In this document: one piece after another, positions 1 to 64,000 of the stretch | Layout of the letters: every line of letters begins with the position of its first letter | Position numbering within the stretch: position 1 is the stretch's first letter | Assembly (NCBI RefSeq): GCF_001187505.1 | Contig: NZ_CP012150.1 | Coordinates: forward strand, 6,048,048-6,112,047 | Direction of reading: 5' to 3' | Source: Mycolicibacterium goodii | Lineage (GTDB): Bacteria; Actinomycetota; Actinomycetes; Mycobacteriales; Mycobacteriaceae | Length of the DNA: 64,000 nucleotides | The notes under the pieces: model-generated | Databases searched by the model: none | What the model saw: only the letters and a program-made list of their open reading frames with translations | Told to the model about the DNA's origin: nothing | Position numbers and translations under genes: made by a program

Positions 1-1194
1 GGCCAGTCCCTGGCCGCCGCCGATGCACATGGTCTCAAGCCCGTAACGCGCCTGCCGCCGGTGCAGTTCGCGCGCGAGCGTCGCGAGCATGCGGCCACCG
101 GTCGCGCCCACCGGGTGGCCGAGCGAGATACCGGAACCGCGGACGTTGGTGCGCTCATGGTCGGCCGCGCCGAACTTCCACTCCCGCATCACCGCGAGCG
201 CCTGCGCGGCGAACGCCTCGTTGAGTTCGATGAGGTCGATGTCGGCCAGCGTCAGCCCGGCCTTGGCCAGTGCCACCTCGGTCGCCGGGACCGGGCCGAT
301 GCCCATGACGTCGGGCGCCACACCGGCCGAACCCCACGACACCAGCCGCACCAGCGGCCGCAGTCGGAGTTCCGCCGCCTTCTCCGGCGTCGTGACGATG
401 CACATCGACGCGGCGTCGTTCTGACCGCTGGAGTTGCCTGCTGTCACCGTCGCCTCCGGATCCTGTTTGAGCAGAACGGGTTTGAGCTCGGCGAGGGTCT
501 CGACCGTGGTGTCGGCACGCGGGTGCTCGTCGACGCCGATGGTCTCCTCGCCCTTGCGGGTGCGGACGGTGACCGGGATGATCTCCTCGGCCAGCACGCC
601 TTCGGCCTGCGCCGCGACCGCGCGCCGATGCGAACGGACCGCGAGTTCGTCCTGTTCGGTGCGGCTGATCCGGTACTCACGCCGCAGGTTCTCGGCGGTT
701 TCGAGCATGCCGCCGGGTACCGGGTGGAACTTGCCGCCCGCGGTGGTGCGTCCCCGAGCGAGTCCGTCGTGGATCTGCACACCGGTTCGGGCGCCGCCCC
801 ACCGCATGTCGGTGGAGTAGAACGCGACGTTGCTCATGCTCTCGGCACCGCCTGCCACCACCAGATCGTGGTCGCCGCTGCCCACCTGCAGGCCCGCCTG
901 GATCACGGCCTGCAGGCCCGAACCGCACCGGCGGTCCACCTGCATGCCGGGCACCGTGGTCGGCAAGCCGGCGTCGAGGGCGACGACGCGGCCGATCGCG
1001 GGGGCCTCGCTGTTGGGATAGCAGTGCCCCAGGATGACGTCTTGCACCTGATCCGGTGCGACGCCGGTGCGCTCGAGAAGGCCGTTGAGCGCGCTCACCC
1101 CGAGCTCGACCGCGGTGAGGGATCGAAACATGCCGCCGTAGCGGCCGATCGGGGTTCGGACGGGTTCGCAGATGACGGCGTCGCGCAGGTTCAT
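1..1194 (-). CDS. Thiolase (acetyl-CoA acyltransferase), C-terminal end cut off
   Basis: Type II thiolase that cleaves 3-ketoacyl-CoA, or condenses acetyl-CoA, in the cytosol. About 398 residues are in the window, and only the last few residues run past position 1. The catalytic set is intact: nucleophile Cys90 in RRCGSGLQ, His360 in GHPVGATG and Cys390 in CIGGGQG, with NEAFA before the His motif. The ATG at 1194 overlaps the stop of the upstream SDR gene as ATGA, so the two are translationally coupled. With the divergent acyl-CoA dehydrogenase this looks like a beta-oxidation set. The chain-length substrate cannot be read from the sequence. Confidence 0.93.
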
Positions 1195-1931
1195 ACGTGC
1201 CGACCGCCGGTGACCTCGAGCACGGTGCCGGTCATGTACGACGACAGATCGCTGGCCAGAAACAGCGCGACCTTCGCGACCTCGTCGGGTTCGCCCGCAC
1301 GTCCCATCGGGATCTCGGCGAGCTTCTGATCCCAGATGCGTTGCGGCATGGCCTCGGTCATCGCCGAACGGATGAGGCCGGGTTGGATCGCGTTGACCCG
1401 CACGCCGAGGTGGGCGAGTTCCTTGGCCGCGGCCTTGGTCATGCCGACGATGCCCGCCTTGGCCGCCGAGTAGTTCGTCTGGCCGACCAGGCCGACCTTG
1501 CCGGAGATCGAGGACATGTTCACGATCGCGCCGCGCTTGTTCTCCCGCATGACCGCCGCTGCCGCCTTGGTGCCGTTCCAGGTTCCTTTCAGGTGCACCG
1601 CGATGACCTGATCGAACTGCTCCTCGGTCATCTTGCGCAGGGTCGCGTCGCGCGTGATGCCGGCGTTGTTGACCATGATGTCCAGGCCGCCGAACCGCGC
1701 CACCGCGGCCGCCACCAGTGCTTCGACCTCGGCGCCGGACGTGACGTCACAGCGCACCGCGGCGGCCACCTCGGCACCGCCGAGTTCTTCCGCGGCAGCT
1801 TCGGTGGCCTGCAGGTTCAGGTCGCCCAGGACCACGCGGGCGCCTTCGGAGATGAAGCGCTTCGCGATGGCCAGGCCCAGCCCCTGGGCTCCTCCCGTGA
1901 CCACCGCGGTCTGTCCGGTCAGCAATGACAC
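1191..1931 (-). CDS. SDR-family 3-oxoacyl reductase (FabG-like)
   Basis: A 246-residue classical short-chain dehydrogenase, probably NAD(P)H-linked 3-oxoacyl-(CoA/ACP) reductase or 3-hydroxyacyl-CoA dehydrogenase. Visible are the cofactor loop TGGAQGLG (12-19), NNAG (88-91), Ser143, Tyr154 and Lys158 (YSAAK), and the C-terminal [14 protein letters not shown] block typical of FabG. I chose the GTG at 1931 because it gives the normal FabG N-terminus ([13 protein letters not shown]) with an AGGTGA-like ribosome site just upstream; a longer reading to 2216 would run through the divergent promoter and into the neighbouring gene. Its stop overlaps the thiolase start. Thiolase plus reductase suggests a fatty-acid or polyester-type cycle. 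Confidence 0.92.
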
Positions 1932-1985
1932 TCGATCACCTGTCCTGTTCCTCGACGTTCGGGGCACCGCCCGGGCCCGATCATA

Positions 1986-2006
1986 TTTCATATACGATAT
2001 CTGAAA
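1986..2006. promoter_or_regulatory. Candidate operator in a divergent promoter
   Basis: The 112-bp gap between the SDR (minus) and acyl-CoA dehydrogenase (plus) genes is AT-rich at its centre and holds an interrupted dyad: TTTCA, then ATA and TAT half-elements, then TGAAA. Its position between two divergent lipid genes suits a shared repressor site. The cognate regulator is not adjacent and not identified. Confidence 0.45.
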
Positions 2007-2043
2007 CCCGCCACCCCCTACGGCAAGAGGCGAAGGAGTCTTT

Positions 2044-3249
2044 GTGACCGCTACGGTGACCGACGGCCAGTCCCCCACCGAAGTCAACGACGAGGATTTC
2101 CGGGAGATCCTGGCGCAGGCCCGAAGTTTCATCCGCAACGCCGTCGTGCCCAGGGAGAACGAGATCCTGGCCACCGACAAGGTGCCCGACGACATCCGCG
2201 AGCAGGCCAAGGCCATGGGCCTGTTCGGCTACGCGATCCCGCAGCGGTGGGGCGGCCTGGGGCTCAACCTGGCCCAGGATGTCGAGCTGGCAATGGAATT
2301 CGGCTACACCTCACTCGCGCTGCGGTCGATGTTCGGCACCAACAACGGCATCGCCGGTCAGGTGCTGGTGGGCTTCGGCACCGATGAGCAGAGGACGCGG
2401 TGGCTGGAAGGCATCGCCTCCGGCGACGTGGTGGCCGCTTTCGCCCTCACCGAACCCGGCGCCGGGTCGAATCCGGCGGGCCTGCGCACCAAGGCTGTTC
2501 GCGACGGCGCCGGCTCGAACACGGACTGGGTCATCAACGGCCAGAAGCGTTTCATCACCAACGCCCCGACCGCGGGCCTGTTCGTCGTGTTCGCGCGCAC
2601 CCGCCCGGCCGACGCCGACGGCCCCGGCATCGCGGTGTTCCTGGTGCCGGCCGACGCGCCCGGCGTCGAGGTCGGCCCCAAGGACGCCAAGATGGGACAG
2701 GAAGGCGCCTGGACGGCGGACGTGAACTTCACCGACGTGCGGGTGCCGGCGGGCGCGCTGGTAGGCGGCAGTGAAGACGTCGGCTACCGCGCGGCGATGA
2801 CGTCTCTGGCCCGCGGCCGCATCCACATCGCGGCGCTCGCCGTCGGCACCGCCCAACGCGCGCTCGACGAGTCGGTCGCCTACGCCGCCACCGCGACTCA
2901 GGGCGGCCAACCGATCGGCGAGTTCCAACTCGTGCAGGCCATGCTCGCCGACCAGCAGACCGGGGTGATGGCCGGGCGGGCACTGGTGCGCGACGCCGCG
3001 CACAAGTGGGTGACCGGCGAGGACAGGCGCATCGCGCCCTCGGCAGCGAAGTTGTTCTGCACCGAGATGGCGGGAACCGTGGCCGATCTCGCGGTTCAGA
3101 TTCACGGCGGCTCCGGCTACATGCGTGAAGTGCCGGTCGAACGCATCTATCGTGAGGTCCGGTTGCTGCGCCTCTACGAAGGGACGAGCGAGATTCAACG
3201 TCTGATCATCGGCGGCGGGCTGGTCAAGGCCGCCCGGCGCCAACTCTGA
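2044..3249 (+). CDS. Acyl-CoA dehydrogenase
   Basis: A 401-residue FAD-dependent acyl-CoA dehydrogenase that introduces the alpha-beta double bond of acyl-CoA. It has the flavin/substrate signature [11 protein letters not shown], the ITNAP segment, a C-terminal [18 protein letters not shown] block and [10 protein letters not shown] with the presumed catalytic base Glu379. The start is the GTG at 2044, preceded by a strong GGCGAAGGAG ribosome site. It is transcribed away from the SDR/thiolase pair across a shared promoter, so the three may form one inducible beta-oxidation set. Chain-length specificity is unknown. Confidence 0.94.
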
Positions 3250-3406
3250 CATCGACAGTCGGGCAGCCGGAAGCCCTCGAACGACAGCCGATGCTTGCTG
3301 TGGTCGACGTGCGGTGAGCGGTATGCGCCGCCGTGGCCGTCGGGATTGCCGAACGACCGGTGTGATGCAGTACACCAACAGCGACCTCTGACCGCCGTCA
3401 TTGAAA

Positions 3407-3422
3407 TTTGACAGTTGTCAAA
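3407..3422. promoter_or_regulatory. Perfect dyad TTTGACA-GT-TGTCAAA between convergent genes
   Basis: A 16-bp inverted repeat with perfect 7-bp arms lies between the ends of the acyl-CoA dehydrogenase and MaoC genes. It also contains a -35-like TTGACA, but I see no good -10 and no gene that it would serve. The rest of 3250-3492 shows no convincing coding sequence. It may be an operator left from a lost gene, or a hairpin between convergent transcripts. Confidence 0.4.
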
Positions 3423-3492
3423 GTTTGCGGATAGGCCGCGGAACGGGTGGCCACGGCGTCCGCCGCGGCCACCCGGTAGTCGAGCGGAACGT

Positions 3493-3951
3493 TCAGCCGA
3501 TGAAGCGGACGATCGATTCGGCGACCGCGGCGGGCTTCTGCGAACCCTCGATCTCGGCAGTCACCGTCATTGTCGCCTGCACCGCACCTTCGAGCTTGGC
3601 CACATCGGAGATCTGCGCCCGCGCACGCACCTTGGCGCCCACCCGCACCGGGGTGATGAACCGAACCTTGTTGTAGCCGTAGTTGATCGCCATGGTGATG
3701 TTATTCACCCGGTACAGGTGGTGGGTGAAGTACGGCAGCAGCGACAGCGTCAGCAGGCCGTGGGCGATGGTGCCGCCGAACGGTCCGGTCTTCGCCCTTT
3801 CCGGGTCGACGTGGATCCACTGATGGTCGTCGGTGGCGTCGGCGAAGAGGTCCACCCGGTCCTGCGTGATCTCGAGCCAGTCGGTCGGGCCGAGTTCGGT
3901 ACCCACCGCCGCGGCCAACGCGTCAAGATTGTCGAAGACTTTCACCGTCAC
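3493..3951 (-). CDS. MaoC-like (R)-3-hydroxyacyl dehydratase (HtdZ/Rv0130 type)
   Basis: A 152-residue single hot-dog-fold hydratase expected to interconvert trans-2-enoyl and (R)-3-hydroxyacyl thioesters. The hydratase motif reads ATDDHQWIHVDPERA with Asp42 and His47 as the catalytic pair, followed by GPFGGTIAHGLLTLSLLP. The sequence closely resembles M. tuberculosis Rv0130 (HtdZ, 151 residues) over its whole length, from memory. It lies 15 bp downstream of purU on the same strand but the functions are unrelated. It could be a paralogue rather than the htdZ orthologue. Confidence 0.9.
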   Translation of the reverse strand: MTVKVFDNLDALAAAVGTELGPTDWLEITQDRVDLFADATDDHQWIHVDPERAKTGPFGGTIAHGLLTLSLLPYFTHHLYRVNNITMAINYGYNKVRFITPVRVGAKVRARAQISDVAKLEGAVQATMTVTAEIEGSQKPAAVAESIVRFIG

Positions 3952-3966
3952 TCCTCCCGGACGTGG

Positions 3967-4857
3967 TCAGAAGACCACGGTCTGATTGCCGAACCGGATC
4001 ACGCGGTCCTCACAGTGCCACAGGACCGCCCGCGACAACACCAGCCGTTCCACATCGGCGCCGAGGCGAACGAGATCCTCCACGGTGTGCCGGTGATCCA
4101 CGCGGACCACATCCTGCTCGATGATCGGCCCCTCGTCGAGGTCCTCGGTCACGTAATGCGCTGTTGCGCCGACGAGTTTGACGCCGCGTTCCTTCGCGCG
4201 GCGGTACGGCGCCGCCCCGATGAAGGCGGGCAGGAACGAGTGGTGGATGTTGATCAGCGGGCAGCCGACCTCGTCGAGGAACTCCGGGCTGAGGATCTGC
4301 ATGTAACGGGCCAGCACCACCAGATCGACGTTGCCACGCAGCAGCTCGAGCAGACGCTGCTCGGCCTCTGCGCGGTTCTCCCTGGTGGCCGGGACGTAGA
4401 TGAACGGCACCCCGAACGCGCGCACCTGCTCGGCCAGATCGGGATGGTTGGCGATCACCATCACCACCGACATGGGCAGTTCACCGCGGCGGTTGCGCCA
4501 CAGCAGGTCCAGCAGGCAGTGGTCCTCGCGCGACGCCATCAGGGCGACCCGCTTGGGCTTGGCCGCCTCGGTGAGCCGGAAGTCCATCTCGAAGGGATCG
4601 CCGACCTGCTCGCGGAAGGAGCGTTCGAGGTCGTCGCGCACCGCGGTGAGTCCGGGCAGATGGAAGATCGTCCGTTGGATGAAGGTGCCGCCGGCCTGCT
4701 CGGTGGAGTGCTGATCCAGCGACACGATGTTGGCGCCCGCGGCGGTGAGGAAGCCGCTGATCGCCGCCACCAGTCCGGGGCGGTCGGCGCAACGCAGCAA
4801 CAACCTACCGACGTCCTGAGCCGGCAGAGCGTTCGACTTCGGGTACTCCTGCGCCAT
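3967..4857 (-). CDS. purU: Formyltetrahydrofolate deformylase (PurU)
   Basis: A 296-residue cytosolic enzyme that hydrolyses 10-formyl-tetrahydrofolate to formate and tetrahydrofolate, balancing one-carbon pools and feeding formate to purine synthesis. An N-terminal ACT domain (about 15-100, LLLRCADRPGLVAAISGFL) precedes a formyltransferase domain with Asn203 and His205 in NIHHSFLPAF and Asp241 in LDEGPII, the standard Asn-His-Asp set. The start is the ATG at 4857; reading to 5106 would add a non-homologous tail, and an adjacent GTG at 4860 is possible. The length matches the family. Confidence 0.95.
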   Translation of the reverse strand: MAQEYPKSNALPAQDVGRLLLRCADRPGLVAAISGFLTAAGANIVSLDQHSTEQAGGTFIQRTIFHLPGLTAVRDDLERSFREQVGDPFEMDFRLTEAAKPKRVALMASREDHCLLDLLWRNRRGELPMSVVMVIANHPDLAEQVRAFGVPFIYVPATRENRAEAEQRLLELLRGNVDLVVLARYMQILSPEFLDEVGCPLINIHHSFLPAFIGAAPYRRAKERGVKLVGATAHYVTEDLDEGPIIEQDVVRVDHRHTVEDLVRLGADVERLVLSRAVLWHCEDRVIRFGNQTVVF

Positions 4858-5351
4858 CACCCTGAGATTGTCACCGGCCGCGCCGCCGGTGCTCACACCG
4901 GCCCCGTTCGAGCCGCCGATCGGTGCGCGGGCGTCCGGTTTCGCGCCCCCGATCGCCGGTCTCGGAGGCCCTGCGATTATGGTTCGATGTTCGCCGACGT
5001 GAACACCGCACAAGTCCAAACGATTGCCCTGACCGCAAATCTGGTCAAAGTCGCGGCACCCGGCCAGATTCACGAGCGCGTCAATATTGAAATTTGCTAT
5101 ACCCACCTTTCAGCCTTCCAAACACCTTTTTTCTGATGCGTTGCAATTTGCCAAATTCACAGCTACCGGCGAGTAAGTGCGGTACGACGAAGTAAATTGC
5201 ATACCCGACTCCATCATCTTTCTCGGCTCGCTGGAATTTGAGTGGCAAGCGGCGCGATACTCATGTCGCGTATTCGCGTCCCGACGCGGCGCAAGCCTGA
5301 TTTAGCCGCACCAACCGGGTGGTGCGGCCGACCGAAGAAATGGACACCGAC
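4858..5351. promoter_or_regulatory. AT-rich divergent region with repeated AATTTG/CAAATT boxes
   Basis: This 494-bp gap between purU and the divergent GNAT-like gene has no convincing gene and is clearly AT-richer than its surroundings from about 5020 to 5250. It contains TCAATATTGA (5081-5090, perfect palindrome), AATTTG-C-CAAATT (5145-5157, perfect) and two near-copies of an AATTTGCTATACCC-like block (5091 and 5193 regions), with a further GAATTTG near 5230. The clustering suggests several binding sites for one regulator, or a curved or nucleoid-protein-bound promoter. Confidence 0.45.
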
Positions 5352-6101
5352 ATGACCCTCGCTCCACTCGATGCCCCCGACCACGCAGACCTCTCGGTAG
5401 CGACGAGCCCCAGCTGGTGGGACCCGACCAGCGAATGCACCATCGTGGTCGCCGATCCAGGAGTCGAACGGGAACTGTGGCGGGAATACGTCCAGGGGGC
5501 CGAGCGCAACTACCGCAAACACGGCGTCGAGTGTGCGCTCGATATGGAGGCCCTGCGCACCGGTGACGACACCGCATTGTTCTGCGTCGGTATCAATGAC
5601 GCAGGCCGAGTCGTCGGCGGCCTACGCGCGAAGGGACCGTACCGAAACGCCGACGAAAGCCACGCAATTGTCGAATGGAGCGGTCAACCCGGCCTCGACG
5701 CGGTGCGCAGAATGGTGAACGACCGCATCCCCTTCGGTGTCGTCGAGATGAAGACCGCGTGGGTCAGCGACGACCCGGAGCAGAGCCGCGCGCTCACCGA
5801 CACGCTCGCGCGGATGCCGCTACATTCCATGACGTTGCTCAACATCCAATTCGCGATGGCCACCGCGGCGGCCTACGTCCTCAAGCGGTGGCTGTCGTCC
5901 GGAGGTGTGCTGGCCGCCAAGATCCCCGCGACGCCGTACCCCGATGCGCGGTATCAGACCAAGATGATGTGGTGGGACCGGAGCACTTTCGCCAATCACG
6001 CTGATCCCAAGCAGCTCTCGGCCTACTTCGCCGAGTCACAGCGGATCAGCCCACGCCTCGGCGGCGAGGACACCGAATCCACCACGGCAGCGGGGCAATG
6101 A
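5352..6101 (+). CDS. Uncharacterised GNAT-like protein (possible acyltransferase)
   Basis: A protein of 249 residues that I do not recognise with certainty. Residues 28-150 look like a GNAT or LuxI/N-acyl-amino-acid-synthase fold: an early helix ending YRKHGVECALD, then paired strands CVGINDAGRVVGGLRAKGP followed by an FGVVEMKTAWV strand and a helical half with hydrophobic stretches. There is no signal peptide. Start: ATG 5352 has AGAAATGGA seven bases upstream; ATG 5340 and GTG 5319 are alternatives. Next is a c-di-GMP enzyme 355 bp away on the same strand. An autoinducer-synthase-like role is only a guess. It might equally be a general acetyltransferase. Confidence 0.55.
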   Translation: MTLAPLDAPDHADLSVATSPSWWDPTSECTIVVADPGVERELWREYVQGAERNYRKHGVECALDMEALRTGDDTALFCVGINDAGRVVGGLRAKGPYRNADESHAIVEWSGQPGLDAVRRMVNDRIPFGVVEMKTAWVSDDPEQSRALTDTLARMPLHSMTLLNIQFAMATAAAYVLKRWLSSGGVLAAKIPATPYPDARYQTKMMWWDRSTFANHADPKQLSAYFAESQRISPRLGGEDTESTTAAGQ

Positions 6102-6456
6102 TCCCGGCCGACCACCGTTTCGCCGCTGCCCCACCGGCCGCAAGGCGCCTCTCGCGCGCACTCCGGCGACAACGGCAAACCCGTGCATCGTGGACGGCGG
6201 GTGCGAAATCGGGTCGCCCGCACAGATTCTCGGCGAGCTGCGCCGGTCGGACCGGGTGGGTGGCCGCCCGGCACGACCGCGGACTGCAGGGCCCCTCGGC
6301 GGGCCCCGCGGCCGCAGTGGCTGACCTGCAGTACGCTTTCGCCAGGTGACGACGACCGATCGCGACGTACCGCGGGCGCTGGCACTGGCGATTGTCCTGT
6401 AGCGCCACGCCCGTCGATACGGAGCCGGCCGCGAGAGCTCGGGTGGAGGTGATCTG
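6102..6456. other. Intergenic region upstream of dcpA
   Basis: These 355 bp hold no convincing gene. The only open frame reading towards dcpA is a very short GTG-started one of about 18 codons near 6346-6402, without a good ribosome site. The last 20 bases carry the strong dcpA ribosome site GGAGGTGATC. Confidence 0.4.
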
Positions 6457-8304
6457 GTGTCAGAAAGCCTGGACGTGCTGGTCACGTCCGTCGCCACCCA
6501 GCTCATGGCAGTCGACGCGGCCACCGCGGTGTCGGTCAGTCAGCAGGTTCTCGCCGAACTGGTGTCGTTCTTCGACGTCGATGCGAGTTTCCTGCGGCAC
6601 AACGACCACCGTGCGCACGCCACGCGGCTCGTCGCCGAGTGGCCGCCACGCCCGGTCGACGCCCCCACCGATCCCATCGCAGTCGTCCACTTCGCCGATG
6701 CCGACCCGGTGTTCGCGATGGCCGAGCACCTCAAAGAACCGGCGGTGTTCCGGCCCGAACCCGCCTACGACGACTACCAGCGCACCATCGAGGCAGGGCG
6801 CCACATCCCGGCGACCTCGATGGCGTGCGTGCCGCTGCTCAGCGGTGACGTCACGACCGGCGTGCTGGGATTCGTCAAGTTCGGCGACCGCGAGTGGCGG
6901 CCCGCAGAACTCAACGCACTCAAGGCGATCGCCTCGTTGTTCGCCCAGGTGCAGGCCCGGATCGAGGCCGAGGAACGCCTGCGCTACCTGGCCGACCACG
7001 ATCATCTGACCGGCCTGTGCAACCGTCGCGCCCTGATGGCCCATCTGGAGGCCAGGCTGGCCCCGGGACAACCGGGTCCGGTGGCGGTGATGTTCTTCGA
7101 CCTGGACCGGTTGAAGGCCATCAACGACTATCTGGGACACACCGCGGGCGACGCCTTCATCAGCATCCTGGCCCAGCGGCTGCAACGCGGCGACGACTCC
7201 CCGAAGCTGATCGCGCGCCTCGGCGGCGACGAATTCGTCGTCGTCCCGGCCGAAACCATGTCGATGGAGGAGGCCACCGCACTGGCCTACCGACTGCAGT
7301 CGGTGCTGCGCGAGCGGGTCACCGTCGACGGCGAGATGCTCACCCGCACCGTGAGCATCGGTATCGCACAAGGGATTCCGGGCAAGGACTCGACATCGGA
7401 TGTGCTCAACCGCGCCGATCACGCGGTGCTGACCGCCAAGAGTTCCGGCGGGAACCGGGTCGCGGTGTTCTCCGATGCGATGGCCATGGAGATCGACTTC
7501 CGCAACGACATCGAACTGCACCTGCAGAGCGTGATCGAGGGCGGTGCGCTGGTGTTGCACTACCTGCCCGAGATCGACATGCGCACCGGTGAGGTGCTGG
7601 CCGCCGAGGCACTGGTCCGCTGGGAGCATCCCACCCGCGGGCTGCTGTCGCCGGACTCGTTCATCGGTGTGGCCGAATCGATCAACCTCGCAGGCGAACT
7701 CGGTCGGTGGGTGCTGCGCACGGCGTGTGCCGAGTTCTCCCGGTGGCGGGCCAACGGTGTGGGCCGCAACATCGTGCTGCGGATCAACGTCTCACCGGTG
7801 CAACTGGTGACCGACGGATTCGTCGAGTCGGTGGCAGGCATCATGCAGGAGTTCGGGCTGCCGCGTGGTTCGGTGTGCCTGGAGATCACCGAAAGCGTTG
7901 TGGTGCAGGACATCGAGACCACCCGCACCACCCTGACCGGGCTGCACAACGTCGGAGTGCAGGTCGCCATCGACGATTTCGGCACGGGTTACAGCGTGCT
8001 GTCGCTGTTGAAGTCACTTCCGGTGGACACGTTGAAGATCGACCGCAGCTTCGTCGCCGAACTCGGCTCCAACCCGGGCGACCTGCCCATCGTGCGGGCC
8101 GTGATCGCGCTGGCCGGGGCGTTCGGACTACAGCTGGTGGCCGAAGGGGTGGAAACCGAGCGCGCCGCACTCACCCTGCTGCGCCACGGGTGTTACCGCG
8201 CGCAGGGTTTCCTGCTGTCAAAGCCGATACTGGGCAGCGAGATGCAGACTCTTCTGGCGAAAGGACGTGTGCCGGTGCATTTCTCAGCTGCTCCGCGCAT
8301 GTGA
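6457..8304 (+). CDS. dcpA: Bifunctional cyclic-di-GMP synthase/hydrolase (GAF-GGDEF-EAL)
   Basis: A 615-residue cytosolic enzyme that makes c-di-GMP from GTP and degrades it to pGpG. Domain order: GAF (about 15-175, sensory), GGDEF (about 178-340, motif GGDEF at 256-260) and EAL (about 350-605, EAL at 384-386 in AAEALVRW, with RINVS, LEITES and DDFGTG metal-site segments). Both catalytic motifs are intact, so a dual-activity protein is expected. It matches M. tuberculosis Rv1354c and M. smegmatis DcpA in length and architecture. The GTG start follows GGAGGTGATC. The tail overlaps the convergent flavoprotein-like gene by 21 bp. Confidence 0.94.
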   Translation: MSESLDVLVTSVATQLMAVDAATAVSVSQQVLAELVSFFDVDASFLRHNDHRAHATRLVAEWPPRPVDAPTDPIAVVHFADADPVFAMAEHLKEPAVFRPEPAYDDYQRTIEAGRHIPATSMACVPLLSGDVTTGVLGFVKFGDREWRPAELNALKAIASLFAQVQARIEAEERLRYLADHDHLTGLCNRRALMAHLEARLAPGQPGPVAVMFFDLDRLKAINDYLGHTAGDAFISILAQRLQRGDDSPKLIARLGGDEFVVVPAETMSMEEATALAYRLQSVLRERVTVDGEMLTRTVSIGIAQGIPGKDSTSDVLNRADHAVLTAKSSGGNRVAVFSDAMAMEIDFRNDIELHLQSVIEGGALVLHYLPEIDMRTGEVLAAEALVRWEHPTRGLLSPDSFIGVAESINLAGELGRWVLRTACAEFSRWRANGVGRNIVLRINVSPVQLVTDGFVESVAGIMQEFGLPRGSVCLEITESVVVQDIETTRTTLTGLHNVGVQVAIDDFGTGYSVLSLLKSLPVDTLKIDRSFVAELGSNPGDLPIVRAVIALAGAFGLQLVAEGVETERAALTLLRHGCYRAQGFLLSKPILGSEMQTLLAKGRVPVHFSAAPRM

Positions 8305-9129
8305 GCGCGGTTCCCCGTCACCCAGCGCGAGGTCTGCGCGGCGGCCGTCGGGCGATGTGGTCAGCAGTTCGACCCTGCTGAACCTGCTGGCGCCGCGCCC
8401 CACCAGTGCCACTCGCAGGGTCTGCGCCGTCTCGAAACGCCGGGTGGTTTCGGCGCCTGCCGTACCGACGTCGGTGGACATCGCGACGCCGTGCCGGACC
8501 CGCACGTTGCGCGAACCGGACGGGGTGGTGAGCACCACGCCGACGATCTCGCCCTCCTCGAACACGATCCGCTCCAGCGCGGTGTCGTCGAAGCTCGGGA
8601 TGTCGCGCTCACGCACCTGTGTCAACAGCCAGTCGTTGACGGCCGCGGATGCGACGGCGCCCGCGGCGATCCCGATCGAGCCCAGCACCTTGGCCTCGAT
8701 GATCTCACCGGCATCCGTCTCCATCGGCATACCGCCGCGTTCGGTCAGGCGTGTGTAGAGCAGGCCGTAGGGCGACCGTAGACACTGTCCGGCCCAGTCA
8801 CGCAGATCGGCGCCGCGGAAGGTCGCGACGGGCGTGCGCGGTGAGGCCGGCGACAACCGCCTCAGGGTGCGGACCTCGATGTCGGTGTCCCCTGAGTCCT
8901 TGAGCGACGGATCTTGGTCGGCCACGAGTTCGTCGAGATATTCGCGGGTCTCGGGGTCGTCGATGCCGCGACCGAGCCACGGCGCCGCGGAACCGGAAGG
9001 GCCCGCGCTGGGCCGGGTTCCCCTGGCTATGTCGACGTCGAGGTCGGCGTCGGCGGCTGCGATCGCCGCGGCCAGCGCCCCGGAACCGGACCCACAGCAA
9101 ACGACATCGAGTTCGTCGTCCCACATCAT
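8284..9129 (-). CDS. Flavoprotein-like protein with an N-terminal nucleotide-binding motif
   Basis: 281 residues. The N-terminus (DDELDVVCCGSGSGALAAAIAAAD) is a Rossmann beta-alpha-beta dinucleotide fold as in KstD/fumarate-reductase-type flavoproteins, though with CGSGSG in place of the usual GSGAAG. A middle segment with GGMPMETDAGEI and a later SIGIAAGAVASAAVND stretch resemble the FAD domain of that family, but the long catalytic cap domain is missing, so it may bind FAD without dehydrogenase activity. A GAGG-like site precedes ATG 9129; ATG 9126 is also possible. Function unknown. Confidence 0.6.
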   Translation of the reverse strand: MMWDDELDVVCCGSGSGALAAAIAAADADLDVDIARGTRPSAGPSGSAAPWLGRGIDDPETREYLDELVADQDPSLKDSGDTDIEVRTLRRLSPASPRTPVATFRGADLRDWAGQCLRSPYGLLYTRLTERGGMPMETDAGEIIEAKVLGSIGIAAGAVASAAVNDWLLTQVRERDIPSFDDTALERIVFEEGEIVGVVLTTPSGSRNVRVRHGVAMSTDVGTAGAETTRRFETAQTLRVALVGRGASRFSRVELLTTSPDGRRADLALGDGEPRSHARSS

Positions 9130-9232
9130 TTATTGGTACCTCAAGATTGATTCGAGCGGATGGACCGCCGCGTCTCGGACGTCAGCGCGTGTGCGCTGTC
9201 ACCGCCGCGAGCGAAGGCAACCGCTCTGAGCT

Positions 9233-9250
9233 GGACAACATGCGTTGTCC
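9233..9250. promoter_or_regulatory. Perfect dyad GGACAACATGCGTTGTCC
   Basis: Seven-base arms GGACAAC and GTTGTCC flank the spacer ATGC, about 100 bp upstream of the flavoprotein-like gene and 450 bp upstream of the TetR pair. It looks like a dimeric repressor operator. The tandem TetR genes downstream are obvious candidates to bind it. Confidence 0.5.
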
Positions 9251-9696
9251 GCACGCGGCGCTCTGCGCACGCGACCCGGTGGAGCCACCGAGTGGGTACC
9301 GAGTATGCGAGGTCACCATGACCTGCACCGGGATTCGAGGGGGATTGCCGGTGCAGGCCATGGCAACACATTCAGGATAGCCCCGCACCACCGCCGAAAG
9401 CGATGAGGCACGGTACGACGCGGGGCCGGCAGCGGGGGCGCGATCCGACGCCGCAGGACTCACCGACGGCGAACCTGGAGTTATCACATTAAGCAGAATA
9501 CATACCGATAGAATGATCTGCACGCCTACTGGTGACTTCAAGTATTTTTGTTCGTCTCGCGGATTGGAGAGCCGACATCAACACGCGGTTACCGACGCGT
9601 CCCTGTGGGAAATTCCGGGTGGAACAATTGCGATACGCCCGTTTGCCAGGGGACGTGCGCCCGACGATGCAATCCTGCAGATTTCGAGGTTGTGTG
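9251..9696. other. Dyad-rich non-coding stretch upstream of the TetR pair
   Basis: No convincing gene. Several perfect inverted repeats follow one another: GGTGG-AG-CCACC near 9279-9292, GGTCA-CCA-TGACC (9311-9323) and CCTGCACCGG/CCGGTGCAGG (9322-9331 with 9348-9357, 10-bp arms, 16-base loop). The last would form a strong RNA hairpin. From about 9480 the sequence becomes AT-rich, fitting a promoter for the TetR operon. An open frame from 9532 joins the TetR gene but lacks typical coding composition. Confidence 0.45.
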
Positions 9697-10398
9697 GTGA
9701 CTGAGCAGCTCGACCGCCGAGCAGACCTCACCCGGCTCCAGATCCTGCAGGCCGCGTCCCGGCAGTTCGCGCGAACCCCGTACAGCCTGGTGAGCCTCGA
9801 TGACATCCTGGCCGACGCCGAGGTGACCAAGGGTGCGCTGTACTTCCACTTCCGCTCCAAGCACGCACTGGCGTGCGCGATCGTCGAGCAGCATGCCGAT
9901 CGGGCCCGCACCGCCACCGAAGACGTCGCCGCGCGCAACCTGTCCGGGCTCGAGACGTTGATCGACATCAGCTACCAGCTCGCGGTCGACGACATCAGCG
10001 ACCCCATGACGCGTGCCGGGCTCAACCTGGTCGAATCGATCGGGCGCACCGAGAGCCTCGGCGCACGGGTGCTGGCGGCCTGGGTTGCGCGCTTCACCGC
10101 GATCGGGCAGCGCGCGGTGTCCGAAGGCGACCTGACCGCCGACAGCGATCCGGAGGTGGTGGCCCGCCTGTTGGTGTCGCTGTATCTGGGCGTTCGTCAG
10201 ACCAGCGAACTCGAGGACGCCCAGCGGTTCCTGCAGGACCTGGAGCGCAGCTGGCAGCTCCTGTTACCGGGTATCGCAAACCCCGACCGACTCGGCTACC
10301 TCAGGCAGTTCATCCGTCGTCGCACCTCGTTGACGGCGCGACGGGCCGTGCCGCTTCATCCCGAGCCGCCCGCGCGCACCCGCGCCGGCTCGGCCTGA
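9697..10398 (+). CDS. TetR-family regulator, first of a tandem pair
   Basis: A 233-residue DNA-binding repressor. The N-terminal helix-turn-helix (about 15-60; LQILQAASRQFA then DDILADAEVTKGALYFHF) resembles the gamma-butyrolactone-receptor-like branch of TetR. The C-terminal ligand domain is all-helical. I chose the GTG at 9697 (protein begins VTEQLDRRADLTR), which gives the usual short arm before the helix-turn-helix; upstream in-frame starts would add about 55 residues. It is followed 5 bp later by a second TetR gene. Ligand unknown. Confidence 0.85.
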   Translation: MTEQLDRRADLTRLQILQAASRQFARTPYSLVSLDDILADAEVTKGALYFHFRSKHALACAIVEQHADRARTATEDVAARNLSGLETLIDISYQLAVDDISDPMTRAGLNLVESIGRTESLGARVLAAWVARFTAIGQRAVSEGDLTADSDPEVVARLLVSLYLGVRQTSELEDAQRFLQDLERSWQLLLPGIANPDRLGYLRQFIRRRTSLTARRAVPLHPEPPARTRAGSA

Positions 10399-10403
10399 GG
10401 CTC

Positions 10404-11057
10404 GTGCCACGCCAGGCCCGCGCGGGGGTGACCCGGCGCAAGATCATCACTGCCGCCGTCGACTTGTTCAGCGAGATAGGTTATCCGGCAACGGGATTGG
10501 GTGAGATCATCGAACGCGCCGACATGACCAAGGGCGCGTTGTACTACCACTTCGACTCGAAGGAAGCCCTCGCCGAGGCCGTCATCGAAGAAGGCGGGGC
10601 GAGCATGCTCGCGGCCTTCCACAACATCACCGACTCGTCGTCCCCTGCGCTGGAGAACCTGATCCACGGACTGTTCGTGGTCTGTGACTTCTCGCGCACC
10701 GACCGGGTCGCCGAGATCGGCCTGCACCTGCTGCAGACCTTCGCCGGGATCAACGACACCACCCGACGGGTGTACGCGAGTTGGCTCGACGCGATCAGTG
10801 CACAACTGCACCGCGCCGCGACCGAGGGGGACCTGCGCGAAGGTGTCGATCCCGGTGCCGCCGCCGAGGTGATCCTGGCGGCGACGCTCGGCGCCGAGGC
10901 CCTGGCCAGGGCCGGTTCGGGCGGCACCGATCTTCGGGAACGCATCGTGCGCACCTGGGATCTGCTGCTGCCCGCCCTGGTCGACGCCGAGTCCCTGGAG
11001 TACTTCCGCGAGTTCCTCGCCCGCGAATCCATGCGACGGTCGCAGGGCGTCGACTAG
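10404..11057 (+). CDS. TetR-family regulator, second of a tandem pair
   Basis: A 217-residue paralogue of the preceding regulator. The helix-turn-helix lies at about 10-50 (KIITAAVDLFSEIGY, then LGEIIERADMTKGALYYHF), and the ends of the two proteins are alike (LLLPGIANPDRLGYLRQFI versus LLLPALVDAESLEYFREFL), so they likely arose by duplication. GTG 10404 sits behind a TGAGG ribosome site that overlaps the upstream stop codon. Co-translation suggests both are made together and may heterodimerise. The gene ends convergently against the MerR gene, overlapping by 4 bp. Confidence 0.85.
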   Translation: MPRQARAGVTRRKIITAAVDLFSEIGYPATGLGEIIERADMTKGALYYHFDSKEALAEAVIEEGGASMLAAFHNITDSSSPALENLIHGLFVVCDFSRTDRVAEIGLHLLQTFAGINDTTRRVYASWLDAISAQLHRAATEGDLREGVDPGAAAEVILAATLGAEALARAGSGGTDLRERIVRTWDLLLPALVDAESLEYFREFLARESMRRSQGVD

Positions 11058-11833
11058 CGGGCGGCGCGGTCGGCGTTGGCGTGGATCGCATCGCGACAGA
11101 ACGCCGCGAGCCCCGGGAGCCCGAACGATTCGTCGTAGCGCGCGACGTAGGCCGGATCGCTCACGTACATGTCGCCCAGCTTGCGGTGGAAATCCGGCGG
11201 GCAGTCGTAGAACCAGCGGTTCACGTGAAGCCGATGCCGCTCGGCGGCGTCCATCGCCTGGTCGGAATCGGCAGCCAGCCCGCCGGCGAACGCGTCCGCC
11301 AGCGCCTTCTCGACGGCCTCCCCCTCGGCCTTGATCCGGATCCAGTCCTCCCTGCCGTAGGACTTCGCCCGGCGCTGCGATTCCTTCCACTCCGCCGTCT
11401 CGCCCCACTTCCGCTCGGCCTCGGCCTGATAGTCGTCGAAGCCCTCGCCGAAGAGCTCGCGCATGTCGTCGTCGGTCATGGGGGTGTTCGTCATCGCCTT
11501 CTCCAATGCCTGATCGATCGCGTCGACGAGACCTCGCATCTCGTCGATTCGGGACATGACGCGTTCGCGCTGGCGAAGCAGGTGACTGACCTCGTCCCCC
11601 TCGTGCAGCAGGCTCGCGATCTCGTCGAGCGAGAACTCGAGCCGGCGGTACACGATGATCTGGGACAACCGGGTCAGGTCGGACGACCTGTACACCCGGT
11701 AGCCCGAGGCGGTGCGTCGGCTGGGGGTCAGCAACCCGATCTCGTCGTAGTGGTGGAGCGTCCGGACCGTGATGCGAAACCGCTTCGCGACCTCGCCGAC
11801 GGTGAGTCCGTCCACCGGCAACTCCTGCGTCAT
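11054..11833 (-). CDS. MerR-family regulator with TipA-type antibiotic-binding domain
   Basis: 259 residues. The N-terminus (about 8-80) is a MerR winged helix-turn-helix (LTVGEVAKRFRITVRTLHHY, then GYRVYRSSDLTRLSQI). A coiled coil around 80-115 follows, then a TipAS-like helical domain (about 125-250) that in Streptomyces TipAL binds thiopeptides and other cyclic peptides. Family members usually activate transcription from promoters with an overlong spacer. No target gene is adjacent, so it may act on its own promoter or a remote multidrug gene. Confidence 0.88.
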   Translation of the reverse strand: MTQELPVDGLTVGEVAKRFRITVRTLHHYDEIGLLTPSRRTASGYRVYRSSDLTRLSQIIVYRRLEFSLDEIASLLHEGDEVSHLLRQRERVMSRIDEMRGLVDAIDQALEKAMTNTPMTDDDMRELFGEGFDDYQAEAERKWGETAEWKESQRRAKSYGREDWIRIKAEGEAVEKALADAFAGGLAADSDQAMDAAERHRLHVNRWFYDCPPDFHRKLGDMYVSDPAYVARYDESFGLPGLAAFCRDAIHANADRAAR

Positions 11834-11886
11834 GTCGATCAGCCTGGTGCCTCACGCCGGGTGAGGGTCAAGTGTTCTCGTCGAGC

Positions 11887-12288
11887 TCAGAGTTCCTCGA
11901 CCCACAGCTTCTCGGTGAGGTCCTGGAAACACGCGAGCGCGACCGGGTCGTCGCCGCGCAGCAGCGCCGACTTGCTCATCCGGGCGCGCACGATCGAGCC
12001 GTCCTGATGCTGCAGTTCGACGATGAGGTCGGCATGCGCACGCACCACCGACACCGCGGAGTCGTCGGCCGGGAGCGCATGGAAGATCTCGGCGAACCGC
12101 AGGGCCTTCACGTCTTCCGGGCCGCGGCCGACCATCTCGGCGAACGCGGTGTTGGCGAACAGGATCGAACCGTCCTCGGCGATCGCGAGCACCGGCACCG
12201 GGAACCGTTCCAGCACCACCAGCGCGGGCATGTTCTGGAGCAGCTCCATGGGCGATCGTGAACCCTCGTCGCTCTGTCGCCGCTCCAC
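11887..12288 (-). CDS. Single PAS-domain protein
   Basis: 133 residues, almost entirely one PAS domain (about 20-130): PALVVLERFPVPVLAIAEDG, then ILFANTAFAEMVGR and a later IVRARMSKSALLRGDD strand pair. No kinase, GGDEF or DNA-binding domain is attached, so it probably works through a partner protein or senses a small ligand. The start may be ATG 12288 or the internal ATG at 12249. It is divergent from the acyl-CoA dehydrogenase operon. Confidence 0.8.
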   Translation of the reverse strand: MERRQSDEGSRSPMELLQNMPALVVLERFPVPVLAIAEDGSILFANTAFAEMVGRGPEDVKALRFAEIFHALPADDSAVSVVRAHADLIVELQHQDGSIVRARMSKSALLRGDDPVALACFQDLTEKLWVEEL

Positions 12289-12424
12289 GTGTCGATAGTG
12301 CCCGACTCTGCCCCGGTTACCAAGAAACCTTCGTCGCGGTCGTCGCGGACCAGCCGGATGGTCGACCTCACTTGACTAACTAGGTTTACTCTGTGAAGGC
12401 TGATACCGGCAGACAGGGGCAGGC

Positions 12425-13657
12425 ATGGACCTGAAATGGTCGAGGACCGACCAGGAGTTCCGCGACGAGGTGCGTCGCTTTCTCGCCGAGAAGCTGACAC
12501 CGGACCTCCGCGCGGCCGGGCGACTCCAGACCAGCGTGTACTCCGAGCACGAGGCGAGCATGCAGTGGCAGCGCATCCTGCACGAACGCGGCTGGGCGGC
12601 CCCGGCCTGGCCCGTGGAACACGGCGGCTGCGACTGGAGCCTGACGCAGCACTACATCTTCGGCCGCGAGTCCACGCTCGCGGGCGCACCGGCGCTCTCA
12701 CCGATGGGCATCCGCATGGTGGCGCACGCGATCATCAGGTTCGGCACCGCCGAGCAGAAGGACTACTTCCTGCCGCGCATCCTCACCGGGGAGGTGTTCT
12801 TCTGCCAGGGCTACTCCGAACCCGAGGCGGGATCGGACCTGGCGGCACTGTCGATGAGCGCCGTGCCCGACGGGGACGACCTGGTGTGCACCGGCAGCAA
12901 GATCTGGACCACCCATGCGCGCGAGGCCAACTGGATGTTCGCGCTCGTGCGAACATCCCGCGGCGCGAAGAAGCAGCAGGGCATCACGTTCGTGCTGATC
13001 GACATGACCTCGCCGGGCATCGAGATCCGGCCCCTGGTGATGACCTCCGGCGAGGAGGTGCAGAACCAGGTGTTCTTCGACGACGTGCGGGTGCCGAAGA
13101 CAAACATCATCGGACAGATCGACGATGGTTGGACCGTCGCGAAGTACCTGTTGGAGTTCGAACGCGGCGGCGGCGCGTCGTCACCCGCGCTGCAGGTGCT
13201 CGGCGAGGAGATCGCGACCGCGGCCGCCGAACAGCCCGGCCCGTCCGGCGGACGGCTGATCGACGACCCGGCATTCAGCCGCAAACTGGCCGACGCACGC
13301 ATCCGCACCGATGTGCTGGAGATCCTGGAGTACCGGGTGCTCGCGGCCGTGGCCGAGGGTCGCAACCCCGGCACCGCGTCGTCGATGCTCAAGGTACTGG
13401 GCACCGAACTGAGCCAGACCCTCACCGAGCTGTCGATGGAGGCCGCCGGTCCGCGACGACGCGCCTACCAGCCGCACGCGACGCGTCCCGGTGGGCCGGT
13501 CGCCGAGTTCGAGCCGCCCGTCGACGGCTACGTCAGCGGTGAGCTGTGGCAGGCCGTTGCCCCGCTGCGCTACCTCAACGACCGCGCAGGCTCGATCTAC
13601 GCGGGCAGCAACGAGATTCAGCGCAACATCCTCGCCAAGGCGGCCCTCGGACTCTGA
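12425..13657 (+). CDS. Acyl-CoA dehydrogenase, subunit 1 of a pair
   Basis: 410 residues with a complete acyl-CoA dehydrogenase layout: helical N-terminus (WSRTDQEFRDEVRRFL), GYSEPEAGSDLAAL flavin motif, TTHAREANWMF segment and the C-terminal IYAGSNEIQRNIL block. In M. tuberculosis steroid and lipid operons, adjacent unequal dehydrogenase genes encode alpha2-beta2 enzymes with one active site per dimer. The 11-bp gap to the next dehydrogenase suggests the same here. The usual base position YEG reads YAG in this subunit, so the catalytic Glu may lie elsewhere or come from the pattern of such heteromers. Substrate unknown. Confidence 0.92.
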   Translation: MDLKWSRTDQEFRDEVRRFLAEKLTPDLRAAGRLQTSVYSEHEASMQWQRILHERGWAAPAWPVEHGGCDWSLTQHYIFGRESTLAGAPALSPMGIRMVAHAIIRFGTAEQKDYFLPRILTGEVFFCQGYSEPEAGSDLAALSMSAVPDGDDLVCTGSKIWTTHAREANWMFALVRTSRGAKKQQGITFVLIDMTSPGIEIRPLVMTSGEEVQNQVFFDDVRVPKTNIIGQIDDGWTVAKYLLEFERGGGASSPALQVLGEEIATAAAEQPGPSGGRLIDDPAFSRKLADARIRTDVLEILEYRVLAAVAEGRNPGTASSMLKVLGTELSQTLTELSMEAAGPRRRAYQPHATRPGGPVAEFEPPVDGYVSGELWQAVAPLRYLNDRAGSIYAGSNEIQRNILAKAALGL

Positions 13658-13668
13658 CGGGAACACTG

Positions 13669-14799
13669 ATGGACTTCAACCTGACCAAGGAACAGGAACT
13701 GCTGCGCGACGGGCTCGGCAAGTTCCTGTCGAGCCGCTACGACCTGCAGACCAGTCGCGCCGCGGCCAAGCTCGGCGCGGGTTGGCAGCCCGACATCTGG
13801 CGCGGCTTCGCCGAGGAGCTCGGCATTCTCGGCGCCACGCTGCCCGAGGAGGCCGGCGGCAGCGGAGGCGGACCCGTCGAGGCGATGGTGATCGCCGAGG
13901 CGCTGGGCCACGCCCTGGTCATCGAGCCGTTCGTCGACACCGTCGTCGTCGCCGGTGGCCTGCTGCAGCGCGCCGGCGGCGACGTCGCGCAGAAGGTGCT
14001 GGAGGACCTCGTGGGCGGCACGGCCGTCGTCGCGGTGGCCGCGACCGAGCCGACGTCCGGCGACAACTGGCACAGCGTGCAGACAACGGCCCGTCGCGAC
14101 GGCGACGAGTGGGTGCTCGACGGCTCGAAGATCGTCGTGGCCAACGCGCCGTTCGCGACGCATCTGCTGGTGACCGCACGGACCTCCGGCGCAGCGGGCA
14201 TCTCGCTGTTCCTCGTCGAGATCGCCTCGGCAGGAAGCGGTTTCACGGCGCACCACTACCGCACGGTCGATGACCGCAGGGCCTCGGACCTGGTGTTCGA
14301 GGGGCTGCGGGTGCCCGCGTCGGCGCTGTTGGGCGCCGAGGGCGGGGCCGGGCCGTCACTGGAACTCGCGCGCGACGAAGGGGCCGCCGCGGTATGCGCC
14401 GAAGCCGTCGGCGCGATGCGCAAGGTGCTGGCCGACACCGTCGAGTACTGCAAACAGCGCCAGCAGTTCGGCCAACCGATCGGCGGCTTCCAGGCGCTGC
14501 AGCATCGCATGGTCGACATGCACATGGAACTCGAGCAGGCATCGGCCGCGGTGTACCTCGCGGTGCTCAACCTCGCCTCCGATGCGGCCGCGCGCGCCAA
14601 GGCGGTCTCGGCCGCCAAGGCCACGGTGGGCCGGGCCGCACGGTTCGTCGGCCAGAACGCGGTGCAGTTGCACGGCGGCATGGGCATGACCGAGGAACTC
14701 GCGATCGGGCACTACTTCAAGCGCCTCACGGTGGTTCAGTACGAGTACGGTTCCACCGATTCACACCTCAACCGGTACGCCGAGCTCACCCGCCCGTAG
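13669..14799 (+). CDS. Acyl-CoA dehydrogenase, subunit 2 of a pair
   Basis: 376 residues, a divergent acyl-CoA dehydrogenase: MDFNLTKEQELLRDGLGKFL at the N-terminus, a degenerate flavin motif ATEPTSGDNWHS near 125, CKQRQQFGQPIGGFQALQHR and QLHGGMGMTEEL near the C-terminus. The central flavin-contact motif is weaker than in its partner, as is common for one subunit of heterotetrameric dehydrogenases. ATG 13669 lies 11 bp after the upstream stop. The pair is divergent from the PAS gene and followed 39 bp later by an exporter gene. Confidence 0.9.
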   Translation: MDFNLTKEQELLRDGLGKFLSSRYDLQTSRAAAKLGAGWQPDIWRGFAEELGILGATLPEEAGGSGGGPVEAMVIAEALGHALVIEPFVDTVVVAGGLLQRAGGDVAQKVLEDLVGGTAVVAVAATEPTSGDNWHSVQTTARRDGDEWVLDGSKIVVANAPFATHLLVTARTSGAAGISLFLVEIASAGSGFTAHHYRTVDDRRASDLVFEGLRVPASALLGAEGGAGPSLELARDEGAAAVCAEAVGAMRKVLADTVEYCKQRQQFGQPIGGFQALQHRMVDMHMELEQASAAVYLAVLNLASDAAARAKAVSAAKATVGRAARFVGQNAVQLHGGMGMTEELAIGHYFKRLTVVQYEYGSTDSHLNRYAELTRP

Positions 14800-14838
14800 C
14801 CCGCGAAATCCGGTTGACCGCACCCGTAGGGTGAACCC

Positions 14839-15813
14839 GTGAGCGTGCGGGGGTGGGTGCTGTTCGGCGCGATGAGCATCATCTGGGGTATCCCGTACCT
14901 GCTGATCAAGATCGCCGTCGAGGGTGTCTCGGTCCCCGTGCTGGTGCTCGCCCGCACCGCGGTCGGTGCCCTGGTGCTGCTGCCGCTGGCGATGTCACGC
15001 GCGGCGTGGGCCCCGGTGCTACGGCACTGGAAGCCCGTGCTGGTGTTCGCGTTCTTCGAGATCATCGCCGCGTGGGCGCTGCTGACCGACGCCGAGAGGC
15101 ACCTGACGAGTTCGATGACCGGGTTGCTGATCGCGGCCGCCCCGATCATCGCCGCGGTCCTCGACCGGCTCACCGGCGGGGAGCGCCTCGACCCCAGGCG
15201 CATCGTCGGTCTCGTCGTGGGGCTGTCCGGTGTCGCGGTGCTCGCAGGCCCCGGGCTTGCGGGCGGACATGCGTGGCCGGTGCTCGAGGTGCTGCTGGTG
15301 GCGACGTGTTACGCGATCGCCCCGCTGGTGGCGGCCCGTTACCTCGGTGAGGTGCCGAGCCTGCCGATGACGGCGGCGTGCCTGACCGTGGCCGCGTTGA
15401 TCTACACCACGCCCGCGGTGCTCACCTGGCCCGGCGGGATGCCGTCGACGCGCGTGATGGTGGCCCTGATCGCGCTCGCGGTGATCTGCACGGCCCTGGC
15501 CTTCATCGTGTTCTTCGCGCTCATCCGTGAGGTGGGTGCGGCCCGTGCGCTGGTGTTCACCTACGTCAACCCCGCGGTGGCCCTGGCCGCCGGGGTGGTG
15601 GTGCTGGGTGAACCGCTCACCGCGTACAACATCGCCGGGCTGGTGCTGATCCTCGCCGGGTCGGTGCTCGCGACGCGTAAGGCCGCCAAGACCGTCCGCG
15701 AGCGTGCAACCGCTGCGGAAAATCAGGTGGATGCTCGCGACCGGCTCACACTCGCGGAACCGCAGGAGCCGACCGGGCCGTCTGGGCCTGAACCCACCCG
15801 CCGTACTCGGTGA
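14839..15813 (+). CDS. EamA/DMT-family transporter
   Basis: A 324-residue inner-membrane protein with about ten hydrophobic helices arranged as two EamA repeats (first about 5-130, second about 140-285). SIIWGIPYLLIKIAVEG in helix 1 and ALVFTYVNPAVALAAGVVVLGE in the second repeat are typical of this drug/metabolite exporter family. The C-terminal 40 residues are hydrophilic and overlap the convergent allophanate hydrolase gene by 68 bp. Substrate cannot be inferred. Confidence 0.9.
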   Translation: MSVRGWVLFGAMSIIWGIPYLLIKIAVEGVSVPVLVLARTAVGALVLLPLAMSRAAWAPVLRHWKPVLVFAFFEIIAAWALLTDAERHLTSSMTGLLIAAAPIIAAVLDRLTGGERLDPRRIVGLVVGLSGVAVLAGPGLAGGHAWPVLEVLLVATCYAIAPLVAARYLGEVPSLPMTAACLTVAALIYTTPAVLTWPGGMPSTRVMVALIALAVICTALAFIVFFALIREVGAARALVFTYVNPAVALAAGVVVLGEPLTAYNIAGLVLILAGSVLATRKAAKTVRERATAAENQVDARDRLTLAEPQEPTGPSGPEPTRRTR

Positions 15814-17446
15814 TGTCGCGGCCGTGTGCCGGTGCGGCGTGATCGCAACCGAAACCCGTCACCCACCGGCCGTCGTCCAGTTCGACCTTGCCGAGCAGCA
15901 TCGGCGCGGGCAGTTCGGCGAGGAAGGCGCCGAGAGCCGCCGGTGAGAGCACCCACCGCTCCCCCACGATCGCCGCGCCACCCTCGTCGACGCGCACCAG
16001 TCCCGGTTTGGGCGGTTCGGTGTCGAGCGCGAACAACCGGTACCGCGGCGCGGTGACGATCGGACCGGCCCAGCGCGCACCGCGTGCGGTGAGCTGATGC
16101 TCCAGCGGTTGACCGCGCAGATGAGCGCCGAACACGGCGAGCTCGGTGGCCATTTCCGCGCCGGGCTCGGCGACGGTTGGTTCTGGCCAGGCCGCGGCGG
16201 CCGGTTCGTCCAGGAAGCGGGCCGCGAGGTCGGCGACGACGGCGTCGTGGAAGGCCTGTGCCAGCAGCGTGATGCCGAACTGTGCGCCGTCGGCCGCCGT
16301 GCCTGCCGGGATCGCGATGGCGCACATGTCGAACAGGTTGCAGAAGTTGGTGAACCGGCCCATGCGTGCGTTCACGCCGACCGGGTCGGCCGCGACGTCG
16401 CGGATCAGCGGATGCTCCGGCGCGGTGGGCACCAGCAGCGCATCGCAGCCCGCGAGCGTCGCGAAGGCCCGGTCGCGTAGCTGTTCGACGCGGCGACGGT
16501 CGCGCAACAGATCGGCCGCCGAGTGCCGACCCGCGGCGCTGATGATGCCCGACACCACCGGATCCAGGCCGGCATCCGGCCCGGCACCGTCGATGAATTC
16601 ACCCACGGCATCCCACCGTTCGGCCACCAGTGCCCCGTTGTAGAGCAGGTCCGCCGCGGCGAAGAACGCCGTCATGTCGATCGGCACGATCTGCGCGCCG
16701 CCGGCCTGCACGCGCCGGACCGCCTCGGTGAACGCGGCCTGCCACGCGGCGTCGAGTTCGGGCACCGTCTCGGGCACCGCGACGCGAGGCACCGGCGGTG
16801 CGGCCAACCGGACGTCGGCGGGCCAGTTCCGGTGCGGCTCGGCGGTGGCCATGACGGCCATCGCCGCCTGTGCGGTCGGCAGGTCCGCGGCGAAGACGGT
16901 GACGCAGTCGTAGCTCGCGCAGGCCGGCACCACACCGGTGGTCGCAACCACGCCGAGGGTCGGCTTGATGCCGACGATGCCCTGCAGGCCGGCGGGCACG
17001 CGCCCCGAGCCCGCGGTGTCGGTGCCGATCGCGATGTCGGCGAAGCCGAGTGCGACGGCGACGGCGGACCCGGAACTCGAACCGCCCGAGATGTATTCGG
17101 GCCGCTGGGCGTTGCGCACCGCGCCGTAGGGGCTGCGGGTGCCGACGAGGCCGGTGGCGAACTGGTCGAGGTTGGTCTTGCCGATGACGACGGCGCCCGC
17201 GGCCTTGAGAGCGGCCACCACCGGCGCGTCGGCATCCGGCAGGTAGCCGAACCCGGGGCAGGCCGCGGTGGTGGGCAGACCGGCGACGTCGACGTTGTCC
17301 TTGACCGCGAGCAGCAGACCGGCCAACGGCCCGGCGGCCGAGGCATGATCGGCCTCGACCGCCTCCTGCGGCCGCAGGTGGATGAACACCTCGGACCGAC
17401 CGGTCTGCTCGATCCTGCGGTAGATCTCGGCGATCCTGCCCGTCAC
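15746..17446 (-). CDS. atzF: Allophanate hydrolase
   Basis: 566 residues. It hydrolyses allophanate to ammonia and CO2, the last step of urea or guanidine breakdown through carboxylation. The N-terminal amidase-signature domain shows Lys49 (AVKDN), Ser123 in GGSSSGSA and nucleophile Ser147 in GTDTAGSGR; the spacings 74 and 24 equal those I recall for characterised AtzF. A C-terminal domain (about 445-560, containing LGKVELDDGRWVTGF) is the extra domain of full-length allophanate hydrolases. The GTG at 17446 overlaps the upstream carboxyltransferase stop as GTGA. Confidence 0.93.
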   Translation of the reverse strand: MTGRIAEIYRRIEQTGRSEVFIHLRPQEAVEADHASAAGPLAGLLLAVKDNVDVAGLPTTAACPGFGYLPDADAPVVAALKAAGAVVIGKTNLDQFATGLVGTRSPYGAVRNAQRPEYISGGSSSGSAVAVALGFADIAIGTDTAGSGRVPAGLQGIVGIKPTLGVVATTGVVPACASYDCVTVFAADLPTAQAAMAVMATAEPHRNWPADVRLAAPPVPRVAVPETVPELDAAWQAAFTEAVRRVQAGGAQIVPIDMTAFFAAADLLYNGALVAERWDAVGEFIDGAGPDAGLDPVVSGIISAAGRHSAADLLRDRRRVEQLRDRAFATLAGCDALLVPTAPEHPLIRDVAADPVGVNARMGRFTNFCNLFDMCAIAIPAGTAADGAQFGITLLAQAFHDAVVADLAARFLDEPAAAAWPEPTVAEPGAEMATELAVFGAHLRGQPLEHQLTARGARWAGPIVTAPRYRLFALDTEPPKPGLVRVDEGGAAIVGERWVLSPAALGAFLAELPAPMLLGKVELDDGRWVTGFGCDHAAPAHGRDITEYGGWVQAQTARSAPAVPRV

Positions 17447-19464
17447 GCGGACTCCTTTCGTACGAATTCTCCTGCGTCCGACCAGCGTTGACGCTCCTCG
17501 GCGCGGGCAGCCTCCATCACGGCGCGCGTCGCGGTGATGTCGTCGGCGTTCTCGGCGAGGAAGGCGTCGTGCTCGGCGAGCGAGAACACCCCGTCGGTGA
17601 TGTCGACGTGACCGCGGCCGGCGGCCATGTCGGCGCGCAGGTCCAGCAGTTCCTCCGCCGACACCGGATACCAACTGATGCGGTCGAAAAACCGTAGCAG
17701 CCAGGGATGTTCTGGCTCGAAGCCGTGCGCGGGCAGCGGATGGCGGTGGTTCCAGATCTGGGTGGTGCGCCCGACGAACTGGTAGCCGCCCGGGCCCTCC
17801 ATACCGTAGATGCACAGGTACGCACCGCCGATGCCGACCGCGTTCTCCGGGGTCCAGGTGCGGGCCGGGTTGTACTTGGTGGTCACCAGCCGGTGCCGCG
17901 GATCCAGCGGGGTCGCGACCGGCGCGCCGAGGTAGACGTCGCCGAGCCCGAGGACGAGATACTCGGCGTCGTAGACGATCCGGTGGACGTCCTCGGTCGA
18001 GGACAACCCGTTCATGCGCCGGATGAACTCGATGTTCCACGGGCACCACGGCGCATCGGCGCGCACACCGTGCATGTAGCGCTCGATGGCCTCGCGGGTC
18101 GCGGGGTCGTCCCAGCTCAACGGCAGGCGCACCGTGCGGCTGGGCACGACGAGTTCCTGCGCGGCGGGCAACGACGCCTCGATCTCGCTCAGCAGCGGAA
18201 CCAGTGCCGACAGCGGCAGGCGCGCCGGGTCCACCTTCACCTGCAGCGAGCGCACCCCGGGGGTGAGGTCGATCAGCCCGGCCGGGCGGTCGCTTTCCAG
18301 CGCGTGGTGCAGCGCGTGCACCCGGGCCCGCAACGCGAGATCCAGTCGCATCTCGCCGTATTCGACGAGGACGTTGTCATCGCCGGTGCGCCGGTAGGTC
18401 ACCTCGACCGTGCCGTCGGAGGACGCGGTGCGACCGAGGATGCCGTGGTCGGTGTCGCCACCTGCCGAGAACACCGCGGGCAGAAAGGCGCGTCGCGCGC
18501 GTCCCACGGTGGTCGCGGACGCGACGGCGGCCTCACGGACCGCGACGAACCGCACCGTCGCTCCCGGCGCGAGTTGACCCAGCTTCCACCGGTCGGCCGA
18601 GGTCACGGTCACCGGGCACACGAATCCGCCCAGGCTCGGGCCGTCGGGCCCGAGCAGGATGGGGGTGTCTCCGGTGAAGTCGAGTGAACCCACCGAGTAG
18701 GCGTTGTCGTGGATGTTCGACGGGTGCAGTCCGGCCTCACCGCCGTCGGGTCGGGCCCATTCCGGCTTGGGCCCGATCAGGCGCACCCCGGAGCGGTCGG
18801 AGTTGAAGTGCACCTCGTAGGCGTGGCCGAGCATCTTGTCGATGTCGGCCTGCGTGAAGAACTCCGGCGCCGAATGCGGGCCCACCGTCACGGCGATGTC
18901 CCAGTGGCGCGTGATCGCCGGTTGTTCGTCGAACAGGATCCGCCTGCGCGGGCCGGTCGCGGTGTCGGCGATCTCGAGCTTGTCGCCGGCACCGAGCACG
19001 CGTCCCTGGTGTCCCCCGAATCCGCCGAGCGTGAACGTCGATGCGCTGCCGAGGTATTCGTCGGCATGCAGGCCGCCTGCCACGGCGATGTAGATGCGCA
19101 GGCCCGCACCGTCGACCATGCCGACATCGAGTAGTTGGCCGGCCCGCACCGGAACCGGTTGCCACTGCGGAACTTTGCTGCCGTCGACGGTGACCGGTGC
19201 GGGCGCACCCGTGACGCACACCCAGGTGTCGGTGTCGAAGCGCAGCGCGGGGCCGCCCATGGTGGCTTCCAGGCCTGGTGCGCCCTCGGGGTTGCCGACG
19301 GCGATGTTGGCGAGCCGGAACGACACGTCGTCCATGGGTCCGGACGGCGGGACACCCACCTGCCAGTAGCCGATCCGCCCCGGCCAGTCCTGGATGGTGG
19401 TGGCCATGCCGGGCCTGACCACTTCCACGACACGCACGTCAGGAGCAGATACAGACCCGGTCAT
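17443..19464 (-). CDS. Urea/guanidine carboxylase-like carboxyltransferase without biotin domains
   Basis: 673 residues, annotated as urea amidolyase-like in relatives. Residues 10-310 are a KipA-type carboxyltransferase half (GMATTIQDWPGRIGYWQVG, PPSGPMDD) and about 355-560 a KipI-type half (VLVEYGEMRLDLALRARVHA, LTPGVRSLQVK). This is the central carboxyltransferase of urea carboxylase, yet the N-terminal biotin carboxylase and C-terminal biotin carrier (MKM) domains are both absent. The start ATG 19464 overlaps the upstream stop (ATGA). It must use partner biotin proteins encoded elsewhere or do different chemistry, as 5-oxoprolinase subunits PxpB/PxpC do. Confidence 0.87.
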   Translation of the reverse strand: MTGSVSAPDVRVVEVVRPGMATTIQDWPGRIGYWQVGVPPSGPMDDVSFRLANIAVGNPEGAPGLEATMGGPALRFDTDTWVCVTGAPAPVTVDGSKVPQWQPVPVRAGQLLDVGMVDGAGLRIYIAVAGGLHADEYLGSASTFTLGGFGGHQGRVLGAGDKLEIADTATGPRRRILFDEQPAITRHWDIAVTVGPHSAPEFFTQADIDKMLGHAYEVHFNSDRSGVRLIGPKPEWARPDGGEAGLHPSNIHDNAYSVGSLDFTGDTPILLGPDGPSLGGFVCPVTVTSADRWKLGQLAPGATVRFVAVREAAVASATTVGRARRAFLPAVFSAGGDTDHGILGRTASSDGTVEVTYRRTGDDNVLVEYGEMRLDLALRARVHALHHALESDRPAGLIDLTPGVRSLQVKVDPARLPLSALVPLLSEIEASLPAAQELVVPSRTVRLPLSWDDPATREAIERYMHGVRADAPWCPWNIEFIRRMNGLSSTEDVHRIVYDAEYLVLGLGDVYLGAPVATPLDPRHRLVTTKYNPARTWTPENAVGIGGAYLCIYGMEGPGGYQFVGRTTQIWNHRHPLPAHGFEPEHPWLLRFFDRISWYPVSAEELLDLRADMAAGRGHVDITDGVFSLAEHDAFLAENADDITATRAVMEAARAEERQRWSDAGEFVRKESA

Positions 19465-20084
19465 CCCCTGGTCACCACCATACGCACCGCGGTGGGGTCG
19501 AAACCGTTGCAGGGGTTGTTGATCTGCGGGCAGTTCGAGGTCAGCACCAACGTGTCGATCTCGGCCCGCAGCGACAGTTTCTTGCCCGGCGCCGACAGGC
19601 CGTCGACGATACCGAGCGAACCGTCGGGATCCACCGGGACGTTCATGAAGAAGTTGATGTTGCTGACGATGTCGGCCTTGGTCAGGCCCCACCGCGCCCC
19701 TTCCCCGATGAAGTTCTCCACGCAGGCATGCTGGTGCTTGGTGTGGTGTCCGTAGCGCAGGGTGTTGGATTCCTGTGAGCACGCGCCGCCGAGGGTGTCG
19801 TGGTTGCCGACCTCGTCGTCGACGATCGTCAGCATCGGTGCGCCGTCGCTGTCGCGCAGCACCGTCCCGGTGGTCAGGAAGATGTTGCCCTGCGCGGCGA
19901 TCGTGGCCGGTGCGCTGTAGCGGACGGTGTGGTCGTCGGCGCCGTAGAACAGCGTGTCGACGGCCTGGTTGCCGTGCAGGTCGACGATGGTGAGGATGTC
20001 GCCTGCCCGCACGAACTTCGACCAGGGCGCGCGGGGCGCGACGGTCTCGTCGACGATGATCTCGGTGTCGAAAGTGGTGGTCAT
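19461..20084 (-). CDS. DUF1989 urea carboxylase-associated protein (carboxyguanidine deiminase-type subunit)
   Basis: 207 residues of the DUF1989 family. Residues include NQAVDTLFYGADDH, GGACSQESNTLRYG, a Cys/His-rich HHTKHQHACVENF stretch and NINFFMNVPVD, consistent with the metal-binding beta fold of this family. In bacteria that degrade guanidine, two such proteins form the carboxyguanidine deiminase CgdAB, converting carboxyguanidine to allophanate; earlier annotation calls them urea carboxylase-associated proteins. ATGA coupling to the carboxyltransferase and a 4-bp overlap with the other subunit support one complex or pathway. Confidence 0.88.
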   Translation of the reverse strand: MTTTFDTEIIVDETVAPRAPWSKFVRAGDILTIVDLHGNQAVDTLFYGADDHTVRYSAPATIAAQGNIFLTTGTVLRDSDGAPMLTIVDDEVGNHDTLGGACSQESNTLRYGHHTKHQHACVENFIGEGARWGLTKADIVSNINFFMNVPVDPDGSLGIVDGLSAPGKKLSLRAEIDTLVLTSNCPQINNPCNGFDPTAVRMVVTRG

Positions 20085-20908
20085 CGGGCGCTCCAGACGT
20101 CTTCGGAATTGAGGTATGCGCGTTGGTATTCGGGATCGCGGTCGGCCAGCGTCGCGCCGATCGCGGCGAGGTCCTCCGGCGCGCGCCAGGAGAGGACCTC
20201 CAGGGACCCGACCTCGAAGGTGGGGGCCGGATCCAGCGGGTGGGCCGTGTTCGCGATCGCCACGATCAGCGGCAGATGCACGATGAATTCGACCGCGGTG
20301 TCGGCGCCGGCGGAACCGGTGGACCGCAGGGTGCCGTCGGCGTCGACCCGGATGCCGTGGAAGAACGACACGCTCGGTGCGACGTCACGGCGCGTCAGGC
20401 CGTTCTTGAGTGCGGCCAGCGCGAGCAGTTCCCGCCCTGCGGGACTGGCGGATTCGGGGCTGCCCGCACCGTACTTCGCGGTGTTGCCCGCCAAAGTCGT
20501 GGTGCCGCACAGTGCGTCGTGATGACCCGAGGTGTCCGACGCGATGGTGGCCAGCACCCGGCCCTGGTCACTGAGCAGCGGATGCCCGGCCGAAAGATAG
20601 GCCTGCCACGGGACTTTCACGGTGTCGGCGACGTTGAGCCGTTCCCACGGGGCGTCGGCGCGCCAGAGCAGCAGGTGCGCGCAGGCGCTACCGGTCAGGT
20701 CACGCAGTCGCAGTCGGGTGCCGCGGCCGAGCACCTTGGTGGTGTACCGACCGCCCGGCACGGTCTCGGCCCAGGTGAGGTTCTCGCCGGACACCCCCGC
20801 GGGCGGGTTCGGCCAGCGCGACGCCGGGACGACGGCCATCGAGTCGGTGATGGTCCCGGCCTGAGCGCGGGCGTGTTCGCGCGCACCGGCAGTGGTCGCT
20901 GTGGACAT
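20081..20908 (-). CDS. DUF1989 urea carboxylase-associated protein, second subunit
   Basis: 275 residues, longer paralogue of the neighbouring DUF1989 protein with an added N-terminal region of about 45 residues. Shared blocks are LRDLTGSACAHLLLWRADAP, TSGHHDALCGTTT (metal-ligand His and Cys) and VSFFHGIRVDADGT. It probably forms the partner subunit of a carboxyguanidine deiminase. It follows the permease gene by one base and overlaps the next gene by 4 bp, so all five genes form one transcript. Confidence 0.88.
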   Translation of the reverse strand: MSTATTAGAREHARAQAGTITDSMAVVPASRWPNPPAGVSGENLTWAETVPGGRYTTKVLGRGTRLRLRDLTGSACAHLLLWRADAPWERLNVADTVKVPWQAYLSAGHPLLSDQGRVLATIASDTSGHHDALCGTTTLAGNTAKYGAGSPESASPAGRELLALAALKNGLTRRDVAPSVSFFHGIRVDADGTLRSTGSAGADTAVEFIVHLPLIVAIANTAHPLDPAPTFEVGSLEVLSWRAPEDLAAIGATLADRDPEYQRAYLNSEDVWSAR

Positions 20909-20909
20909 A

Positions 20910-22463
20910 TCAGGCTCCGATCGTGACGGGTTTCGGATGGGTCTTGCCGCGCGGGAAGCACAGCGCGCCGAGCAGCACCGTGGCGGCGATGCTCAACGGG
21001 CCCGCCCACTGCAGCACGGGGTATTCCCCGGTGGGGTTGAAGATCTCGGCTCGCGGCCAACCCAGGTTGACGATCATCACGGCCCCGTACAGCACCGCCA
21101 GGACGTTCACGGCGATGCCGAACCGGCCGAGCGAGAACAGCGGCAGCCCTTCGGCGTCCACCTGGTTGCCTGCCGTGTTCGACCGGGCGGGCCAGCCTTT
21201 GAGCCTGCGGTACAGCAGCGGTGCGGTGACCATCAGGTAGGCCAGGTAGATCAGGATGATGCACACGCTGGCCAGCGTCGCGAAGATGGCCGAGTTGCCG
21301 ACGTTGACCAGCAGCACCGCGATGCACAGCACACCGATGAGCACCGACGGCCAGACCGGCGTGCCGGTGCGGCCGTTGACCCGGGCCAGGATCGTCGAGG
21401 CGGGCAGCCGGCCGTCGCGGGCCATCGAGAACATCAGCCGCGAGGCGGCGGTCTGAATTGCCAAGGTGCAGATCGTGATCGCGATGCACACGTCGACGAG
21501 CAGCACGGTTCCCCACGGCGAGGACAGCACGGTGTCGAGCACATACGGCAGGCCTTCGGTCGCCAGCCGGCCGTCGGTGAGGCTGGGCGCGGCCATCAGC
21601 GCCCCGAGGATCATCAGCCCGCCGCCGAGCGCGGACACCGACAGGGCCAGCCGGATGGTGCGGGGTGCCACCCGGCGCGGGTTGCGGGTCTCCTCGGCGA
21701 GTTCACCGGCCGAACCGAAACCGACCATCACGTACGCGGCCATCAGGCCGGACACGATCCACGCCCAGATGTAGCCGGGTTGCCCGCCGGCCTCGCCGGT
21801 GTCGAACACCACCTGCGGTCCGCGCTGGGCGTGCGTGAAGAACACGCCGATGACCGCGATCACCCCGACGATCTCGCACACCACACCGGCGCTGTTGACC
21901 CGTGACATCCATTTGACGCCAAGGCAGTTGATCGTGGTCGTCACCACCAGCAGAACGGTGCCGAGCAGGACCGCGTTGGTGGCCCCGCTCGGTGAGGTGA
22001 GCGCGGGGTCGTCGCCGATGATCTGGAATCCCGGCCAGATGGTCGGCAGCACCACCTGCAGGGCGATCGCGGCGGCCGATGCGGTGACGATCTGGGCGAG
22101 GATCATGAACCACCCCCCGAACCAGCCGATCACCTCACCGCCCATGCGTCGGGACCACTGGTAGATGGCGCCCGAGATCGGGTACCGCGCCGCGAGTTCG
22201 GCGAAGCACAGTGCGACGAGGAACTGACCGAGGAACACCGCGGGCCAGGTCCAGAAGAACGCGGGCCCGCCGAAGCCGAAGCCCAGCCCGAACAACTGGA
22301 AGATCGTGGTGAGGATCGACACGAACGAGAAGCCCGCGGCGAACGACTCGAAGCGTCCTAGGCGGCGGTGCAGTTGTTGGTCGTAACCGAACTCCGCGAG
22401 GTCGCGGTGGTCGCCGGACGGTTCCGTCACGTCCGGTCCGGGTGCTGTAGCGCTGCTGGTCAT
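20910..22463 (-). CDS. APC-superfamily permease, first gene of the guanidine/urea operon
   Basis: A 517-residue membrane transporter with about 12 hydrophobic helices. GFSFVSILTTIFQLFGLGF near residue 45, ARYPISGAIYQW in the second helix and GFGSAGELAEETRNPRR near the middle are typical of the amino-acid/polyamine APC family (GABA/choline-like branch). As first gene it likely imports the compound degraded by the operon, a urea- or guanidine-containing amine. The start ATG 22463 follows CCGGAGAG. A palindromic operator lies 38 bp upstream. Confidence 0.9.
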   Translation of the reverse strand: MTSSATAPGPDVTEPSGDHRDLAEFGYDQQLHRRLGRFESFAAGFSFVSILTTIFQLFGLGFGFGGPAFFWTWPAVFLGQFLVALCFAELAARYPISGAIYQWSRRMGGEVIGWFGGWFMILAQIVTASAAAIALQVVLPTIWPGFQIIGDDPALTSPSGATNAVLLGTVLLVVTTTINCLGVKWMSRVNSAGVVCEIVGVIAVIGVFFTHAQRGPQVVFDTGEAGGQPGYIWAWIVSGLMAAYVMVGFGSAGELAEETRNPRRVAPRTIRLALSVSALGGGLMILGALMAAPSLTDGRLATEGLPYVLDTVLSSPWGTVLLVDVCIAITICTLAIQTAASRLMFSMARDGRLPASTILARVNGRTGTPVWPSVLIGVLCIAVLLVNVGNSAIFATLASVCIILIYLAYLMVTAPLLYRRLKGWPARSNTAGNQVDAEGLPLFSLGRFGIAVNVLAVLYGAVMIVNLGWPRAEIFNPTGEYPVLQWAGPLSIAATVLLGALCFPRGKTHPKPVTIGA

Positions 22464-22500
22464 GGGTTGTCTCTCCGGCTAGGGGCGCTGCCGCCAGCTC

Positions 22501-22522
22501 TTACCTGTCAGATGACAGATAA
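22501..22522. promoter_or_regulatory. Palindromic operator upstream of the guanidine/urea operon
   Basis: Perfect 6-bp arms CTGTCA and TGACAG around GA, extended to TTA and TAA outside a single mismatch, giving ten-base half-sites. The shape resembles operators of FCD-type GntR regulators. It sits 38 bp upstream of the permease start, where a repressor would block transcription. No GntR gene is adjacent. Confidence 0.55.
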
Positions 22523-22630
22523 CAATGGGCGGATGTCCTCGGCGTCACCCGAATGTTTCGTTCATGTAGCCGTCGGTAAGCATTTGGTTGCCGAACCCTC
22601 ACGGCGCGCGGGCCTGCCACAATCGCCGGT

Positions 22631-23626
22631 ATGCGCGCCCTCGAACTCGTGCAGCACCGCATCGACGCCGCCGCGTCGGCAGCCGAGCTGCACGATGCGA
22701 CCGCCGAGCTGCCCGCGGTGGCCGGTGCGTTCGTCGGCGCCCGCGCCGCGACGGTGTCGCGGGCGTGGTCGACGCTGCTGCACCGAGCGCTGCGCACGGC
22801 AGCCCGGATCGTCGGTCCCGCGGCGGGCACCTGGTACGCCTCGGGCAGCGTGGGACGCGGCGAGGCGCTGCCCGGCTCCGATCTGGACACGCTGTTCGTG
22901 CGGGACGCGGACACCCCGGCCGATGTGGCGCTGCGCCATGCGCTCGACGTGCACGACCTGTTGGGCGCGTGCGGGATCCGCGGGGACGATAAGGGCGTCA
23001 CCGCGGCACGCGCCCGGTTCAATCGCACCGCCGCCGAGTGGACCGAGGGCATCGACCGGTGGGCCGGCCACCCCGAGGCCGACCGCGGTGTGGTGATGAT
23101 CGGTCTGCTCGCCGACGCCGCACCGGTCACCGACGGACCGGATCTGGCCGGGCAGGTCGGCGCCGCGGTGCGCACCCAGCCCGACGCCCTGGCCGCGATG
23201 CTGCAGGACGCCACCTACATTCGCGCGCATGTGCCGTCGCGGCTTCGCGTGCTGACCACCCGCGACGGCGGCGTCGACATCAAGGCCGCCGCAGTGGATC
23301 CCGTCGTGCGCATCGCGCGGTGGGCCGCCCTGAGTTGCGGATCGCCCGCCCGCGGTACTGGCGAGCGGATCCGCGACGCGGCAGGCAGCCGCTTTCTCGA
23401 CGACGAGGATGCCGAGGTGCTGACCAGATGCCATGCGATCGGGTCGAGTATCCGTTGGCGGATGCGGGCCGCGCAGCGCGTCGCACCGGAGGCCACCGAT
23501 CATGTCGCGATGTCGGCGTTGTCACCTCAGGACCGCACCGCGCTGCGCGGCATCGGGCGCGACGTCACCGGGCTGCAGCGCAAACTCGATTATCTGGCGT
23601 CGACCTCGGTGTTCTCCCCGTGGTAG
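22631..23626 (+). CDS. Putative nucleotidyltransferase (DUF294-like)
   Basis: 331 residues. It contains the nucleotidyltransferase signature GSVGRGEALPGSDLDTLFV (about 72-90): the GS motif followed by the Asp-x-Asp metal pair. The remainder is alpha-helical and resembles the DUF294/GlnD-like substrate-binding region. No CBS or cyclic-nucleotide domain is attached, unlike larger relatives. It could transfer AMP/UMP to a protein or small molecule. The last 7 bases overlap the Fic gene, so the two are translationally coupled. Confidence 0.78.
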   Translation: MRALELVQHRIDAAASAAELHDATAELPAVAGAFVGARAATVSRAWSTLLHRALRTAARIVGPAAGTWYASGSVGRGEALPGSDLDTLFVRDADTPADVALRHALDVHDLLGACGIRGDDKGVTAARARFNRTAAEWTEGIDRWAGHPEADRGVVMIGLLADAAPVTDGPDLAGQVGAAVRTQPDALAAMLQDATYIRAHVPSRLRVLTTRDGGVDIKAAAVDPVVRIARWAALSCGSPARGTGERIRDAAGSRFLDDEDAEVLTRCHAIGSSIRWRMRAAQRVAPEATDHVAMSALSPQDRTALRGIGRDVTGLQRKLDYLASTSVFSPW

Positions 23627-24438
23627 CCGAACTGCGGATCGACGAACGCCACGCGCTCGCCCAAACCATCGCGGCCGAACGCCTCGAGGGCTGGCAACCC
23701 GACGACGGCGAGATCAGCGGACTCGGCGAACTTCTCACCGGCACCGTGACTTTCGGCGAGTACCTGGCAGCCCATCTGCCCAGTCGGTCACCGCATCCCC
23801 GACGGCGACCGCTGTTCTCCCGGCACCGGCCGTACTTCGCGGCGGGTTCGACGGTGCTGCGCAACAGTTTCGGGATCGCCGACGCCGCCACCCTGGCGCG
23901 GGTGGAGTTCGTGGCCACCGCGGGCCGGATCCTGCAGGCACATCTGCAACCCGACGTCCACGAGCTCGACGTGTGCCGACTGCATCAGCACGTGTTCGGT
24001 GATGTCTACCCGTGGGCCGGGCAGGTGCGGATCGTCGAACTCCGCCGCGGCGATCAGGCTTTCGGCTCCTGCACGCAGATCCCCCGCAGATTGTCGGAGG
24101 TGCACGCCGACGTCGCGGCGCTCGCGGGTGACGGCCATGCACTCGACGACGGTGCGCTGTCCTTCCGGCTGGCCCGAATCTACGCCGAATACAACGCGAT
24201 TCACCCGTTCCGGGAGGGCAATGGCCGCACCGGGACGTTGTTGCTGCATCTGCTCGCCCGACGCGCGGGACGCCGGCTGCATCTGGACGCGATCACCCGC
24301 GACGACTGGATCACCGCCTCACGGGACTCGACCCCGTTCCGCCGGGACGGGCGAGCCGATCCGCGTCCGTTCGTCGCGGTGCTGCAGCGGTGCCTGGGTC
24401 AGGGATTCGGGGGTCGGGGATTCGGATCGGTCAGATAG
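23620..24438 (+). CDS. Fic-domain protein with N-terminal VbhA-like segment
   Basis: 272 residues. The Fic active loop HPFREGNGRTGTLL (about 190-203) is complete: catalytic His, acidic Glu, GNG anion hole and Arg, so AMPylation or related transfer is plausible. Residues 7-50 (RHALAQTIAAERLEGWQPDD) resemble VbhA antitoxins, whose inhibitory helix has [S/T]xxxE[G/N]; here the Ser position is Ala in AERLEG. A fused inhibitor would keep the enzyme off. GTG 23620 overlaps the nucleotidyltransferase stop. The 3' end overlaps the convergent TetR gene by 40 bp. Confidence 0.85.
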   Translation: MVAELRIDERHALAQTIAAERLEGWQPDDGEISGLGELLTGTVTFGEYLAAHLPSRSPHPRRRPLFSRHRPYFAAGSTVLRNSFGIADAATLARVEFVATAGRILQAHLQPDVHELDVCRLHQHVFGDVYPWAGQVRIVELRRGDQAFGSCTQIPRRLSEVHADVAALAGDGHALDDGALSFRLARIYAEYNAIHPFREGNGRTGTLLLHLLARRAGRRLHLDAITRDDWITASRDSTPFRRDGRADPRPFVAVLQRCLGQGFGGRGFGSVR

Positions 24439-25013
24439 CGCTGCACGGTCGGTCCGACCCAGCACACCAGATCGTCGAGGGTGGCCGATGCGAGCGGTTC
24501 GATCTTGAGCTGATATCGGGCGAATGCGAGACCCACCATGTGCACGGTCACCAACTCGACGCGCAGTTCGGCATCGGCCACACCGAACTCGGCGGACACC
24601 CGCTGCGCCACCGGTCCGGCGAGCGAGTCGTGCAGCAGCTTGCGGGCCAGCGGGTGGATGTCGGCCGACCGGAACACCGTCAGCAGCAGGTCGAATGAGC
24701 CGCCCTCGTCCCAACGCCGGATGACCTCGCGTACCAGGCGCGCACCGATGTCCTCTGGCCCGTCGTCGAGCAGGGTCGCGAGTTGGTGCAGCGGATGCTC
24801 CGGCGTGTCGAGGACCGAGGCGTTGAACAACCCCTCCTTGTCGCCGAAGAAGTAGTAGACCATCGCCACGTCGACGCCGGCGTCCGCGGCGATCCCGCGG
24901 ACGGTCGCCTTGGCGTAACCACTGCGCATGAAGTGGTCGCGCGCCGCGTCGAGGATGCGCTGCCTGCTCTGTTGGCCGGTGCGCCACCGGCCGCTGCGCC
25001 GGTTCTCGGCCAT
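24399..25013 (-). CDS. TetR-family repressor
   Basis: 204 residues. Helix-turn-helix at about 15-60 (SRQRILDAARDHFMRSGY, then VRGIAADAGVDVAMVYYFF), with a helical C-terminal ligand domain of the TetR_C_17-like kind. It is divergent from a methyltransferase-like gene whose promoter holds two copies of TTCAAC-N4-GTTGA(A/C), the likely binding sites for autoregulation and control of that gene. Confidence 0.88.
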   Translation of the reverse strand: MAENRRSGRWRTGQQSRQRILDAARDHFMRSGYAKATVRGIAADAGVDVAMVYYFFGDKEGLFNASVLDTPEHPLHQLATLLDDGPEDIGARLVREVIRRWDEGGSFDLLLTVFRSADIHPLARKLLHDSLAGPVAQRVSAEFGVADAELRVELVTVHMVGLAFARYQLKIEPLASATLDDLVCWVGPTVQRYLTDPNPRPPNP

Positions 25014-25027
25014 GCCGCGAAGTTTAG

Positions 25028-25092
25028 TTCAACAGGCGTTGACCTTTCGGCGCGGCACGGCGTAGCGTTTTCTTCAACACAAGTTGAAGAAA
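25028..25092. promoter_or_regulatory. Two TetR-type operators in the divergent promoter
   Basis: Site 1 (25028-25043): TTCAAC-AGGC-GTTGAC. Site 2 (25069-25092): perfect 10-bp arms TTTCTTCAAC and GTTGAAGAAA around ACAA. Both share TTCAAC-N4-GTTGA with identical spacing. Site 2 overlaps the ribosome-site region of the plus-strand gene and site 1 sits next to the TetR start. Confidence 0.65.
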
Positions 25093-25101
25093 GGAGTCGA
25101 G

Positions 25102-25627
25102 ATGACCGGACAACGACGACTGTGGTGGCGGCACCTGCTGTCGGTGCTGCTGGCACCCGCGATGATGACGGTGTTCATCCCGACGGCGATCGCCGCGTCG
25201 ACCGATGTCACGGCACCCGATCTGAGCAGCGCCGGTGGCCTGGTGGCCGCGCTGGCCGGGGCGGTTCTGATCGGGATCGGACTGGGTTTTCTGGTCTGGA
25301 CGGTGGTGTTGTTCGACCGCGTCGGCGAGGGCACGCTGGCGATCGGCTCGCCTGTGCACCTGGTGCTGCGCGGCCCGTACCGCCATGTCCGCAATCCGAT
25401 GATGACGGCCGTGTTCTGCATTCAGCTCGGCACCGCGGTCGCGACCCTCTCACCCTGGCTCTTCGGCTTGGTTCGCGCTGTTCTGCACCGCCACGGCGAT
25501 CGCCATCCCGCTCATCGAGGAACCGCACCTTCGCAGGCGGTTCGGCAGTGAGTACGAGGCCTACCGCCGCCACGTGCCGCGCTGGATCCCGCGGGTCACC
25601 CCGTGGGAGCCGTCCCGCGCAGCCTGA
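25102..25627 (+). pseudogene. Isoprenylcysteine methyltransferase-like membrane protein, frameshifted
   Basis: ATG 25102 follows a perfect AAGGAG site and encodes a small membrane methyltransferase-like protein with hydrophobic helices at about 12-30 and 48-75 and the family motif GPYRHVRNPMM. The frame is lost near 25467-25470: reading straight on gives an aberrant tail ending at 25551, whereas removing one T from GGCTTGG restores WFALFCTATAIAIP followed by IEEPHLRRRFGSEYEAYR, the conserved C-terminus, with a stop at 25625-25627. So there is one extra base, either a true frameshift mutation or a sequencing error. If intact, the protein would have about 174 residues. Confidence 0.85.
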
Positions 25628-25645
25628 CCGAACCGACCCGGGTGC

Positions 25646-27112
25646 TCACCCAGCTGCGTCTGCGGTGTCCCGATACGCCTCGAGCAGCCGCAACCAGACC
25701 TCACTGATCGTCGGGAAGCACGGCACGGCGTGCCACAGGCGGTCGATGGGCACCTCGGCGGCAACCGCGATGGTGGCCGAGTGCAGCATCTCCACCACAC
25801 CGGGGCCGACAAAGGTTGCGCCGAGGAGGCATTCGCGGTCGAGGTCGACGACGATACGCGCCCGGCCCGGGTAGCCGTCGGCGTAGAGATTCGCACCGGC
25901 CACGACGTCGCCGATGTTGACGTCGACCACCCGGATGCGGTGCCCGCGCCGACGCGCCTGCTCCGCGGTCAATCCGACGGAGCCGGCTTCGGGATCGGTG
26001 AAGAACGCCTGGGGTACCGCGGCGGTGTCCGCCGTGGCCACATGCGCCTGCCATGGCGCGGTGTCGAGCGTCTTTCCCTGTGCCCGAGCACCTATCACCG
26101 CCCCCGCCACACGTGCCTGGTACTTGCCCTGATGGGTGAGCAAGGCTCGGTGGTTCACATCGCCGAGTGCGTACAGCCACGGCTCGTCGACTCCCCGTAC
26201 GGCGCAGGTGTCGTCGACATCGAGCCAGCTGCCCGGAGCCAGACCCACTGTCTCCAAACCGATGTCGGTCGTGTTCGGTGTCCGGCCGGTCGCGAACAGC
26301 ACCTCGTCGACGACCACCTGAGTCCCGTCATCGAGGAACACCGTGACCGGCGCACCGGGGGTCGGGCGTTGCAACTCGGTGACCTCGACCCCCGTGCGCA
26401 CATCGACGCCGGCCTCGGTCAGACCCCGGCGGACATGGTCACCGACGAAGGTCTCCATTCTGGGCAGCAGCACGGGTGTCCGCACCAGAAGGGTCACCTC
26501 GGAGCCGAGACCGCGCCACGCGGTGGCCATCTCGACGCCGACCCCACCGCCGCCCACCACGGCCAGGCGAGCGGGCACCACGCTGGTGTCGGTCGCCCTG
26601 CGGTTGGTCCACGGCCTCGCCTCGGCCACCCCCGGCACATCCGGGATCGCGGCGGTGCTGCCCGTGCAGATGACCACCGCGTGCCGCGCGGTCAGACGGG
26701 TGGTGGCGTCGGTGCCGATCACGGTGACCCGGCGCGCCCCGTCGAGACGGGCGTCGCCTCGGATGAGGTCCACACCCCACCCGGTGACGGTCTGCACCTG
26801 GCCGGTGTCGTTCCAATCCGTCACATACCGGTTGCGCCGGGCGAACACGCCTTTCGGGTCGATGGGATCCGACACCGCCTCCCTGGCTCCGTCGATTCGG
26901 AGGGCATCGGCGATGGCGAGCACCGGACGCAACAGCGCCTTGCTGGGAACGCATCCCCAGTAGGAACATTCGCCGCCGACGAGTTCGCGCTCGATGACGG
27001 CCACGGTCAACCCGGCGGCGTGGGTGCGCGCCGCCACGGTCTGCCCGACGGGGCCCGCACCGAGCACGATCACGTCGTAGATGTTGTCGTTTGCAGTGGT
27101 TGGTGTACTCAC
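25646..27112 (-). CDS. Pyridine nucleotide-disulfide oxidoreductase family flavoprotein
   Basis: 488 residues. FAD motif VIVLGAGPVGQTVA (14-27), redox-active disulfide GGECSYWGCVPSK with Cys49 and Cys54, NAD(P) motif VVGGGGVGVEMA (about 187-198), ATGRTPN, and ALGDVNHRALLTHQ. It resembles mercuric reductase/dihydrolipoamide dehydrogenase, but at the C-terminus the base motif HPT..E reads CFPTISE (Phe466 instead of His), so disulfide exchange with an external thiol may differ. No N-terminal metal-binding domain. It is the last gene of a set with DUF427 and double-TetR proteins. Confidence 0.88.
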   Translation of the reverse strand: MSTPTTANDNIYDVIVLGAGPVGQTVAARTHAAGLTVAVIERELVGGECSYWGCVPSKALLRPVLAIADALRIDGAREAVSDPIDPKGVFARRNRYVTDWNDTGQVQTVTGWGVDLIRGDARLDGARRVTVIGTDATTRLTARHAVVICTGSTAAIPDVPGVAEARPWTNRRATDTSVVPARLAVVGGGGVGVEMATAWRGLGSEVTLLVRTPVLLPRMETFVGDHVRRGLTEAGVDVRTGVEVTELQRPTPGAPVTVFLDDGTQVVVDEVLFATGRTPNTTDIGLETVGLAPGSWLDVDDTCAVRGVDEPWLYALGDVNHRALLTHQGKYQARVAGAVIGARAQGKTLDTAPWQAHVATADTAAVPQAFFTDPEAGSVGLTAEQARRRGHRIRVVDVNIGDVVAGANLYADGYPGRARIVVDLDRECLLGATFVGPGVVEMLHSATIAVAAEVPIDRLWHAVPCFPTISEVWLRLLEAYRDTADAAG

Positions 27113-27122
27113 GTTCGGCCCT

Positions 27123-28013
27123 TCAGTCGGTCGATGTACGTCGATGTGGTTGCGGCCCGGTCAGCACCTCGTCAGGGTCCAGGCCTCGATCCAGTCCGTG
27201 CGGGACGACCGCATGCCCACGCTCTGGCCACAGCCGTGCACCGTCGAGGTAGATGTCGATCTTGTCGGGCTCGAACGAGATCAGGTCACGGACCCGCGCC
27301 ACCTCTGTCCACGCGTTCGGGTACGACCACGCCGCCCGACGGCGTCCGTTGATGTCGTAGTACACAGCGATGCCCTTGTAGGGACAGAAGGTGTTTCCCT
27401 CCACGGGTTTGAGGGCGGCCGAGTCGACGTCTTCGCGGGATACATACCAGCGTGGCGCGAACCCCGACTCGTAGAGGACCAGCGGCCGCTGTGTCTCGGC
27501 GATCACCTGATCACCATCGCGGACCAGCAGATGCCTTGATGTGGACCGGATGTCGATGCGGTGATACGCGTCCGCCGCATGACCGACGATCCGTTCGTCC
27601 TCTTCGTAGAACCCGTCCATGGCCCGCCATGCGAACGCGATGCGGCCGTCGAGGACCGCCGCGTGAGCAGGTAGCGCACTGTACGCCCAGGCGGCACGCC
27701 TGACATCGCGCTGCCCCGAGTGCGCGCTGAACCATCTCACCGGACCCAGCACGGCATGGTTGGTGACAACATCTTCTTCTGCCAGTGTGCCTTCGGAGAT
27801 GTCGCCCCTGGGAAAGTAGGCGACCGGGTACCGTCCGGGCTCATGCAGCAGCACCACGTCCTGACTGTCGCCAATCCAGTTGCCGCCCAGCCTGACTCGC
27901 ATTCGTCGCCGCAGAGGTTCGACGAACAACAACGGTTGCGGAATCGGCGACGGTGACAGGAAGTGTCCCACCGATCCCAGAGCCAGCGGCCCCTGCTGCC
28001 AAGCCAATCCCAT
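27123..28013 (-). CDS. Tandem DUF427-domain protein
   Basis: 296 residues with two DUF427 repeats: about 30-110 (MRVRLGGNWIGDSQDVVLLH, VAYFPRGDIS) and about 170-255 (LLVRDGDQVIAETQRPLVLY, RWYVSREDV, then CPYKGIAVYYDING). DUF427 is a small beta-rich domain of unknown function. ATG 28013 is chosen; an upstream ATG at 28115 would add an untypical 34-residue tail. The stop lies 10 bp before the reductase start, so the two are probably co-transcribed. Confidence 0.85.
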   Translation of the reverse strand: MGLAWQQGPLALGSVGHFLSPSPIPQPLLFVEPLRRRMRVRLGGNWIGDSQDVVLLHEPGRYPVAYFPRGDISEGTLAEEDVVTNHAVLGPVRWFSAHSGQRDVRRAAWAYSALPAHAAVLDGRIAFAWRAMDGFYEEDERIVGHAADAYHRIDIRSTSRHLLVRDGDQVIAETQRPLVLYESGFAPRWYVSREDVDSAALKPVEGNTFCPYKGIAVYYDINGRRRAAWSYPNAWTEVARVRDLISFEPDKIDIYLDGARLWPERGHAVVPHGLDRGLDPDEVLTGPQPHRRTSTD

Positions 28014-28095
28014 TGCGAGGTCCTCGGTTTCATCGAAGTTCGGCTGACACGCTCGACTGACAGGCGGGAGCGTCACCGTCGGGAGAGTCCGATAT

Positions 28096-28133
28096 TGGGC
28101 GGTATGCCCCACCATACTGGGCTATGCAGCCCA
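28096..28133. promoter_or_regulatory. Two tandem TGGGY-N6-RCCCA operator-like sites
   Basis: Site A (28096-28111): TGGGC-GGTATG-CCCCA. Site B (28118-28133): TGGGC-TATGCA-GCCCA, extended by an outer C/G pair to CTGGGCTATGCAGCCCAG. Centre-to-centre spacing is 22 bp, two helical turns, so proteins on both would face the same side. They lie upstream of the DUF427/reductase genes. Confidence 0.6.
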
Positions 28134-28217
28134 GAAAGTCCAGGGGTGTGCCCGCCGAAATCGCGGAAAAGATCCCCGCACCGGGGCACGGCGACGCCGA
28201 ACGGACGCCGAAAGCGA

Positions 28218-29537
28218 TCAGCGTCCGGCCGAACTCTTTGTTGCCACAGGCGCGAACGAAGCGACGTAATCGACCGAAGCACCGACGACGACGTCGAACG
28301 GCTCACGCGCGCCGATCGCGAACGCCAACATCGTGCCACCCTGATGCGCGGCCAGCAGCGCCACCGCGAGATGCCGGGGATCGGCGCCTTCGCCGAGTTC
28401 GCCCGCGCGGCGCATCCCGCTCAGCCCGGCCCGGAACAGCTGCAACCATCGGTCGTAGCCTGCGGCGAGGTCGTCGAGCACCTCACTTTGCTCGAGCAGC
28501 TCCCCGGTCAACGACCCGTACACGCAGCCGCCGCGCAGATATACCGGTTCCACCAGGTCGGCACAGGATTTCGCCCATTTCCGGAGCCCTTCGACGCTGT
28601 CGAGCCTGGCCAGCTCGGGCTGTCCGGTGACCTCGCTCGCGCGGGCGGCGATGACCTGCCGGATCAGGTCCCGCTTGTCGGTGAAATAGTGCGCCAACTG
28701 GGAACCGCTGACGCCGACGGTGCGGCGGACATCGTCGAGGCTGGTGCCTCCGACCCCGTTGTGGAACATCAGTTCGGCGGCGCCGTCGATGATGCGCGCC
28801 CGGGTGGCCAGGCCTTTGCGGGTGAAGCGCTGCGACGCCGGGTGGGCCGTCGGCGCGGGCGCGCGGCGGGCGCGGGTCCGGCGCGGCGGTCGCGGAGCAC
28901 GCTCGGCCGGATCGGCCGCGAAGAGGCGCAGATAGTTGACCACGAACCGCAGCGTGTTGCTCAGCGGCCACTCCTGGCGGTAGGCGTAGGTCAACATCCC
29001 GGCGCCCTGGTGGCCGGCGACCACGACGATCGCCAGATCGCGCGGACGCGCGGACGCCACGAGGACCCCGCGCTCGCGCATCTGCTCGAACACCCGTTGG
29101 AGCAGGCTGATCCATTCCTGGTAACCGGTCGCCAGTGTCCGACGCGTCTGCGGGTCGGACTTGACGAGTTGGCCGGCCAATGCGTGATAGGTCGGCGTTC
29201 CGGCGTAACCGATCTTGCGCAGGTATCCGATGTTGAGGTCGAGCCAACGCTCGAAGTCGTCGAAGGTCGACAGGCCACCGAGCGCAGGCTGGCGGTGGAA
29301 ATCCAGCACCACGTTCATCTGGCGTTCCAATACCGCCCTGATCAATGCCTGCCGGTCGGTGAAATAGTGGCTCAGTTGTGAACCACTGACCGAGGCGACC
29401 TGTCGCACGCGGTCGAGGCTGAAGCCGGACAACCCTTCGTCGAGAATCACCTGTGCAGCAGACCCCACGATGCGCTCGCGGGTGGCGCGCCCCTTGGCCG
29501 TGAATCCTGCGCCGCCGGAAGGGCCTGTCGTGACCAT
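28218..29537 (-). CDS. Double TetR regulator (two TetR units in one polypeptide)
   Basis: 439 residues formed by two full TetR modules. Unit 1 (about 12-215) has the helix-turn-helix RERIVGSAAQVILDEGLSGF, then VRQVASVSGSQLSHYFTD; unit 2 (about 240-435) repeats it as RARIIDGAAELMFHNGVGGT, then VRRTVGVSGSQLAHYFTD. The linker near 215-238 is Arg/Pro/Ala-rich. A normal TetR dimer has two such units, so this may be a single-chain dimer, or pair into a four-headed complex. Three sites of form TGGGY-N6-RCCCA flank the gene on both sides. Confidence 0.9.
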   Translation of the reverse strand: MVTTGPSGGAGFTAKGRATRERIVGSAAQVILDEGLSGFSLDRVRQVASVSGSQLSHYFTDRQALIRAVLERQMNVVLDFHRQPALGGLSTFDDFERWLDLNIGYLRKIGYAGTPTYHALAGQLVKSDPQTRRTLATGYQEWISLLQRVFEQMRERGVLVASARPRDLAIVVVAGHQGAGMLTYAYRQEWPLSNTLRFVVNYLRLFAADPAERAPRPPRRTRARRAPAPTAHPASQRFTRKGLATRARIIDGAAELMFHNGVGGTSLDDVRRTVGVSGSQLAHYFTDKRDLIRQVIAARASEVTGQPELARLDSVEGLRKWAKSCADLVEPVYLRGGCVYGSLTGELLEQSEVLDDLAAGYDRWLQLFRAGLSGMRRAGELGEGADPRHLAVALLAAHQGGTMLAFAIGAREPFDVVVGASVDYVASFAPVATKSSAGR

Positions 29538-29666
29538 TTGCCGAGAGTCTACCGTCCGACCGGGCCGAAAGCCTGCGGCCCGGTGCCATCCGGTTCACCC
29601 GCTGCCCTTGGGATTCCGGTCGCGCGACCTCAGCCCATTGACGGCCCTGATCCGCCGGGGCATCAT

Positions 29667-29682
29667 TGGGTTGCACCACCCA
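29667..29682. promoter_or_regulatory. Third TGGGY-N6-RCCCA site, upstream of the MOSC gene
   Basis: TGGGT-TGCACC-ACCCA, with the same arm length and spacing as the two sites at 28096-28133. It lies in the 218-bp gap between the divergent double-TetR gene and the MOSC-reductase gene, so the same regulator could govern both. Confidence 0.55.
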
Positions 29683-29755
29683 GACCGCCTCGATGTGACG
29701 TTGCCCGTTCACATCCGGCCGGGCACGGCTGCTGTGGCCGGCCAGAAGGAGCAGC

Positions 29756-31432
29756 ATGGCGACGCTGCTGTCGGTGAATGTCGGCAGACCCAAGGACGTG
29801 GGTTGGAACGGGCAGACCGTCCGGACCGGCATCTACAAGGCGCCGGTGGACGGACCCGTTCGGGTCCGTCGCCTCAACCTCGACGGCGATGGGCAGGGCG
29901 ACCTCGCCGGCCACGGCGGCGAGAACCGCGCGGTGCTCGTCTACCAGATCGAGTCGTACCACCACTGGCGTCGCCACCTCGGTCGAGATGATCTGGCGGC
30001 CGGGAACTTCGGTGAGAACTTCACCGTGTCCGGCCTGCCAGATGACAGTGTGTGCATCGGAGACCGATACCGGATCGGCAGCGCCGAATTCGAGGTCACC
30101 CAGCCGCGGGTCACCTGTTTTCGGGTGGGGATGCGACTGGGCGTGCCGAACATGCCCAGCCTGCTGGTCGCCCATCGCCGACCCGGCTTCTACTTGCGGG
30201 TGATCACCGAAGGTCACGTGTGCGCCGGAGATCCGATCGAGTTGACTCGACGAGGCAAACACCGACTCTCGGTCTCGACCGTCGATGCCCTGCTCTACCT
30301 GCCCAATCCGGACGTCGCGCGGATGCAGCAGGCCGCGGATCTGACCGCCCTCAGCCCGGGATGGGCCGAATCGTTCCGAGAACGACTGGCGGGAAGAGCA
30401 GATGCGAAACCGGCGGCATGGGTGGGTTTTCGCACCATGCGCATCGACGCAATCCGTCGCGAGACAACGGATGTGACGTCGTTCGAGTTGACCGGGGCCG
30501 AACCCCTGCCGCGGCCGCTGCCCGGCCAGTATGTGACCGTGCGCATCTGCGACGCCGGTGAACCCGCACCACTTCGGAGCTACTCGTTGTCCGGAGTGCC
30601 CTCGACCCGTCGCTGGCGGATCAGCGTCAAACGCGAGGCCGGCGGCCTGGTCAGCCGATGGCTGCATGCGCATGCCCGCGTCGGCACGCGCGTCGAGATC
30701 GGCGCGCCGCGAGGAGAATTCTGTCTTGCCGAGGGGCAGGAACCCGTGCTGCTGTTGTCGGCGGGCATAGGCATCACCCCGCTGCTGGCCATGCTGCACC
30801 AGCTCGCCGCGACGGCGGCCACCAGACGCATCGTCTGGGTCCACACCGGCCGGGACAGATCGTCCGATCCGTTCCGCGAAGAGGTGCATTCACTTCTCGC
30901 GGGTCTCCCGCACGCCGAGCGCCATGATCTCCACACCGCCCCGCCGGGCCGGCGCACGGACGGTTCGGACATCGCCGCACTCGCCCTTCCCGCCGATACC
31001 ACGGCTTATGTCTGCGGCCCCACCGGTTTCATGAATGACATGACCGCAGCCCTGTCCGCGGTCGGGATTCGACGCGTGCACACGGAGATGTTCAGCGCGC
31101 GCTCGGCGGTGAACCCCGGTTCGGTGCCGACATCGTCACGGCGCGCTCCGCATCCGCCCCCGGGCGAGCCCGGCACCGGCCCGATGGTGACCTTCTCGCG
31201 TGTCGGTCTCAGCGTGCGGTGGTCGGCACCGCACCTGAACCTGCTCGCGCTGGCCGAGGCCTGCGATGTGCCGACCCGCTACTCCTGCCGCAGCGGCGTG
31301 TGCCACATGTGCGAAACCGACCTCATCACAGGCGAAGTCGATTACGTCACCGAGCCGCTCGACCCGCCCGGGCCTCGGTCGGCACTGATCTGCTGCGCCA
31401 CTCCGCGCACCGATCTCGTGCTCGACATGTGA
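29756..31432 (+). CDS. MOSC - flavin reductase - [2Fe-2S] ferredoxin fusion protein
   Basis: 558 residues. Residues 1-165 form a MOSC domain (VYQIESYHHWR, NFGENFTVSG, Cys121 in PRVTCFRVGMRLG) with a YiiM-like 3-alpha segment to about 215. Residues 225-330 are a ferredoxin-reductase FAD domain (RSYSLSG), 330-430 its NAD(P) domain (AGIGITPLLAML, CGPTGFM), and 475-558 a plant-type ferredoxin with Cys511, Cys516, Cys519 and Cys546/547. MOSC proteins handle molybdenum cofactor or reduce N-hydroxylated compounds, and this layout supplies electrons from NAD(P)H in one chain. Soluble. Confidence 0.92.
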   Translation: MATLLSVNVGRPKDVGWNGQTVRTGIYKAPVDGPVRVRRLNLDGDGQGDLAGHGGENRAVLVYQIESYHHWRRHLGRDDLAAGNFGENFTVSGLPDDSVCIGDRYRIGSAEFEVTQPRVTCFRVGMRLGVPNMPSLLVAHRRPGFYLRVITEGHVCAGDPIELTRRGKHRLSVSTVDALLYLPNPDVARMQQAADLTALSPGWAESFRERLAGRADAKPAAWVGFRTMRIDAIRRETTDVTSFELTGAEPLPRPLPGQYVTVRICDAGEPAPLRSYSLSGVPSTRRWRISVKREAGGLVSRWLHAHARVGTRVEIGAPRGEFCLAEGQEPVLLLSAGIGITPLLAMLHQLAATAATRRIVWVHTGRDRSSDPFREEVHSLLAGLPHAERHDLHTAPPGRRTDGSDIAALALPADTTAYVCGPTGFMNDMTAALSAVGIRRVHTEMFSARSAVNPGSVPTSSRRAPHPPPGEPGTGPMVTFSRVGLSVRWSAPHLNLLALAEACDVPTRYSCRSGVCHMCETDLITGEVDYVTEPLDPPGPRSALICCATPRTDLVLDM

Positions 31433-31665
31433 ACGGGTGGATCGGGCGCGCACATCCACCGTGCCTTCCGATCGTGCTTGCCGGACTGGCCCGCGATCAG
31501 GACCGCCCAGCCGCGATCGGATCGGCCACCGAATTGGCATCACCGTGCGCCGATCTCTACCCGCAGGTCAGACCCCATTGGACAGTAGAACCACCGGCAG
31601 CCGGGATTACCCGGCCACCGGCATGCGTTGCCCGATGAGACCGCGACTGAAAGTGAGCACCGACC
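31433..31665. other. Intergenic region before the monooxygenase pair
   Basis: 233 bp without a convincing gene. A short GC-rich dyad around CCGGCAGCCGGG/CCCGGCCACCGG (31590-31622) could form a hairpin. No clear promoter motif is visible. Confidence 0.3.
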
Positions 31666-32853
31666 GTGGCTACTCCTTCGGATCCTGCGCATCAGCCCCG
31701 CCTGGCCCACTTGGCTGTAGCCCTCGACGGCACCGGCTGGCATCCCGCGTCGTGGCGCGAACCCGACGCCCGGCCCGCCGAGGTGCTGCGCGCGGGGTAC
31801 TGGACGGATCTGATCGGTGAGGCGGAGCGGGCACTGATCGACTTCGTCACCATCGAAGACGGCTTCACGCTGCAGTCCGACCATCCGTGGCGCCCCGACG
31901 ACCGCACCGACCGGCTGCGCGGGCGGCTTGACGCGGTGCTCATCGCGGCCCGCGTCGCACCCACCACCCGCCACATCGGTCTGGTGCCGACCGCGATCAC
32001 CACACACACCGAGCCGTTCCACATCTCCAAGGCCATCGCCACCCTCGATTACGTCAGCACCGGGCGGGCCGGGGTCCGGGTCCAGGTGTCGTCGCGCCGC
32101 GACGCCGCGGCACACGTCGGCCGCCGTCGGCTGCCCGAGGACCGGGCGGCGCTGGTGACCGAACTGTTCGGCGAGGCCGCGGACCATGTCGAGGTGCTCC
32201 GCCGGCTGTGGGACAGCTGGGAGGACGACGCCGAGATCCGCGATGTCGCCACGGGCCGTTTCATCGACAGCAACAAGCTGCACTACATCGACTTCACCGG
32301 CCCCCATTTCTCGGTCAAGGGCCCGTCGATCACGCCCAGGCCGCCGCAGGGCCAACCGATCGTAGCCGCGCTCGGCCACGTGGACGCCGCCTACGAGCTG
32401 ATCGCCACCAGTGCCGACGTCGGCTTCGTCACGCCGCACAGCGCCGAGGAGGTCACCTCGCTGGTCGAGACGATCGCGGCACACCGCCCCGCCGATGCCG
32501 ACCCGGTCCGGGTGTTCGCCGACGTGGTCGTGTTCCTCGACGACACGGCCGCCGCCGCCCGGGACCGGTGGGCCCGGCTCGACGAGGTGGCCGGCGCCGA
32601 ATACCTCAGCGACGCCGAGATCTTCGCCGGGACACCGGCGCAACTGGCCGATCTGGTGCAGCAATGGCACGCCGCCGGTGCGAGCGGGCTGCGGTTGCGT
32701 CCGGCGACACTCCCCCACGACCTGCGCCAGATCACCGACGGGCTGGTGCCGGAACTGCAGCGGCGCGGCGCCTTCCGCGACGGCTACCACGCCACCACGC
32801 TGCGCGGCCTGCTCGGCCTACCGCGACCCGCCAACCGTTATGCGACCGCTTGA
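31666..32853 (+). CDS. Luciferase-like (LLM) flavin monooxygenase
   Basis: 395 residues, bacterial-luciferase-like TIM barrel that oxidises a substrate with reduced FMN and O2. Features are AHLAVALDGTGWHP at the N-terminus, FVTIEDGFTLQ, GLVPTAITTHTEPFHISKAI and RAGVRVQVSSRRDAA. The 16-bp gap to the next monooxygenase suggests a two-oxygenase operon, as in sulfonate, sulfone or nitrilotriacetate pathways. GTG 31666 starts the protein; the ribosome site is weak. No flavin reductase gene lies beside it. Confidence 0.88.
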   Translation: MATPSDPAHQPRLAHLAVALDGTGWHPASWREPDARPAEVLRAGYWTDLIGEAERALIDFVTIEDGFTLQSDHPWRPDDRTDRLRGRLDAVLIAARVAPTTRHIGLVPTAITTHTEPFHISKAIATLDYVSTGRAGVRVQVSSRRDAAAHVGRRRLPEDRAALVTELFGEAADHVEVLRRLWDSWEDDAEIRDVATGRFIDSNKLHYIDFTGPHFSVKGPSITPRPPQGQPIVAALGHVDAAYELIATSADVGFVTPHSAEEVTSLVETIAAHRPADADPVRVFADVVVFLDDTAAAARDRWARLDEVAGAEYLSDAEIFAGTPAQLADLVQQWHAAGASGLRLRPATLPHDLRQITDGLVPELQRRGAFRDGYHATTLRGLLGLPRPANRYATA

Positions 32854-32869
32854 CAACCGAGGACATCCG

Positions 32870-34246
32870 ATGAGCAAGCCGATCAAGCAGATTCACCTCG
32901 CCGCGCACTTCCCCGGCGTCAACAACACCACGGTGTGGAGCGATCCCGCGTCGGGCAGCCACATCGACTTCGCGTCGTTCGTGCACTTCGCCCAGACCGC
33001 GGAACGCGGCAAGTTCGACTTCATGTTCCTCGCCGAGGGCCTGCGCCTGCGCGAACAGAACGGGCGCATCTACGATCTCGACGTCGTCGGCCGCCCCGAC
33101 ACGTTCACGGTGCTCGCCGCGCTCGCCGCGGTCACCGACCGCCTCGGGCTGACCGGCACGATCAACTCGACGTTCAACGAACCCTACGAGGTGGCACGGC
33201 AATTCGCCTCCCTCGACCACCTCTCCGACGGCCGGGCCGCCTGGAACGTCGTCACCTCATGGGATGCGTTCACCGGCGAGAATTTCCGCCGCGGCGGGTT
33301 CCTGCCGGAGAGCCAGCGGTACGAGCGCGCCGAGAGCTTCCTGGCCGCCGCGCACACCCTGTTCGACTCGTGGCGCGGTGACGAGATCATCGCCGACAAG
33401 GACAGCGGGGTGTTCCTGTCCGCTCCCCACGCCGGTCAATTCTCCTACCGGGACGCTCATTTCGACATCAGTGGCCGGTTCAACGTGCCGCGCAGCCCGC
33501 AGGGCCGGCCGGTGATCTTCCAGGCCGGCGACTCCGATCACGGCCGCGAGTTCGCCGCGGCGGCCGCCGACGCGATCTTCTCCCGGCACGGCACGCTGGA
33601 GGCCGGTCAGCAGTTCTTCGCCGACGTCAAGGGCCGGCTCGCCAAATACCGACGCCGTCACTCCGATCTGCTGATCCTGCCCGCCGCGACCTTCGTGCTC
33701 GGGGACACCGACGCCGAGGCCGCCGACATCGCCCACGAGGTCCGCCTCGCGCAGGTCTCACCGGCGACGGCGATCAAGTTCCTCGAACAGCTGTGGAACC
33801 GCGACCTTTCCGATCATGACCCGGACGGGCCGCTGCCCGCGGTGGATCCCGTGGTCGGCGAGAACACCATCGCGAAGGGCCGCGCGAGCGTGCGCATGTA
33901 CCGCGATCCGATCGCCACGGCCAACGAGTGGCGCGCCAAGGCCGAGGCCGAGAAGCTGACCACCCGCGAACTGATCGTCGAGGTCACCGGGCGGCAGAAC
34001 TTCATCGGGTCGCCCGCCACGATCGCCGAGCAGATCAACCATCTGGTGCAGTCCGATGCCAGCGACGGGTTCATCCTGGTGCCCCACGTGACGCCGGGCG
34101 GGCTCGACCCGTTCGTCGACAAGGTGGTGCCGCTGCTGCAGGAACGCGGCGTGTTCCGCAGTGACTACACCGGGACGACGCTGCGTGACCATCTCGGCCT
34201 GGCGCTGCCCGCCCCGCGGGCCGAACCCGCCGCAGCGACCGGCTGA
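32870..34246 (+). CDS. NtaA/SnaA/DszA-type FMN-dependent monooxygenase
   Basis: 458 residues. The N-terminus KQIHLAAHFPGVNNTTVW and blocks FDFMFLAEGLRLRE, SDGRAAWNVVTSWDAFTGEN, QAGDSDHGREFAA and FIGSPATIAEQI are diagnostic of the NtaA/DszA group, which oxidises aminopolycarboxylates, sulfones or related organosulfur compounds using FMNH2 from a separate reductase. ATG 32870 follows a GAGGA site. It is co-transcribed with the preceding LLM gene; the substrate is not determinable. Confidence 0.92.
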   Translation: MSKPIKQIHLAAHFPGVNNTTVWSDPASGSHIDFASFVHFAQTAERGKFDFMFLAEGLRLREQNGRIYDLDVVGRPDTFTVLAALAAVTDRLGLTGTINSTFNEPYEVARQFASLDHLSDGRAAWNVVTSWDAFTGENFRRGGFLPESQRYERAESFLAAAHTLFDSWRGDEIIADKDSGVFLSAPHAGQFSYRDAHFDISGRFNVPRSPQGRPVIFQAGDSDHGREFAAAAADAIFSRHGTLEAGQQFFADVKGRLAKYRRRHSDLLILPAATFVLGDTDAEAADIAHEVRLAQVSPATAIKFLEQLWNRDLSDHDPDGPLPAVDPVVGENTIAKGRASVRMYRDPIATANEWRAKAEAEKLTTRELIVEVTGRQNFIGSPATIAEQINHLVQSDASDGFILVPHVTPGGLDPFVDKVVPLLQERGVFRSDYTGTTLRDHLGLALPAPRAEPAAATG

Positions 34247-34251
34247 TCTGC

Positions 34252-34557
34252 CTACTGCTGCGGGTCGCGGGGCTCGTCAGGCGGCTTCCATTCCCAACTC
34301 GCGCCGGCGGTGAGGGTGCCCGGTTCGAGTTCGGTGCGCCCGGCGTCGCGCACGTGCACCGTCTGCTCGAGGATCTCGTGCGGCTTGCCCCCGATCACGA
34401 TGACCGGATGGTCGTACTCGATGCCGTAGAGCTTGAGCGCCGCGTGGACGGCGTGCGCGGCGGCCTTGCCGCGGGACATCTTCGCGTTGGTGTTGATCCT
34501 GATGACAAGCCGCTTCTCCCCGCCGGAAGCGGCCCCGTCAAGCTCATCGGCATCCAT
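34252..34557 (-). CDS. Small PTH2-family protein (peptidyl-tRNA hydrolase 2-like)
   Basis: 101 residues. RLVIRINTNAKMSRGKAAAH, followed by AVHAALKLYG, matches the Lys-rich N-terminal core of the PTH2 fold, with VIVIGGKPHEILEQT as the central strand-helix. Canonical PTH2 enzymes release tRNA from peptidyl-tRNA, but bacteria already carry the unrelated Pth, and this protein lacks the usual C-terminal part, so its role is open. It is convergent with the monooxygenase operon (5-bp gap) and 24 bp downstream of helR on the same strand. Confidence 0.8.
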   Translation of the reverse strand: MDADELDGAASGGEKRLVIRINTNAKMSRGKAAAHAVHAALKLYGIEYDHPVIVIGGKPHEILEQTVHVRDAGRTELEPGTLTAGASWEWKPPDEPRDPQQ

Positions 34558-34581
34558 GCCACGAGACTAGATGCCTGCCGT

Positions 34582-36783
34582 TCAGCGCTGCTCGGCCGCC
34601 GTGACGGCCTCCCGTTCGGTGAGCCCGGCGAGCGCCGGCGGCAACGCATCTCGGTGCAGGACGCCGAGCCGCTGGGTGGCGCGGGTGAGCGCGACGTAGA
34701 GTTCGGCGGCGCCGCGCGGCCCGTCGGCGAGGATCCGTTCGGGTTCGACGACCAGTACCGCGTCGAACTCCAGTCCCTTGGTTTCCGACGGCGGTACGGC
34801 GCCCGGCACATCGGGCGGCCCGATGACCACGCTGGTGCCCTCGCGTCCGGCTTCCTCGTCGACGAATTCTGCGATGGCCAAGGCGATGTCGTCATCGCTC
34901 ACCTGACGTGCCCATGGCGAGACGCCGCACGAGCGCACCGAATCCGGCGGTGTGGCGTCGGGCGCGAACTCGGCGAGCACCGCCGCCGCGACCGACATGA
35001 TCTCCGCGGGCGTGCGGTAGTTCACCGACAGCGACTTGTACACCCAGCGGCCCGGCACGTACGGCTCGAGCATGGCGCCCCACGTCCGGGCACCGGCCGG
35101 TGAACGGCGCTGCGCCAGATCGCCGACGATGGTGAACGAGCGCCGCGGGCAGCGTCGCATCAGCAGACGCCAGTCCATCTCGGAGAGTTCCTGGGCCTCG
35201 TCGACCACGACGTGCCCGTACGTCCATTCGCGGTCCGCGGCGGCGCGCTCGCCGAGTTCCCGGTTGTCGCGTTCCTTGAAGCGGTCGGCCAGTTCCTCTG
35301 CGTCGATGAGGTCCTGCGCCAGCAGGTGGTCCTCGTCGTCCATCAAATCCTCGCGGTCCACCATGAGGTCGAGCACGCCCGCGGCGTAGGCCTGCTCCTC
35401 CCGGCGTTCCCGTTCGGCGGCCTCGTCGGCGGCCTTGTTGCGGCCCAGCAGGTCGACCAGTTCATCGAGCAACGGCACGTCCGACACCGTCCACGCCTGG
35501 CCGTCGGCGCGCCACAAGCACTCGGGCGCGCCGGCCGCGCGCAGTCGATCGTGCGACGTATACAGTTGTGCGAGAACGTCTTCCGGGGTGAGGATGGGCC
35601 AAAGCGCGTCCAGCGCGGCGTTGAACTGCTCGTGGTCCTCGAGCTCGCCGACGACGTCGGCGCGCATCTGCTCCCACGCGTGCTTGTCGTCGCGGGTCAG
35701 CCAGCCCCGGCCGATCCGGGCGACCGCACGCTCGGTCACCACATAGGTGACGACGTCGATGAACTCGGCACGGGCCTCGTTGTGCGGCAGACCGGTCTTG
35801 CGGGCCTCCTCACGCGCCCAGTTCGCGGTCTCGGCGTCGATGCGGACCGTGACGTCGGACAGGTCGATCGGGATCGGCTCCCCGGGCAGTTCCTGCCGGT
35901 CGGCCACCGCGGCCTTGAGCACGTCGAGGATCTTCAGCGAGCCCTTGGCCTCGGCAGCTTCCGGGGTGTCCTCGGCGGTGACGTGCAGACCGGGCACGAA
36001 GTCGCCGGGCGTCATGAACACCGCGTCGGACTCGCCCAGCGACGGCAGCACCCGGCCGATGTGGTTGAGGAACGCCGGGGTGGGCCCGACGACCAGCACA
36101 CCGTGGCGCTCCATCTGCTTGCGGTAGGTGTAGAGCAGGTACGCCACGCGGTGCAGCGCCACCACGGTCTTGCCGGTGCCCGGGCCGCCCTCGATCACCA
36201 GCACACCGGTGTGGTCGAGTCGGATGACCTCGTCCTGCTCGGCCTGGATGGTGGCGACGATGTCGCGCATGCCCTCCCCGCGCGGTGCGTTGACGGCCGC
36301 GAGCAGCGCCGCGTCGTTGGTGGCGTCGTGCTCGGCGCCCGTCGGCCGCCCGAGGATCTCGTCGGTGAAGTCGACCACCTTGCGGCCCATGGTGTGAAAT
36401 TGGCGGCGGCGGCGCATGTTCTCCGGGTTGGCGGCCGTCGCGACGTAGAACGGCCGCGCCATCGGGGCGCGCCAGTCGAGCAGCAGCGGCTCGAAGTCGT
36501 TGTCCCGGTCGAAGATGCCGAGGCGCCCGATGTAGAGCGCTTCGTCGTCGACGGTGTCCAACCGGCCGAAGCACAATCCGTTGTCGGCGACGTTGAGCCG
36601 GGCGATGTCCTTGGCCAACGCCCGCACCTCGGCGTCGCGCTCCACGGCCGTGCCGCCGTGCTCGCGCAGCGCGGCGGCATACCTGCGTTGCGACTGCGCC
36701 CGCTCGGCGTCCAACCGGGCGTAGAGCCCGGCGGCGTACTCCCGCTCGGACCGCAGTTCGTCGTAGTAGTCAAGACCTGACAC
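34582..36783 (-). CDS. helR: HelR, RNA-polymerase-associated helicase-like protein (rifamycin tolerance)
   Basis: 733 residues, UvrD/HelD-related superfamily 1 ATPase. Walker A is GGPGTGKT (199-206); VVDEAQELSEMDW is the Walker B region, and TIVGDLAQRRSPAGARTWG and ETKGLEFDAVLVVEPE are later helicase motifs. An N-terminal coiled coil (about 8-45) resembles the arm by which HelD/HelR proteins enter RNA polymerase. M. smegmatis HelR displaces rifamycin from RNA polymerase and gives tolerance. GTG 36783 follows GAGGG. A rifamycin-associated element lies 56 bp upstream, so drug-inducible expression is expected. Confidence 0.93.
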   Translation of the reverse strand: MSGLDYYDELRSEREYAAGLYARLDAERAQSQRRYAAALREHGGTAVERDAEVRALAKDIARLNVADNGLCFGRLDTVDDEALYIGRLGIFDRDNDFEPLLLDWRAPMARPFYVATAANPENMRRRRQFHTMGRKVVDFTDEILGRPTGAEHDATNDAALLAAVNAPRGEGMRDIVATIQAEQDEVIRLDHTGVLVIEGGPGTGKTVVALHRVAYLLYTYRKQMERHGVLVVGPTPAFLNHIGRVLPSLGESDAVFMTPGDFVPGLHVTAEDTPEAAEAKGSLKILDVLKAAVADRQELPGEPIPIDLSDVTVRIDAETANWAREEARKTGLPHNEARAEFIDVVTYVVTERAVARIGRGWLTRDDKHAWEQMRADVVGELEDHEQFNAALDALWPILTPEDVLAQLYTSHDRLRAAGAPECLWRADGQAWTVSDVPLLDELVDLLGRNKAADEAAERERREEQAYAAGVLDLMVDREDLMDDEDHLLAQDLIDAEELADRFKERDNRELGERAAADREWTYGHVVVDEAQELSEMDWRLLMRRCPRRSFTIVGDLAQRRSPAGARTWGAMLEPYVPGRWVYKSLSVNYRTPAEIMSVAAAVLAEFAPDATPPDSVRSCGVSPWARQVSDDDIALAIAEFVDEEAGREGTSVVIGPPDVPGAVPPSETKGLEFDAVLVVEPERILADGPRGAAELYVALTRATQRLGVLHRDALPPALAGLTEREAVTAAEQR

Positions 36784-36838
36784 GTACCCTCACACTTCTC
36801 GAGTTCTGGCCTGGGCCAGCGATTTTGCGCCATGACCC

Positions 36839-36857
36839 CGGTCTTGCGGCAAGCCCC
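36839..36857 (-). promoter_or_regulatory. Rifamycin-associated element (RAE) upstream of helR
   Basis: The dyad CGGTCTTGCGGCAAGCCCC matches the 19-bp rifamycin-associated element (arms GGGGCTTGC/GCAAGCCCC) at all but two positions. It is placed upstream of helR as in other rifamycin-inducible genes. The helR start lies 56 bp away. Confidence 0.85.
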
Positions 36858-36966
36858 CGTGGCGGCGGTATGGTGAAAGAGCAAGGGTACGCCGCTGTCG
36901 GCGGCGCGACGAATTCTCACCGACGCCGTCGGCGGCCCTCAGTACGTGCGAGTGTTCGGAAAGCGC

Positions 36967-37659
36967 TCAGGCTTCGCGCAGCAGCGCCACGTCGGAGACC
37001 ATGCGGATGTGTTCGGCCATCGCCTGGGCCGCCTCCTGCGAGTCCTGCTTGCGGATCGCATCGGCGATCCTCCGGTGGCCTTCCAGCGAGGCACGGGGCC
37101 GGTTCTCCTGCGACAGGGATTCGATCCGGGTTTCCCGGATCAGGCCCGCGATTTCGTGCATCAGCTTGGCCAGCAACGACGAGTGCGCCGCGGATGTGAT
37201 TGCCTCATGGAACATTTCGTCGCCGACCACGCCGCGTTCGCCTGATTCGACTTCCTTCTCCATCGTGGCGATGGCCGCGTCGATCGCCGCCATCTCGGCG
37301 TCGGTGCGGCGCTGCGCCGCCAGGCCGGCCAGCTTGACCTCAAGCGCCTCGCGCGCCTCGATGATGTCGGGGATGCGGTCGGCGTGCTCGCGCAGGGCCC
37401 GGATGGACCCCTCCTCGGTCGGGCGGCGGACCAGGATCGCGCCGTCGCCGTGCCGTACCGACAGGACACCCTGCACCTCGAGGGCGACCAGCGCCTGGCT
37501 GAGCGACGCGCGGCTCACCCCCAGCTTGGCGGCCAGGTCGCGCTCCGCGGGCAAGCGGTCCCCTGGCTCCATCTGGTTGCTGTAGATGTATGCGCACAAC
37601 TGCTCGACGATGACCTCGTAGAGCCGCGGACGCGTTACTGGTCTCAGTTGCTCAGCCAC
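36967..37659 (-). CDS. GntR-family (FCD) regulator of the adjacent MatC/CoA-transferase module
   Basis: 230 residues. Winged helix-turn-helix at about 10-75 (VIVEQLCAYIYSNQMEPGDR, LPAERDLAAKLGVSRASL) and an FCD effector domain at about 85-220 (EAREALEVKLAGLAA, FHEAITSAAHSSLL, GHRRIADAIRKQD), typical of FadR/LldR-type sensors of organic acids. GTG 37659 gives the normal N-terminus and has GGTGAG upstream; GTG 37671 is an alternative. The gene is divergent from the carrier, whose promoter holds TGGCTAGGCCA, repeated before the CoA-transferase. Confidence 0.85.
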   Translation of the reverse strand: MAEQLRPVTRPRLYEVIVEQLCAYIYSNQMEPGDRLPAERDLAAKLGVSRASLSQALVALEVQGVLSVRHGDGAILVRRPTEEGSIRALREHADRIPDIIEAREALEVKLAGLAAQRRTDAEMAAIDAAIATMEKEVESGERGVVGDEMFHEAITSAAHSSLLAKLMHEIAGLIRETRIESLSQENRPRASLEGHRRIADAIRKQDSQEAAQAMAEHIRMVSDVALLREA

Positions 37660-37735
37660 TAGCTCACCCACTCTCTGCACCACAGGATACCCGGCTCGCC
37701 ATGACAAAGCCCGTAGGGCGTCTCACACTCAGGTA

Positions 37736-37774
37736 TTGACAGTGATCCACCCCACTGGTGTAATGGCTAGGCCA
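37736..37774 (+). promoter_or_regulatory. Promoter with overlapping GntR-like operator
   Basis: TTGACA (37736-37741), 17-bp spacer and TGTAAT (37759-37764) form a near-consensus sigma-A-type promoter for the carrier gene. The dyad TGGCTAGGCCA (37764-37774) overlaps the -10 and start region, suiting repression. Almost the same 15-mer occurs before the CoA-transferase at 39378-39392. Confidence 0.7.
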
Positions 37775-37818
37775 GTGCTCCACTGGCTCACCGCTCGCAC
37801 GACGTTCGGAGTTCCCCG

Positions 37819-39222
37819 ATGCCGCTCGAACTGATCCCGATTCTCGCCCTTGTCGCGATGTTCGCAGCGGCGACGCTGCTACCCATCAACATGGGCACGC
37901 TGGGCTTCGTCGCCGCCTTCCTGGTCGGCACGATCGCCGTCGGTATGGATACCGACGACATCATCGCCGGGTTTCCCAGTGACCTGTTCCTGACACTGGT
38001 CGGCGTCACCTACCTGTTCGCCATCGCGCAGAACAACGGCACCGTTGACCTCATGGTGCGCGGCGCCTTACGCCTGGTCAGAGGACGCGTGGCGTTCATA
38101 CCGTGGGTGATGTTCGGCATCACCGCGGTGCTCACGGCCCTCGGCGCGCTCGGCCCCGCCGCGGTCGCCATCATCGCCCCGATCGCGTTGACCTTCGCCC
38201 GCAGGTACCACATCAACGCCCTGCTGATGGGCATGATGGTCATCCACGGTGCCCAGGCCGGCGGGTTCTCCCCGATCAGCATCTACGGCGTCACCGTCAA
38301 CAACATCGTCGCCAAGGCCAACCTGATCAACAGCCCGCTGGCCCTGTTCCTCGGCAGTTTCTTCTTCAACGCCGCCATCGGGGTGCTGCTGTTCATCTTC
38401 CTCGGCGGTCGCAAACTCCTCGGGCAGACCACCCAGAGCTTCGACGGCGCGGACGACGGCGCGGACCACACTGAGGCGACCGAGGACACCGGAGGCTCCG
38501 GCGGGGGTACGACGCCCAAGCCGTCTAGCGGTAGCCCGGTCTTCTCCGGTCACGGCACCACCGCATCCGCGGCCACCCTCACCGCACCCCCGAACACCCC
38601 CACCAGCCCGCTGCCCCGGCGCGCGGCATCCTTCGATCAGATCCTCACCCTCATCGGCCTCGGCGCCCTCGGGTTGTTCTCGCTGATTCTCGACCTCGAC
38701 GTCGGTTTCGTCGCGATGACCGTCGCCGCGGTCCTGGCCCTGGCCTCGCCCAAGGCCCAGAAGGGCGCCGTGGCACAGATCAGCTGGTCCACCGTGCTGC
38801 TCATCGGCGGCGTGCTGACCTTCGTGGGCGTCCTGCAGGAGGCGGGCACCGTGGAGTGGGTCGGCAACGGCGTCGCGAAACTGGGCATGCCGCTTCTTGT
38901 GGCCCTGTTGTTGTGCTATCTCGGCGGGATCGTCTCGGCCTTCGCGTCCTCGACCGCGATCCTCGGAGCCACCATCCCCCTTGCGGTTCCGCTGCTGCTG
39001 GCCGGTGACATCGGCCCGATCGGTGTGATCGTCGCGCTGGCGATCGCCTCCACCATCGTCGACGTCAGCCCGTTCTCCACCAACGGTGCGCTGGTGCTCG
39101 CCAACGCCCAGGGCGTGGACCGCGACGTGTTCTATCGGCAGATCCTGAAATACAGCGGCCTGGTGATCGCGATCGGCCCGCTGGTGGCCTGGGCGGCACT
39201 GGTCCTCCCCGGCTGGCTGTAG
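37819..39222 (+). CDS. MatC-type dicarboxylate (malonate) carrier
   Basis: A 467-residue inner-membrane transporter with about 11 hydrophobic helices. The first 140 residues (LIPILALVAMFAAATLLPIN, MGTLGFVAAFLVGT, GVTYLFAIAQNNGTVDLMVR) match the MatC N-terminal domain of malonate carriers, and the second half has the SLC13-like STAILGATIPLAVPLLLAGD and VDVSPFSTNGALVL segments. A hydrophilic Gly/Ser/Thr/Pro-rich loop at about 215-270 separates the halves. It is the first gene after the divergent GntR and likely feeds the two enzymes downstream. Confidence 0.85.
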   Translation: MPLELIPILALVAMFAAATLLPINMGTLGFVAAFLVGTIAVGMDTDDIIAGFPSDLFLTLVGVTYLFAIAQNNGTVDLMVRGALRLVRGRVAFIPWVMFGITAVLTALGALGPAAVAIIAPIALTFARRYHINALLMGMMVIHGAQAGGFSPISIYGVTVNNIVAKANLINSPLALFLGSFFFNAAIGVLLFIFLGGRKLLGQTTQSFDGADDGADHTEATEDTGGSGGGTTPKPSSGSPVFSGHGTTASAATLTAPPNTPTSPLPRRAASFDQILTLIGLGALGLFSLILDLDVGFVAMTVAAVLALASPKAQKGAVAQISWSTVLLIGGVLTFVGVLQEAGTVEWVGNGVAKLGMPLLVALLLCYLGGIVSAFASSTAILGATIPLAVPLLLAGDIGPIGVIVALAIASTIVDVSPFSTNGALVLANAQGVDRDVFYRQILKYSGLVIAIGPLVAWAALVLPGWL

Positions 39223-39347
39223 CCGGCAACCCACATGGACGAATCGACCCGAGGCGGGACACCGCCTCGGGCATTCGTCGTATCACCGTGACCTGAGCGC
39301 CAATTTCGTTGTGGCTCAAGTCACTTCACCTTTCTCGCGACAATCCA

Positions 39348-39391
39348 TTGACTTCACCGGCCCGCGATGCTGTGCTGAATTGGCTAGTCCA
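39348..39391 (+). promoter_or_regulatory. Second promoter/operator of the GntR regulon
   Basis: TTGACT (39348-39353) with a weaker -10 TGTGCT (39371-39376) precedes TGGCTAGTCCA (39381-39391). The 15-mer ATTGGCTAGTCCACT agrees with the first operator at 12 of 15 bases, including the conserved TGG and CCA halves. It lies 43 bp upstream of the CoA-transferase start. Confidence 0.65.
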
Positions 39392-39433
39392 CTCCGCCAC
39401 TAGCGCTCCGAGCCAAACCGCAGGGAGGCCCTC

Positions 39434-40654
39434 ATGACCGAAACCACCCATCCTGGCGACGGACCACATCTGGCACTGTCCGCCGGCCCGCTCGCCGACC
39501 TCACGGTCATCGACCTGACCCGCGCCCTCGCAGGCCCGCACGCCGCGATGATGCTCGGCGACCTCGGCGCCGACGTGATCAAGGTCGAGAACCCCGGCGG
39601 CGGCGACGACACCAGGGGCTGGGGACCGCCGTTCATCGAACCCGCTGGGGCAGAACGTGAATCGACCTATTTCCTGAGCGCCAACCGCAACAAGAGGTCC
39701 GTCACGCTCGATCTGAAGAGCCCGTCCGGCCGCGAGGCGCTGCGTGAACTGCTCCGCCGCGCCGACGTGCTCATGGAGAATTTCCGCCCCGGTGTGCTGG
39801 AGCGGCTCGGCTTCTCCGAAGACGTACTGCGCGAACTCAATCCGCGCCTGATCATCCTGTCGATCAGTGGGTTCGGCCACGACGGGCCGGAAGCCGCCCG
39901 GGCCGGGTACGACCAGATCGCACAGGGCGAGGCGGGCCTGATGTCGCTGACCGGCGCCAATCCCCATGACCTGCAACGCGTCGGAGTGCCCATTGCCGAC
40001 CTGCTCGCCGGCATGTACGGCGCCTTCGGCGTCCTGGCGGCCCTCAACGAACGGGCCCGCACCGGACGTGGTCAGGTGGTGCGCGCGTCCCTGCTCGCGG
40101 CCGTCGTGGGCGTACACGCCTTCCAGGGCACCAAGTGGACGGTCGCCGGGCAGATCGGTGAGGCGACCGGCAACCATCATCCGTCGATCTGCCCGTACGG
40201 CCTGTTCGACACCGCCGACGGTGCCGTGCAGATCGCCGTCGGCAGCGAGGGCCTGTGGAAGCGGTTCTGCGAGGGCTTCCACCTCGACGCACACGCCCCC
40301 GGCATGGCGACCAACCCCGAGCGCGTCGCCAACCAGAAACGCGTCAACGAGCTTGTCCAGAGCGTGTTCTCGCTGTACTCCACCGATGAACTGCTCGACA
40401 TCCTCGACGAGATCGGTGTCCCGGCCGGGCGGATCCGGAATCTGCGCGAGGTCTACGAATGGGAGCAGACCCGGTCGCAGGGACTGCTCATCGACGTCGA
40501 CCACGCAACCCTGGGGACCATCACGTTGCCGGGGCCGCCGCTGCGCTTCTTCGATGTCGCAGGCCCCGAGCGCACACGCAGGGACCACAGCGCACCGCCC
40601 GTGCTCGGTGCCGACAACCACCTGATCGACGAGTTGACGGCAGGCCGGCGATGA
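39434..40654 (+). CDS. Class III (CaiB/Frc-type) CoA-transferase
   Basis: 406 residues. Transfers CoA between carboxylic acids through an aspartyl-CoA intermediate. Asp189 in VGVPIADLLAGMYG is the expected nucleophile; LSANRNKRSVTLDLKS and DVLMENFRPGVLERLG are diagnostic CaiB blocks. ATG 39434 follows GGGAGG. Next to a MatC carrier it could activate malonate (or oxalate-like acids) to the CoA ester. Its stop overlaps the following start as ATGA, so the carboxyltransferase is made with it. Confidence 0.9.
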   Translation: MTETTHPGDGPHLALSAGPLADLTVIDLTRALAGPHAAMMLGDLGADVIKVENPGGGDDTRGWGPPFIEPAGAERESTYFLSANRNKRSVTLDLKSPSGREALRELLRRADVLMENFRPGVLERLGFSEDVLRELNPRLIILSISGFGHDGPEAARAGYDQIAQGEAGLMSLTGANPHDLQRVGVPIADLLAGMYGAFGVLAALNERARTGRGQVVRASLLAAVVGVHAFQGTKWTVAGQIGEATGNHHPSICPYGLFDTADGAVQIAVGSEGLWKRFCEGFHLDAHAPGMATNPERVANQKRVNELVQSVFSLYSTDELLDILDEIGVPAGRIRNLREVYEWEQTRSQGLLIDVDHATLGTITLPGPPLRFFDVAGPERTRRDHSAPPVLGADNHLIDELTAGRR

Positions 40655-42159
40655 CCGCCGCGCACGAGGTGATCACCGCCGTGATCGACCACGGCACATG
40701 GACGTCGTGGGACACCCCGGTCACCGATGAGGACCTCGATCCCGGATACGCCCAGGACCTCGCGCACGCGCGGGCCGTCACCGGTCTCGACGAGGCCGTG
40801 ATCACCGGCGCCGCCGAAATCCATGGGCACCGCATCGCCCTGCTGGCCAGCGACTTCCGTTTCCTCGGCGGGTCGATCGGCATCGCGGCGGGCGAACGGC
40901 TCACCGCCGCCATCCGCCGTGCGACGGCCGAGGGGATTCCGCTGCTCGCCCTGCCCACCTCGGGCGGCACCCGTATGCAGGAAGGGGCGGCCGCGTTCCT
41001 GCAGATGGTCAAGATCACCGCGGCCGTGGTCGACCACAAGGCCGCGCACCTGCCGTATCTGGTGTACCTGCGCCACCCCACCACAGGCGGGGTGTTCGCC
41101 TCCTGGGGATCGTTGGGGCACATCACCTTTGCCGAGCCCGGTGCGATGATCGGATTCCTCGGGCCGCGGGTGTATCAGGCGCTGTACGACGCGCCGTTCC
41201 CCGAGGGCGTCCAGACCGCCGAGAACCTCGAGGCGTGCGGGCTGATCGACGGGGTGCTTCCGCTCGCGCAGTTGCGTGAGGTGGTGGACCGGGCCCTGAG
41301 CGTCATGATGCGCGCGCGACGGACCACACCCGCGCCGGCCACCGCGAGCGTCCCGGTGGGCATCGACGTGCCCGCGTGGCAGTCGGTGTGCGCGTCGCGT
41401 CGCGAGGACCGCCCCGGCGTGCGCGAACTCCTGCACCACGCGGCCGGAGACGTCCTCGCGCTCAGCGGAACCGGCCAGGGCGAAACCGATCCCGGCCTGC
41501 TCCTCGCGCTGGCCCGGTTCGGGCATCTGCCGTGTGTGGTGCTCGGTCAGGACCGGCGCGGGCAGACCCCGCAGACACCGCTCGGCCCAGGGGCGTTGCG
41601 CCAGGCCCGGCGCGGGATGCGCCTGGCCGCCGACCTGAACCTGCCGCTGGTCACCGTCATCGACACCGCGGGCGCGGCGCTGTCGAAAGAGGCCGAGGAG
41701 GGCGGTTTGGCCGGTGAGATCGCCCGGTGCATCGCCGAGATGGTCTCGCTTCCGGTGCCGACGGTGTCGGTGCTGCTCGGTCAGGGCACCGGCGGTGGCG
41801 CGCTGGCCCTGGTGCCGGCCGATCGCGTGCTGGCGGCCCAAAACGGCTGGCTGTCCCCGCTTCCTCCCGAGGGTGCCAGCGCGATCCTGCACCGCGACAC
41901 CACTCACGCCGCCCAGATGGCCGAACAGCAGGGCGTGCGCTCGACGGATCTGTTCCAACACGGACTCGTCGACCGCATCATCGCCGAGCATCCCGACGCC
42001 GCAACCGAACCCGAGACGTTCAGTCGCCGTATGGGTGCGGCCATCCATGCCGAACTCTGGAAGCTCACGGGAGAAGACCCGGTGCACCGTCTGGCCGAGC
42101 GAGCCTGCCGTTTCGACCGGATCGGGCGCCGCAACCACCTGCTCGCGCAGGCGGGATGA
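40651..42159 (+). CDS. Fused carboxyltransferase (AccD-AccA-like) protein
   Basis: 502 residues with two crotonase-fold carboxyltransferase halves. N half (about 40-230): ASDFRFLGGSIGIAAGERL, PTSGGTRMQEGAAAFLQMVK, HPTTGGVFASWGSLG and IGFLGPRVYQALY, AccD-like but lacking the zinc finger. C half (about 260-500): GQDRRGQTPQTPLGPGA, DLNLPLVTVIDTAGA and LLGQGTGGGALALVPADRVL, AccA-like. No biotin-carrier or biotin carboxylase gene is nearby. With a CoA-transferase and a malonate-type carrier, malonyl-CoA decarboxylation or transcarboxylation is plausible, but acyl-CoA carboxylation with subunits encoded elsewhere cannot be excluded. Confidence 0.82.
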   Translation: MTAAHEVITAVIDHGTWTSWDTPVTDEDLDPGYAQDLAHARAVTGLDEAVITGAAEIHGHRIALLASDFRFLGGSIGIAAGERLTAAIRRATAEGIPLLALPTSGGTRMQEGAAAFLQMVKITAAVVDHKAAHLPYLVYLRHPTTGGVFASWGSLGHITFAEPGAMIGFLGPRVYQALYDAPFPEGVQTAENLEACGLIDGVLPLAQLREVVDRALSVMMRARRTTPAPATASVPVGIDVPAWQSVCASRREDRPGVRELLHHAAGDVLALSGTGQGETDPGLLLALARFGHLPCVVLGQDRRGQTPQTPLGPGALRQARRGMRLAADLNLPLVTVIDTAGAALSKEAEEGGLAGEIARCIAEMVSLPVPTVSVLLGQGTGGGALALVPADRVLAAQNGWLSPLPPEGASAILHRDTTHAAQMAEQQGVRSTDLFQHGLVDRIIAEHPDAATEPETFSRRMGAAIHAELWKLTGEDPVHRLAERACRFDRIGRRNHLLAQAG

Positions 42160-42178
42160 GACCGGAGCCCGGCACCGC

Positions 42179-45100
42179 TCACAGCAGGCCGAGCTTCTGC
42201 AGATCGGTGACGTACTTGACGATGATCGGCGCGGACACCTGCGGAATATCCGGATTGCCCCCGTCCGCACCGATTTTCGCCTGGCGCACCGCTGCCCGGA
42301 ACCGATCCGTGGGTGCCTGCGACCCACGGATCGGCTTCCCGGGGTGCTGATAGTTGTGCAGCAGCGGCAGCAGCGATGCCTGCCGTTGCGCGTCGGGCAG
42401 TGCGTGCAGCGCCGTGTCGAAGCGCTGCAGCCATGCCGCGTAGTCCGGTATGCGCTCGATCGGGTATCCGGCCTCGTCGAGCCAGTCGACGAATTCGTCG
42501 AGACCGATACCGTCGTCGTGCGGGTTCATCACGTGATAGGTGGAGAACCCGTCCGCACCGGCGCCCAGGGTCGCGATCGCCTCGGCGATGAACCCGACCG
42601 GCAGGCCGTCGTAGTGCGCGCGCTGCCGGTTACCGTGCGCGTCGAGTTCGTAGAACGATCCTGGCGCGATGCCGGTGGCCACCAGGCTCAGCATCAGCCG
42701 GGTGAACATGTCCGGAACATTCAGCTGGCCCGCATATCTCGTGTCGGCCAGGATCATGTCGCAGCGGAACACCGCGACCGGCAGCCCGCACCGGTCGTGG
42801 GCCTCGCGCAGCAGCACCTCGCCGGCCCACTTGCTGTTGCCGTACCCGTTGGCGTAGCTGTCGTCGATGGCACGCACGGCGCTGACGGTCCGGATGTCGG
42901 CGTCCTCGGTGAACAGCGACGGTTCGATCTGGTCCCCGACGCCGATGGTCGACACGTAGGTGTAGGGCTTCAGTTTCGTCGTCAGCGCGAGCCGGATCAG
43001 TTCGGCCGTGCCGACGACGTTGGGGCCGAACAACTCCCGGTACGGCAGCACATGGTTGACCAGCGCCGCGGGGTCGACGATCACGTCGACCGTGTCGGCG
43101 AGTCGCTGCCAGGTGAGGGGATCCAGCCCGAGGTCCGCCTCGCCCTTGTCCCCCGCCATCACCCGCAGATGACGGTCGGCGAGGTCCAGGTAGCGGTGCA
43201 GCAGTTCGGGATCACCGCTGTCGAACGTCCGGTCCAGCCGGCGGCGCGCCGACGCGTCGTCCTTGGCCCGCACCAGGCAGATCACGGTGCCACCGACCCG
43301 GCTCATCCGCTCGAGCCACTCCAAGGCCAGGTAGCGGCCGAGGAACCCGGTCGCCCCGGTCAGCAGCACGGTCCGCACCTGGGCGCTCGGCGCTGACCGC
43401 GGTGCGGACAGCGTCTCGGCGTCGATGAACTTCTCCAGGGTCAGGTCGGCGGCGCGCACTTCGGTCGCGTCCCGGCCGTGCACCGACGCGAACGACGGCC
43501 TGGCCAGACCCGGGCTACGTTGGGACTCGACGTAATCGGCGATGGCCCGCAGGTCGCTGGCCGGGCTGACGATCACACCCACCGATACCTCGACACCGAA
43601 GATCTCGTGCAGCAGGTTGCCGAACGTCAGCGCCGACAGCGAATCTCCACCGAGGTCGGTGAAGTGCGCGTCGGGTGCCAGGGCGTCGGCCGCCGCCCCG
43701 AGCAGCGCACCGGCCGCGCGGCCGACGGTTTCCAACACCGGACGATTCGCCCCGTCGCGGCGCAGGGCCGCCAACTCGTTGGCCTGGTTGTCGGCCAGTT
43801 CGGTGTAGAGGGCTTCGAGCCGTTCGGCGTAGTGCGCCTTCAGTTTCGGCCGGGCCAGTTTGCGGATACCGGTGAGCAACCCGTTCTCGAGTGTGAACGG
43901 CGTTGTCTCGATGAGGAAATCACGCGGGATCTCGTAGGACTGCAACCCCGAGGACCTGGCGATGTCCTGAAACGACGCGGTGATCGCGTTCTTCAGCGCA
44001 TCGAGGCTGCCGCCGCTTTGCCGCAGCGCGTCCTCGGTGGGGACGACGACGGCCAGCAGGTAGGCGCGTGCGCTGTTGCCGTAGATGTAGATCTGGCGCA
44101 CCAGCGGGCTGTCGCCGAACAACGGCTCCAGTTTCGACACGGTGACGAACTCGCCCTGGGACAGCTTCAGCACGTTGTTGCGCCGATCGAGATAGACCAG
44201 CTGATCCGGACCGATCTCGGCCACCACATCCCCCGTGCGGTAGAAGCCGTCGGGGTCGAACACGTCGGCGGTGACCTCCGGACGTTTGTAGTACCCGGGA
44301 AACAGATCTCGGGTCTTGACGAGCAACTCGCCCCGCGCATGCGGCTGGTCGGTACGGAAGTACCCGAGATCGGGCACGTCGGCCAGCTTGTAGTCGATCA
44401 CCGCAGGGCGCCGTACCGTGCCGTCGACGAACACCATGCCCGCCTCGGTCGACCCGTAGCCCTCGATGAGATGAAGATCCAACAGTTGTTCGACGAACGC
44501 CTTGTTCTCGGCCGAGATCGGTGCCGAGCCTGTCATCGCCAGGATGTACCGACCGCCGAGCAGATGCTGGGCCAGATCGGCCATCACGTCGGCTTCGAGG
44601 TTTTCGTGCATGCCTTCCTCGGCGGCTCGCCGCCGCACCTCGCTCTGGAAGGTTCCGAAGAGCATGTCCCAAACCCGCGGCACGAAGTTCAGCTCGGTGG
44701 GCCGGACGAGCGCGAGATCCTCATACAGTGTCGAAAGATCGCTGCGCGCGGTGAAATACGCGGTGCCGCCATGTCCCAGCGTGCCGTACAGGATGCCGCG
44801 GCCCATCACGTGGCTCATGGGCATGAAGTTCAGGGTGATCGATGGTTGCGCGGCCGTGCCGCTCCAGTTCCAGCGCGACCGGCGCCAGAAGTTGGCCACC
44901 AGGCGCTCGGGGTACATCGCGCCTTTCGGGGCGCCGGTGCTGCCCGATGTGTAGATGAGCAGACGCAACGGATCATCCTCGTCGGCAACGTGATACGCGA
45001 CGTCCGGCGCCGATCGCCCGCGCTCGATCAGATCGGCCAGCGGCTCGACCACCACCTGGACACCCGCATCGCCGAGCCGCTGACGTGCACGCTGCAGCGT

Positions 45101-45697
45101 CTCGCGTTCCTCGTCCACCGCCGGGTGGTGGTCGAAGACGACCAGGCGGGCGGGCGTGTGGCCGGCGAGCACCAGTTCCACGGCGGTGTCGAGGTCACCG
45201 ATGCTCGACGCGAAGAGCCGCGGCTCGGTTTCGGCGACGATCGGTTGCAGCTGGCCGACCGGCGCGCTGGTCTGCAGCGGGACGGCCACCGCGCCGAGGT
45301 GCATCGTCGCCATGTCGATGACGGCGTAATCGGCACTGGCAAAGCCCAATACGCATACGCGGTCACCTGGGCGCACATCGTCGCACAGGGCGCGCGCAAG
45401 AGCGGCGACACGATCGGACAGCTCGCGGTAGGTGATGGTGTCGAACCGCGGCAGCAGTTCGGCGGAGGTTCGTCCTGTTACGGGATCCTCGACGATTTCG
45501 ACTGCACGCTCGGCGATTGCGGGCCGATCGGCGTATGCCTCCATGACGGCGCCGACGACCTGGTGCAGCCGCATATCCGGGCGCTCGATGGCCTCGGTCA
45601 CCGCGTCGTCGGGTCGGGCCCCGGCGAATTGAGCGTCGGTGGCGTACAGCTGCGCGATCCGGCGGGCGAGTCGTTCCTGGCGTGGGTTGGTGGGCAT
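42179..45697 (-). CDS. car: Carboxylic acid reductase
   Basis: 1,172 residues. Reduces carboxylic acids to aldehydes with ATP and NADPH. Adenylation domain about 40-640 ([20 protein letters not shown] near 250-269, [22 protein letters not shown]), phosphopantetheine carrier about 650-730 with Ser686 in [11 protein letters not shown], and thioester-reductase domain about 760-1170 ([17 protein letters not shown]; catalytic Tyr952 and Lys956 in YGNSK). The length equals known mycobacterial enzymes. ATG 45697 is used; an open frame to 45850 lacks homology. It needs a phosphopantetheinyl transferase encoded elsewhere. The substrate is probably aromatic or fatty acids. Confidence 0.95.
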
Positions 45698-45957
45698 GGC
45701 TTGACGGGTCCTTCCGTGCGCCGAGATAGCTGAACTGGCGTGTATGCCAACAGTTCCACGGTAGGACGGATCGATGCGACCGCCATGGGCCGTCTCCTCG
45801 GACGGCTCACCGCTACGCCTTCGAGCAGGGCGTTTACCGCTGCCCCTCATCGAAAAATGGGTGCTGGCGGTAACTTCGGCTCATCCGGGGCGACGTTGTC
45901 TGGCAAGTCGCTGATGATGTTGCTGGACAACAGCTGTGCGCGCCGGCCGGATCACCG

Positions 45958-46113
45958 GTGATCCGAATGGGAATGCGCATCGCGCTTGTGGCGACAGACC
46001 AGCCCCGCCGCCGCCACGGCCACCGGGTCGAACCCCTCCGGTACGGGACCGTCGGCCACCAGAGCCTTCACCAGCGCCTCCTGGCGGCGCGCCAATTCAT
46101 CGTGGTCGGTCAT
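45958..46113 (-). CDS. Small protein coupled to the MNIO gene
   Basis: 53 residues, absent from most gene predictions because of its size. It begins TDHDELARRQEALVKALVAD, then GPVPEGFDPVAVAAAGLVCR and ends HKRDAHSHSDHR. The ALVADG.P.P.GFDP pattern resembles the N-terminus of longer partner proteins seen beside DUF692 genes in other actinobacteria, here stopping early. One Cys and five His could bind metal. Its ATG overlaps the MNIO stop as ATGA, strong evidence that it is translated. Confidence 0.75.
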
Positions 46114-46973
46114 GTCCACACCTCGCGTGCCTGGTTGGTGATCGGCGCGGCCCCGGCGGCCTCGGCGATCGCGTCCAGTTCGTCGAACAACTCGGCGGCC
46201 GGCGGGAAGTGGCCGTCGCGTTCGAGCATGATGGGTGTGTCGACCCGCTGCCGCAGTGCGGCCACGAGTCCGAGCACCTGCGGTGGGGTGCGCGCGGTGT
46301 GGGTGTCGTGATAGAAATCCTCACCCTCTCGCCCACCGGCGACATGGCTGTACGCCACCCGCTCCACGGGAAGTCTGGCCAGTTCCCGCAACGGATCACG
46401 GCCGCGGTTGCGCGCATTGGCATACACATTGGCCACGTCGAGCACCAGCAGCACCCCGGTGCGATCGACCAGCTCGGTGAGGAATTCCGATTCGGTGAGG
46501 TCGGATTCGGGCCACTCCACGAACGAGGCGATGTTCTCCACCGCCAACGGGACATTCAGGTGCCCGCGGGTGCGGTGGATGTTGTCCGCCAACACCTCGA
46601 TGGCCTCGCGCGTCCGCGGCACCGGCAACAGATGGCCGGCCTCGATCCCGCCCGCCCGGACGAAGGCGATGTGCTCACTGACCAACGGAGAACGCAGCGC
46701 CTGTGCACACGCCGCCAGCCGTTGTATCCGCTCGGGCTGCACCGGTTCCACACCGCCGAGGGACAGAGCGACACCGTGCGGGATCACCGGCACATCGCGT
46801 CCGACGAGGTCGAGCAGCGCCGGCTCCGGACGGGCCCGGCGACGACGGATCGGGATGGATTCGGCGATCACCTCACAGAATCCCGGCGTGAGATCCGCGA
46901 TCACCCCGGCGATCTCGCGTCGCCAGCCGATTCCGATGTCACCGAGTGCGGGCACGGTTCTCATCCGCCGCAC
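46110..46973 (-). CDS. MNIO-family (DUF692) iron oxidative enzyme
   Basis: 287 residues, TIM-barrel multinuclear non-heme iron enzyme (MbnB/TglH/ChrH/BufB superfamily), whose known members use Fe and O2 to remodel cysteines in ribosomal peptides. The ligand pattern is intact: IPHGVALSLGG, SEHIAFVR, VENIASFVEW, VLDVANVYANARN, YSHVAGGREG, HDTHT and MLERDGHFP. The start overlaps the upstream membrane-protein gene by 13 bp and the stop overlaps the downstream small gene, so the three are one unit. The likely substrate is the Gly/Cys tail of the upstream protein. Confidence 0.9.
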   Translation of the reverse strand: MRRMRTVPALGDIGIGWRREIAGVIADLTPGFCEVIAESIPIRRRRARPEPALLDLVGRDVPVIPHGVALSLGGVEPVQPERIQRLAACAQALRSPLVSEHIAFVRAGGIEAGHLLPVPRTREAIEVLADNIHRTRGHLNVPLAVENIASFVEWPESDLTESEFLTELVDRTGVLLVLDVANVYANARNRGRDPLRELARLPVERVAYSHVAGGREGEDFYHDTHTARTPPQVLGLVAALRQRVDTPIMLERDGHFPPAAELFDELDAIAEAAGAAPITNQAREVWT

Positions 46974-47878
46974 CCTCCTCCGCCTCCGCCGCAGCCACCG
47001 CAGCTGCCGCAGCCGCCGCCTCCGCCCCCGTCGCCACCGCAGCCGCCGCCACCGTCGGCGCCGCCACCGGCGACCCCCGGGGCCTGCACCGCATCGGCAT
47101 AACCGGCGTCGACCGCCCGCAACGCCCCGGCACCGAACAGGGCGGCCGACAGCGCGACCGCGGCCGGGCCGTAGGTTTCGAACGCCGGACGCTTCGCCGG
47201 ATCCAGGTAGGCCAGGCGCTTTCGTTCCCGGGCCAGCAACCGGCGCCCGGCAGGAGTCAGCCGGCGCACCTGCAGCAGCCAGGGAAGCAGGAACGTCGCG
47301 TACATGACCGTGGGGAACAGGATGAGCGTGAACGTGGCCGCCACGTGCGGGTCAGCGGTGAGGCGGGTCAGCAGGTAAACACCGTAACCCAGCCCGATCA
47401 CCACCAACACCACCGAGGGCAGCACACCGAGGCGGATCCGCCTGCGCTGTTCGCGGGTCGTCACCAGCCCGCGCTCGCCGAGCTCCTCCGCCATGGCCGC
47501 GAGATCGTCGCGGGACGTCCGGCACAGACGTGGGACGGTGTGCTCCGCGTCCGCGGTCACGCGGCGCAGCGTTCGCGCGGTGAAACCGTCGATCTGCGCG
47601 CCCCGCACCGCATGATCGACCCTCCGGGTGGAGGTGACCCGCCCGGTGGCGCGCAGGCTCGCCAGCGCGGTGACCACCGGGGCGAACTCCGACCGCAGGA
47701 AGGCCAGCTCTGTCGGGCTGACCGGCCCGGTTTCGACGCGTTGTCGTGGTGTCGCGGCGATCCGCCAGATCACCGCGAACACCACCGACAGGGCCAACGC
47801 CGCCAGGTAGCCGACTCCTCCCGCGGTCACCGCCAGGCCGTGCCACACCAAGACCTTCTCGCTCGCAGCCATCGTCAC
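46961..47878 (-). CDS. TIGR04222-like membrane protein with Gly/Cys-rich C-terminal tail
   Basis: 305 residues. Hydrophobic segments at about 14-38, 152-172, 182-203 and 243-260 make it a membrane protein; residues 45-140 form a TIGR04222-like cytoplasmic domain (VSPTELAFLRSEFAPVVTAL). The last 35 residues are almost only Gly with five Cys (pattern GGGGCGGD, then GGCGSCGGCGG, then GGGCGG). Such a tail beside a DUF692 enzyme looks like a precursor-peptide region fused to a membrane carrier. ATG 47878 starts the three-gene operon. Confidence 0.85.
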   Translation of the reverse strand: MTMAASEKVLVWHGLAVTAGGVGYLAALALSVVFAVIWRIAATPRQRVETGPVSPTELAFLRSEFAPVVTALASLRATGRVTSTRRVDHAVRGAQIDGFTARTLRRVTADAEHTVPRLCRTSRDDLAAMAEELGERGLVTTREQRRRIRLGVLPSVVLVVIGLGYGVYLLTRLTADPHVAATFTLILFPTVMYATFLLPWLLQVRRLTPAGRRLLARERKRLAYLDPAKRPAFETYGPAAVALSAALFGAGALRAVDAGYADAVQAPGVAGGGADGGGGCGGDGGGGGGCGSCGGCGGGGGGCGG

Positions 47879-48021
47879 CTCCCCTTCAGATGTCCCAGCG
47901 TCGCGGACCGCCGTTGTTACCGATCACAACTTTCCGGTCGAGCCAGAGTGCGTCGGCAAATACAGCGTTCTGTGAGAGAGCTTTGGCTTTTGTGTGAGGA
48001 AGCTGTCCGGGCGGCCTGTCG

Positions 48022-48969
48022 TCACACGCTGACCGGGAACCACCTGTCGAGGTTGGTCTTCAAGAACTCCGACACGGTGATGGGTTCGCGGCCGATGAGC
48101 GCACGCAGCACCGCACGGTCGGACCCCATGGTGCGTCCCGCCCGCGCGACCATGTCGCCGACCGAGGAAATATGCTGCGCCATCGCGGGGTTGACCACGT
48201 CTTCGCCCTCAACCTGTGACAGCTCGACCAGATCCTGCCGCCACTGCTCCCGGGTGGCAGGCTCGTAGCGGACAGGCCGTTCGGCCAACTGGGACAGCAG
48301 CGACGCGATCTCGACGTGGCTGAGCTCCTCGGCGCCTTTGACATCGACGACCTGCCCGGAAAACCGTTCGGGGTGCAGCAATCCCGCGAGCGCCAGTTCC
48401 GCGGCGTCGCGACCGCTGATCCACCCGACGCGTTCGGGCCCGAACGAGTTACGGATGAGTCCCTGCTCGCGAATCGAGCGGCTGTGCAGAATTTTCAGGT
48501 TCTCGTGGAACAACGCAAACACCCGCAGGATCAGCAGATCCAGTCCCGCCCAGTCCAGGATCTCCTCGGCAAGCCATTGGGCCCGCCCGAGGCTGCTCGG
48601 GCTCTCGGGGTGCGACGGCCCCATCGACATCACCACCGTCCGTGGGTAGCGGCCGACTTCCCGTACGGCCGCGGCGTAGTTCGCCGCCGCCGGAATCACG
48701 CCCGCATCGATGGGATAGGTGAAGTACGCCAGGTCGACATCGGCGAGCGCCGGTACCAGGGTGCGCCGGTCGTGCAGGTCGCCTCGTACGATCTCGGCGC
48801 CCAACGCCGCGAGCCGTTCGGTGCGCTCGCCGGGGGTGCGTGCAAGCACCCGAACCGCCCGGCCCTCCTCCCGCAGGCGCCGCACGAGGTATTCACCGGT
48901 GTTGCCGTGGCGTCCGGTCGCACCGGTGACAAGAATCGGGTTGGTCCCTGAATTGTCGTTTGCCGTCAT
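48022..48969 (-). CDS. NmrA-like NAD(P)-binding protein (atypical SDR)
   Basis: 315 residues. The N-terminal PILVTGATGRHGNTGEYLV is an NmrA/HSCARG-type Rossmann motif, followed by VRVLARTPGERTERL and GDLHDRRTLVPAL. The catalytic Tyr-x3-Lys of classical SDRs is not evident, so it may act as a redox sensor or a quinone/nitroreductase-like enzyme. A GAGAGGAAAACC ribosome site precedes ATG 48969. It follows the MDR reductase by 19 bp and is probably co-transcribed. Confidence 0.85.
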   Translation of the reverse strand: MTANDNSGTNPILVTGATGRHGNTGEYLVRRLREEGRAVRVLARTPGERTERLAALGAEIVRGDLHDRRTLVPALADVDLAYFTYPIDAGVIPAAANYAAAVREVGRYPRTVVMSMGPSHPESPSSLGRAQWLAEEILDWAGLDLLILRVFALFHENLKILHSRSIREQGLIRNSFGPERVGWISGRDAAELALAGLLHPERFSGQVVDVKGAEELSHVEIASLLSQLAERPVRYEPATREQWRQDLVELSQVEGEDVVNPAMAQHISSVGDMVARAGRTMGSDRAVLRALIGREPITVSEFLKTNLDRWFPVSV

Positions 48970-48988
48970 GGTTTTCCTCTCGTCGGGT

Positions 48989-49972
48989 TCATTCGAAGGT
49001 GAACAGGATCTTGCCGCCGCGCTCAGCGGTGCGAGCGTGGGTCAAAGCCTTGAGATAGTCGTCGAGGTGGTAGGTCGCCTCCACCGGCGCGTGCAGCACG
49101 CCCTCGGCGATGAGGTGGGCCAGATGGTCCAGGGTGTCGACGATTTCGTGCCGCGGCCGGCGCGCGTACCAGTTGCCGAGCCAGAAGCCGGTGAGACGCA
49201 CCTCGCGGCCGAACAGGTCCGCCGCCGACACACTCATCGGTGTACCGGTCAACGACCCGTAGGCAACCGCCGTCCCACCGAACTCCAAGGCGCCGATGAG
49301 ATCCGATGCGGCCGAGCCACCGAGCGGGTCGATGACCAGGCTCAGTTTTTCGCCACCGAGCACCTGCTTGATGTCGTCGGCAAGGTCGGGGCCGCTCACC
49401 AGGACCACGTCACCGCCGGCGGCGCGCACGTCTTCGACGGCGTCCTCACGCCGGACGATGTTGAGCGTCCTGAGGCCTCGACGCCGGGCCAGGGTGGCGA
49501 CGTAGCGCCCCACCGCGGAGTTCGCCGCGGTCTGCCCCACCCAGTCACCGACCCGCAGGTTGACGACGCGATCCAACAGCAGGTGGGCGGTGGGCGGGTT
49601 GATGGACAGCATCGCCAACTGGCGAGGGTCTGCGTCGGGCACCTCGACGACGTCGTGCGCCGCGGCGACCACCTTCTGTGACCAGGTGCCGTAGGTGTAG
49701 GTGGGAAGCACGATCACGCGTTTGCCCACGAGAATCGAGTCCACGTCGGGCCCAACGGCTTCGACGATTCCGACACCCTCGGCACCCACCCCGGCGGGCA
49801 GTTCCGGGTGTACGAGGTACTTGCCGTTCACCAGCAGCAGGTCCGACGGGTTGATGGCGGCGGCTTCCAGGCGGACCAGCACCTTGCCGGTGCCGGCGAC
49901 CGGTTCAGGGGTGTCGACCAGCCGGACCACCTCCTCGGGGTCGCCGAACTTGGTCAGGATGAGTTGTTTCAT
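48989..49972 (-). CDS. MDR-superfamily enoyl/quinone reductase (MECR-like)
   Basis: 327 residues, zinc-free medium-chain reductase. Features: KQLILTKFGDPEEVVRL start, AAINPSDLLLVNGKYLVHPE, GVGAEGVGIVEAVGPD and NPPTAHLLLDRVVNLRVGDW, characteristic of the mitochondrial-type enoyl reductase/ETR1 branch. It would reduce enoyl thioesters or quinone-like electrophiles with NADPH. ATG 49972 is chosen because it begins the conserved domain; 50011 would add 13 atypical residues. Two ACCGGT repeats upstream mark a likely operator. Confidence 0.88.
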   Translation of the reverse strand: MKQLILTKFGDPEEVVRLVDTPEPVAGTGKVLVRLEAAAINPSDLLLVNGKYLVHPELPAGVGAEGVGIVEAVGPDVDSILVGKRVIVLPTYTYGTWSQKVVAAAHDVVEVPDADPRQLAMLSINPPTAHLLLDRVVNLRVGDWVGQTAANSAVGRYVATLARRRGLRTLNIVRREDAVEDVRAAGGDVVLVSGPDLADDIKQVLGGEKLSLVIDPLGGSAASDLIGALEFGGTAVAYGSLTGTPMSVSAADLFGREVRLTGFWLGNWYARRPRHEIVDTLDHLAHLIAEGVLHAPVEATYHLDDYLKALTHARTAERGGKILFTFE

Positions 49973-50001
49973 CGGAATCCTCCTGTGGATATGTCGAATC
50001 G

Positions 50002-50022
50002 ACCGGTACACACCAACCGGTT
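50002..50022. promoter_or_regulatory. ACCGGT direct/inverted repeat upstream of the MDR gene
   Basis: ACCGGT occurs at 50002-50007 and again within the 8-bp palindrome AACCGGTT (50015-50022), 14 bp apart, about 40 bp upstream of the reductase start. AAACCGGTTGGT-like sequences are common TetR-type operators. No regulator gene is adjacent. Confidence 0.4.
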
Positions 50023-50043
50023 TACTTGGTCGGCGCGGCGCTA

Positions 50044-50868
50044 TCAGCGCGAATCCTTGTAGTAGACAATCTGATTGGTGGTTGAGAGCAGCACGCCGTC
50101 ACGCGACCAGAGTTGTGCGGCCTGGTCGAAATAGCCTCCCGAGAAGCGCTGGGCCCGCGCGGTCGCCAGGATGTGGTCGCAGCCCACCCGCTCCAACTCG
50201 GCGGCGCGGGCATGGAAATACGTCGTCATCGAGACCGTTCCCGCGGGCACCGACCGCCCGAGACGCAAAAACACCCGCGGATAGAAGATGTCGGCCAGCG
50301 CGGCCAGCGCGGGAAAGTCGAGGCGCCGATCGGGATCGTGGCGCACCCAGAACGTCGACAGTGACGACGGCGCGGGCGGCTCGTCCTGCGGCGGCGCACC
50401 GTCGACGACACGGATGTCGTAGTTGCCCAGGAACGCCACCCCCAACGGCCAGGCCGCGGGTGGATACGACGCCGGTTCCCCCACGGCGGGCATGACCGCC
50501 TCGGTGTCCGACCAGACTTCCCTACGGATACCGAAAATCGCTGTCGCCGTGGACTTCACCTCACCGTCCTGGCTGAGGGTGGCCGTCCAGTGTTGATTGG
50601 TACGGTTGGTGCGCACCAGATCGACGTCCACATGGAACTCGCCCTCGGCGATGGGCGCGGCATAGGTGACGGTCAATGCGACCGGTTCCCCGACCTTGTC
50701 GGCCTGCGCATCGATCACCTGCAGGATGAAGGCCGCAGTGGCACCCCCGAACGGGCCCACCATGTTGCCGTACTCGGGCACCGTCCACCCGTGCGCACCA
50801 CGGCCGCCGTCGGGCCGGATGTCGATGACCGCATCCAGCGGATGCCCCGCACGCTGCCCCGTCGTCAC
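50044..50868 (-). CDS. Acyl-CoA thioesterase family protein (double hot-dog)
   Basis: 274 residues. Two hot-dog units of the TesB/4HBT_3 type: GNMVGPFGGATAAFILQVID and LTVTYAAPIAEGEFHVDVDL in the first, TVSMTTYFHARAAELERVG and RAQRFSGGYFDQAAQLWSRD in the second. It hydrolyses acyl-CoA to free acid and CoA. GTG 50868 is chosen for its GGGAGG site; the open frame extends to 50922 without homology. A dyad GTATA-N6-TATAC lies just upstream. Confidence 0.85.
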   Translation of the reverse strand: MTTGQRAGHPLDAVIDIRPDGGRGAHGWTVPEYGNMVGPFGGATAAFILQVIDAQADKVGEPVALTVTYAAPIAEGEFHVDVDLVRTNRTNQHWTATLSQDGEVKSTATAIFGIRREVWSDTEAVMPAVGEPASYPPAAWPLGVAFLGNYDIRVVDGAPPQDEPPAPSSLSTFWVRHDPDRRLDFPALAALADIFYPRVFLRLGRSVPAGTVSMTTYFHARAAELERVGCDHILATARAQRFSGGYFDQAAQLWSRDGVLLSTTNQIVYYKDSR

Positions 50869-50895
50869 ATCGACCTCCCGGTTCGCGAAAGCTGA

Positions 50896-50911
50896 GTATA
50901 TGTTTCTATAC
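50896..50911. promoter_or_regulatory. Dyad GTATATGTTTCTATAC upstream of the thioesterase gene
   Basis: Five-base perfect arms GTATA and TATAC with a 6-bp spacer, 28 bp upstream of the thioesterase start. A further GTATAC lies at 50951-50956, before the small plus-strand open frame. This suits a repressor acting on a divergent promoter. Confidence 0.45.
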
Positions 50912-50963
50912 CTAGATATCACGGTTGGCGCGTCGAAGGAACACCGATCGGTATACGTGTGAC

Positions 50964-51446
50964 ATGGCTGACACGACGGCCGAGCGCAACGGCATCCACG
51001 CCACCGGCGTGGAGGCGCGGTTCATCCGCCCGGCGCCGCTCTCCCTCACATAGTTCGGTTGTCGCCCCTGTCCCCGACATCGACACCATGGTCGCCAATT
51101 CCTCGCCGACCCCTAGAAATCACAACCACAGTGTCGAACTCGGCGACAGGACGCCGCACAAATACTTAGCCACAGACACACAGCGGCTACAGGACGCTGG
51201 TCATCCGCCGGGCGCCGCTCTCCCTCACATAGTTCGGTTGTCGCGCCTATCGCCGACATCGACACCATGGTCGCCAATTCCCCGCCGACCCCTAAAAATC
51301 ACAACCACAGTGTCGAACTCGGCGACAGGACCGCCGCACAAACACTTAGCCACAGACACACGGCGGCTACAGGACGCCGGTTCATCCGCCGGCGCATCCT
51401 GCCGGTCTGGTGGTTGAGCCCACATCACCCAGAGGAGGGGATGTGA
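50964..51446 (+). pseudogene. Short open frame apparently split by a tandem repeat
   Basis: ATG 50964 opens a GC-rich codon run (MADTTAERNGIHATGVEAR) that ends after 29 residues at 51053, inside repeat copy A. If the 360 bp from 51021 to 51380 are removed, the frame continues FIRRRILPVWWLSPHHPEEG and stops at 51444-51446, giving 40 codons. 360 is a multiple of three, and both junctions read TTCATCCGCC. This fits repeat expansion inside a small gene, or a chance frame. No domain is recognisable. Confidence 0.35.
51021..51395. repeat. Two ~180-bp tandem direct repeats plus a partial third
   Basis: Copy A 51022-51200, copy B 51201-51380, then the first bases of a third copy at 51382. By eye the copies differ at about a dozen positions, so over 90% identical. 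Each unit carries CTCCCTCACATAGTTCGGTT, GACATCGACACCATGGTCGC and CACAACCACAGTGTCGAACT blocks. There is no coding frame shared by both copies. They lie about 100 bp before tRNA-Ala. Confidence 0.85.
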
Positions 51447-51500
51447 TGACGTCGATGACGACGGCGGGACCTGAAATCCCGGTTCGATCGCCTCATGAAG

Positions 51501-51573
51501 TGGAGCTAAGGGGATTCGAACCCCTGACCCCCACACTGCCAGTGTGGTGCGCTACCAACTGCGCCATAGCCCC
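51501..51573 (-). tRNA. tRNA-Ala (anticodon GGC)
   Basis: The minus-strand sequence folds as a 73-nt cloverleaf: acceptor GGGGCTA/TAGCTCC plus discriminator A, D-arm GCGCAGTTGGTAGCGC, anticodon arm CCACA-CTGGCAG-TGTGG with anticodon GGC, and T-arm AGGGGTTCGAATCCCCT. CCA is not encoded. Confidence 0.96.
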
Positions 51574-51629
51574 TGATGTCGTGCTCAACGAAGGTACACC
51601 ACGGGCGCCCCGCAAGACAAAATGGCTGG

Positions 51630-52895
51630 TCAGGGTACCTCTCCGCCGGCTTCCGGTCCCAGCGGGCGCGCCGGGGTGTGCTCGGTGACCGGGCGTGGCC
51701 GGGTCTCCGGCGCGAACGTCCAGCACAGCGCGGCCAGCAACAGCATGGCCCCGCTGATCACGAACGCCCAGGCGAATGACAGGTACTGCGCGATCAGGCC
51801 CACCAGCAGCGAGCCGCCGATGGATCCGACGTCGGCCATCATCTGAAACGTCGCCACCGCGGTGCCGCCGCGCGCCTTGCTGCCGATGATGTCGGCGACC
51901 GCGGCCTGCTGCGGCGCGGTGAAGATGCCGGTGGCGAACCCGGCGATCAACGCGCTCGCCAGGAACGGGGTCAGCCCGTCGGTGAGGCCGACCACCGCGG
52001 TCGAGATACCGGCCGCGGTGAGCCCGATGATGAGCAGGACACGCCGCCCGACGCGGTCGGACAGATATCCGCTGGGGATCACCGCGCCCACGTTGCCGAT
52101 CGCGAAGGTGGCCAGCGCGAGTCCCGCGACGCCGGGCCCGCGGTGGAAGACCTCGGCGATGAACAACGGCACCAACGCGATCCGCAGCCCGAACGCCGAC
52201 CATCCGGTGGCCAGGTTGGACACCAGCGCGGCCCGGTAGGCGCCGTTGCGCAGCGCGGTGCGCACGGTCACCTTGGGTCCGTCGTCGGGTGCGGGCGCAG
52301 CCAGCGACGAATGCCGCAGGCTGATGAACACCACCGCCGCGGCCACCAGCAGCGCCGCGCCGTAGATGAGGAACGGGGCGCTGAGCCCAAGACCGGCAGT
52401 GAGACTGCCGAGGACCGGCCCGCCGACCGACCCGACCAGAAACGCCGAGGAGAACATGCCTGCCACCCGGCCACGCGCGTCCTTGGGGCTGATGCGGAAT
52501 CATCAGCCCCAACGCGGACACGAAGAACATGGTCGAACCGATGCCGCCGAGCGAGCGGAACAGCAGCAGTTGCCAGTACGTCTGCGCGAACGCGCACGCG
52601 CCCGTCGACACCGCGACGATCACCAGGCCGTTGACGTAGATCCGCCGCTCCCCCAGCCGCTGGATCAGCATGCCGGTCGCCGGGGCGAAGCACAGCCGCA
52701 TCAACGCGAACGCGGTCACGACGAACGTCGCCGCGCTGATACTGACCCCGAAGTGACGCGCATACTGCGGAAGAACGGGCGCCACCACGCCGTAGCCCAG
52801 TGCGATGACCGCGTTCGCGACGATCAGGACCCAGACTTCACCGGGCAGTTTGGGCTTCTCGGACGCCGAACAGTCACCCTCCGCGGGACAGGAAC

Positions 52896-52899
<4 letters not shown>
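51630..52899 (-). pseudogene. MFS transporter, frameshifted
   Basis: A 12-helix major facilitator exporter broken by one extra base. From GTG 52899 the frame reads VWVLIVANAVIALGYGVVAP, RHFGVSISAATFVVTAFALM and ends correctly at VSALGLMI; near 52496-52497 it shifts. The remaining part (RISPKDARGRVAGMFSSAF onward, stop at 51630) is in another frame. Deleting one of the two G at 52496-52497 rejoins the motif, giving about 422 residues. The GTGA overlap with pgm is intact. This may be real inactivation or a sequencing error. Confidence 0.85.
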
Positions 52900-54542
<1,643 letters not shown>

Positions 54543-54612
54543 GTACCCGATTCTGCTCTCTGCACCGCGGCGTCGCCGCGCGGTTGGGATGTTGTCGCCA
54601 TACTTTGACTTC

Positions 54613-55011
54613 ATGAGCCGCCACGATCCACGAGAGCTGGCCGCGGTGTTCGTCGGCGGAGCGATTGGCACGCTGGCCCGCGCCGCGCTGGAGACACTGA
54701 TGGCACCGGATCCCGGCCGGTGGCCGTGGCCCACGTTCGCGGTGAACATCGTGGGGGCGTTCCTGCTGGGTTACTTCACCACCCGGCTGCTGGAACGGTT
54801 GCCGGTGTCGAGTTACCGCAGGCCGCTGCTGGGCACCGGGTTCTGCGGCGGGCTGACGACGTTCTCCACCATGCAGGTCGAGACCATCGGCATGATCGAG
54901 CACGGCCACATCGGCCTGGCCGTGGGCTACACCACGGCCGGCCTCGCCGCCGGTCTGGTGGCCGTCGCGGGCGCCTCGGCGCTGGTGCGCAGGGCGCGGG
55001 TGCTGCGGTGA
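54613..55011 (+). CDS. crcB: Fluoride channel CrcB/Fluc, first subunit
   Basis: 132 residues, four transmembrane helices. [31 protein letters not shown] and [15 protein letters not shown] are Fluc signatures, including the Asn and Phe-box residues lining the pore. Fluc channels are antiparallel dimers exporting fluoride; in actinobacteria two unequal genes form a heterodimer. The stop overlaps the next gene as GTGA. No clear fluoride riboswitch was found in the 70 bp upstream. Confidence 0.94.
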
Positions 55012-55397
55012 CGGCGCTGGTGTGGACCGGCGTCGCACTTCTCGGTGGCGTGGGTGCGGTGTGCCGGTTCCTGGTCGACCGGGCGGTGTCGACGCGGGCG
55101 CCGGCAGGTTTCCCGTACGGCACCCTGGCGGTGAACCTCAGCGGGGCGCTGCTGCTCGGCGTCCTCAGCGGGGTGGCGCTGCCCGCACACATCGCGCTGG
55201 TGGTGGGGACCGGGTTCGTCGGGTCCTACACCACGTTCTCCACATGGATGCTGGAAACCCAGCGGCTCGGCGAGGAACGTCAGATCTGGCCCGCGGTGGC
55301 GAACATCGTGGTGAGCATGGTGCTCGGGCTGGCCGCGGCGGGCCTTGGCGTGTTCCTTGGGGTGTTCCTTGGGGTGTTCCTGGGCGGGCGGCTGTGA
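55008..55397 (+). CDS. crcB: Fluoride channel CrcB/Fluc, second subunit
   Basis: 129 residues, four helices; [34 protein letters not shown] and [17 protein letters not shown] are the matching Fluc motifs. The C-terminus ends with a repeated [15 protein letters not shown] encoded by three 12-bp DNA repeats. GTG 55008 and the next gene's GTG 55394 both overlap neighbours as GTGA, so crcB-crcB-DUF190 is one coupled operon. Confidence 0.93.
55347..55382 (+). repeat. Three 12-bp in-frame repeats at the end of crcB
   Basis: GGCGTGTTCCTT, GGGGTGTTCCTT and GGGGTGTTCCTG follow one another in frame and encode GVFL three times in the last helix. Slippage could change the copy number in steps of four residues without shifting the frame. 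Confidence 0.8.
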
Positions 55398-56470
55398 CGA
55401 TGGACGGCACGGACTACCTCAAGCTCACCGGGTATTTCGGCGAACGGCAACGCCACGGCGACCGGTTCGCCGCCGACGCGCTGTTCGACCTCTACGGCGA
55501 CGCGGGCGTCGCGACGAGCGTGATGCTGCGCGGTGCCGCCGGCTACGGCCCGGGCAGGCAGCTCCGCACCGACGAGACGTTGACCATGTCGGAGGATCCG
55601 GCGGTGGCCGTCGCGGCGGTCGACACCGCCGAGACGATCTCCGCGCTGGCCGAGCGGGCCGTCGACATCATTCCGCGCGGGTTGATCACCGTCGAGCGCG
55701 CCCAGTTGGTCACCGCGACGACCCCAACGCCGACCGTCCCGTCGACCAGCAAGCTGACGATCTACGTCGGACGTCACCATCGCGCCGCGGGTGTGCCGGC
55801 ACACCGCGCGGTCATCGCGTTGCTGCACCGGCTCGGGTTCACCGCGGCGACGGTGTTCGTGGGCGTCGACGGGACGTTCCATGGGCAGCGGCGCCGGGCC
55901 CGGTTCTTCAGTCCCAACACCCACGTACCGATCATGATCGTCGCGGTGGGTACCGGTGAACAGGTCGGCGCCGCCCTCGGCGAACTGAACGGCCTGCTGC
56001 CTCGGCCGCTGATGACCGTCGAACGCGCCGAGCTGTGCAAGCGCGACGGCCGGCTGCTCGGCAAACCCTCGCCGCTGCCAGGGACCGACGCGCAGGGGCG
56101 GGCGATATGGCAGAAGCTGATGATCCACACCCCCGGCGCCGCGCTGCACGACGGGGCACCGGTGCACCGGTCACTCGTGCGGCGCCTGCTGGAATCCGGC
56201 GCAGCAGACGGCGCGACCGTGGTGCGCGGCGTGTGGGGGTTCTGCGGCGGCGGAGAACCACACGGCGACAGCCTGTTTCAGATCGCGAGGTATGTGCCGG
56301 TGACGACGATCGTGGTGGACACCCCCGAGCGCATCGCGGCCAGTTTCGAGATCGTGGACGAGGTGACGGCCGAACACGGCGTCGTCACCGCCGAGATGGT
56401 GCCCGCGGCGGTGACGGTCGACGGTCCGCATCGGTCGGGCAGCACCGCGCTCGCGTATCACAGTTACTGA
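55394..56470 (+). CDS. Tandem DUF190 protein of the fluoride operon
   Basis: 358 residues, two DUF190 (PII-like/CutA-like) regions: about 8-110 (LKLTGYFGERQRHGDRFAAD, ATSVMLRGAAGYG) and about 125-215 (LTIYVGRHHRAAGVPAHRAV, FTAATVFVGVDGTFHGQRR), with a further related unit at about 245-350 (IHTPGAALHDGAPVHRSL, GATVVRGVWGFCGGGEPHGD). DUF190 genes commonly sit beside crcB. The PII-like fold suggests nucleotide or anion binding and regulation of the channel. Soluble. GTGA coupling to crcB. Confidence 0.85.
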   Translation: MTMDGTDYLKLTGYFGERQRHGDRFAADALFDLYGDAGVATSVMLRGAAGYGPGRQLRTDETLTMSEDPAVAVAAVDTAETISALAERAVDIIPRGLITVERAQLVTATTPTPTVPSTSKLTIYVGRHHRAAGVPAHRAVIALLHRLGFTAATVFVGVDGTFHGQRRRARFFSPNTHVPIMIVAVGTGEQVGAALGELNGLLPRPLMTVERAELCKRDGRLLGKPSPLPGTDAQGRAIWQKLMIHTPGAALHDGAPVHRSLVRRLLESGAADGATVVRGVWGFCGGGEPHGDSLFQIARYVPVTTIVVDTPERIAASFEIVDEVTAEHGVVTAEMVPAAVTVDGPHRSGSTALAYHSY

Positions 56471-56486
56471 CCTCACAGCCGGTGGG

Positions 56487-56505
56487 TAAGCCTAGCCTAC
56501 CTTAA
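56487..56505 (+). promoter_or_regulatory. IdeR box upstream of mbtL
   Basis: The reverse complement reads TTAAGGTAGGCTAGGCTTA, matching the IdeR consensus TTAGGTTAGGCTAACCTAA at 14 of 19 positions. It lies 24 bp before the mbtL start, so iron-loaded IdeR would repress the operon. Confidence 0.85.
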
Positions 56506-56529
56506 CTCGCGGGTGTACCGTCCCTGCTC

Positions 56530-56799
56530 ATGCAGTCAACATCCGCCGAAGCGATCAGCGCCGCCCTGACCGAGATCCTGCGTGAGGACATGAACGTCGA
56601 CGTCCGCAGGGTCACCCGGGATTCCCGGCTCGTCGACGACGTGGGCCTCGACTCGGTGGCATTCGCCGTCGGCATGGTGGCCATCGAAGACAAGCTCGGC
56701 GTCGCGCTGGCCGAAGAGGATCTGCTGAGCTGCGACACCGTCGGCGACCTCGAAGCCGCCATCCTCGCGAAGATCCCCGCGGAGCAGAGCAACCAGTGA
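56530..56799 (+). CDS. mbtL: Acyl carrier protein of mycobactin synthesis
   Basis: 89 residues. Carries the lipid chain for mycobactin on 4'-phosphopantetheine. Ser42 in [12 protein letters not shown] is the attachment site; the flanking helices ([15 protein letters not shown] and [20 protein letters not shown]) fit the acyl carrier fold. ATG 56530 lies behind an IdeR box. The stop overlaps mbtM as GTGA. Same order as Rv1344-Rv1345-Rv1346. Confidence 0.93.
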
Positions 56800-58376
56800 A
56801 CGTGCTGTCCGCGGCGCTGCGGGAGGCCATGAGCACCAGCGGCGCCGACCTCGTGGTGTTCGAACCGGAAACCCGTAGCTGGCACCGGCATCCGTGGGGA
56901 CAGGTGTATCTGCGGGCGCAAAACGTCGCCGAACGCATCGGCCAGGACGGCTCCCCGGCCGTCGGCGTCGTCGGCGAGCCGACCGTCGAGGGCATTGCGG
57001 CGATCGTCGGCGCGCTGCTCGCGGGTTCGGCCGTGTCGATCCTGCCCGGACCGGTCCGCGGATCCGATCCCGCCCAGTGGGCGCAGTCGACGCTGAACCG
57101 TTTCGCGGGTATCGGCGTGACGGCGGTCTTCAGCCACGGCGGTCACCTCGAGCAACTCCGCGGCGGCGAGAGCTCACTGGTGATCCACGACGACGCCGAG
57201 GTGGCCCACGCCCAGCGGTCGACCACCTTGGAACTCGGCGCGCCGCTCGGCGATTTCGCGGTCCTGCAGGGCACAGCGGGCTCCACCGGCACCCCGCGCA
57301 CGGCGCAGCTGCGGCCCGACGCGGTCCTGGCCAATCTGCGCGGCCTCATCGACCGGGTTGGCCTGTCCGGCAGCGACATCGGCTGCTCATGGCTGCCGCT
57401 GTACCACGACATGGGCCTGACCTTCCTGCTCAGCGCCGCCGTGGGGGGAACCGAGACCTGGCAGGCGCCGACCGCCGCGTTCGCCTCCGCGCCGTTCAGC
57501 TGGGTGCACTGGCTGACCGAGAGCCGCGCCACGCTCACCGCGGCGCCGAACATGGCGTACGGGCTGATCGGCAAGTACTCGCGCAGGCTCACCGACGTCG
57601 ACCTGTCGGCGATGCGGTTCGCCCTCAACGGTGGCGAACCCGTCGACATCGATGGCACCGCACGGTTCGGCACCGAGCTGAGCCGGTTCGGGTTCGATCC
57701 GGGGGCCCTGTCACCGTCCTACGGCCTGGCCGAATCCTCGTGCGCCGTCACGGTTCCCGTCCCAGGCGTCGGCCTCACAGTCGATGAGATCACCGTCAGT
57801 ACCGACGCGGGCACGTCGGTGCAGAAGCTCGCCGTCCTCGGCCACGCCATCGCCGGCATGGAGGTGCGACTGCAACCCAGCGAGGAGGACGCCGGCGTCG
57901 TCGACCGCGAGGTGGGTGAGGTCGAGATCCGCGGCACCTCGATGATGGCCGGCTACCGCGGCGAGGCCCCGCTGCGGCCCGGCGAATGGTTCCCCACCGG
58001 AGACCTCGGCTATCTCACCGACGACGGGCTCGTGATCTGCGGGCGCAAGAAGGAGCTCATCACCGTCGCCGGACGCAACATCTTCCCCACCGAGATCGAG
58101 CGGATCGCCGCCCAGGTCAAGGGCATTCGGGAAGGTGCGGTCGTGGCCGTCGGCACCAACGAGCGGGCCGTGCGCCCCGGCCTGGTGATCGCCGCCGAAT
58201 TCCGCGGCACCGACGAAGCCGGGGCCCGCAGCGAGGTGGTGCAGCGCGTGGCCTCCGAGTGCGGCGTGGTGCCCGCCGATGTGGTGTTGCTGGCGCCGGG
58301 TTCACTTCCGCGCACCTCCTCGGGCAAGCTGCGCCGGCTTCAGGTCAAACGACAGTTGGAGGAATCGAGAGGATGA
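56796..58376 (+). CDS. mbtM: Fatty acyl-AMP ligase of mycobactin synthesis (FadD33)
   Basis: 526 residues. Activates a long-chain fatty acid as acyl-AMP and loads it on Mbt[15 protein letters not shown] is the phosphate loop, [15 protein letters not shown] the FAAL/ANL signature, and [20 protein letters not shown] the hinge. C-terminal [13 protein letters not shown] includes the catalytic Lys. Closely resembles M. tuberculosis Rv1345 in position and architecture. It overlaps both neighbours by 4 bp. Confidence 0.93.
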
Positions 58377-59554
58377 CCGCCACAGCACCGGCGTTGACGC
58401 CGTCGACCACCACGGTCGAGGAGTATCGCGATCTCGTCGATCGGGTATTCGACGATCAGGTCAAGCAGTGGACCGCCGAAGCCGAAGAGACGGAACGGTT
58501 TCCGCGTCAGCTCATCGAGCATCTGGGCCGCAACGGCGTGTTCACCGAGAAGTGGGGCGACAGCGCGCATCCCGATGTGGCCAAGCTGATCGAGCTCGCG
58601 TTCGCGTTGGGCCGAACCGGATCGGCCGGCATCGGTGTGGGTGTGAGCCTGCACGATTCGGCGATCTCGGTGCTGCGCCGGTTCGGCAGGTCCGACTACC
58701 TGCGCAACATCTGCGAACAGGCCATCCGCGGCGAGGCGGTGCTGTGCATCGGCGCCTCGGAGGAATCCGGCGGTTCCGACCTGCAGATCGTGGAGACCGA
58801 GGTCCGTTCGGCGCGTGGTGGTTTCGAGGTCAGGGGCATCAAGAAGTTCGTATCGCTGTCCCCGATCGCCGACCACATCATCGTGGTGGCCCGCGGTGTC
58901 GACCACGACCCGACGAGCCGGCATGGCAACGTGCTGGTGATCGCGGTGCCCACCGCACAGGTCGAGGTGCAGACGCCGTACCGCAAGGTGGGCGCGGGCC
59001 CGCTCGACACCGCCGCGGTGCACATCGACACCTGGGTGCCCGCCGAGGCGCTGGTCGCACGCGCCGGGACGGGATTGGCGGCGATCTCGTGGGGGCTGGC
59101 GCATGAACGCATGTCCATCGCGGGCCAGGTCGCCGCGGGCTCGCAGCGGATTCTCGGAATCACGCTGGCGCGCATGATGAAACGCCGCCAGTTCGGGCAC
59201 ACCCTCTACGAGCATCAGGCCCTGCGGATGCGGATGGCCGATCTGCAGGCCCGCGTCGATCTGCTGCGCCACGGGCTGGCTGGCATCGCCGCCGGCGGCA
59301 AACTCGACCTGCGCGCGGCGGCCGCCATCAAGGTCACCGCGGCCCGCCTGGGCGAGGAAGTGGTCTCGGAGTGCATGCACATCTTCGGCGGCTCCGGCTA
59401 TCTGGTCGACGAGACCCCGCTGGGCAAGTGGTGGCGCGACATGAAACTCGCACGCGTGGGCGGCGGCACCGACGAGGTGCTGTGGGAACTCGTGGCCGCC
59501 GCGATGAAGCCCGACTACGACGGGTACGCCGAGTTCGCCGGCCCCACCGCCTGA
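58373..59554 (+). CDS. mbtN: Acyl-ACP dehydrogenase of mycobactin synthesis (FadE14)
   Basis: 393 residues. Introduces the cis double bond into the acyl chain held on MbtL. The acyl-CoA dehydrogenase layout is visible: [19 protein letters not shown] at the flavin, [40 protein letters not shown] and [20 protein letters not shown] with a [11 protein letters not shown] tail. The start is ATG 58373 within ATGA, behind GGAGGAATCGAGAGG. Confidence 0.92.
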
Positions 59555-59595
59555 TAGGTCGTCGGTCAGCACCGCGAGATAGGTCGTCCTGCTTC

Positions 59596-59668
59596 AGCAC
59601 CGCGAGCGTGCGTGTTTGCTGTTGAACACGCCATGTTTCTTCAGCAGTCAACGCACGCTCGCGGTGCT
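59596..59668. terminator. Long inverted repeat between mbtN and mbtK (REP-like hairpin)
   Basis: Perfect 17-bp arms AGCACCGCGAGCGTGCG (59596-59612) and CGCACGCTCGCGGTGCT (59652-59668) enclose 39 bases that contain a second small dyad (GTGTT/AACAC). A further CGCACGCTCGCGG copy lies near 59727-59739, and ATAGGTCGTC with CAGCACCGCGAG is duplicated just before. Placed between convergent genes, it likely ends both transcripts. No U tract follows. Confidence 0.65.
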
Positions 59669-59733
59669 ACGAATGTGCGCTGACTGCTGCTGATTTGTGG
59701 CGTGTCGGCCAGCAGACGCGCACGCTCGCGGGG

Positions 59734-60384
59734 CTACGAAAGTGCGCTTTCGGGGATGTCGCCGGGGGTGCGGGGCAGCGCGTAGAGCGCCATGCGCCGG
59801 TTCGACATCTGATGCTCCCCGAGGAACGCGCAACCCGCCCACTCGCAGAGCCGCCGCGCGCCGGTGTTGCGGTGGTCAGGGTCGAACATGATGCGCCTGC
59901 AGTCCGGTTCCTGCTCGAACACGCTGGCGACGATGCGCGGCAGCAGGATCGGGGCGATTCCACGATTGACGAACCGCAGATCGGCGATGGCCGCGTGCAT
60001 TCCGACGTCGTGCGGGTCAGCGGCATACCGCGGTGCGATGGAATCCTTGGCCGCGCGGTACAACTCGACATAGCCGGCCGGTTTCCCGCGGAAATCCATG
60101 ATCAACGGACGGGAGTACTCGCCGTCGAGTTGTGCCTGCAGATAACGGCGCCAGCGCTGCGGCGGCCAGGGATACTCCCAGGCCTCCACTAGATGCGGGC
60201 GGTTCATCCACTCCGACACCAGTTCACAGTCGGCCTCGGCGTCGGCGAGGCGGATGCGGTACGGCTCGGCGAGCACCGGGACCGGGGGTGCCGGCACCGC
60301 GCGTACGGCGTCGGAGATGTCCGTCAATTCGCGCTTGAGAACAGGTTCGAGCGCGTCTGCGGTGTCGGTATCGATGTCGGTCAT
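59734..60384 (-). CDS. mbtK: Lysine N6-acyltransferase of mycobactin synthesis
   Basis: 216 residues, GNAT fold. Transfers the acyl chain from MbtL to the epsilon-amino group of the mycobactin lysine. His130 ([13 protein letters not shown]) and Asp168 ([15 protein letters not shown]) are the catalytic residues of Rv1347c and fall at the same numbers here. Start ATG 60384; an IdeR box is 26 bp upstream. It is convergent with mbtN, closing the acyl-chain module. Confidence 0.95.
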
Positions 60385-60410
60385 TTGAGCGACGAGCCTA
60401 CCGCAGCCAG

Positions 60411-60429
60411 TGAGGGTAGGTTAACCTTC
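60411..60429 (-). promoter_or_regulatory. IdeR box upstream of mbtK
   Basis: TGAGGGTAGGTTAACCTTC matches the IdeR consensus at 14 of 19 positions, with the central AGGTTAACCT half-sites strong. It lies 26 bp before mbtK, so mbtK shares iron regulation with mbtLMN. Confidence 0.85.
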
Positions 60430-60450
60430 CCATCCCGTCCCGGAACGGCG

Positions 60451-60810
60451 TCAGGTGAGCAGCCGGGCCAGCACCGAGAGATGGCTCAGCTCGATCTCCT
60501 TGGTGGCGGTCACCAACACCACCGGGCCGGCGCGCACGATGCCACGCAACTCGTCGAGCGCGGCGGCGCCGTCGGGCGCATCCAGTTCGGCGGTGTAGCG
60601 CTGGACGAATTCGGCGTGGCGCTCGGGCGCGTGGCCGTACCAGCGGCGCAGTTCGTTGGACGGCGCCACCTCGGGCAACCACTGCCCGATGCGTGGATCG
60701 TCTTTACGCAATCCCCTCGGCCACAACCGGTCGACAAGCACCCGGTGCCCCTCGTCGGCTTCGGGCTCCTCGTACACCCGTGCCAACCGCACTTCTCCCT
60801 TGGGGGCCAT
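60451..60810 (-). CDS. DUF488-family protein
   Basis: 119 residues. VLVDRLWPRGLRKDDPRIGQ and WLPEVAPSNELRRWYGHAPE, then VVLVTATKEIELSHLSVLA, are the conserved blocks of DUF488/YeaO-type proteins (fold related to a sulfurtransferase, function unknown). Start ATG 60810 gives MAPKGEVRLARVYEEP; ATG 60831 would overlap the divergent gene. It is head-to-head with the small plus-strand gene. Confidence 0.85.
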   Translation of the reverse strand: MAPKGEVRLARVYEEPEADEGHRVLVDRLWPRGLRKDDPRIGQWLPEVAPSNELRRWYGHAPERHAEFVQRYTAELDAPDGAAALDELRGIVRAGPVVLVTATKEIELSHLSVLARLLT

Positions 60811-60829
60811 GCCGTGCAATGGTAGGAGC

Positions 60830-61024
60830 ATGACGGTCGATCGTGTCGCGGATCTGCAGCGCTGGGAGGACTCCGGCGGTCACTGGCAGGTGATCGCCCG
60901 CACCCGCGACGGCCTGACGGTGGCGCTGCTGCGCTGCGACGGCGGCGAGGAGGTCGACCGTTTCACGTCGCTGGACCCGCGACTGCTGGAGTTCGTCGGC
61001 AACCGCACGAGCAGCGAAGACTGA
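60830..61024 (+). CDS. Small conserved hypothetical protein
   Basis: 64 residues: starts MTVDRVADLQRWEDSGGHWQ, contains TVALLRCDGGEEVDRF, ends FVGNRTSSED. ATG 60830 follows GGTAGGAG. Compact alpha/beta composition without signal peptide or membrane segment. I know of similar short proteins in mycobacteria but no function. Confidence 0.8.
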   Translation: MTVDRVADLQRWEDSGGHWQVIARTRDGLTVALLRCDGGEEVDRFTSLDPRLLEFVGNRTSSED

Positions 61025-61037
61025 ATTCGGCGAGAGA

Positions 61038-61784
61038 TCAGGCCCCGCGCGCCGGCCACACCGGAGCACCGAGTTCACGTGACACCGCGCGGGCGGTATC
61101 GCGCAGCGCGTCGACGGCATCGGCGGCCAGCGGCCACCGAGCGGCGGGCACCACCAGGCCGATCGCGCCGGCCACCTCCCCGGTGGCGTCGAACACCGCT
61201 GCGGCGATGGAACATTCACCGAGCACGGCCTCCTCGGCCTCGCTCGCCAGCCCGGTGCGGCGCGCCTGCTGCAGTTGCTCCTGCAACGTCGCGGGATCGG
61301 TGACGGTCTCACCGGTCATGCTGCGCAGCGGCGTGTTCACGCGGTGGTCGGCCTGGAACGCCAACATCGCCTTGCCGAGGGCGCTGGCGTGCGCGGGGAT
61401 GACGATACCGACCTCGGGCATCTGCCGGGTGCCGTCGGGGCGCGGTTCGTGTGCGACGACGACGACCTCGTCGAACAGCAGCACCGCGGTGCGCACCGCG
61501 CATCCGGTCCGCCGGGCGAGGCTCTCGGCCCACACGGTGACGCGCGAGCGCAGTTCGAGGGTGTCGAGGTAGACGTTGCCGAGCCGCAGTGTCGCCGGCC
61601 CGAGGCGGTACCGGCCGGAGTCCGACTCCTGCTGCACCATGCCGTGCGCGAGCAGCGTGCGCACCAGGCCGTGCACGGTCGACGGCGCGAGCTCGATGGC
61701 GGACGCGATCTCGCCCAGGCTCATCCGGCGCCCGCCCTGCAACACCGTGAGGATCCGGAGGGCGCGATCCACCGCCTGGATCAT
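61038..61784 (-). CDS. IclR-family regulator of the MIP channel/dihydroxyacetone kinase operon
   Basis: 248 residues. Winged helix-turn-helix at about 5-65 (ALRILTVLQGG, LGEIASAIELAPSTVHGLVR) and an IclR ligand domain at about 75-245 (VPAHASALGKAML-like block reading VIPAHASALGKAMLAFQ, ECSIAAAVFDATGEVAGAIG). Divergent from the channel and dhaKL genes. Two CGACATTA repeats in the intervening promoter are its likely sites. The inducer may be glycerol or dihydroxyacetone. Confidence 0.88.
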   Translation of the reverse strand: MIQAVDRALRILTVLQGGRRMSLGEIASAIELAPSTVHGLVRTLLAHGMVQQESDSGRYRLGPATLRLGNVYLDTLELRSRVTVWAESLARRTGCAVRTAVLLFDEVVVVAHEPRPDGTRQMPEVGIVIPAHASALGKAMLAFQADHRVNTPLRSMTGETVTDPATLQEQLQQARRTGLASEAEEAVLGECSIAAAVFDATGEVAGAIGLVVPAARWPLAADAVDALRDTARAVSRELGAPVWPARGA

Positions 61785-61848
61785 GGCGTCCCCTTTCCGT
61801 CAGAACCTCTTGTGGTCACCGAAGCATAAGCGTATGGTCCAGATCACA

Positions 61849-61882
61849 TTCGACATTATCGAACGCCATCCGACATTACCGA
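61849..61882. promoter_or_regulatory. Paired CGACATTA repeats in the divergent promoter
   Basis: TTCGA-CATTA-TCGAA (61849-61863) is a 5-bp-arm dyad. CGACATTA recurs at 61871-61878 with exactly 20 bp spacing (CCGACATTACCGAC), placing both sites on one DNA face. They lie between the IclR gene and the channel start. Confidence 0.5.
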
Positions 61883-61920
61883 CACAAGCCAATTCCCAAC
61901 CGTGTCCCCGGGAGGACGTC

Positions 61921-62682
61921 ATGGACGAGCCGTCATTGATCCAGAAATTGGCCGCCGAGACGATCGGCACCGCCTTCTTGGTGTTCGTCGGGGTCGGGGC
62001 CGTGCCCGCGACGATCATCGTCAACGGGGATGCCCCGTTCACGATGGCCGACCTGGGCATGATCTCCCTGGCATTCGCGACCGTGGTGGTGGCGACCGTG
62101 TACGCGCTCGGACACATCTCGGGCAACCACATCAATCCCGCGGTCACGGTCGGTCTCGCCGCGACCGGGCAGTTCCCGTGGTCGCGCGTCCCGGCCTACC
62201 TCGCCGCGCAGGTTCTCGGCGCGATCATCGGCGCGGCCGCGATCCTCGGTGTGCTGGGAACCGCGGCCCGAGACGCGGGTCTGGGCATCGCCACCTACAC
62301 CGGTGACGTCACGGCCATCCAGGCCTTTTTCGCCGAGTTCGTGGGTACGTTCATTCTTGTGTTCACCGTTTTCGGCGTGATACACCGCAGGGCCACGGCA
62401 GGATTCGCCGGCGTGGCGATCGGCCTGGTGGTGTTCGCGGCGATCATCCCGGTGGCACCCACCACGGGCGCCTCGATCAACCCGGCCCGCACCTTCGGCC
62501 CCATGCTCGTCCAGCAGATCGCGGGCGGCACCGTGACATGGAGCCAGCTGCCGGTCTACCTGACCGCCGAACTCCTCGCGGGGGTGATCGCGGCGCTGAC
62601 CTTCGGCGCGATCTCGCGCACCCGCGCCGTCTCCGCGGCCGCCCCTGTCTCCACCCCGCCCATGTCGACTGCGACGAACTGA
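61921..62682 (+). CDS. MIP-family channel (aquaporin/glycerol facilitator-like)
   Basis: 253 residues, six helices plus two half-helices. NPA boxes are NHINPAVTVG (about 70-80) and ASINPARTFGP (about 185-195). ATG 61921 follows GGGAGGACGTC. Followed 9 bp later by dhaK, so uptake of glycerol, dihydroxyacetone or another small polyol is likely; the ring residues that separate water from glycerol channels were not assigned. Confidence 0.9.
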   Translation: MDEPSLIQKLAAETIGTAFLVFVGVGAVPATIIVNGDAPFTMADLGMISLAFATVVVATVYALGHISGNHINPAVTVGLAATGQFPWSRVPAYLAAQVLGAIIGAAAILGVLGTAARDAGLGIATYTGDVTAIQAFFAEFVGTFILVFTVFGVIHRRATAGFAGVAIGLVVFAAIIPVAPTTGASINPARTFGPMLVQQIAGGTVTWSQLPVYLTAELLAGVIAALTFGAISRTRAVSAAAPVSTPPMSTATN

Positions 62683-62691
62683 GGAAGGCAC

Positions 62692-63690
62692 ATGAAAAAG
62701 CTCATCAACGATCCCGCCGACGTGATCGCGGATGCCTTGCGCGGCATGGCGTTCGCCCATCCGGAACTGCGCATCGACCACACCAACCGGATCATCTACC
62801 GCGGTGACGCGCCGGTCGCGGGCAAGGTCGGGCTGATCTCGGGAGGCGGCTCGGGACACGAACCGCTGCACGGCGGATTCGTGGGCGCGGGCATGCTCGA
62901 CGCGGCCTGCGCGGGTGAGGTGTTCACGTCCCCGGTACCGGACCAGATGCTGGAGGCCACCAAGAACGTCGACAGCGGCGCCGGGGTGGTGCACATCGTG
63001 AAGAACTACACCGGTGACGTGATGAACTTCGAAATGGCCGCGGAACTGGCTGCTGCGGAAGGCATCACCGTCGAATCGGTGATCGTCGACGACGACGTCG
63101 CGGTGCGGGACAGCACGTTCACCGCGGGGCGTCGCGGTGTCGGCGCCACGGTGCTCGTGGAGAAGATCGCCGGTGCCGCAGCCGATCAGGGCCGTTCGGT
63201 GACCGAGGTCGCCGACGTGGCACGCCGGGTGAACGCCTCGGCCCGCAGCATGGGCGTCGCCCTGACCTCCTGCACGGTGCCCGCCGTGGGCCACCCCACC
63301 TTCGATCTGCCCGACGACGAGATCGAGATCGGTATCGGTATCCACGGCGAACCCGGCCGCGACCGGGTCCCGTTGCAACCGGCCGGGGCCGTCGCCGAAC
63401 TCATGGCCGAACCGATCCTGTCCGATTTCGACTTCACCGGTGGCGACGGGGTGATCCTGTTCGTCAACAGCATGGGCGCCACACCGCTGATCGAGTTGTA
63501 CGTCATGTACGCCGAGTTCGCCGCGATCCTCGACAAGGCGGGCATCCGCGTCGCACGCTCGCTCGTCGGGCCCTACATCACCAGCCTCGACATGGCGGGC
63601 TGCTCGGTCACCGTCTTGAAGGCCGACGACGATCTGCTGAACCTGTGGGACCACCCGGTCAACACCCCGGCCCTGCGGAGGGGATGCTGA
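62692..63690 (+). CDS. dhaK: Dihydroxyacetone kinase subunit DhaK
   Basis: 332 residues. Binds dihydroxyacetone covalently through His218 (GIGIHGEPG; same number as E. coli DhaK). GLISGGGSGHEPLHGGFVG and NYTGDVMNFEMA are further family motifs. With DhaL it phosphorylates dihydroxyacetone; the phosphate donor (PTS protein DhaM or ATP) is not seen here because the window ends. DhaL starts two bases after this stop. Confidence 0.95.
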   Translation: MKKLINDPADVIADALRGMAFAHPELRIDHTNRIIYRGDAPVAGKVGLISGGGSGHEPLHGGFVGAGMLDAACAGEVFTSPVPDQMLEATKNVDSGAGVVHIVKNYTGDVMNFEMAAELAAAEGITVESVIVDDDVAVRDSTFTAGRRGVGATVLVEKIAGAAADQGRSVTEVADVARRVNASARSMGVALTSCTVPAVGHPTFDLPDDEIEIGIGIHGEPGRDRVPLQPAGAVAELMAEPILSDFDFTGGDGVILFVNSMGATPLIELYVMYAEFAAILDKAGIRVARSLVGPYITSLDMAGCSVTVLKADDDLLNLWDHPVNTPALRRGC

Positions 63691-63691
63691 G

Positions 63692-64000
63692 ATGGACCTG
63701 TCGACGCTGATCTCCTGGATGCGCGAATTCGCCCGGCTGATCGACGAAAACGCCCAGCATCTCAGCGATCTCGATGCCGCGATCGGTGACGCCGACCACG
63801 GCATCAACATGCAGCGCGGGATGACCGCGGTGCTGGCGCAGCTCGACGAGGCCCCGACCGCCGACATGGCGGGCCTGTGCAAGCAGGTGGGGATGACGCT
63901 GGTGAAATCGGTCGGCGGTGCCAGCGGTCCGCTGTACGGGACGTTCTTCCTGCGCATGGCCCCGGCGCTCGGGTCCGACGACACCGTCAGCGCAAGCGAT
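63692..64000 (+). CDS. dhaL: Dihydroxyacetone kinase subunit DhaL, cut by the window end
   Basis: The first 103 residues. DLDAAIGDADHGINMQRGM holds the Asp residues that bind ADP-Mg2+, and VGGASGPLYGTFFLRMA is the next conserved block. ATG 63692 starts 1 bp after the dhaK stop. The remaining half lies past position 64000. Confidence 0.94.
   Translation, partial: MDLSTLISWMREFARLIDENAQHLSDLDAAIGDADHGINMQRGMTAVLAQLDEAPTADMAGLCKQVGMTLVKSVGGASGPLYGTFFLRMAPALGSDDTVSASD

Follow-up and report, generated by a model that had tools for sequence, protein, structure and literature searches.

Locus organization

A membrane protein of the TIGR04222 family, an MNIO (DUF692) enzyme, and a very small third protein are encoded by overlapping genes in the window, by which we mean the whole 64-kb stretch of DNA that was analyzed. 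The features of the locus are as follows.

47878-46961, minus strand: TIGR04222 membrane protein, 305 aa, GTG start
46973-46110, minus strand: MNIO (DUF692/PF05114) enzyme, 287 aa, GTG start
46113-45952, minus strand: third gene, 53 aa from ATG, or 55 aa from an upstream GTG at 46119
46964..47074, minus strand: C-terminal Gly/Cys tail of the TIGR04222 protein, the putative MNIO target; about 37 residues, 26 Gly, 5 Cys, CGG end
47918..47934, minus strand: upstream element near GAAAGTTGTGAYCGGTA, a putative promoter or operator from the alignment of 17 regions

The start of the MNIO gene overlaps the end of the TIGR04222 gene by 13 nt, and the start of the third gene overlaps the MNIO stop codon (46112-46110) by 4 nt as ATGA. 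The initial annotation had described three coupled genes joined by start and stop overlaps, the last of them encoding 53 residues, and the coordinates agree on both points. Its span of 45958..47878 was right at the upper end and 6 nt short at the lower. Likewise, its tail of "about 35 Gly with five Cys" had the number of cysteines right and the number of glycines too high. Both a TIGR04222 match and an MNIO match are found once in the whole genome (7.1 Mb), at this locus. The downstream neighbor (window 42179-45850, minus strand) presumably encodes a carboxylic acid reductase, judging by eye, and a search of 45700-48400 against Rfam gave no match at an E value of 0.1.

The MNIO had been annotated as complete, and that description stands: the protein matches PF05114 with an E value of 4.1e-77, and alignment with TglH (PDB 8hci) indicates that 9/9 of the iron ligands reported for TglHI (PMC10880893) are kept, as H66, H101, E146, D179, N182, H210, D223, H225, and E251. 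With this predicted iron site, the enzyme looks intact. The best NCBIfam match is MNIO_BufB at 184 bits, where the equivalog cutoff is 310, and the enzyme scores under the curated NCBIfam cutoffs of BufB, HvfB, ApyH, ChrH, and MbnB. Thus, the MNIO is placed in none of these named subtypes. The closest MNIOs in a scan of genome contigs, at 80-86% identity, come from records of Mycolicibacterium or Mycobacterium.

The TIGR04222 protein and its tail

The membrane protein scores 115 bits against the TIGR04222 profile of NCBIfam, where the cutoff is 43. Residues 130-217 also bear a weak similarity (E value, 0.027) to the C-terminal domain of DUF2207 proteins (PF20990), but the score of 14.6 is under the gathering score of 33. 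DUF2207 C-terminal domain membrane proteins can carry Gly-rich tails. Searches of PDB profiles with TIGR04222, as with the family of the third gene, returned nothing credible. An AlphaFold2 model built from 32 sequences (mean pLDDT, 86) predicts three helices (residues 19-42, 153-172, and 179-202), followed by a kinked helical stretch toward the C terminus (238-263) and, at 270-305, a tail that is disordered (pLDDT below 50).

On which side of the membrane the tail would lie depends on the C-terminal stretch. We read the loop before that stretch as cytosolic by its charge pattern, and a tail beyond a membrane-spanning stretch would then lie outside. Antoine et al. likewise predict such tails to be outside the membrane (PMC12452194, seen in part). 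The stretch at 238-263, however, is only weakly hydrophobic, with a Kyte-Doolittle value of 1.5, as opposed to 1.8-2.2 for the other helices of the window protein, and we therefore place the tail only tentatively on the outer face, as the more likely side.

The tail is not a chance product of base composition. When 40-residue stretches were taken from all six frames of the window (G+C, 68.4%), 10 of 76,366 had at least 4 Cys and at least 20 Gly, and all 10 overlapped in the frame of the tail, making it the sole such stretch in the window. Moreover, a Cys-bearing tail recurs in relatives. One MNIO scan of genome contigs, a scan that finds close relatives, gave 77 loci, each of which (77/77) had a TIGR04222-like frame near the MNIO gene (E value, 0.01). 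In the TIGR04222 copy nearest the MNIO, the last 40 residues hold 2-7 Cys in 76/77 loci and end in Cys-Gly-Gly in 73/77, with tail length and Cys number differing between species. All four codons for Gly and both for Cys are in use at the conserved CGG end, and this synonymous variation adds to the argument against chance. The order TIGR04222-MNIO-partner, the partner being the product of the third gene, is kept in the 77 loci with few exceptions.

The tail could instead be a low-complexity by-product of slippage in GC-rich repeats, with Cys incidental. The G+C content, the repetitive GGC and TGC codons, and the variation in length and Cys number are all what slippage would give. Slippage would not, however, be expected to keep one CGG end through synonymous codon changes, or to leave the Gly-rich tails Cys-poor at 11/12 places in genomes without an MNIO match. 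We consider this explanation very improbable.

Two loci depart from the common pattern. In Mycolicibacterium houstonense (L028, 4296-5618), the TIGR04222 core runs into the MNIO from about residue 83, and both the tail and the N terminus of the MNIO are missing. The G760 copy (L222:3175-4545) is this same fusion, which is either a natural deletion or an assembly collapse. In a 4.0-Mb genome (G711; L219:2844-4395, minus strand), an internal deletion has disrupted TIGR04222, and the MNIO and partner frames are open.

Tail cysteines and the presence of MNIO

Tail cysteines track MNIO across the class. In a sample of 344 genomes, TIGR04222 was matched in 124 and MNIO in 86, these absences being soft for TIGR04222, as the searches scored 8 or 12 first-look candidates per genome. 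We compared 117 of the 118 listed TIGR04222 places with an own score of at least 43 bits (one at 43.0 bits was left out, as were six that pass the cutoff only when summed with neighbors); for 2 of the 117, the fetched sequence ends within the tail. At least 2 Cys were present in the last 40 residues at 50/71 places with MNIO within 7 kb and at 11/46 without it (Fisher P = 1.4e-6), and counted by genome, at 57/94 with MNIO and 4/23 without (P = 3e-4). The difference was larger among the 71 Gly-rich tails, defined by at least 30% Gly in the last 30 residues: at least 2 Cys fell within those 30 residues in 50/59 from genomes with MNIO and in 1/12 from genomes without (P = 7e-7). All of these Fisher-type P values ignore relatedness. 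Among the Cys-poor Gly-rich tails of MNIO-less genomes, 5/11 end in Gly-Gly-Asp; thus, Gly tails occur without Cys. In MNIO-linked proteins of the class sample, 215 of 255 tail Cys are followed by Gly.

Relatedness weakens the link between tail and MNIO. On a tree of 134 domains, independent pairs separated by supported branches agreed in 2-3 of 5 cases, with hardly any opposite and a median P of 0.25; when MNIO was scored per genome, there were 3 pairs, of which 0.4 went in the same direction and 0.1 in the other. The pairs on supported branches point the same way and are too few for significance, and the per-genome version is uninformative.

The genus sample of 228 genomes yielded 21 TIGR04222 proteins above the cutoff. 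Of these, 18 come from genomes in which the MNIO is full length, and all 18 hold 5-7 Cys in the tail; the 2 from genomes without an MNIO match have neither tail Cys nor a Gly-rich tail, and the remaining 1 is the L028 fusion (G760). The genus control is nonetheless weaker than it appears because the two MNIO-less copies are distant paralogues of 25-26% identity.

The MNIO might instead have a different substrate. The TIGR04222 protein would then play an accessory role, as an anchor, exporter, or sensor, and its Cys tail would bind metal or form disulfides without being modified. MNIO-linked TIGR04222 places with fewer than 2 tail Cys number 21/71, many of them short-tailed copies in genomes of one group (g23, probably Streptomyces), so that MNIO there lies near a copy without a Cys tail; some of these copies adjoin a Cys-tailed copy, and for others no such copy was seen. 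Conversely, no MNIO match lies within 7 kb of 11 proteins that do have a Cys tail, and over a quarter of TIGR04222 proteins are without C-proximal Cys according to Antoine et al. (PMC12452194, seen in part). The tail Cys, however, track MNIO in both the class and the genus samples. In six reference loci (L001, L048, L030, L015, L049, and L060; frames of at least 90 aa), the three genes and their shadow frames reach most genera, no other frame of that size is conserved across genera, and the other flanking genes are common mainly to Antrihabitans and Nocardia. A scan of four g23 loci that have no Cys tail (L111, L113, L118, and L121) for other Cys/Gly-rich frames flagged two, both in shadow positions and neither convincing. 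A substrate other than the tail seems to us unlikely, if with a real chance of being right, and we prefer the tail as the candidate substrate.

A second MNIO subfamily occurs in seven genomes of the genus, where an MNIO different from that of the window (E values, 4e-60 to 4e-63) is found with a partner and with no TIGR04222 match. A small transmembrane protein follows that pair and has 5 tail Cys in 1/7 genomes and 0-1 in 6/7. The version with five is an 87-residue protein (L223:3485-3748, minus strand) that has one hydrophobic segment, at the N terminus, and ends in a Ser/Gly tail; its genome is among those without a TIGR04222 match, and the six related genomes have the shorter versions. This small protein is evidence neither for nor against the substrate idea at the window locus.

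The third gene encodes a minimal partner

By profile comparison, the third gene is a shortened PF26136/SCO6045-like protein. The short form matches the family profile over 51 columns with a probability of 99.6 and an E value of 1.2e-23, and PF26136 (in some sources the SCO6045-like C-terminal domain) is the label of 120 homologues listed of 1,699. Searches of the family with Pfam (a set without PF26136) and NCBIfam gave no credible match. Longer homologues, in Nocardia, Gordonia, Rhodococcus-like genera, and Pseudonocardia, have mostly 100-160 residues, and the Nocardia form is predicted to fold as four helices (pLDDT, 91). The forms of Mycolicibacterium and Tsukamurella retain about the first 45 residues followed by a short basic end, and the protein of the window is without that end.

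The company of MNIO is constant. A profile search found the partner domain in 54/54 class loci with linked TIGR04222 and MNIO in the stretch, fused to the C terminus of the MNIO in 27 and as a separate neighboring frame in 27, counts that come from profiles, as a motif-based count missed true fusions. Among the loci from genome contigs, the partner is separate in 76/77, and none was found in 1/77. Even the short form is fused to MNIO in four loci of the genus (L196, L200, L205, and L207). Because the PF26136-type protein is both fused to MNIO and constantly beside it, we take it to be the partner of the enzyme. No PF26136-type match was found by profile search at two loci with different MNIOs, L186 and L218.

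How so short a protein might serve as a partner is suggested by TglI, which loses binding to TglH when its first helix is removed (PMC10880893, seen in part). A partner of which only the first helices remain would be in line with that result. The match of the PF26136 family to DUF2063 by hhalign is weak, however (probability, 5-8%; E value, 0.004-0.009), and DUF2063 itself has no match in the M. goodii genome.

Other neighbors of MNIO were seen along the way. In two g23 genomes, the MNIO-partner fusion adjoins a 262-residue protein with a hydrophobic N-terminal segment, presumably of the DUF4142 type (L111:2074-2862 and L116:612-1400). In genome G615, which has no TIGR04222 match, the MNIO is of another type, is extended at length at its C terminus, and adjoins a gene that we take by eye to encode an asparagine synthetase (L218:2655-4265). 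Elsewhere in the phylum, where DUF2063 was above the cutoff in 1/246 genomes, a frame for a Cys-rich protein of 174 residues lies with an MNIO and a DUF2063 protein in a bufferin-like order (L186:28-2370).

A candidate tail-maturation cassette

How the three proteins might work together can be sketched as a self-contained cassette for protein maturation. We propose that the MNIO and its small PF26136-type partner would oxidize cysteines in the disordered Gly-rich tail of the TIGR04222 protein, with the membrane protein as carrier. No RRE-type domain was recognized in the operon, and for that reason the membrane protein may also be a recognition part. Once modified, the Cys-Gly tail would remain attached to the membrane through its carrier, with the outer face as the more likely location, and copper or another soft metal might bind there. 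By analogy with bufferins, a role in buffering metal at the membrane is a reasonable conjecture, and the thiazole or thiooxazole groups and the metal sink raised in the initial annotation would be speculative outcomes of such a modification. We put the probability of the cassette as a whole, including the tethered tail and the possible metal binding, at roughly 0.6. That MNIOs mature integral membrane proteins in this way, making a tethered Cys-Gly metallophore that needs no RRE, with recognition through the membrane protein's cytosolic domain and a partner cut down to about 45 conserved residues, seems to us an even bet.

Alternatively, the tail may be modified and the product released, or used in signaling, rather than kept at the membrane to buffer metal. 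MNIO products are usually released peptides, and after the last helix both the window protein and that of L190 read ADA, a sequence resembling an Ala-X-Ala site. Many close relatives, however, read STS or SSS at the ADA position, and release by signal peptidase was rejected as a candidate on that account. Moreover, no protease-type fourth gene of at least 90 aa is conserved across genera in the six reference loci. Release or signaling appears rather improbable, and we favor a tail that remains tethered.

As judged from sequence, the window locus is one of the TIGR04222-MNIO clusters in which a C-proximal Cys-rich Gly tail is linked to MNIO. Antoine et al. (2025; PMC12452194, seen in part) describe TIGR04222 genes, which come mostly from Actinomycetota, as frequently linked with MNIO genes. 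In their account, the C-terminal regions of the encoded proteins are rich in Ser and Gly, contain Cys, and probably lie outside the membrane, and some subsets of these proteins are likely to be modified by MNIOs that work with PME-type 2 partners. As in the clusters of that paper, the locus here has a Gly/Ser/Cys C terminus in a gene placed before MNIO, as is often the case there, and no DUF2063. PME-type 2 is given there for at least 10% of TIGR04222 clusters, whereas the partner domain was constant in our class loci. The partner here is cut to 53 aa, and a fusion of MNIO and partner was not found described in the parts of the paper considered. The core idea, that the tail is an MNIO substrate, is therefore already in print. 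The initial annotation had also reached it and had named lack of the tail in relatives as a refuting outcome; on examination the tail proved to be conserved there, with Cys that track MNIO, and a substrate carried on a membrane protein is well supported, if still putative. What the present work adds to the parts considered is the correlation of the tail with MNIO, the constant and often fused partner, its minimal form, the CGG end, and the upstream motif. No experimental test of the tail as an MNIO substrate was found in the literature consulted.

The operon resembles other MNIO systems in part. Like the bufferin systems (BufA/BufB/BufC), it has an MNIO of the same superfamily, with MNIO_BufB as its best match. 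Unlike them, it has an enzyme under the BufB cutoff, a genome without a DUF2063 match, and a candidate substrate that is a multihelix membrane protein in the AlphaFold2 model. The TglH-TglI complex of 3-thiaglutamate synthesis acts on the C-terminal Cys of a peptide (PMC10880893, seen in part), and it shares with our operon the full set of iron ligands and an MNIO that works with a helical partner. TglI, however, contains an RRE domain and is much larger than the partner of our operon. A TIGR04222 peptide has been placed in a predicted bacteriocin cluster (PMC5183585), and the literature match for SCO6045/PF26136 and two neighboring tags was a table row in a redox-response study (PMC4991794), both sources being seen in part.

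If the tail is modified, membrane proteins of many Actinomycetota would join peptides as targets of MNIO chemistry, and so small an arrangement, an MNIO and a helper of 53 residues, would offer a simple system in which to study substrate recognition without an RRE. TIGR04222 and PF26136, for neither of which did we find a function described in the literature searched, would then gain one as well.

An upstream motif

Upstream of the operon, 17 mycobacterial regions share GAAAGTTGTGACCGGTA with few substitutions, about 40-50 nt before the start, and the window version reads GATCGG. The M. goodii genome has one perfect site, that of this operon, and 14 further sites at 3 mismatches as opposed to 9 for a reversed-pattern control. 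A regulon is not supported by that excess, and a small one is possible. In six further genomes of the genus, sites with at most 2 mismatches numbered 12 as opposed to 1 for the control. Six of the 12 lie before TIGR04222, such that the motif is found 5' of that gene in 6/6 genomes. The other six (L253, L254, L255, L256, L257, and L258, in three genomes) lie before unrelated or no clear frames. The motif is probably this operon's own promoter or operator, a putative element that travels with the TIGR04222 gene in each of the six genomes.
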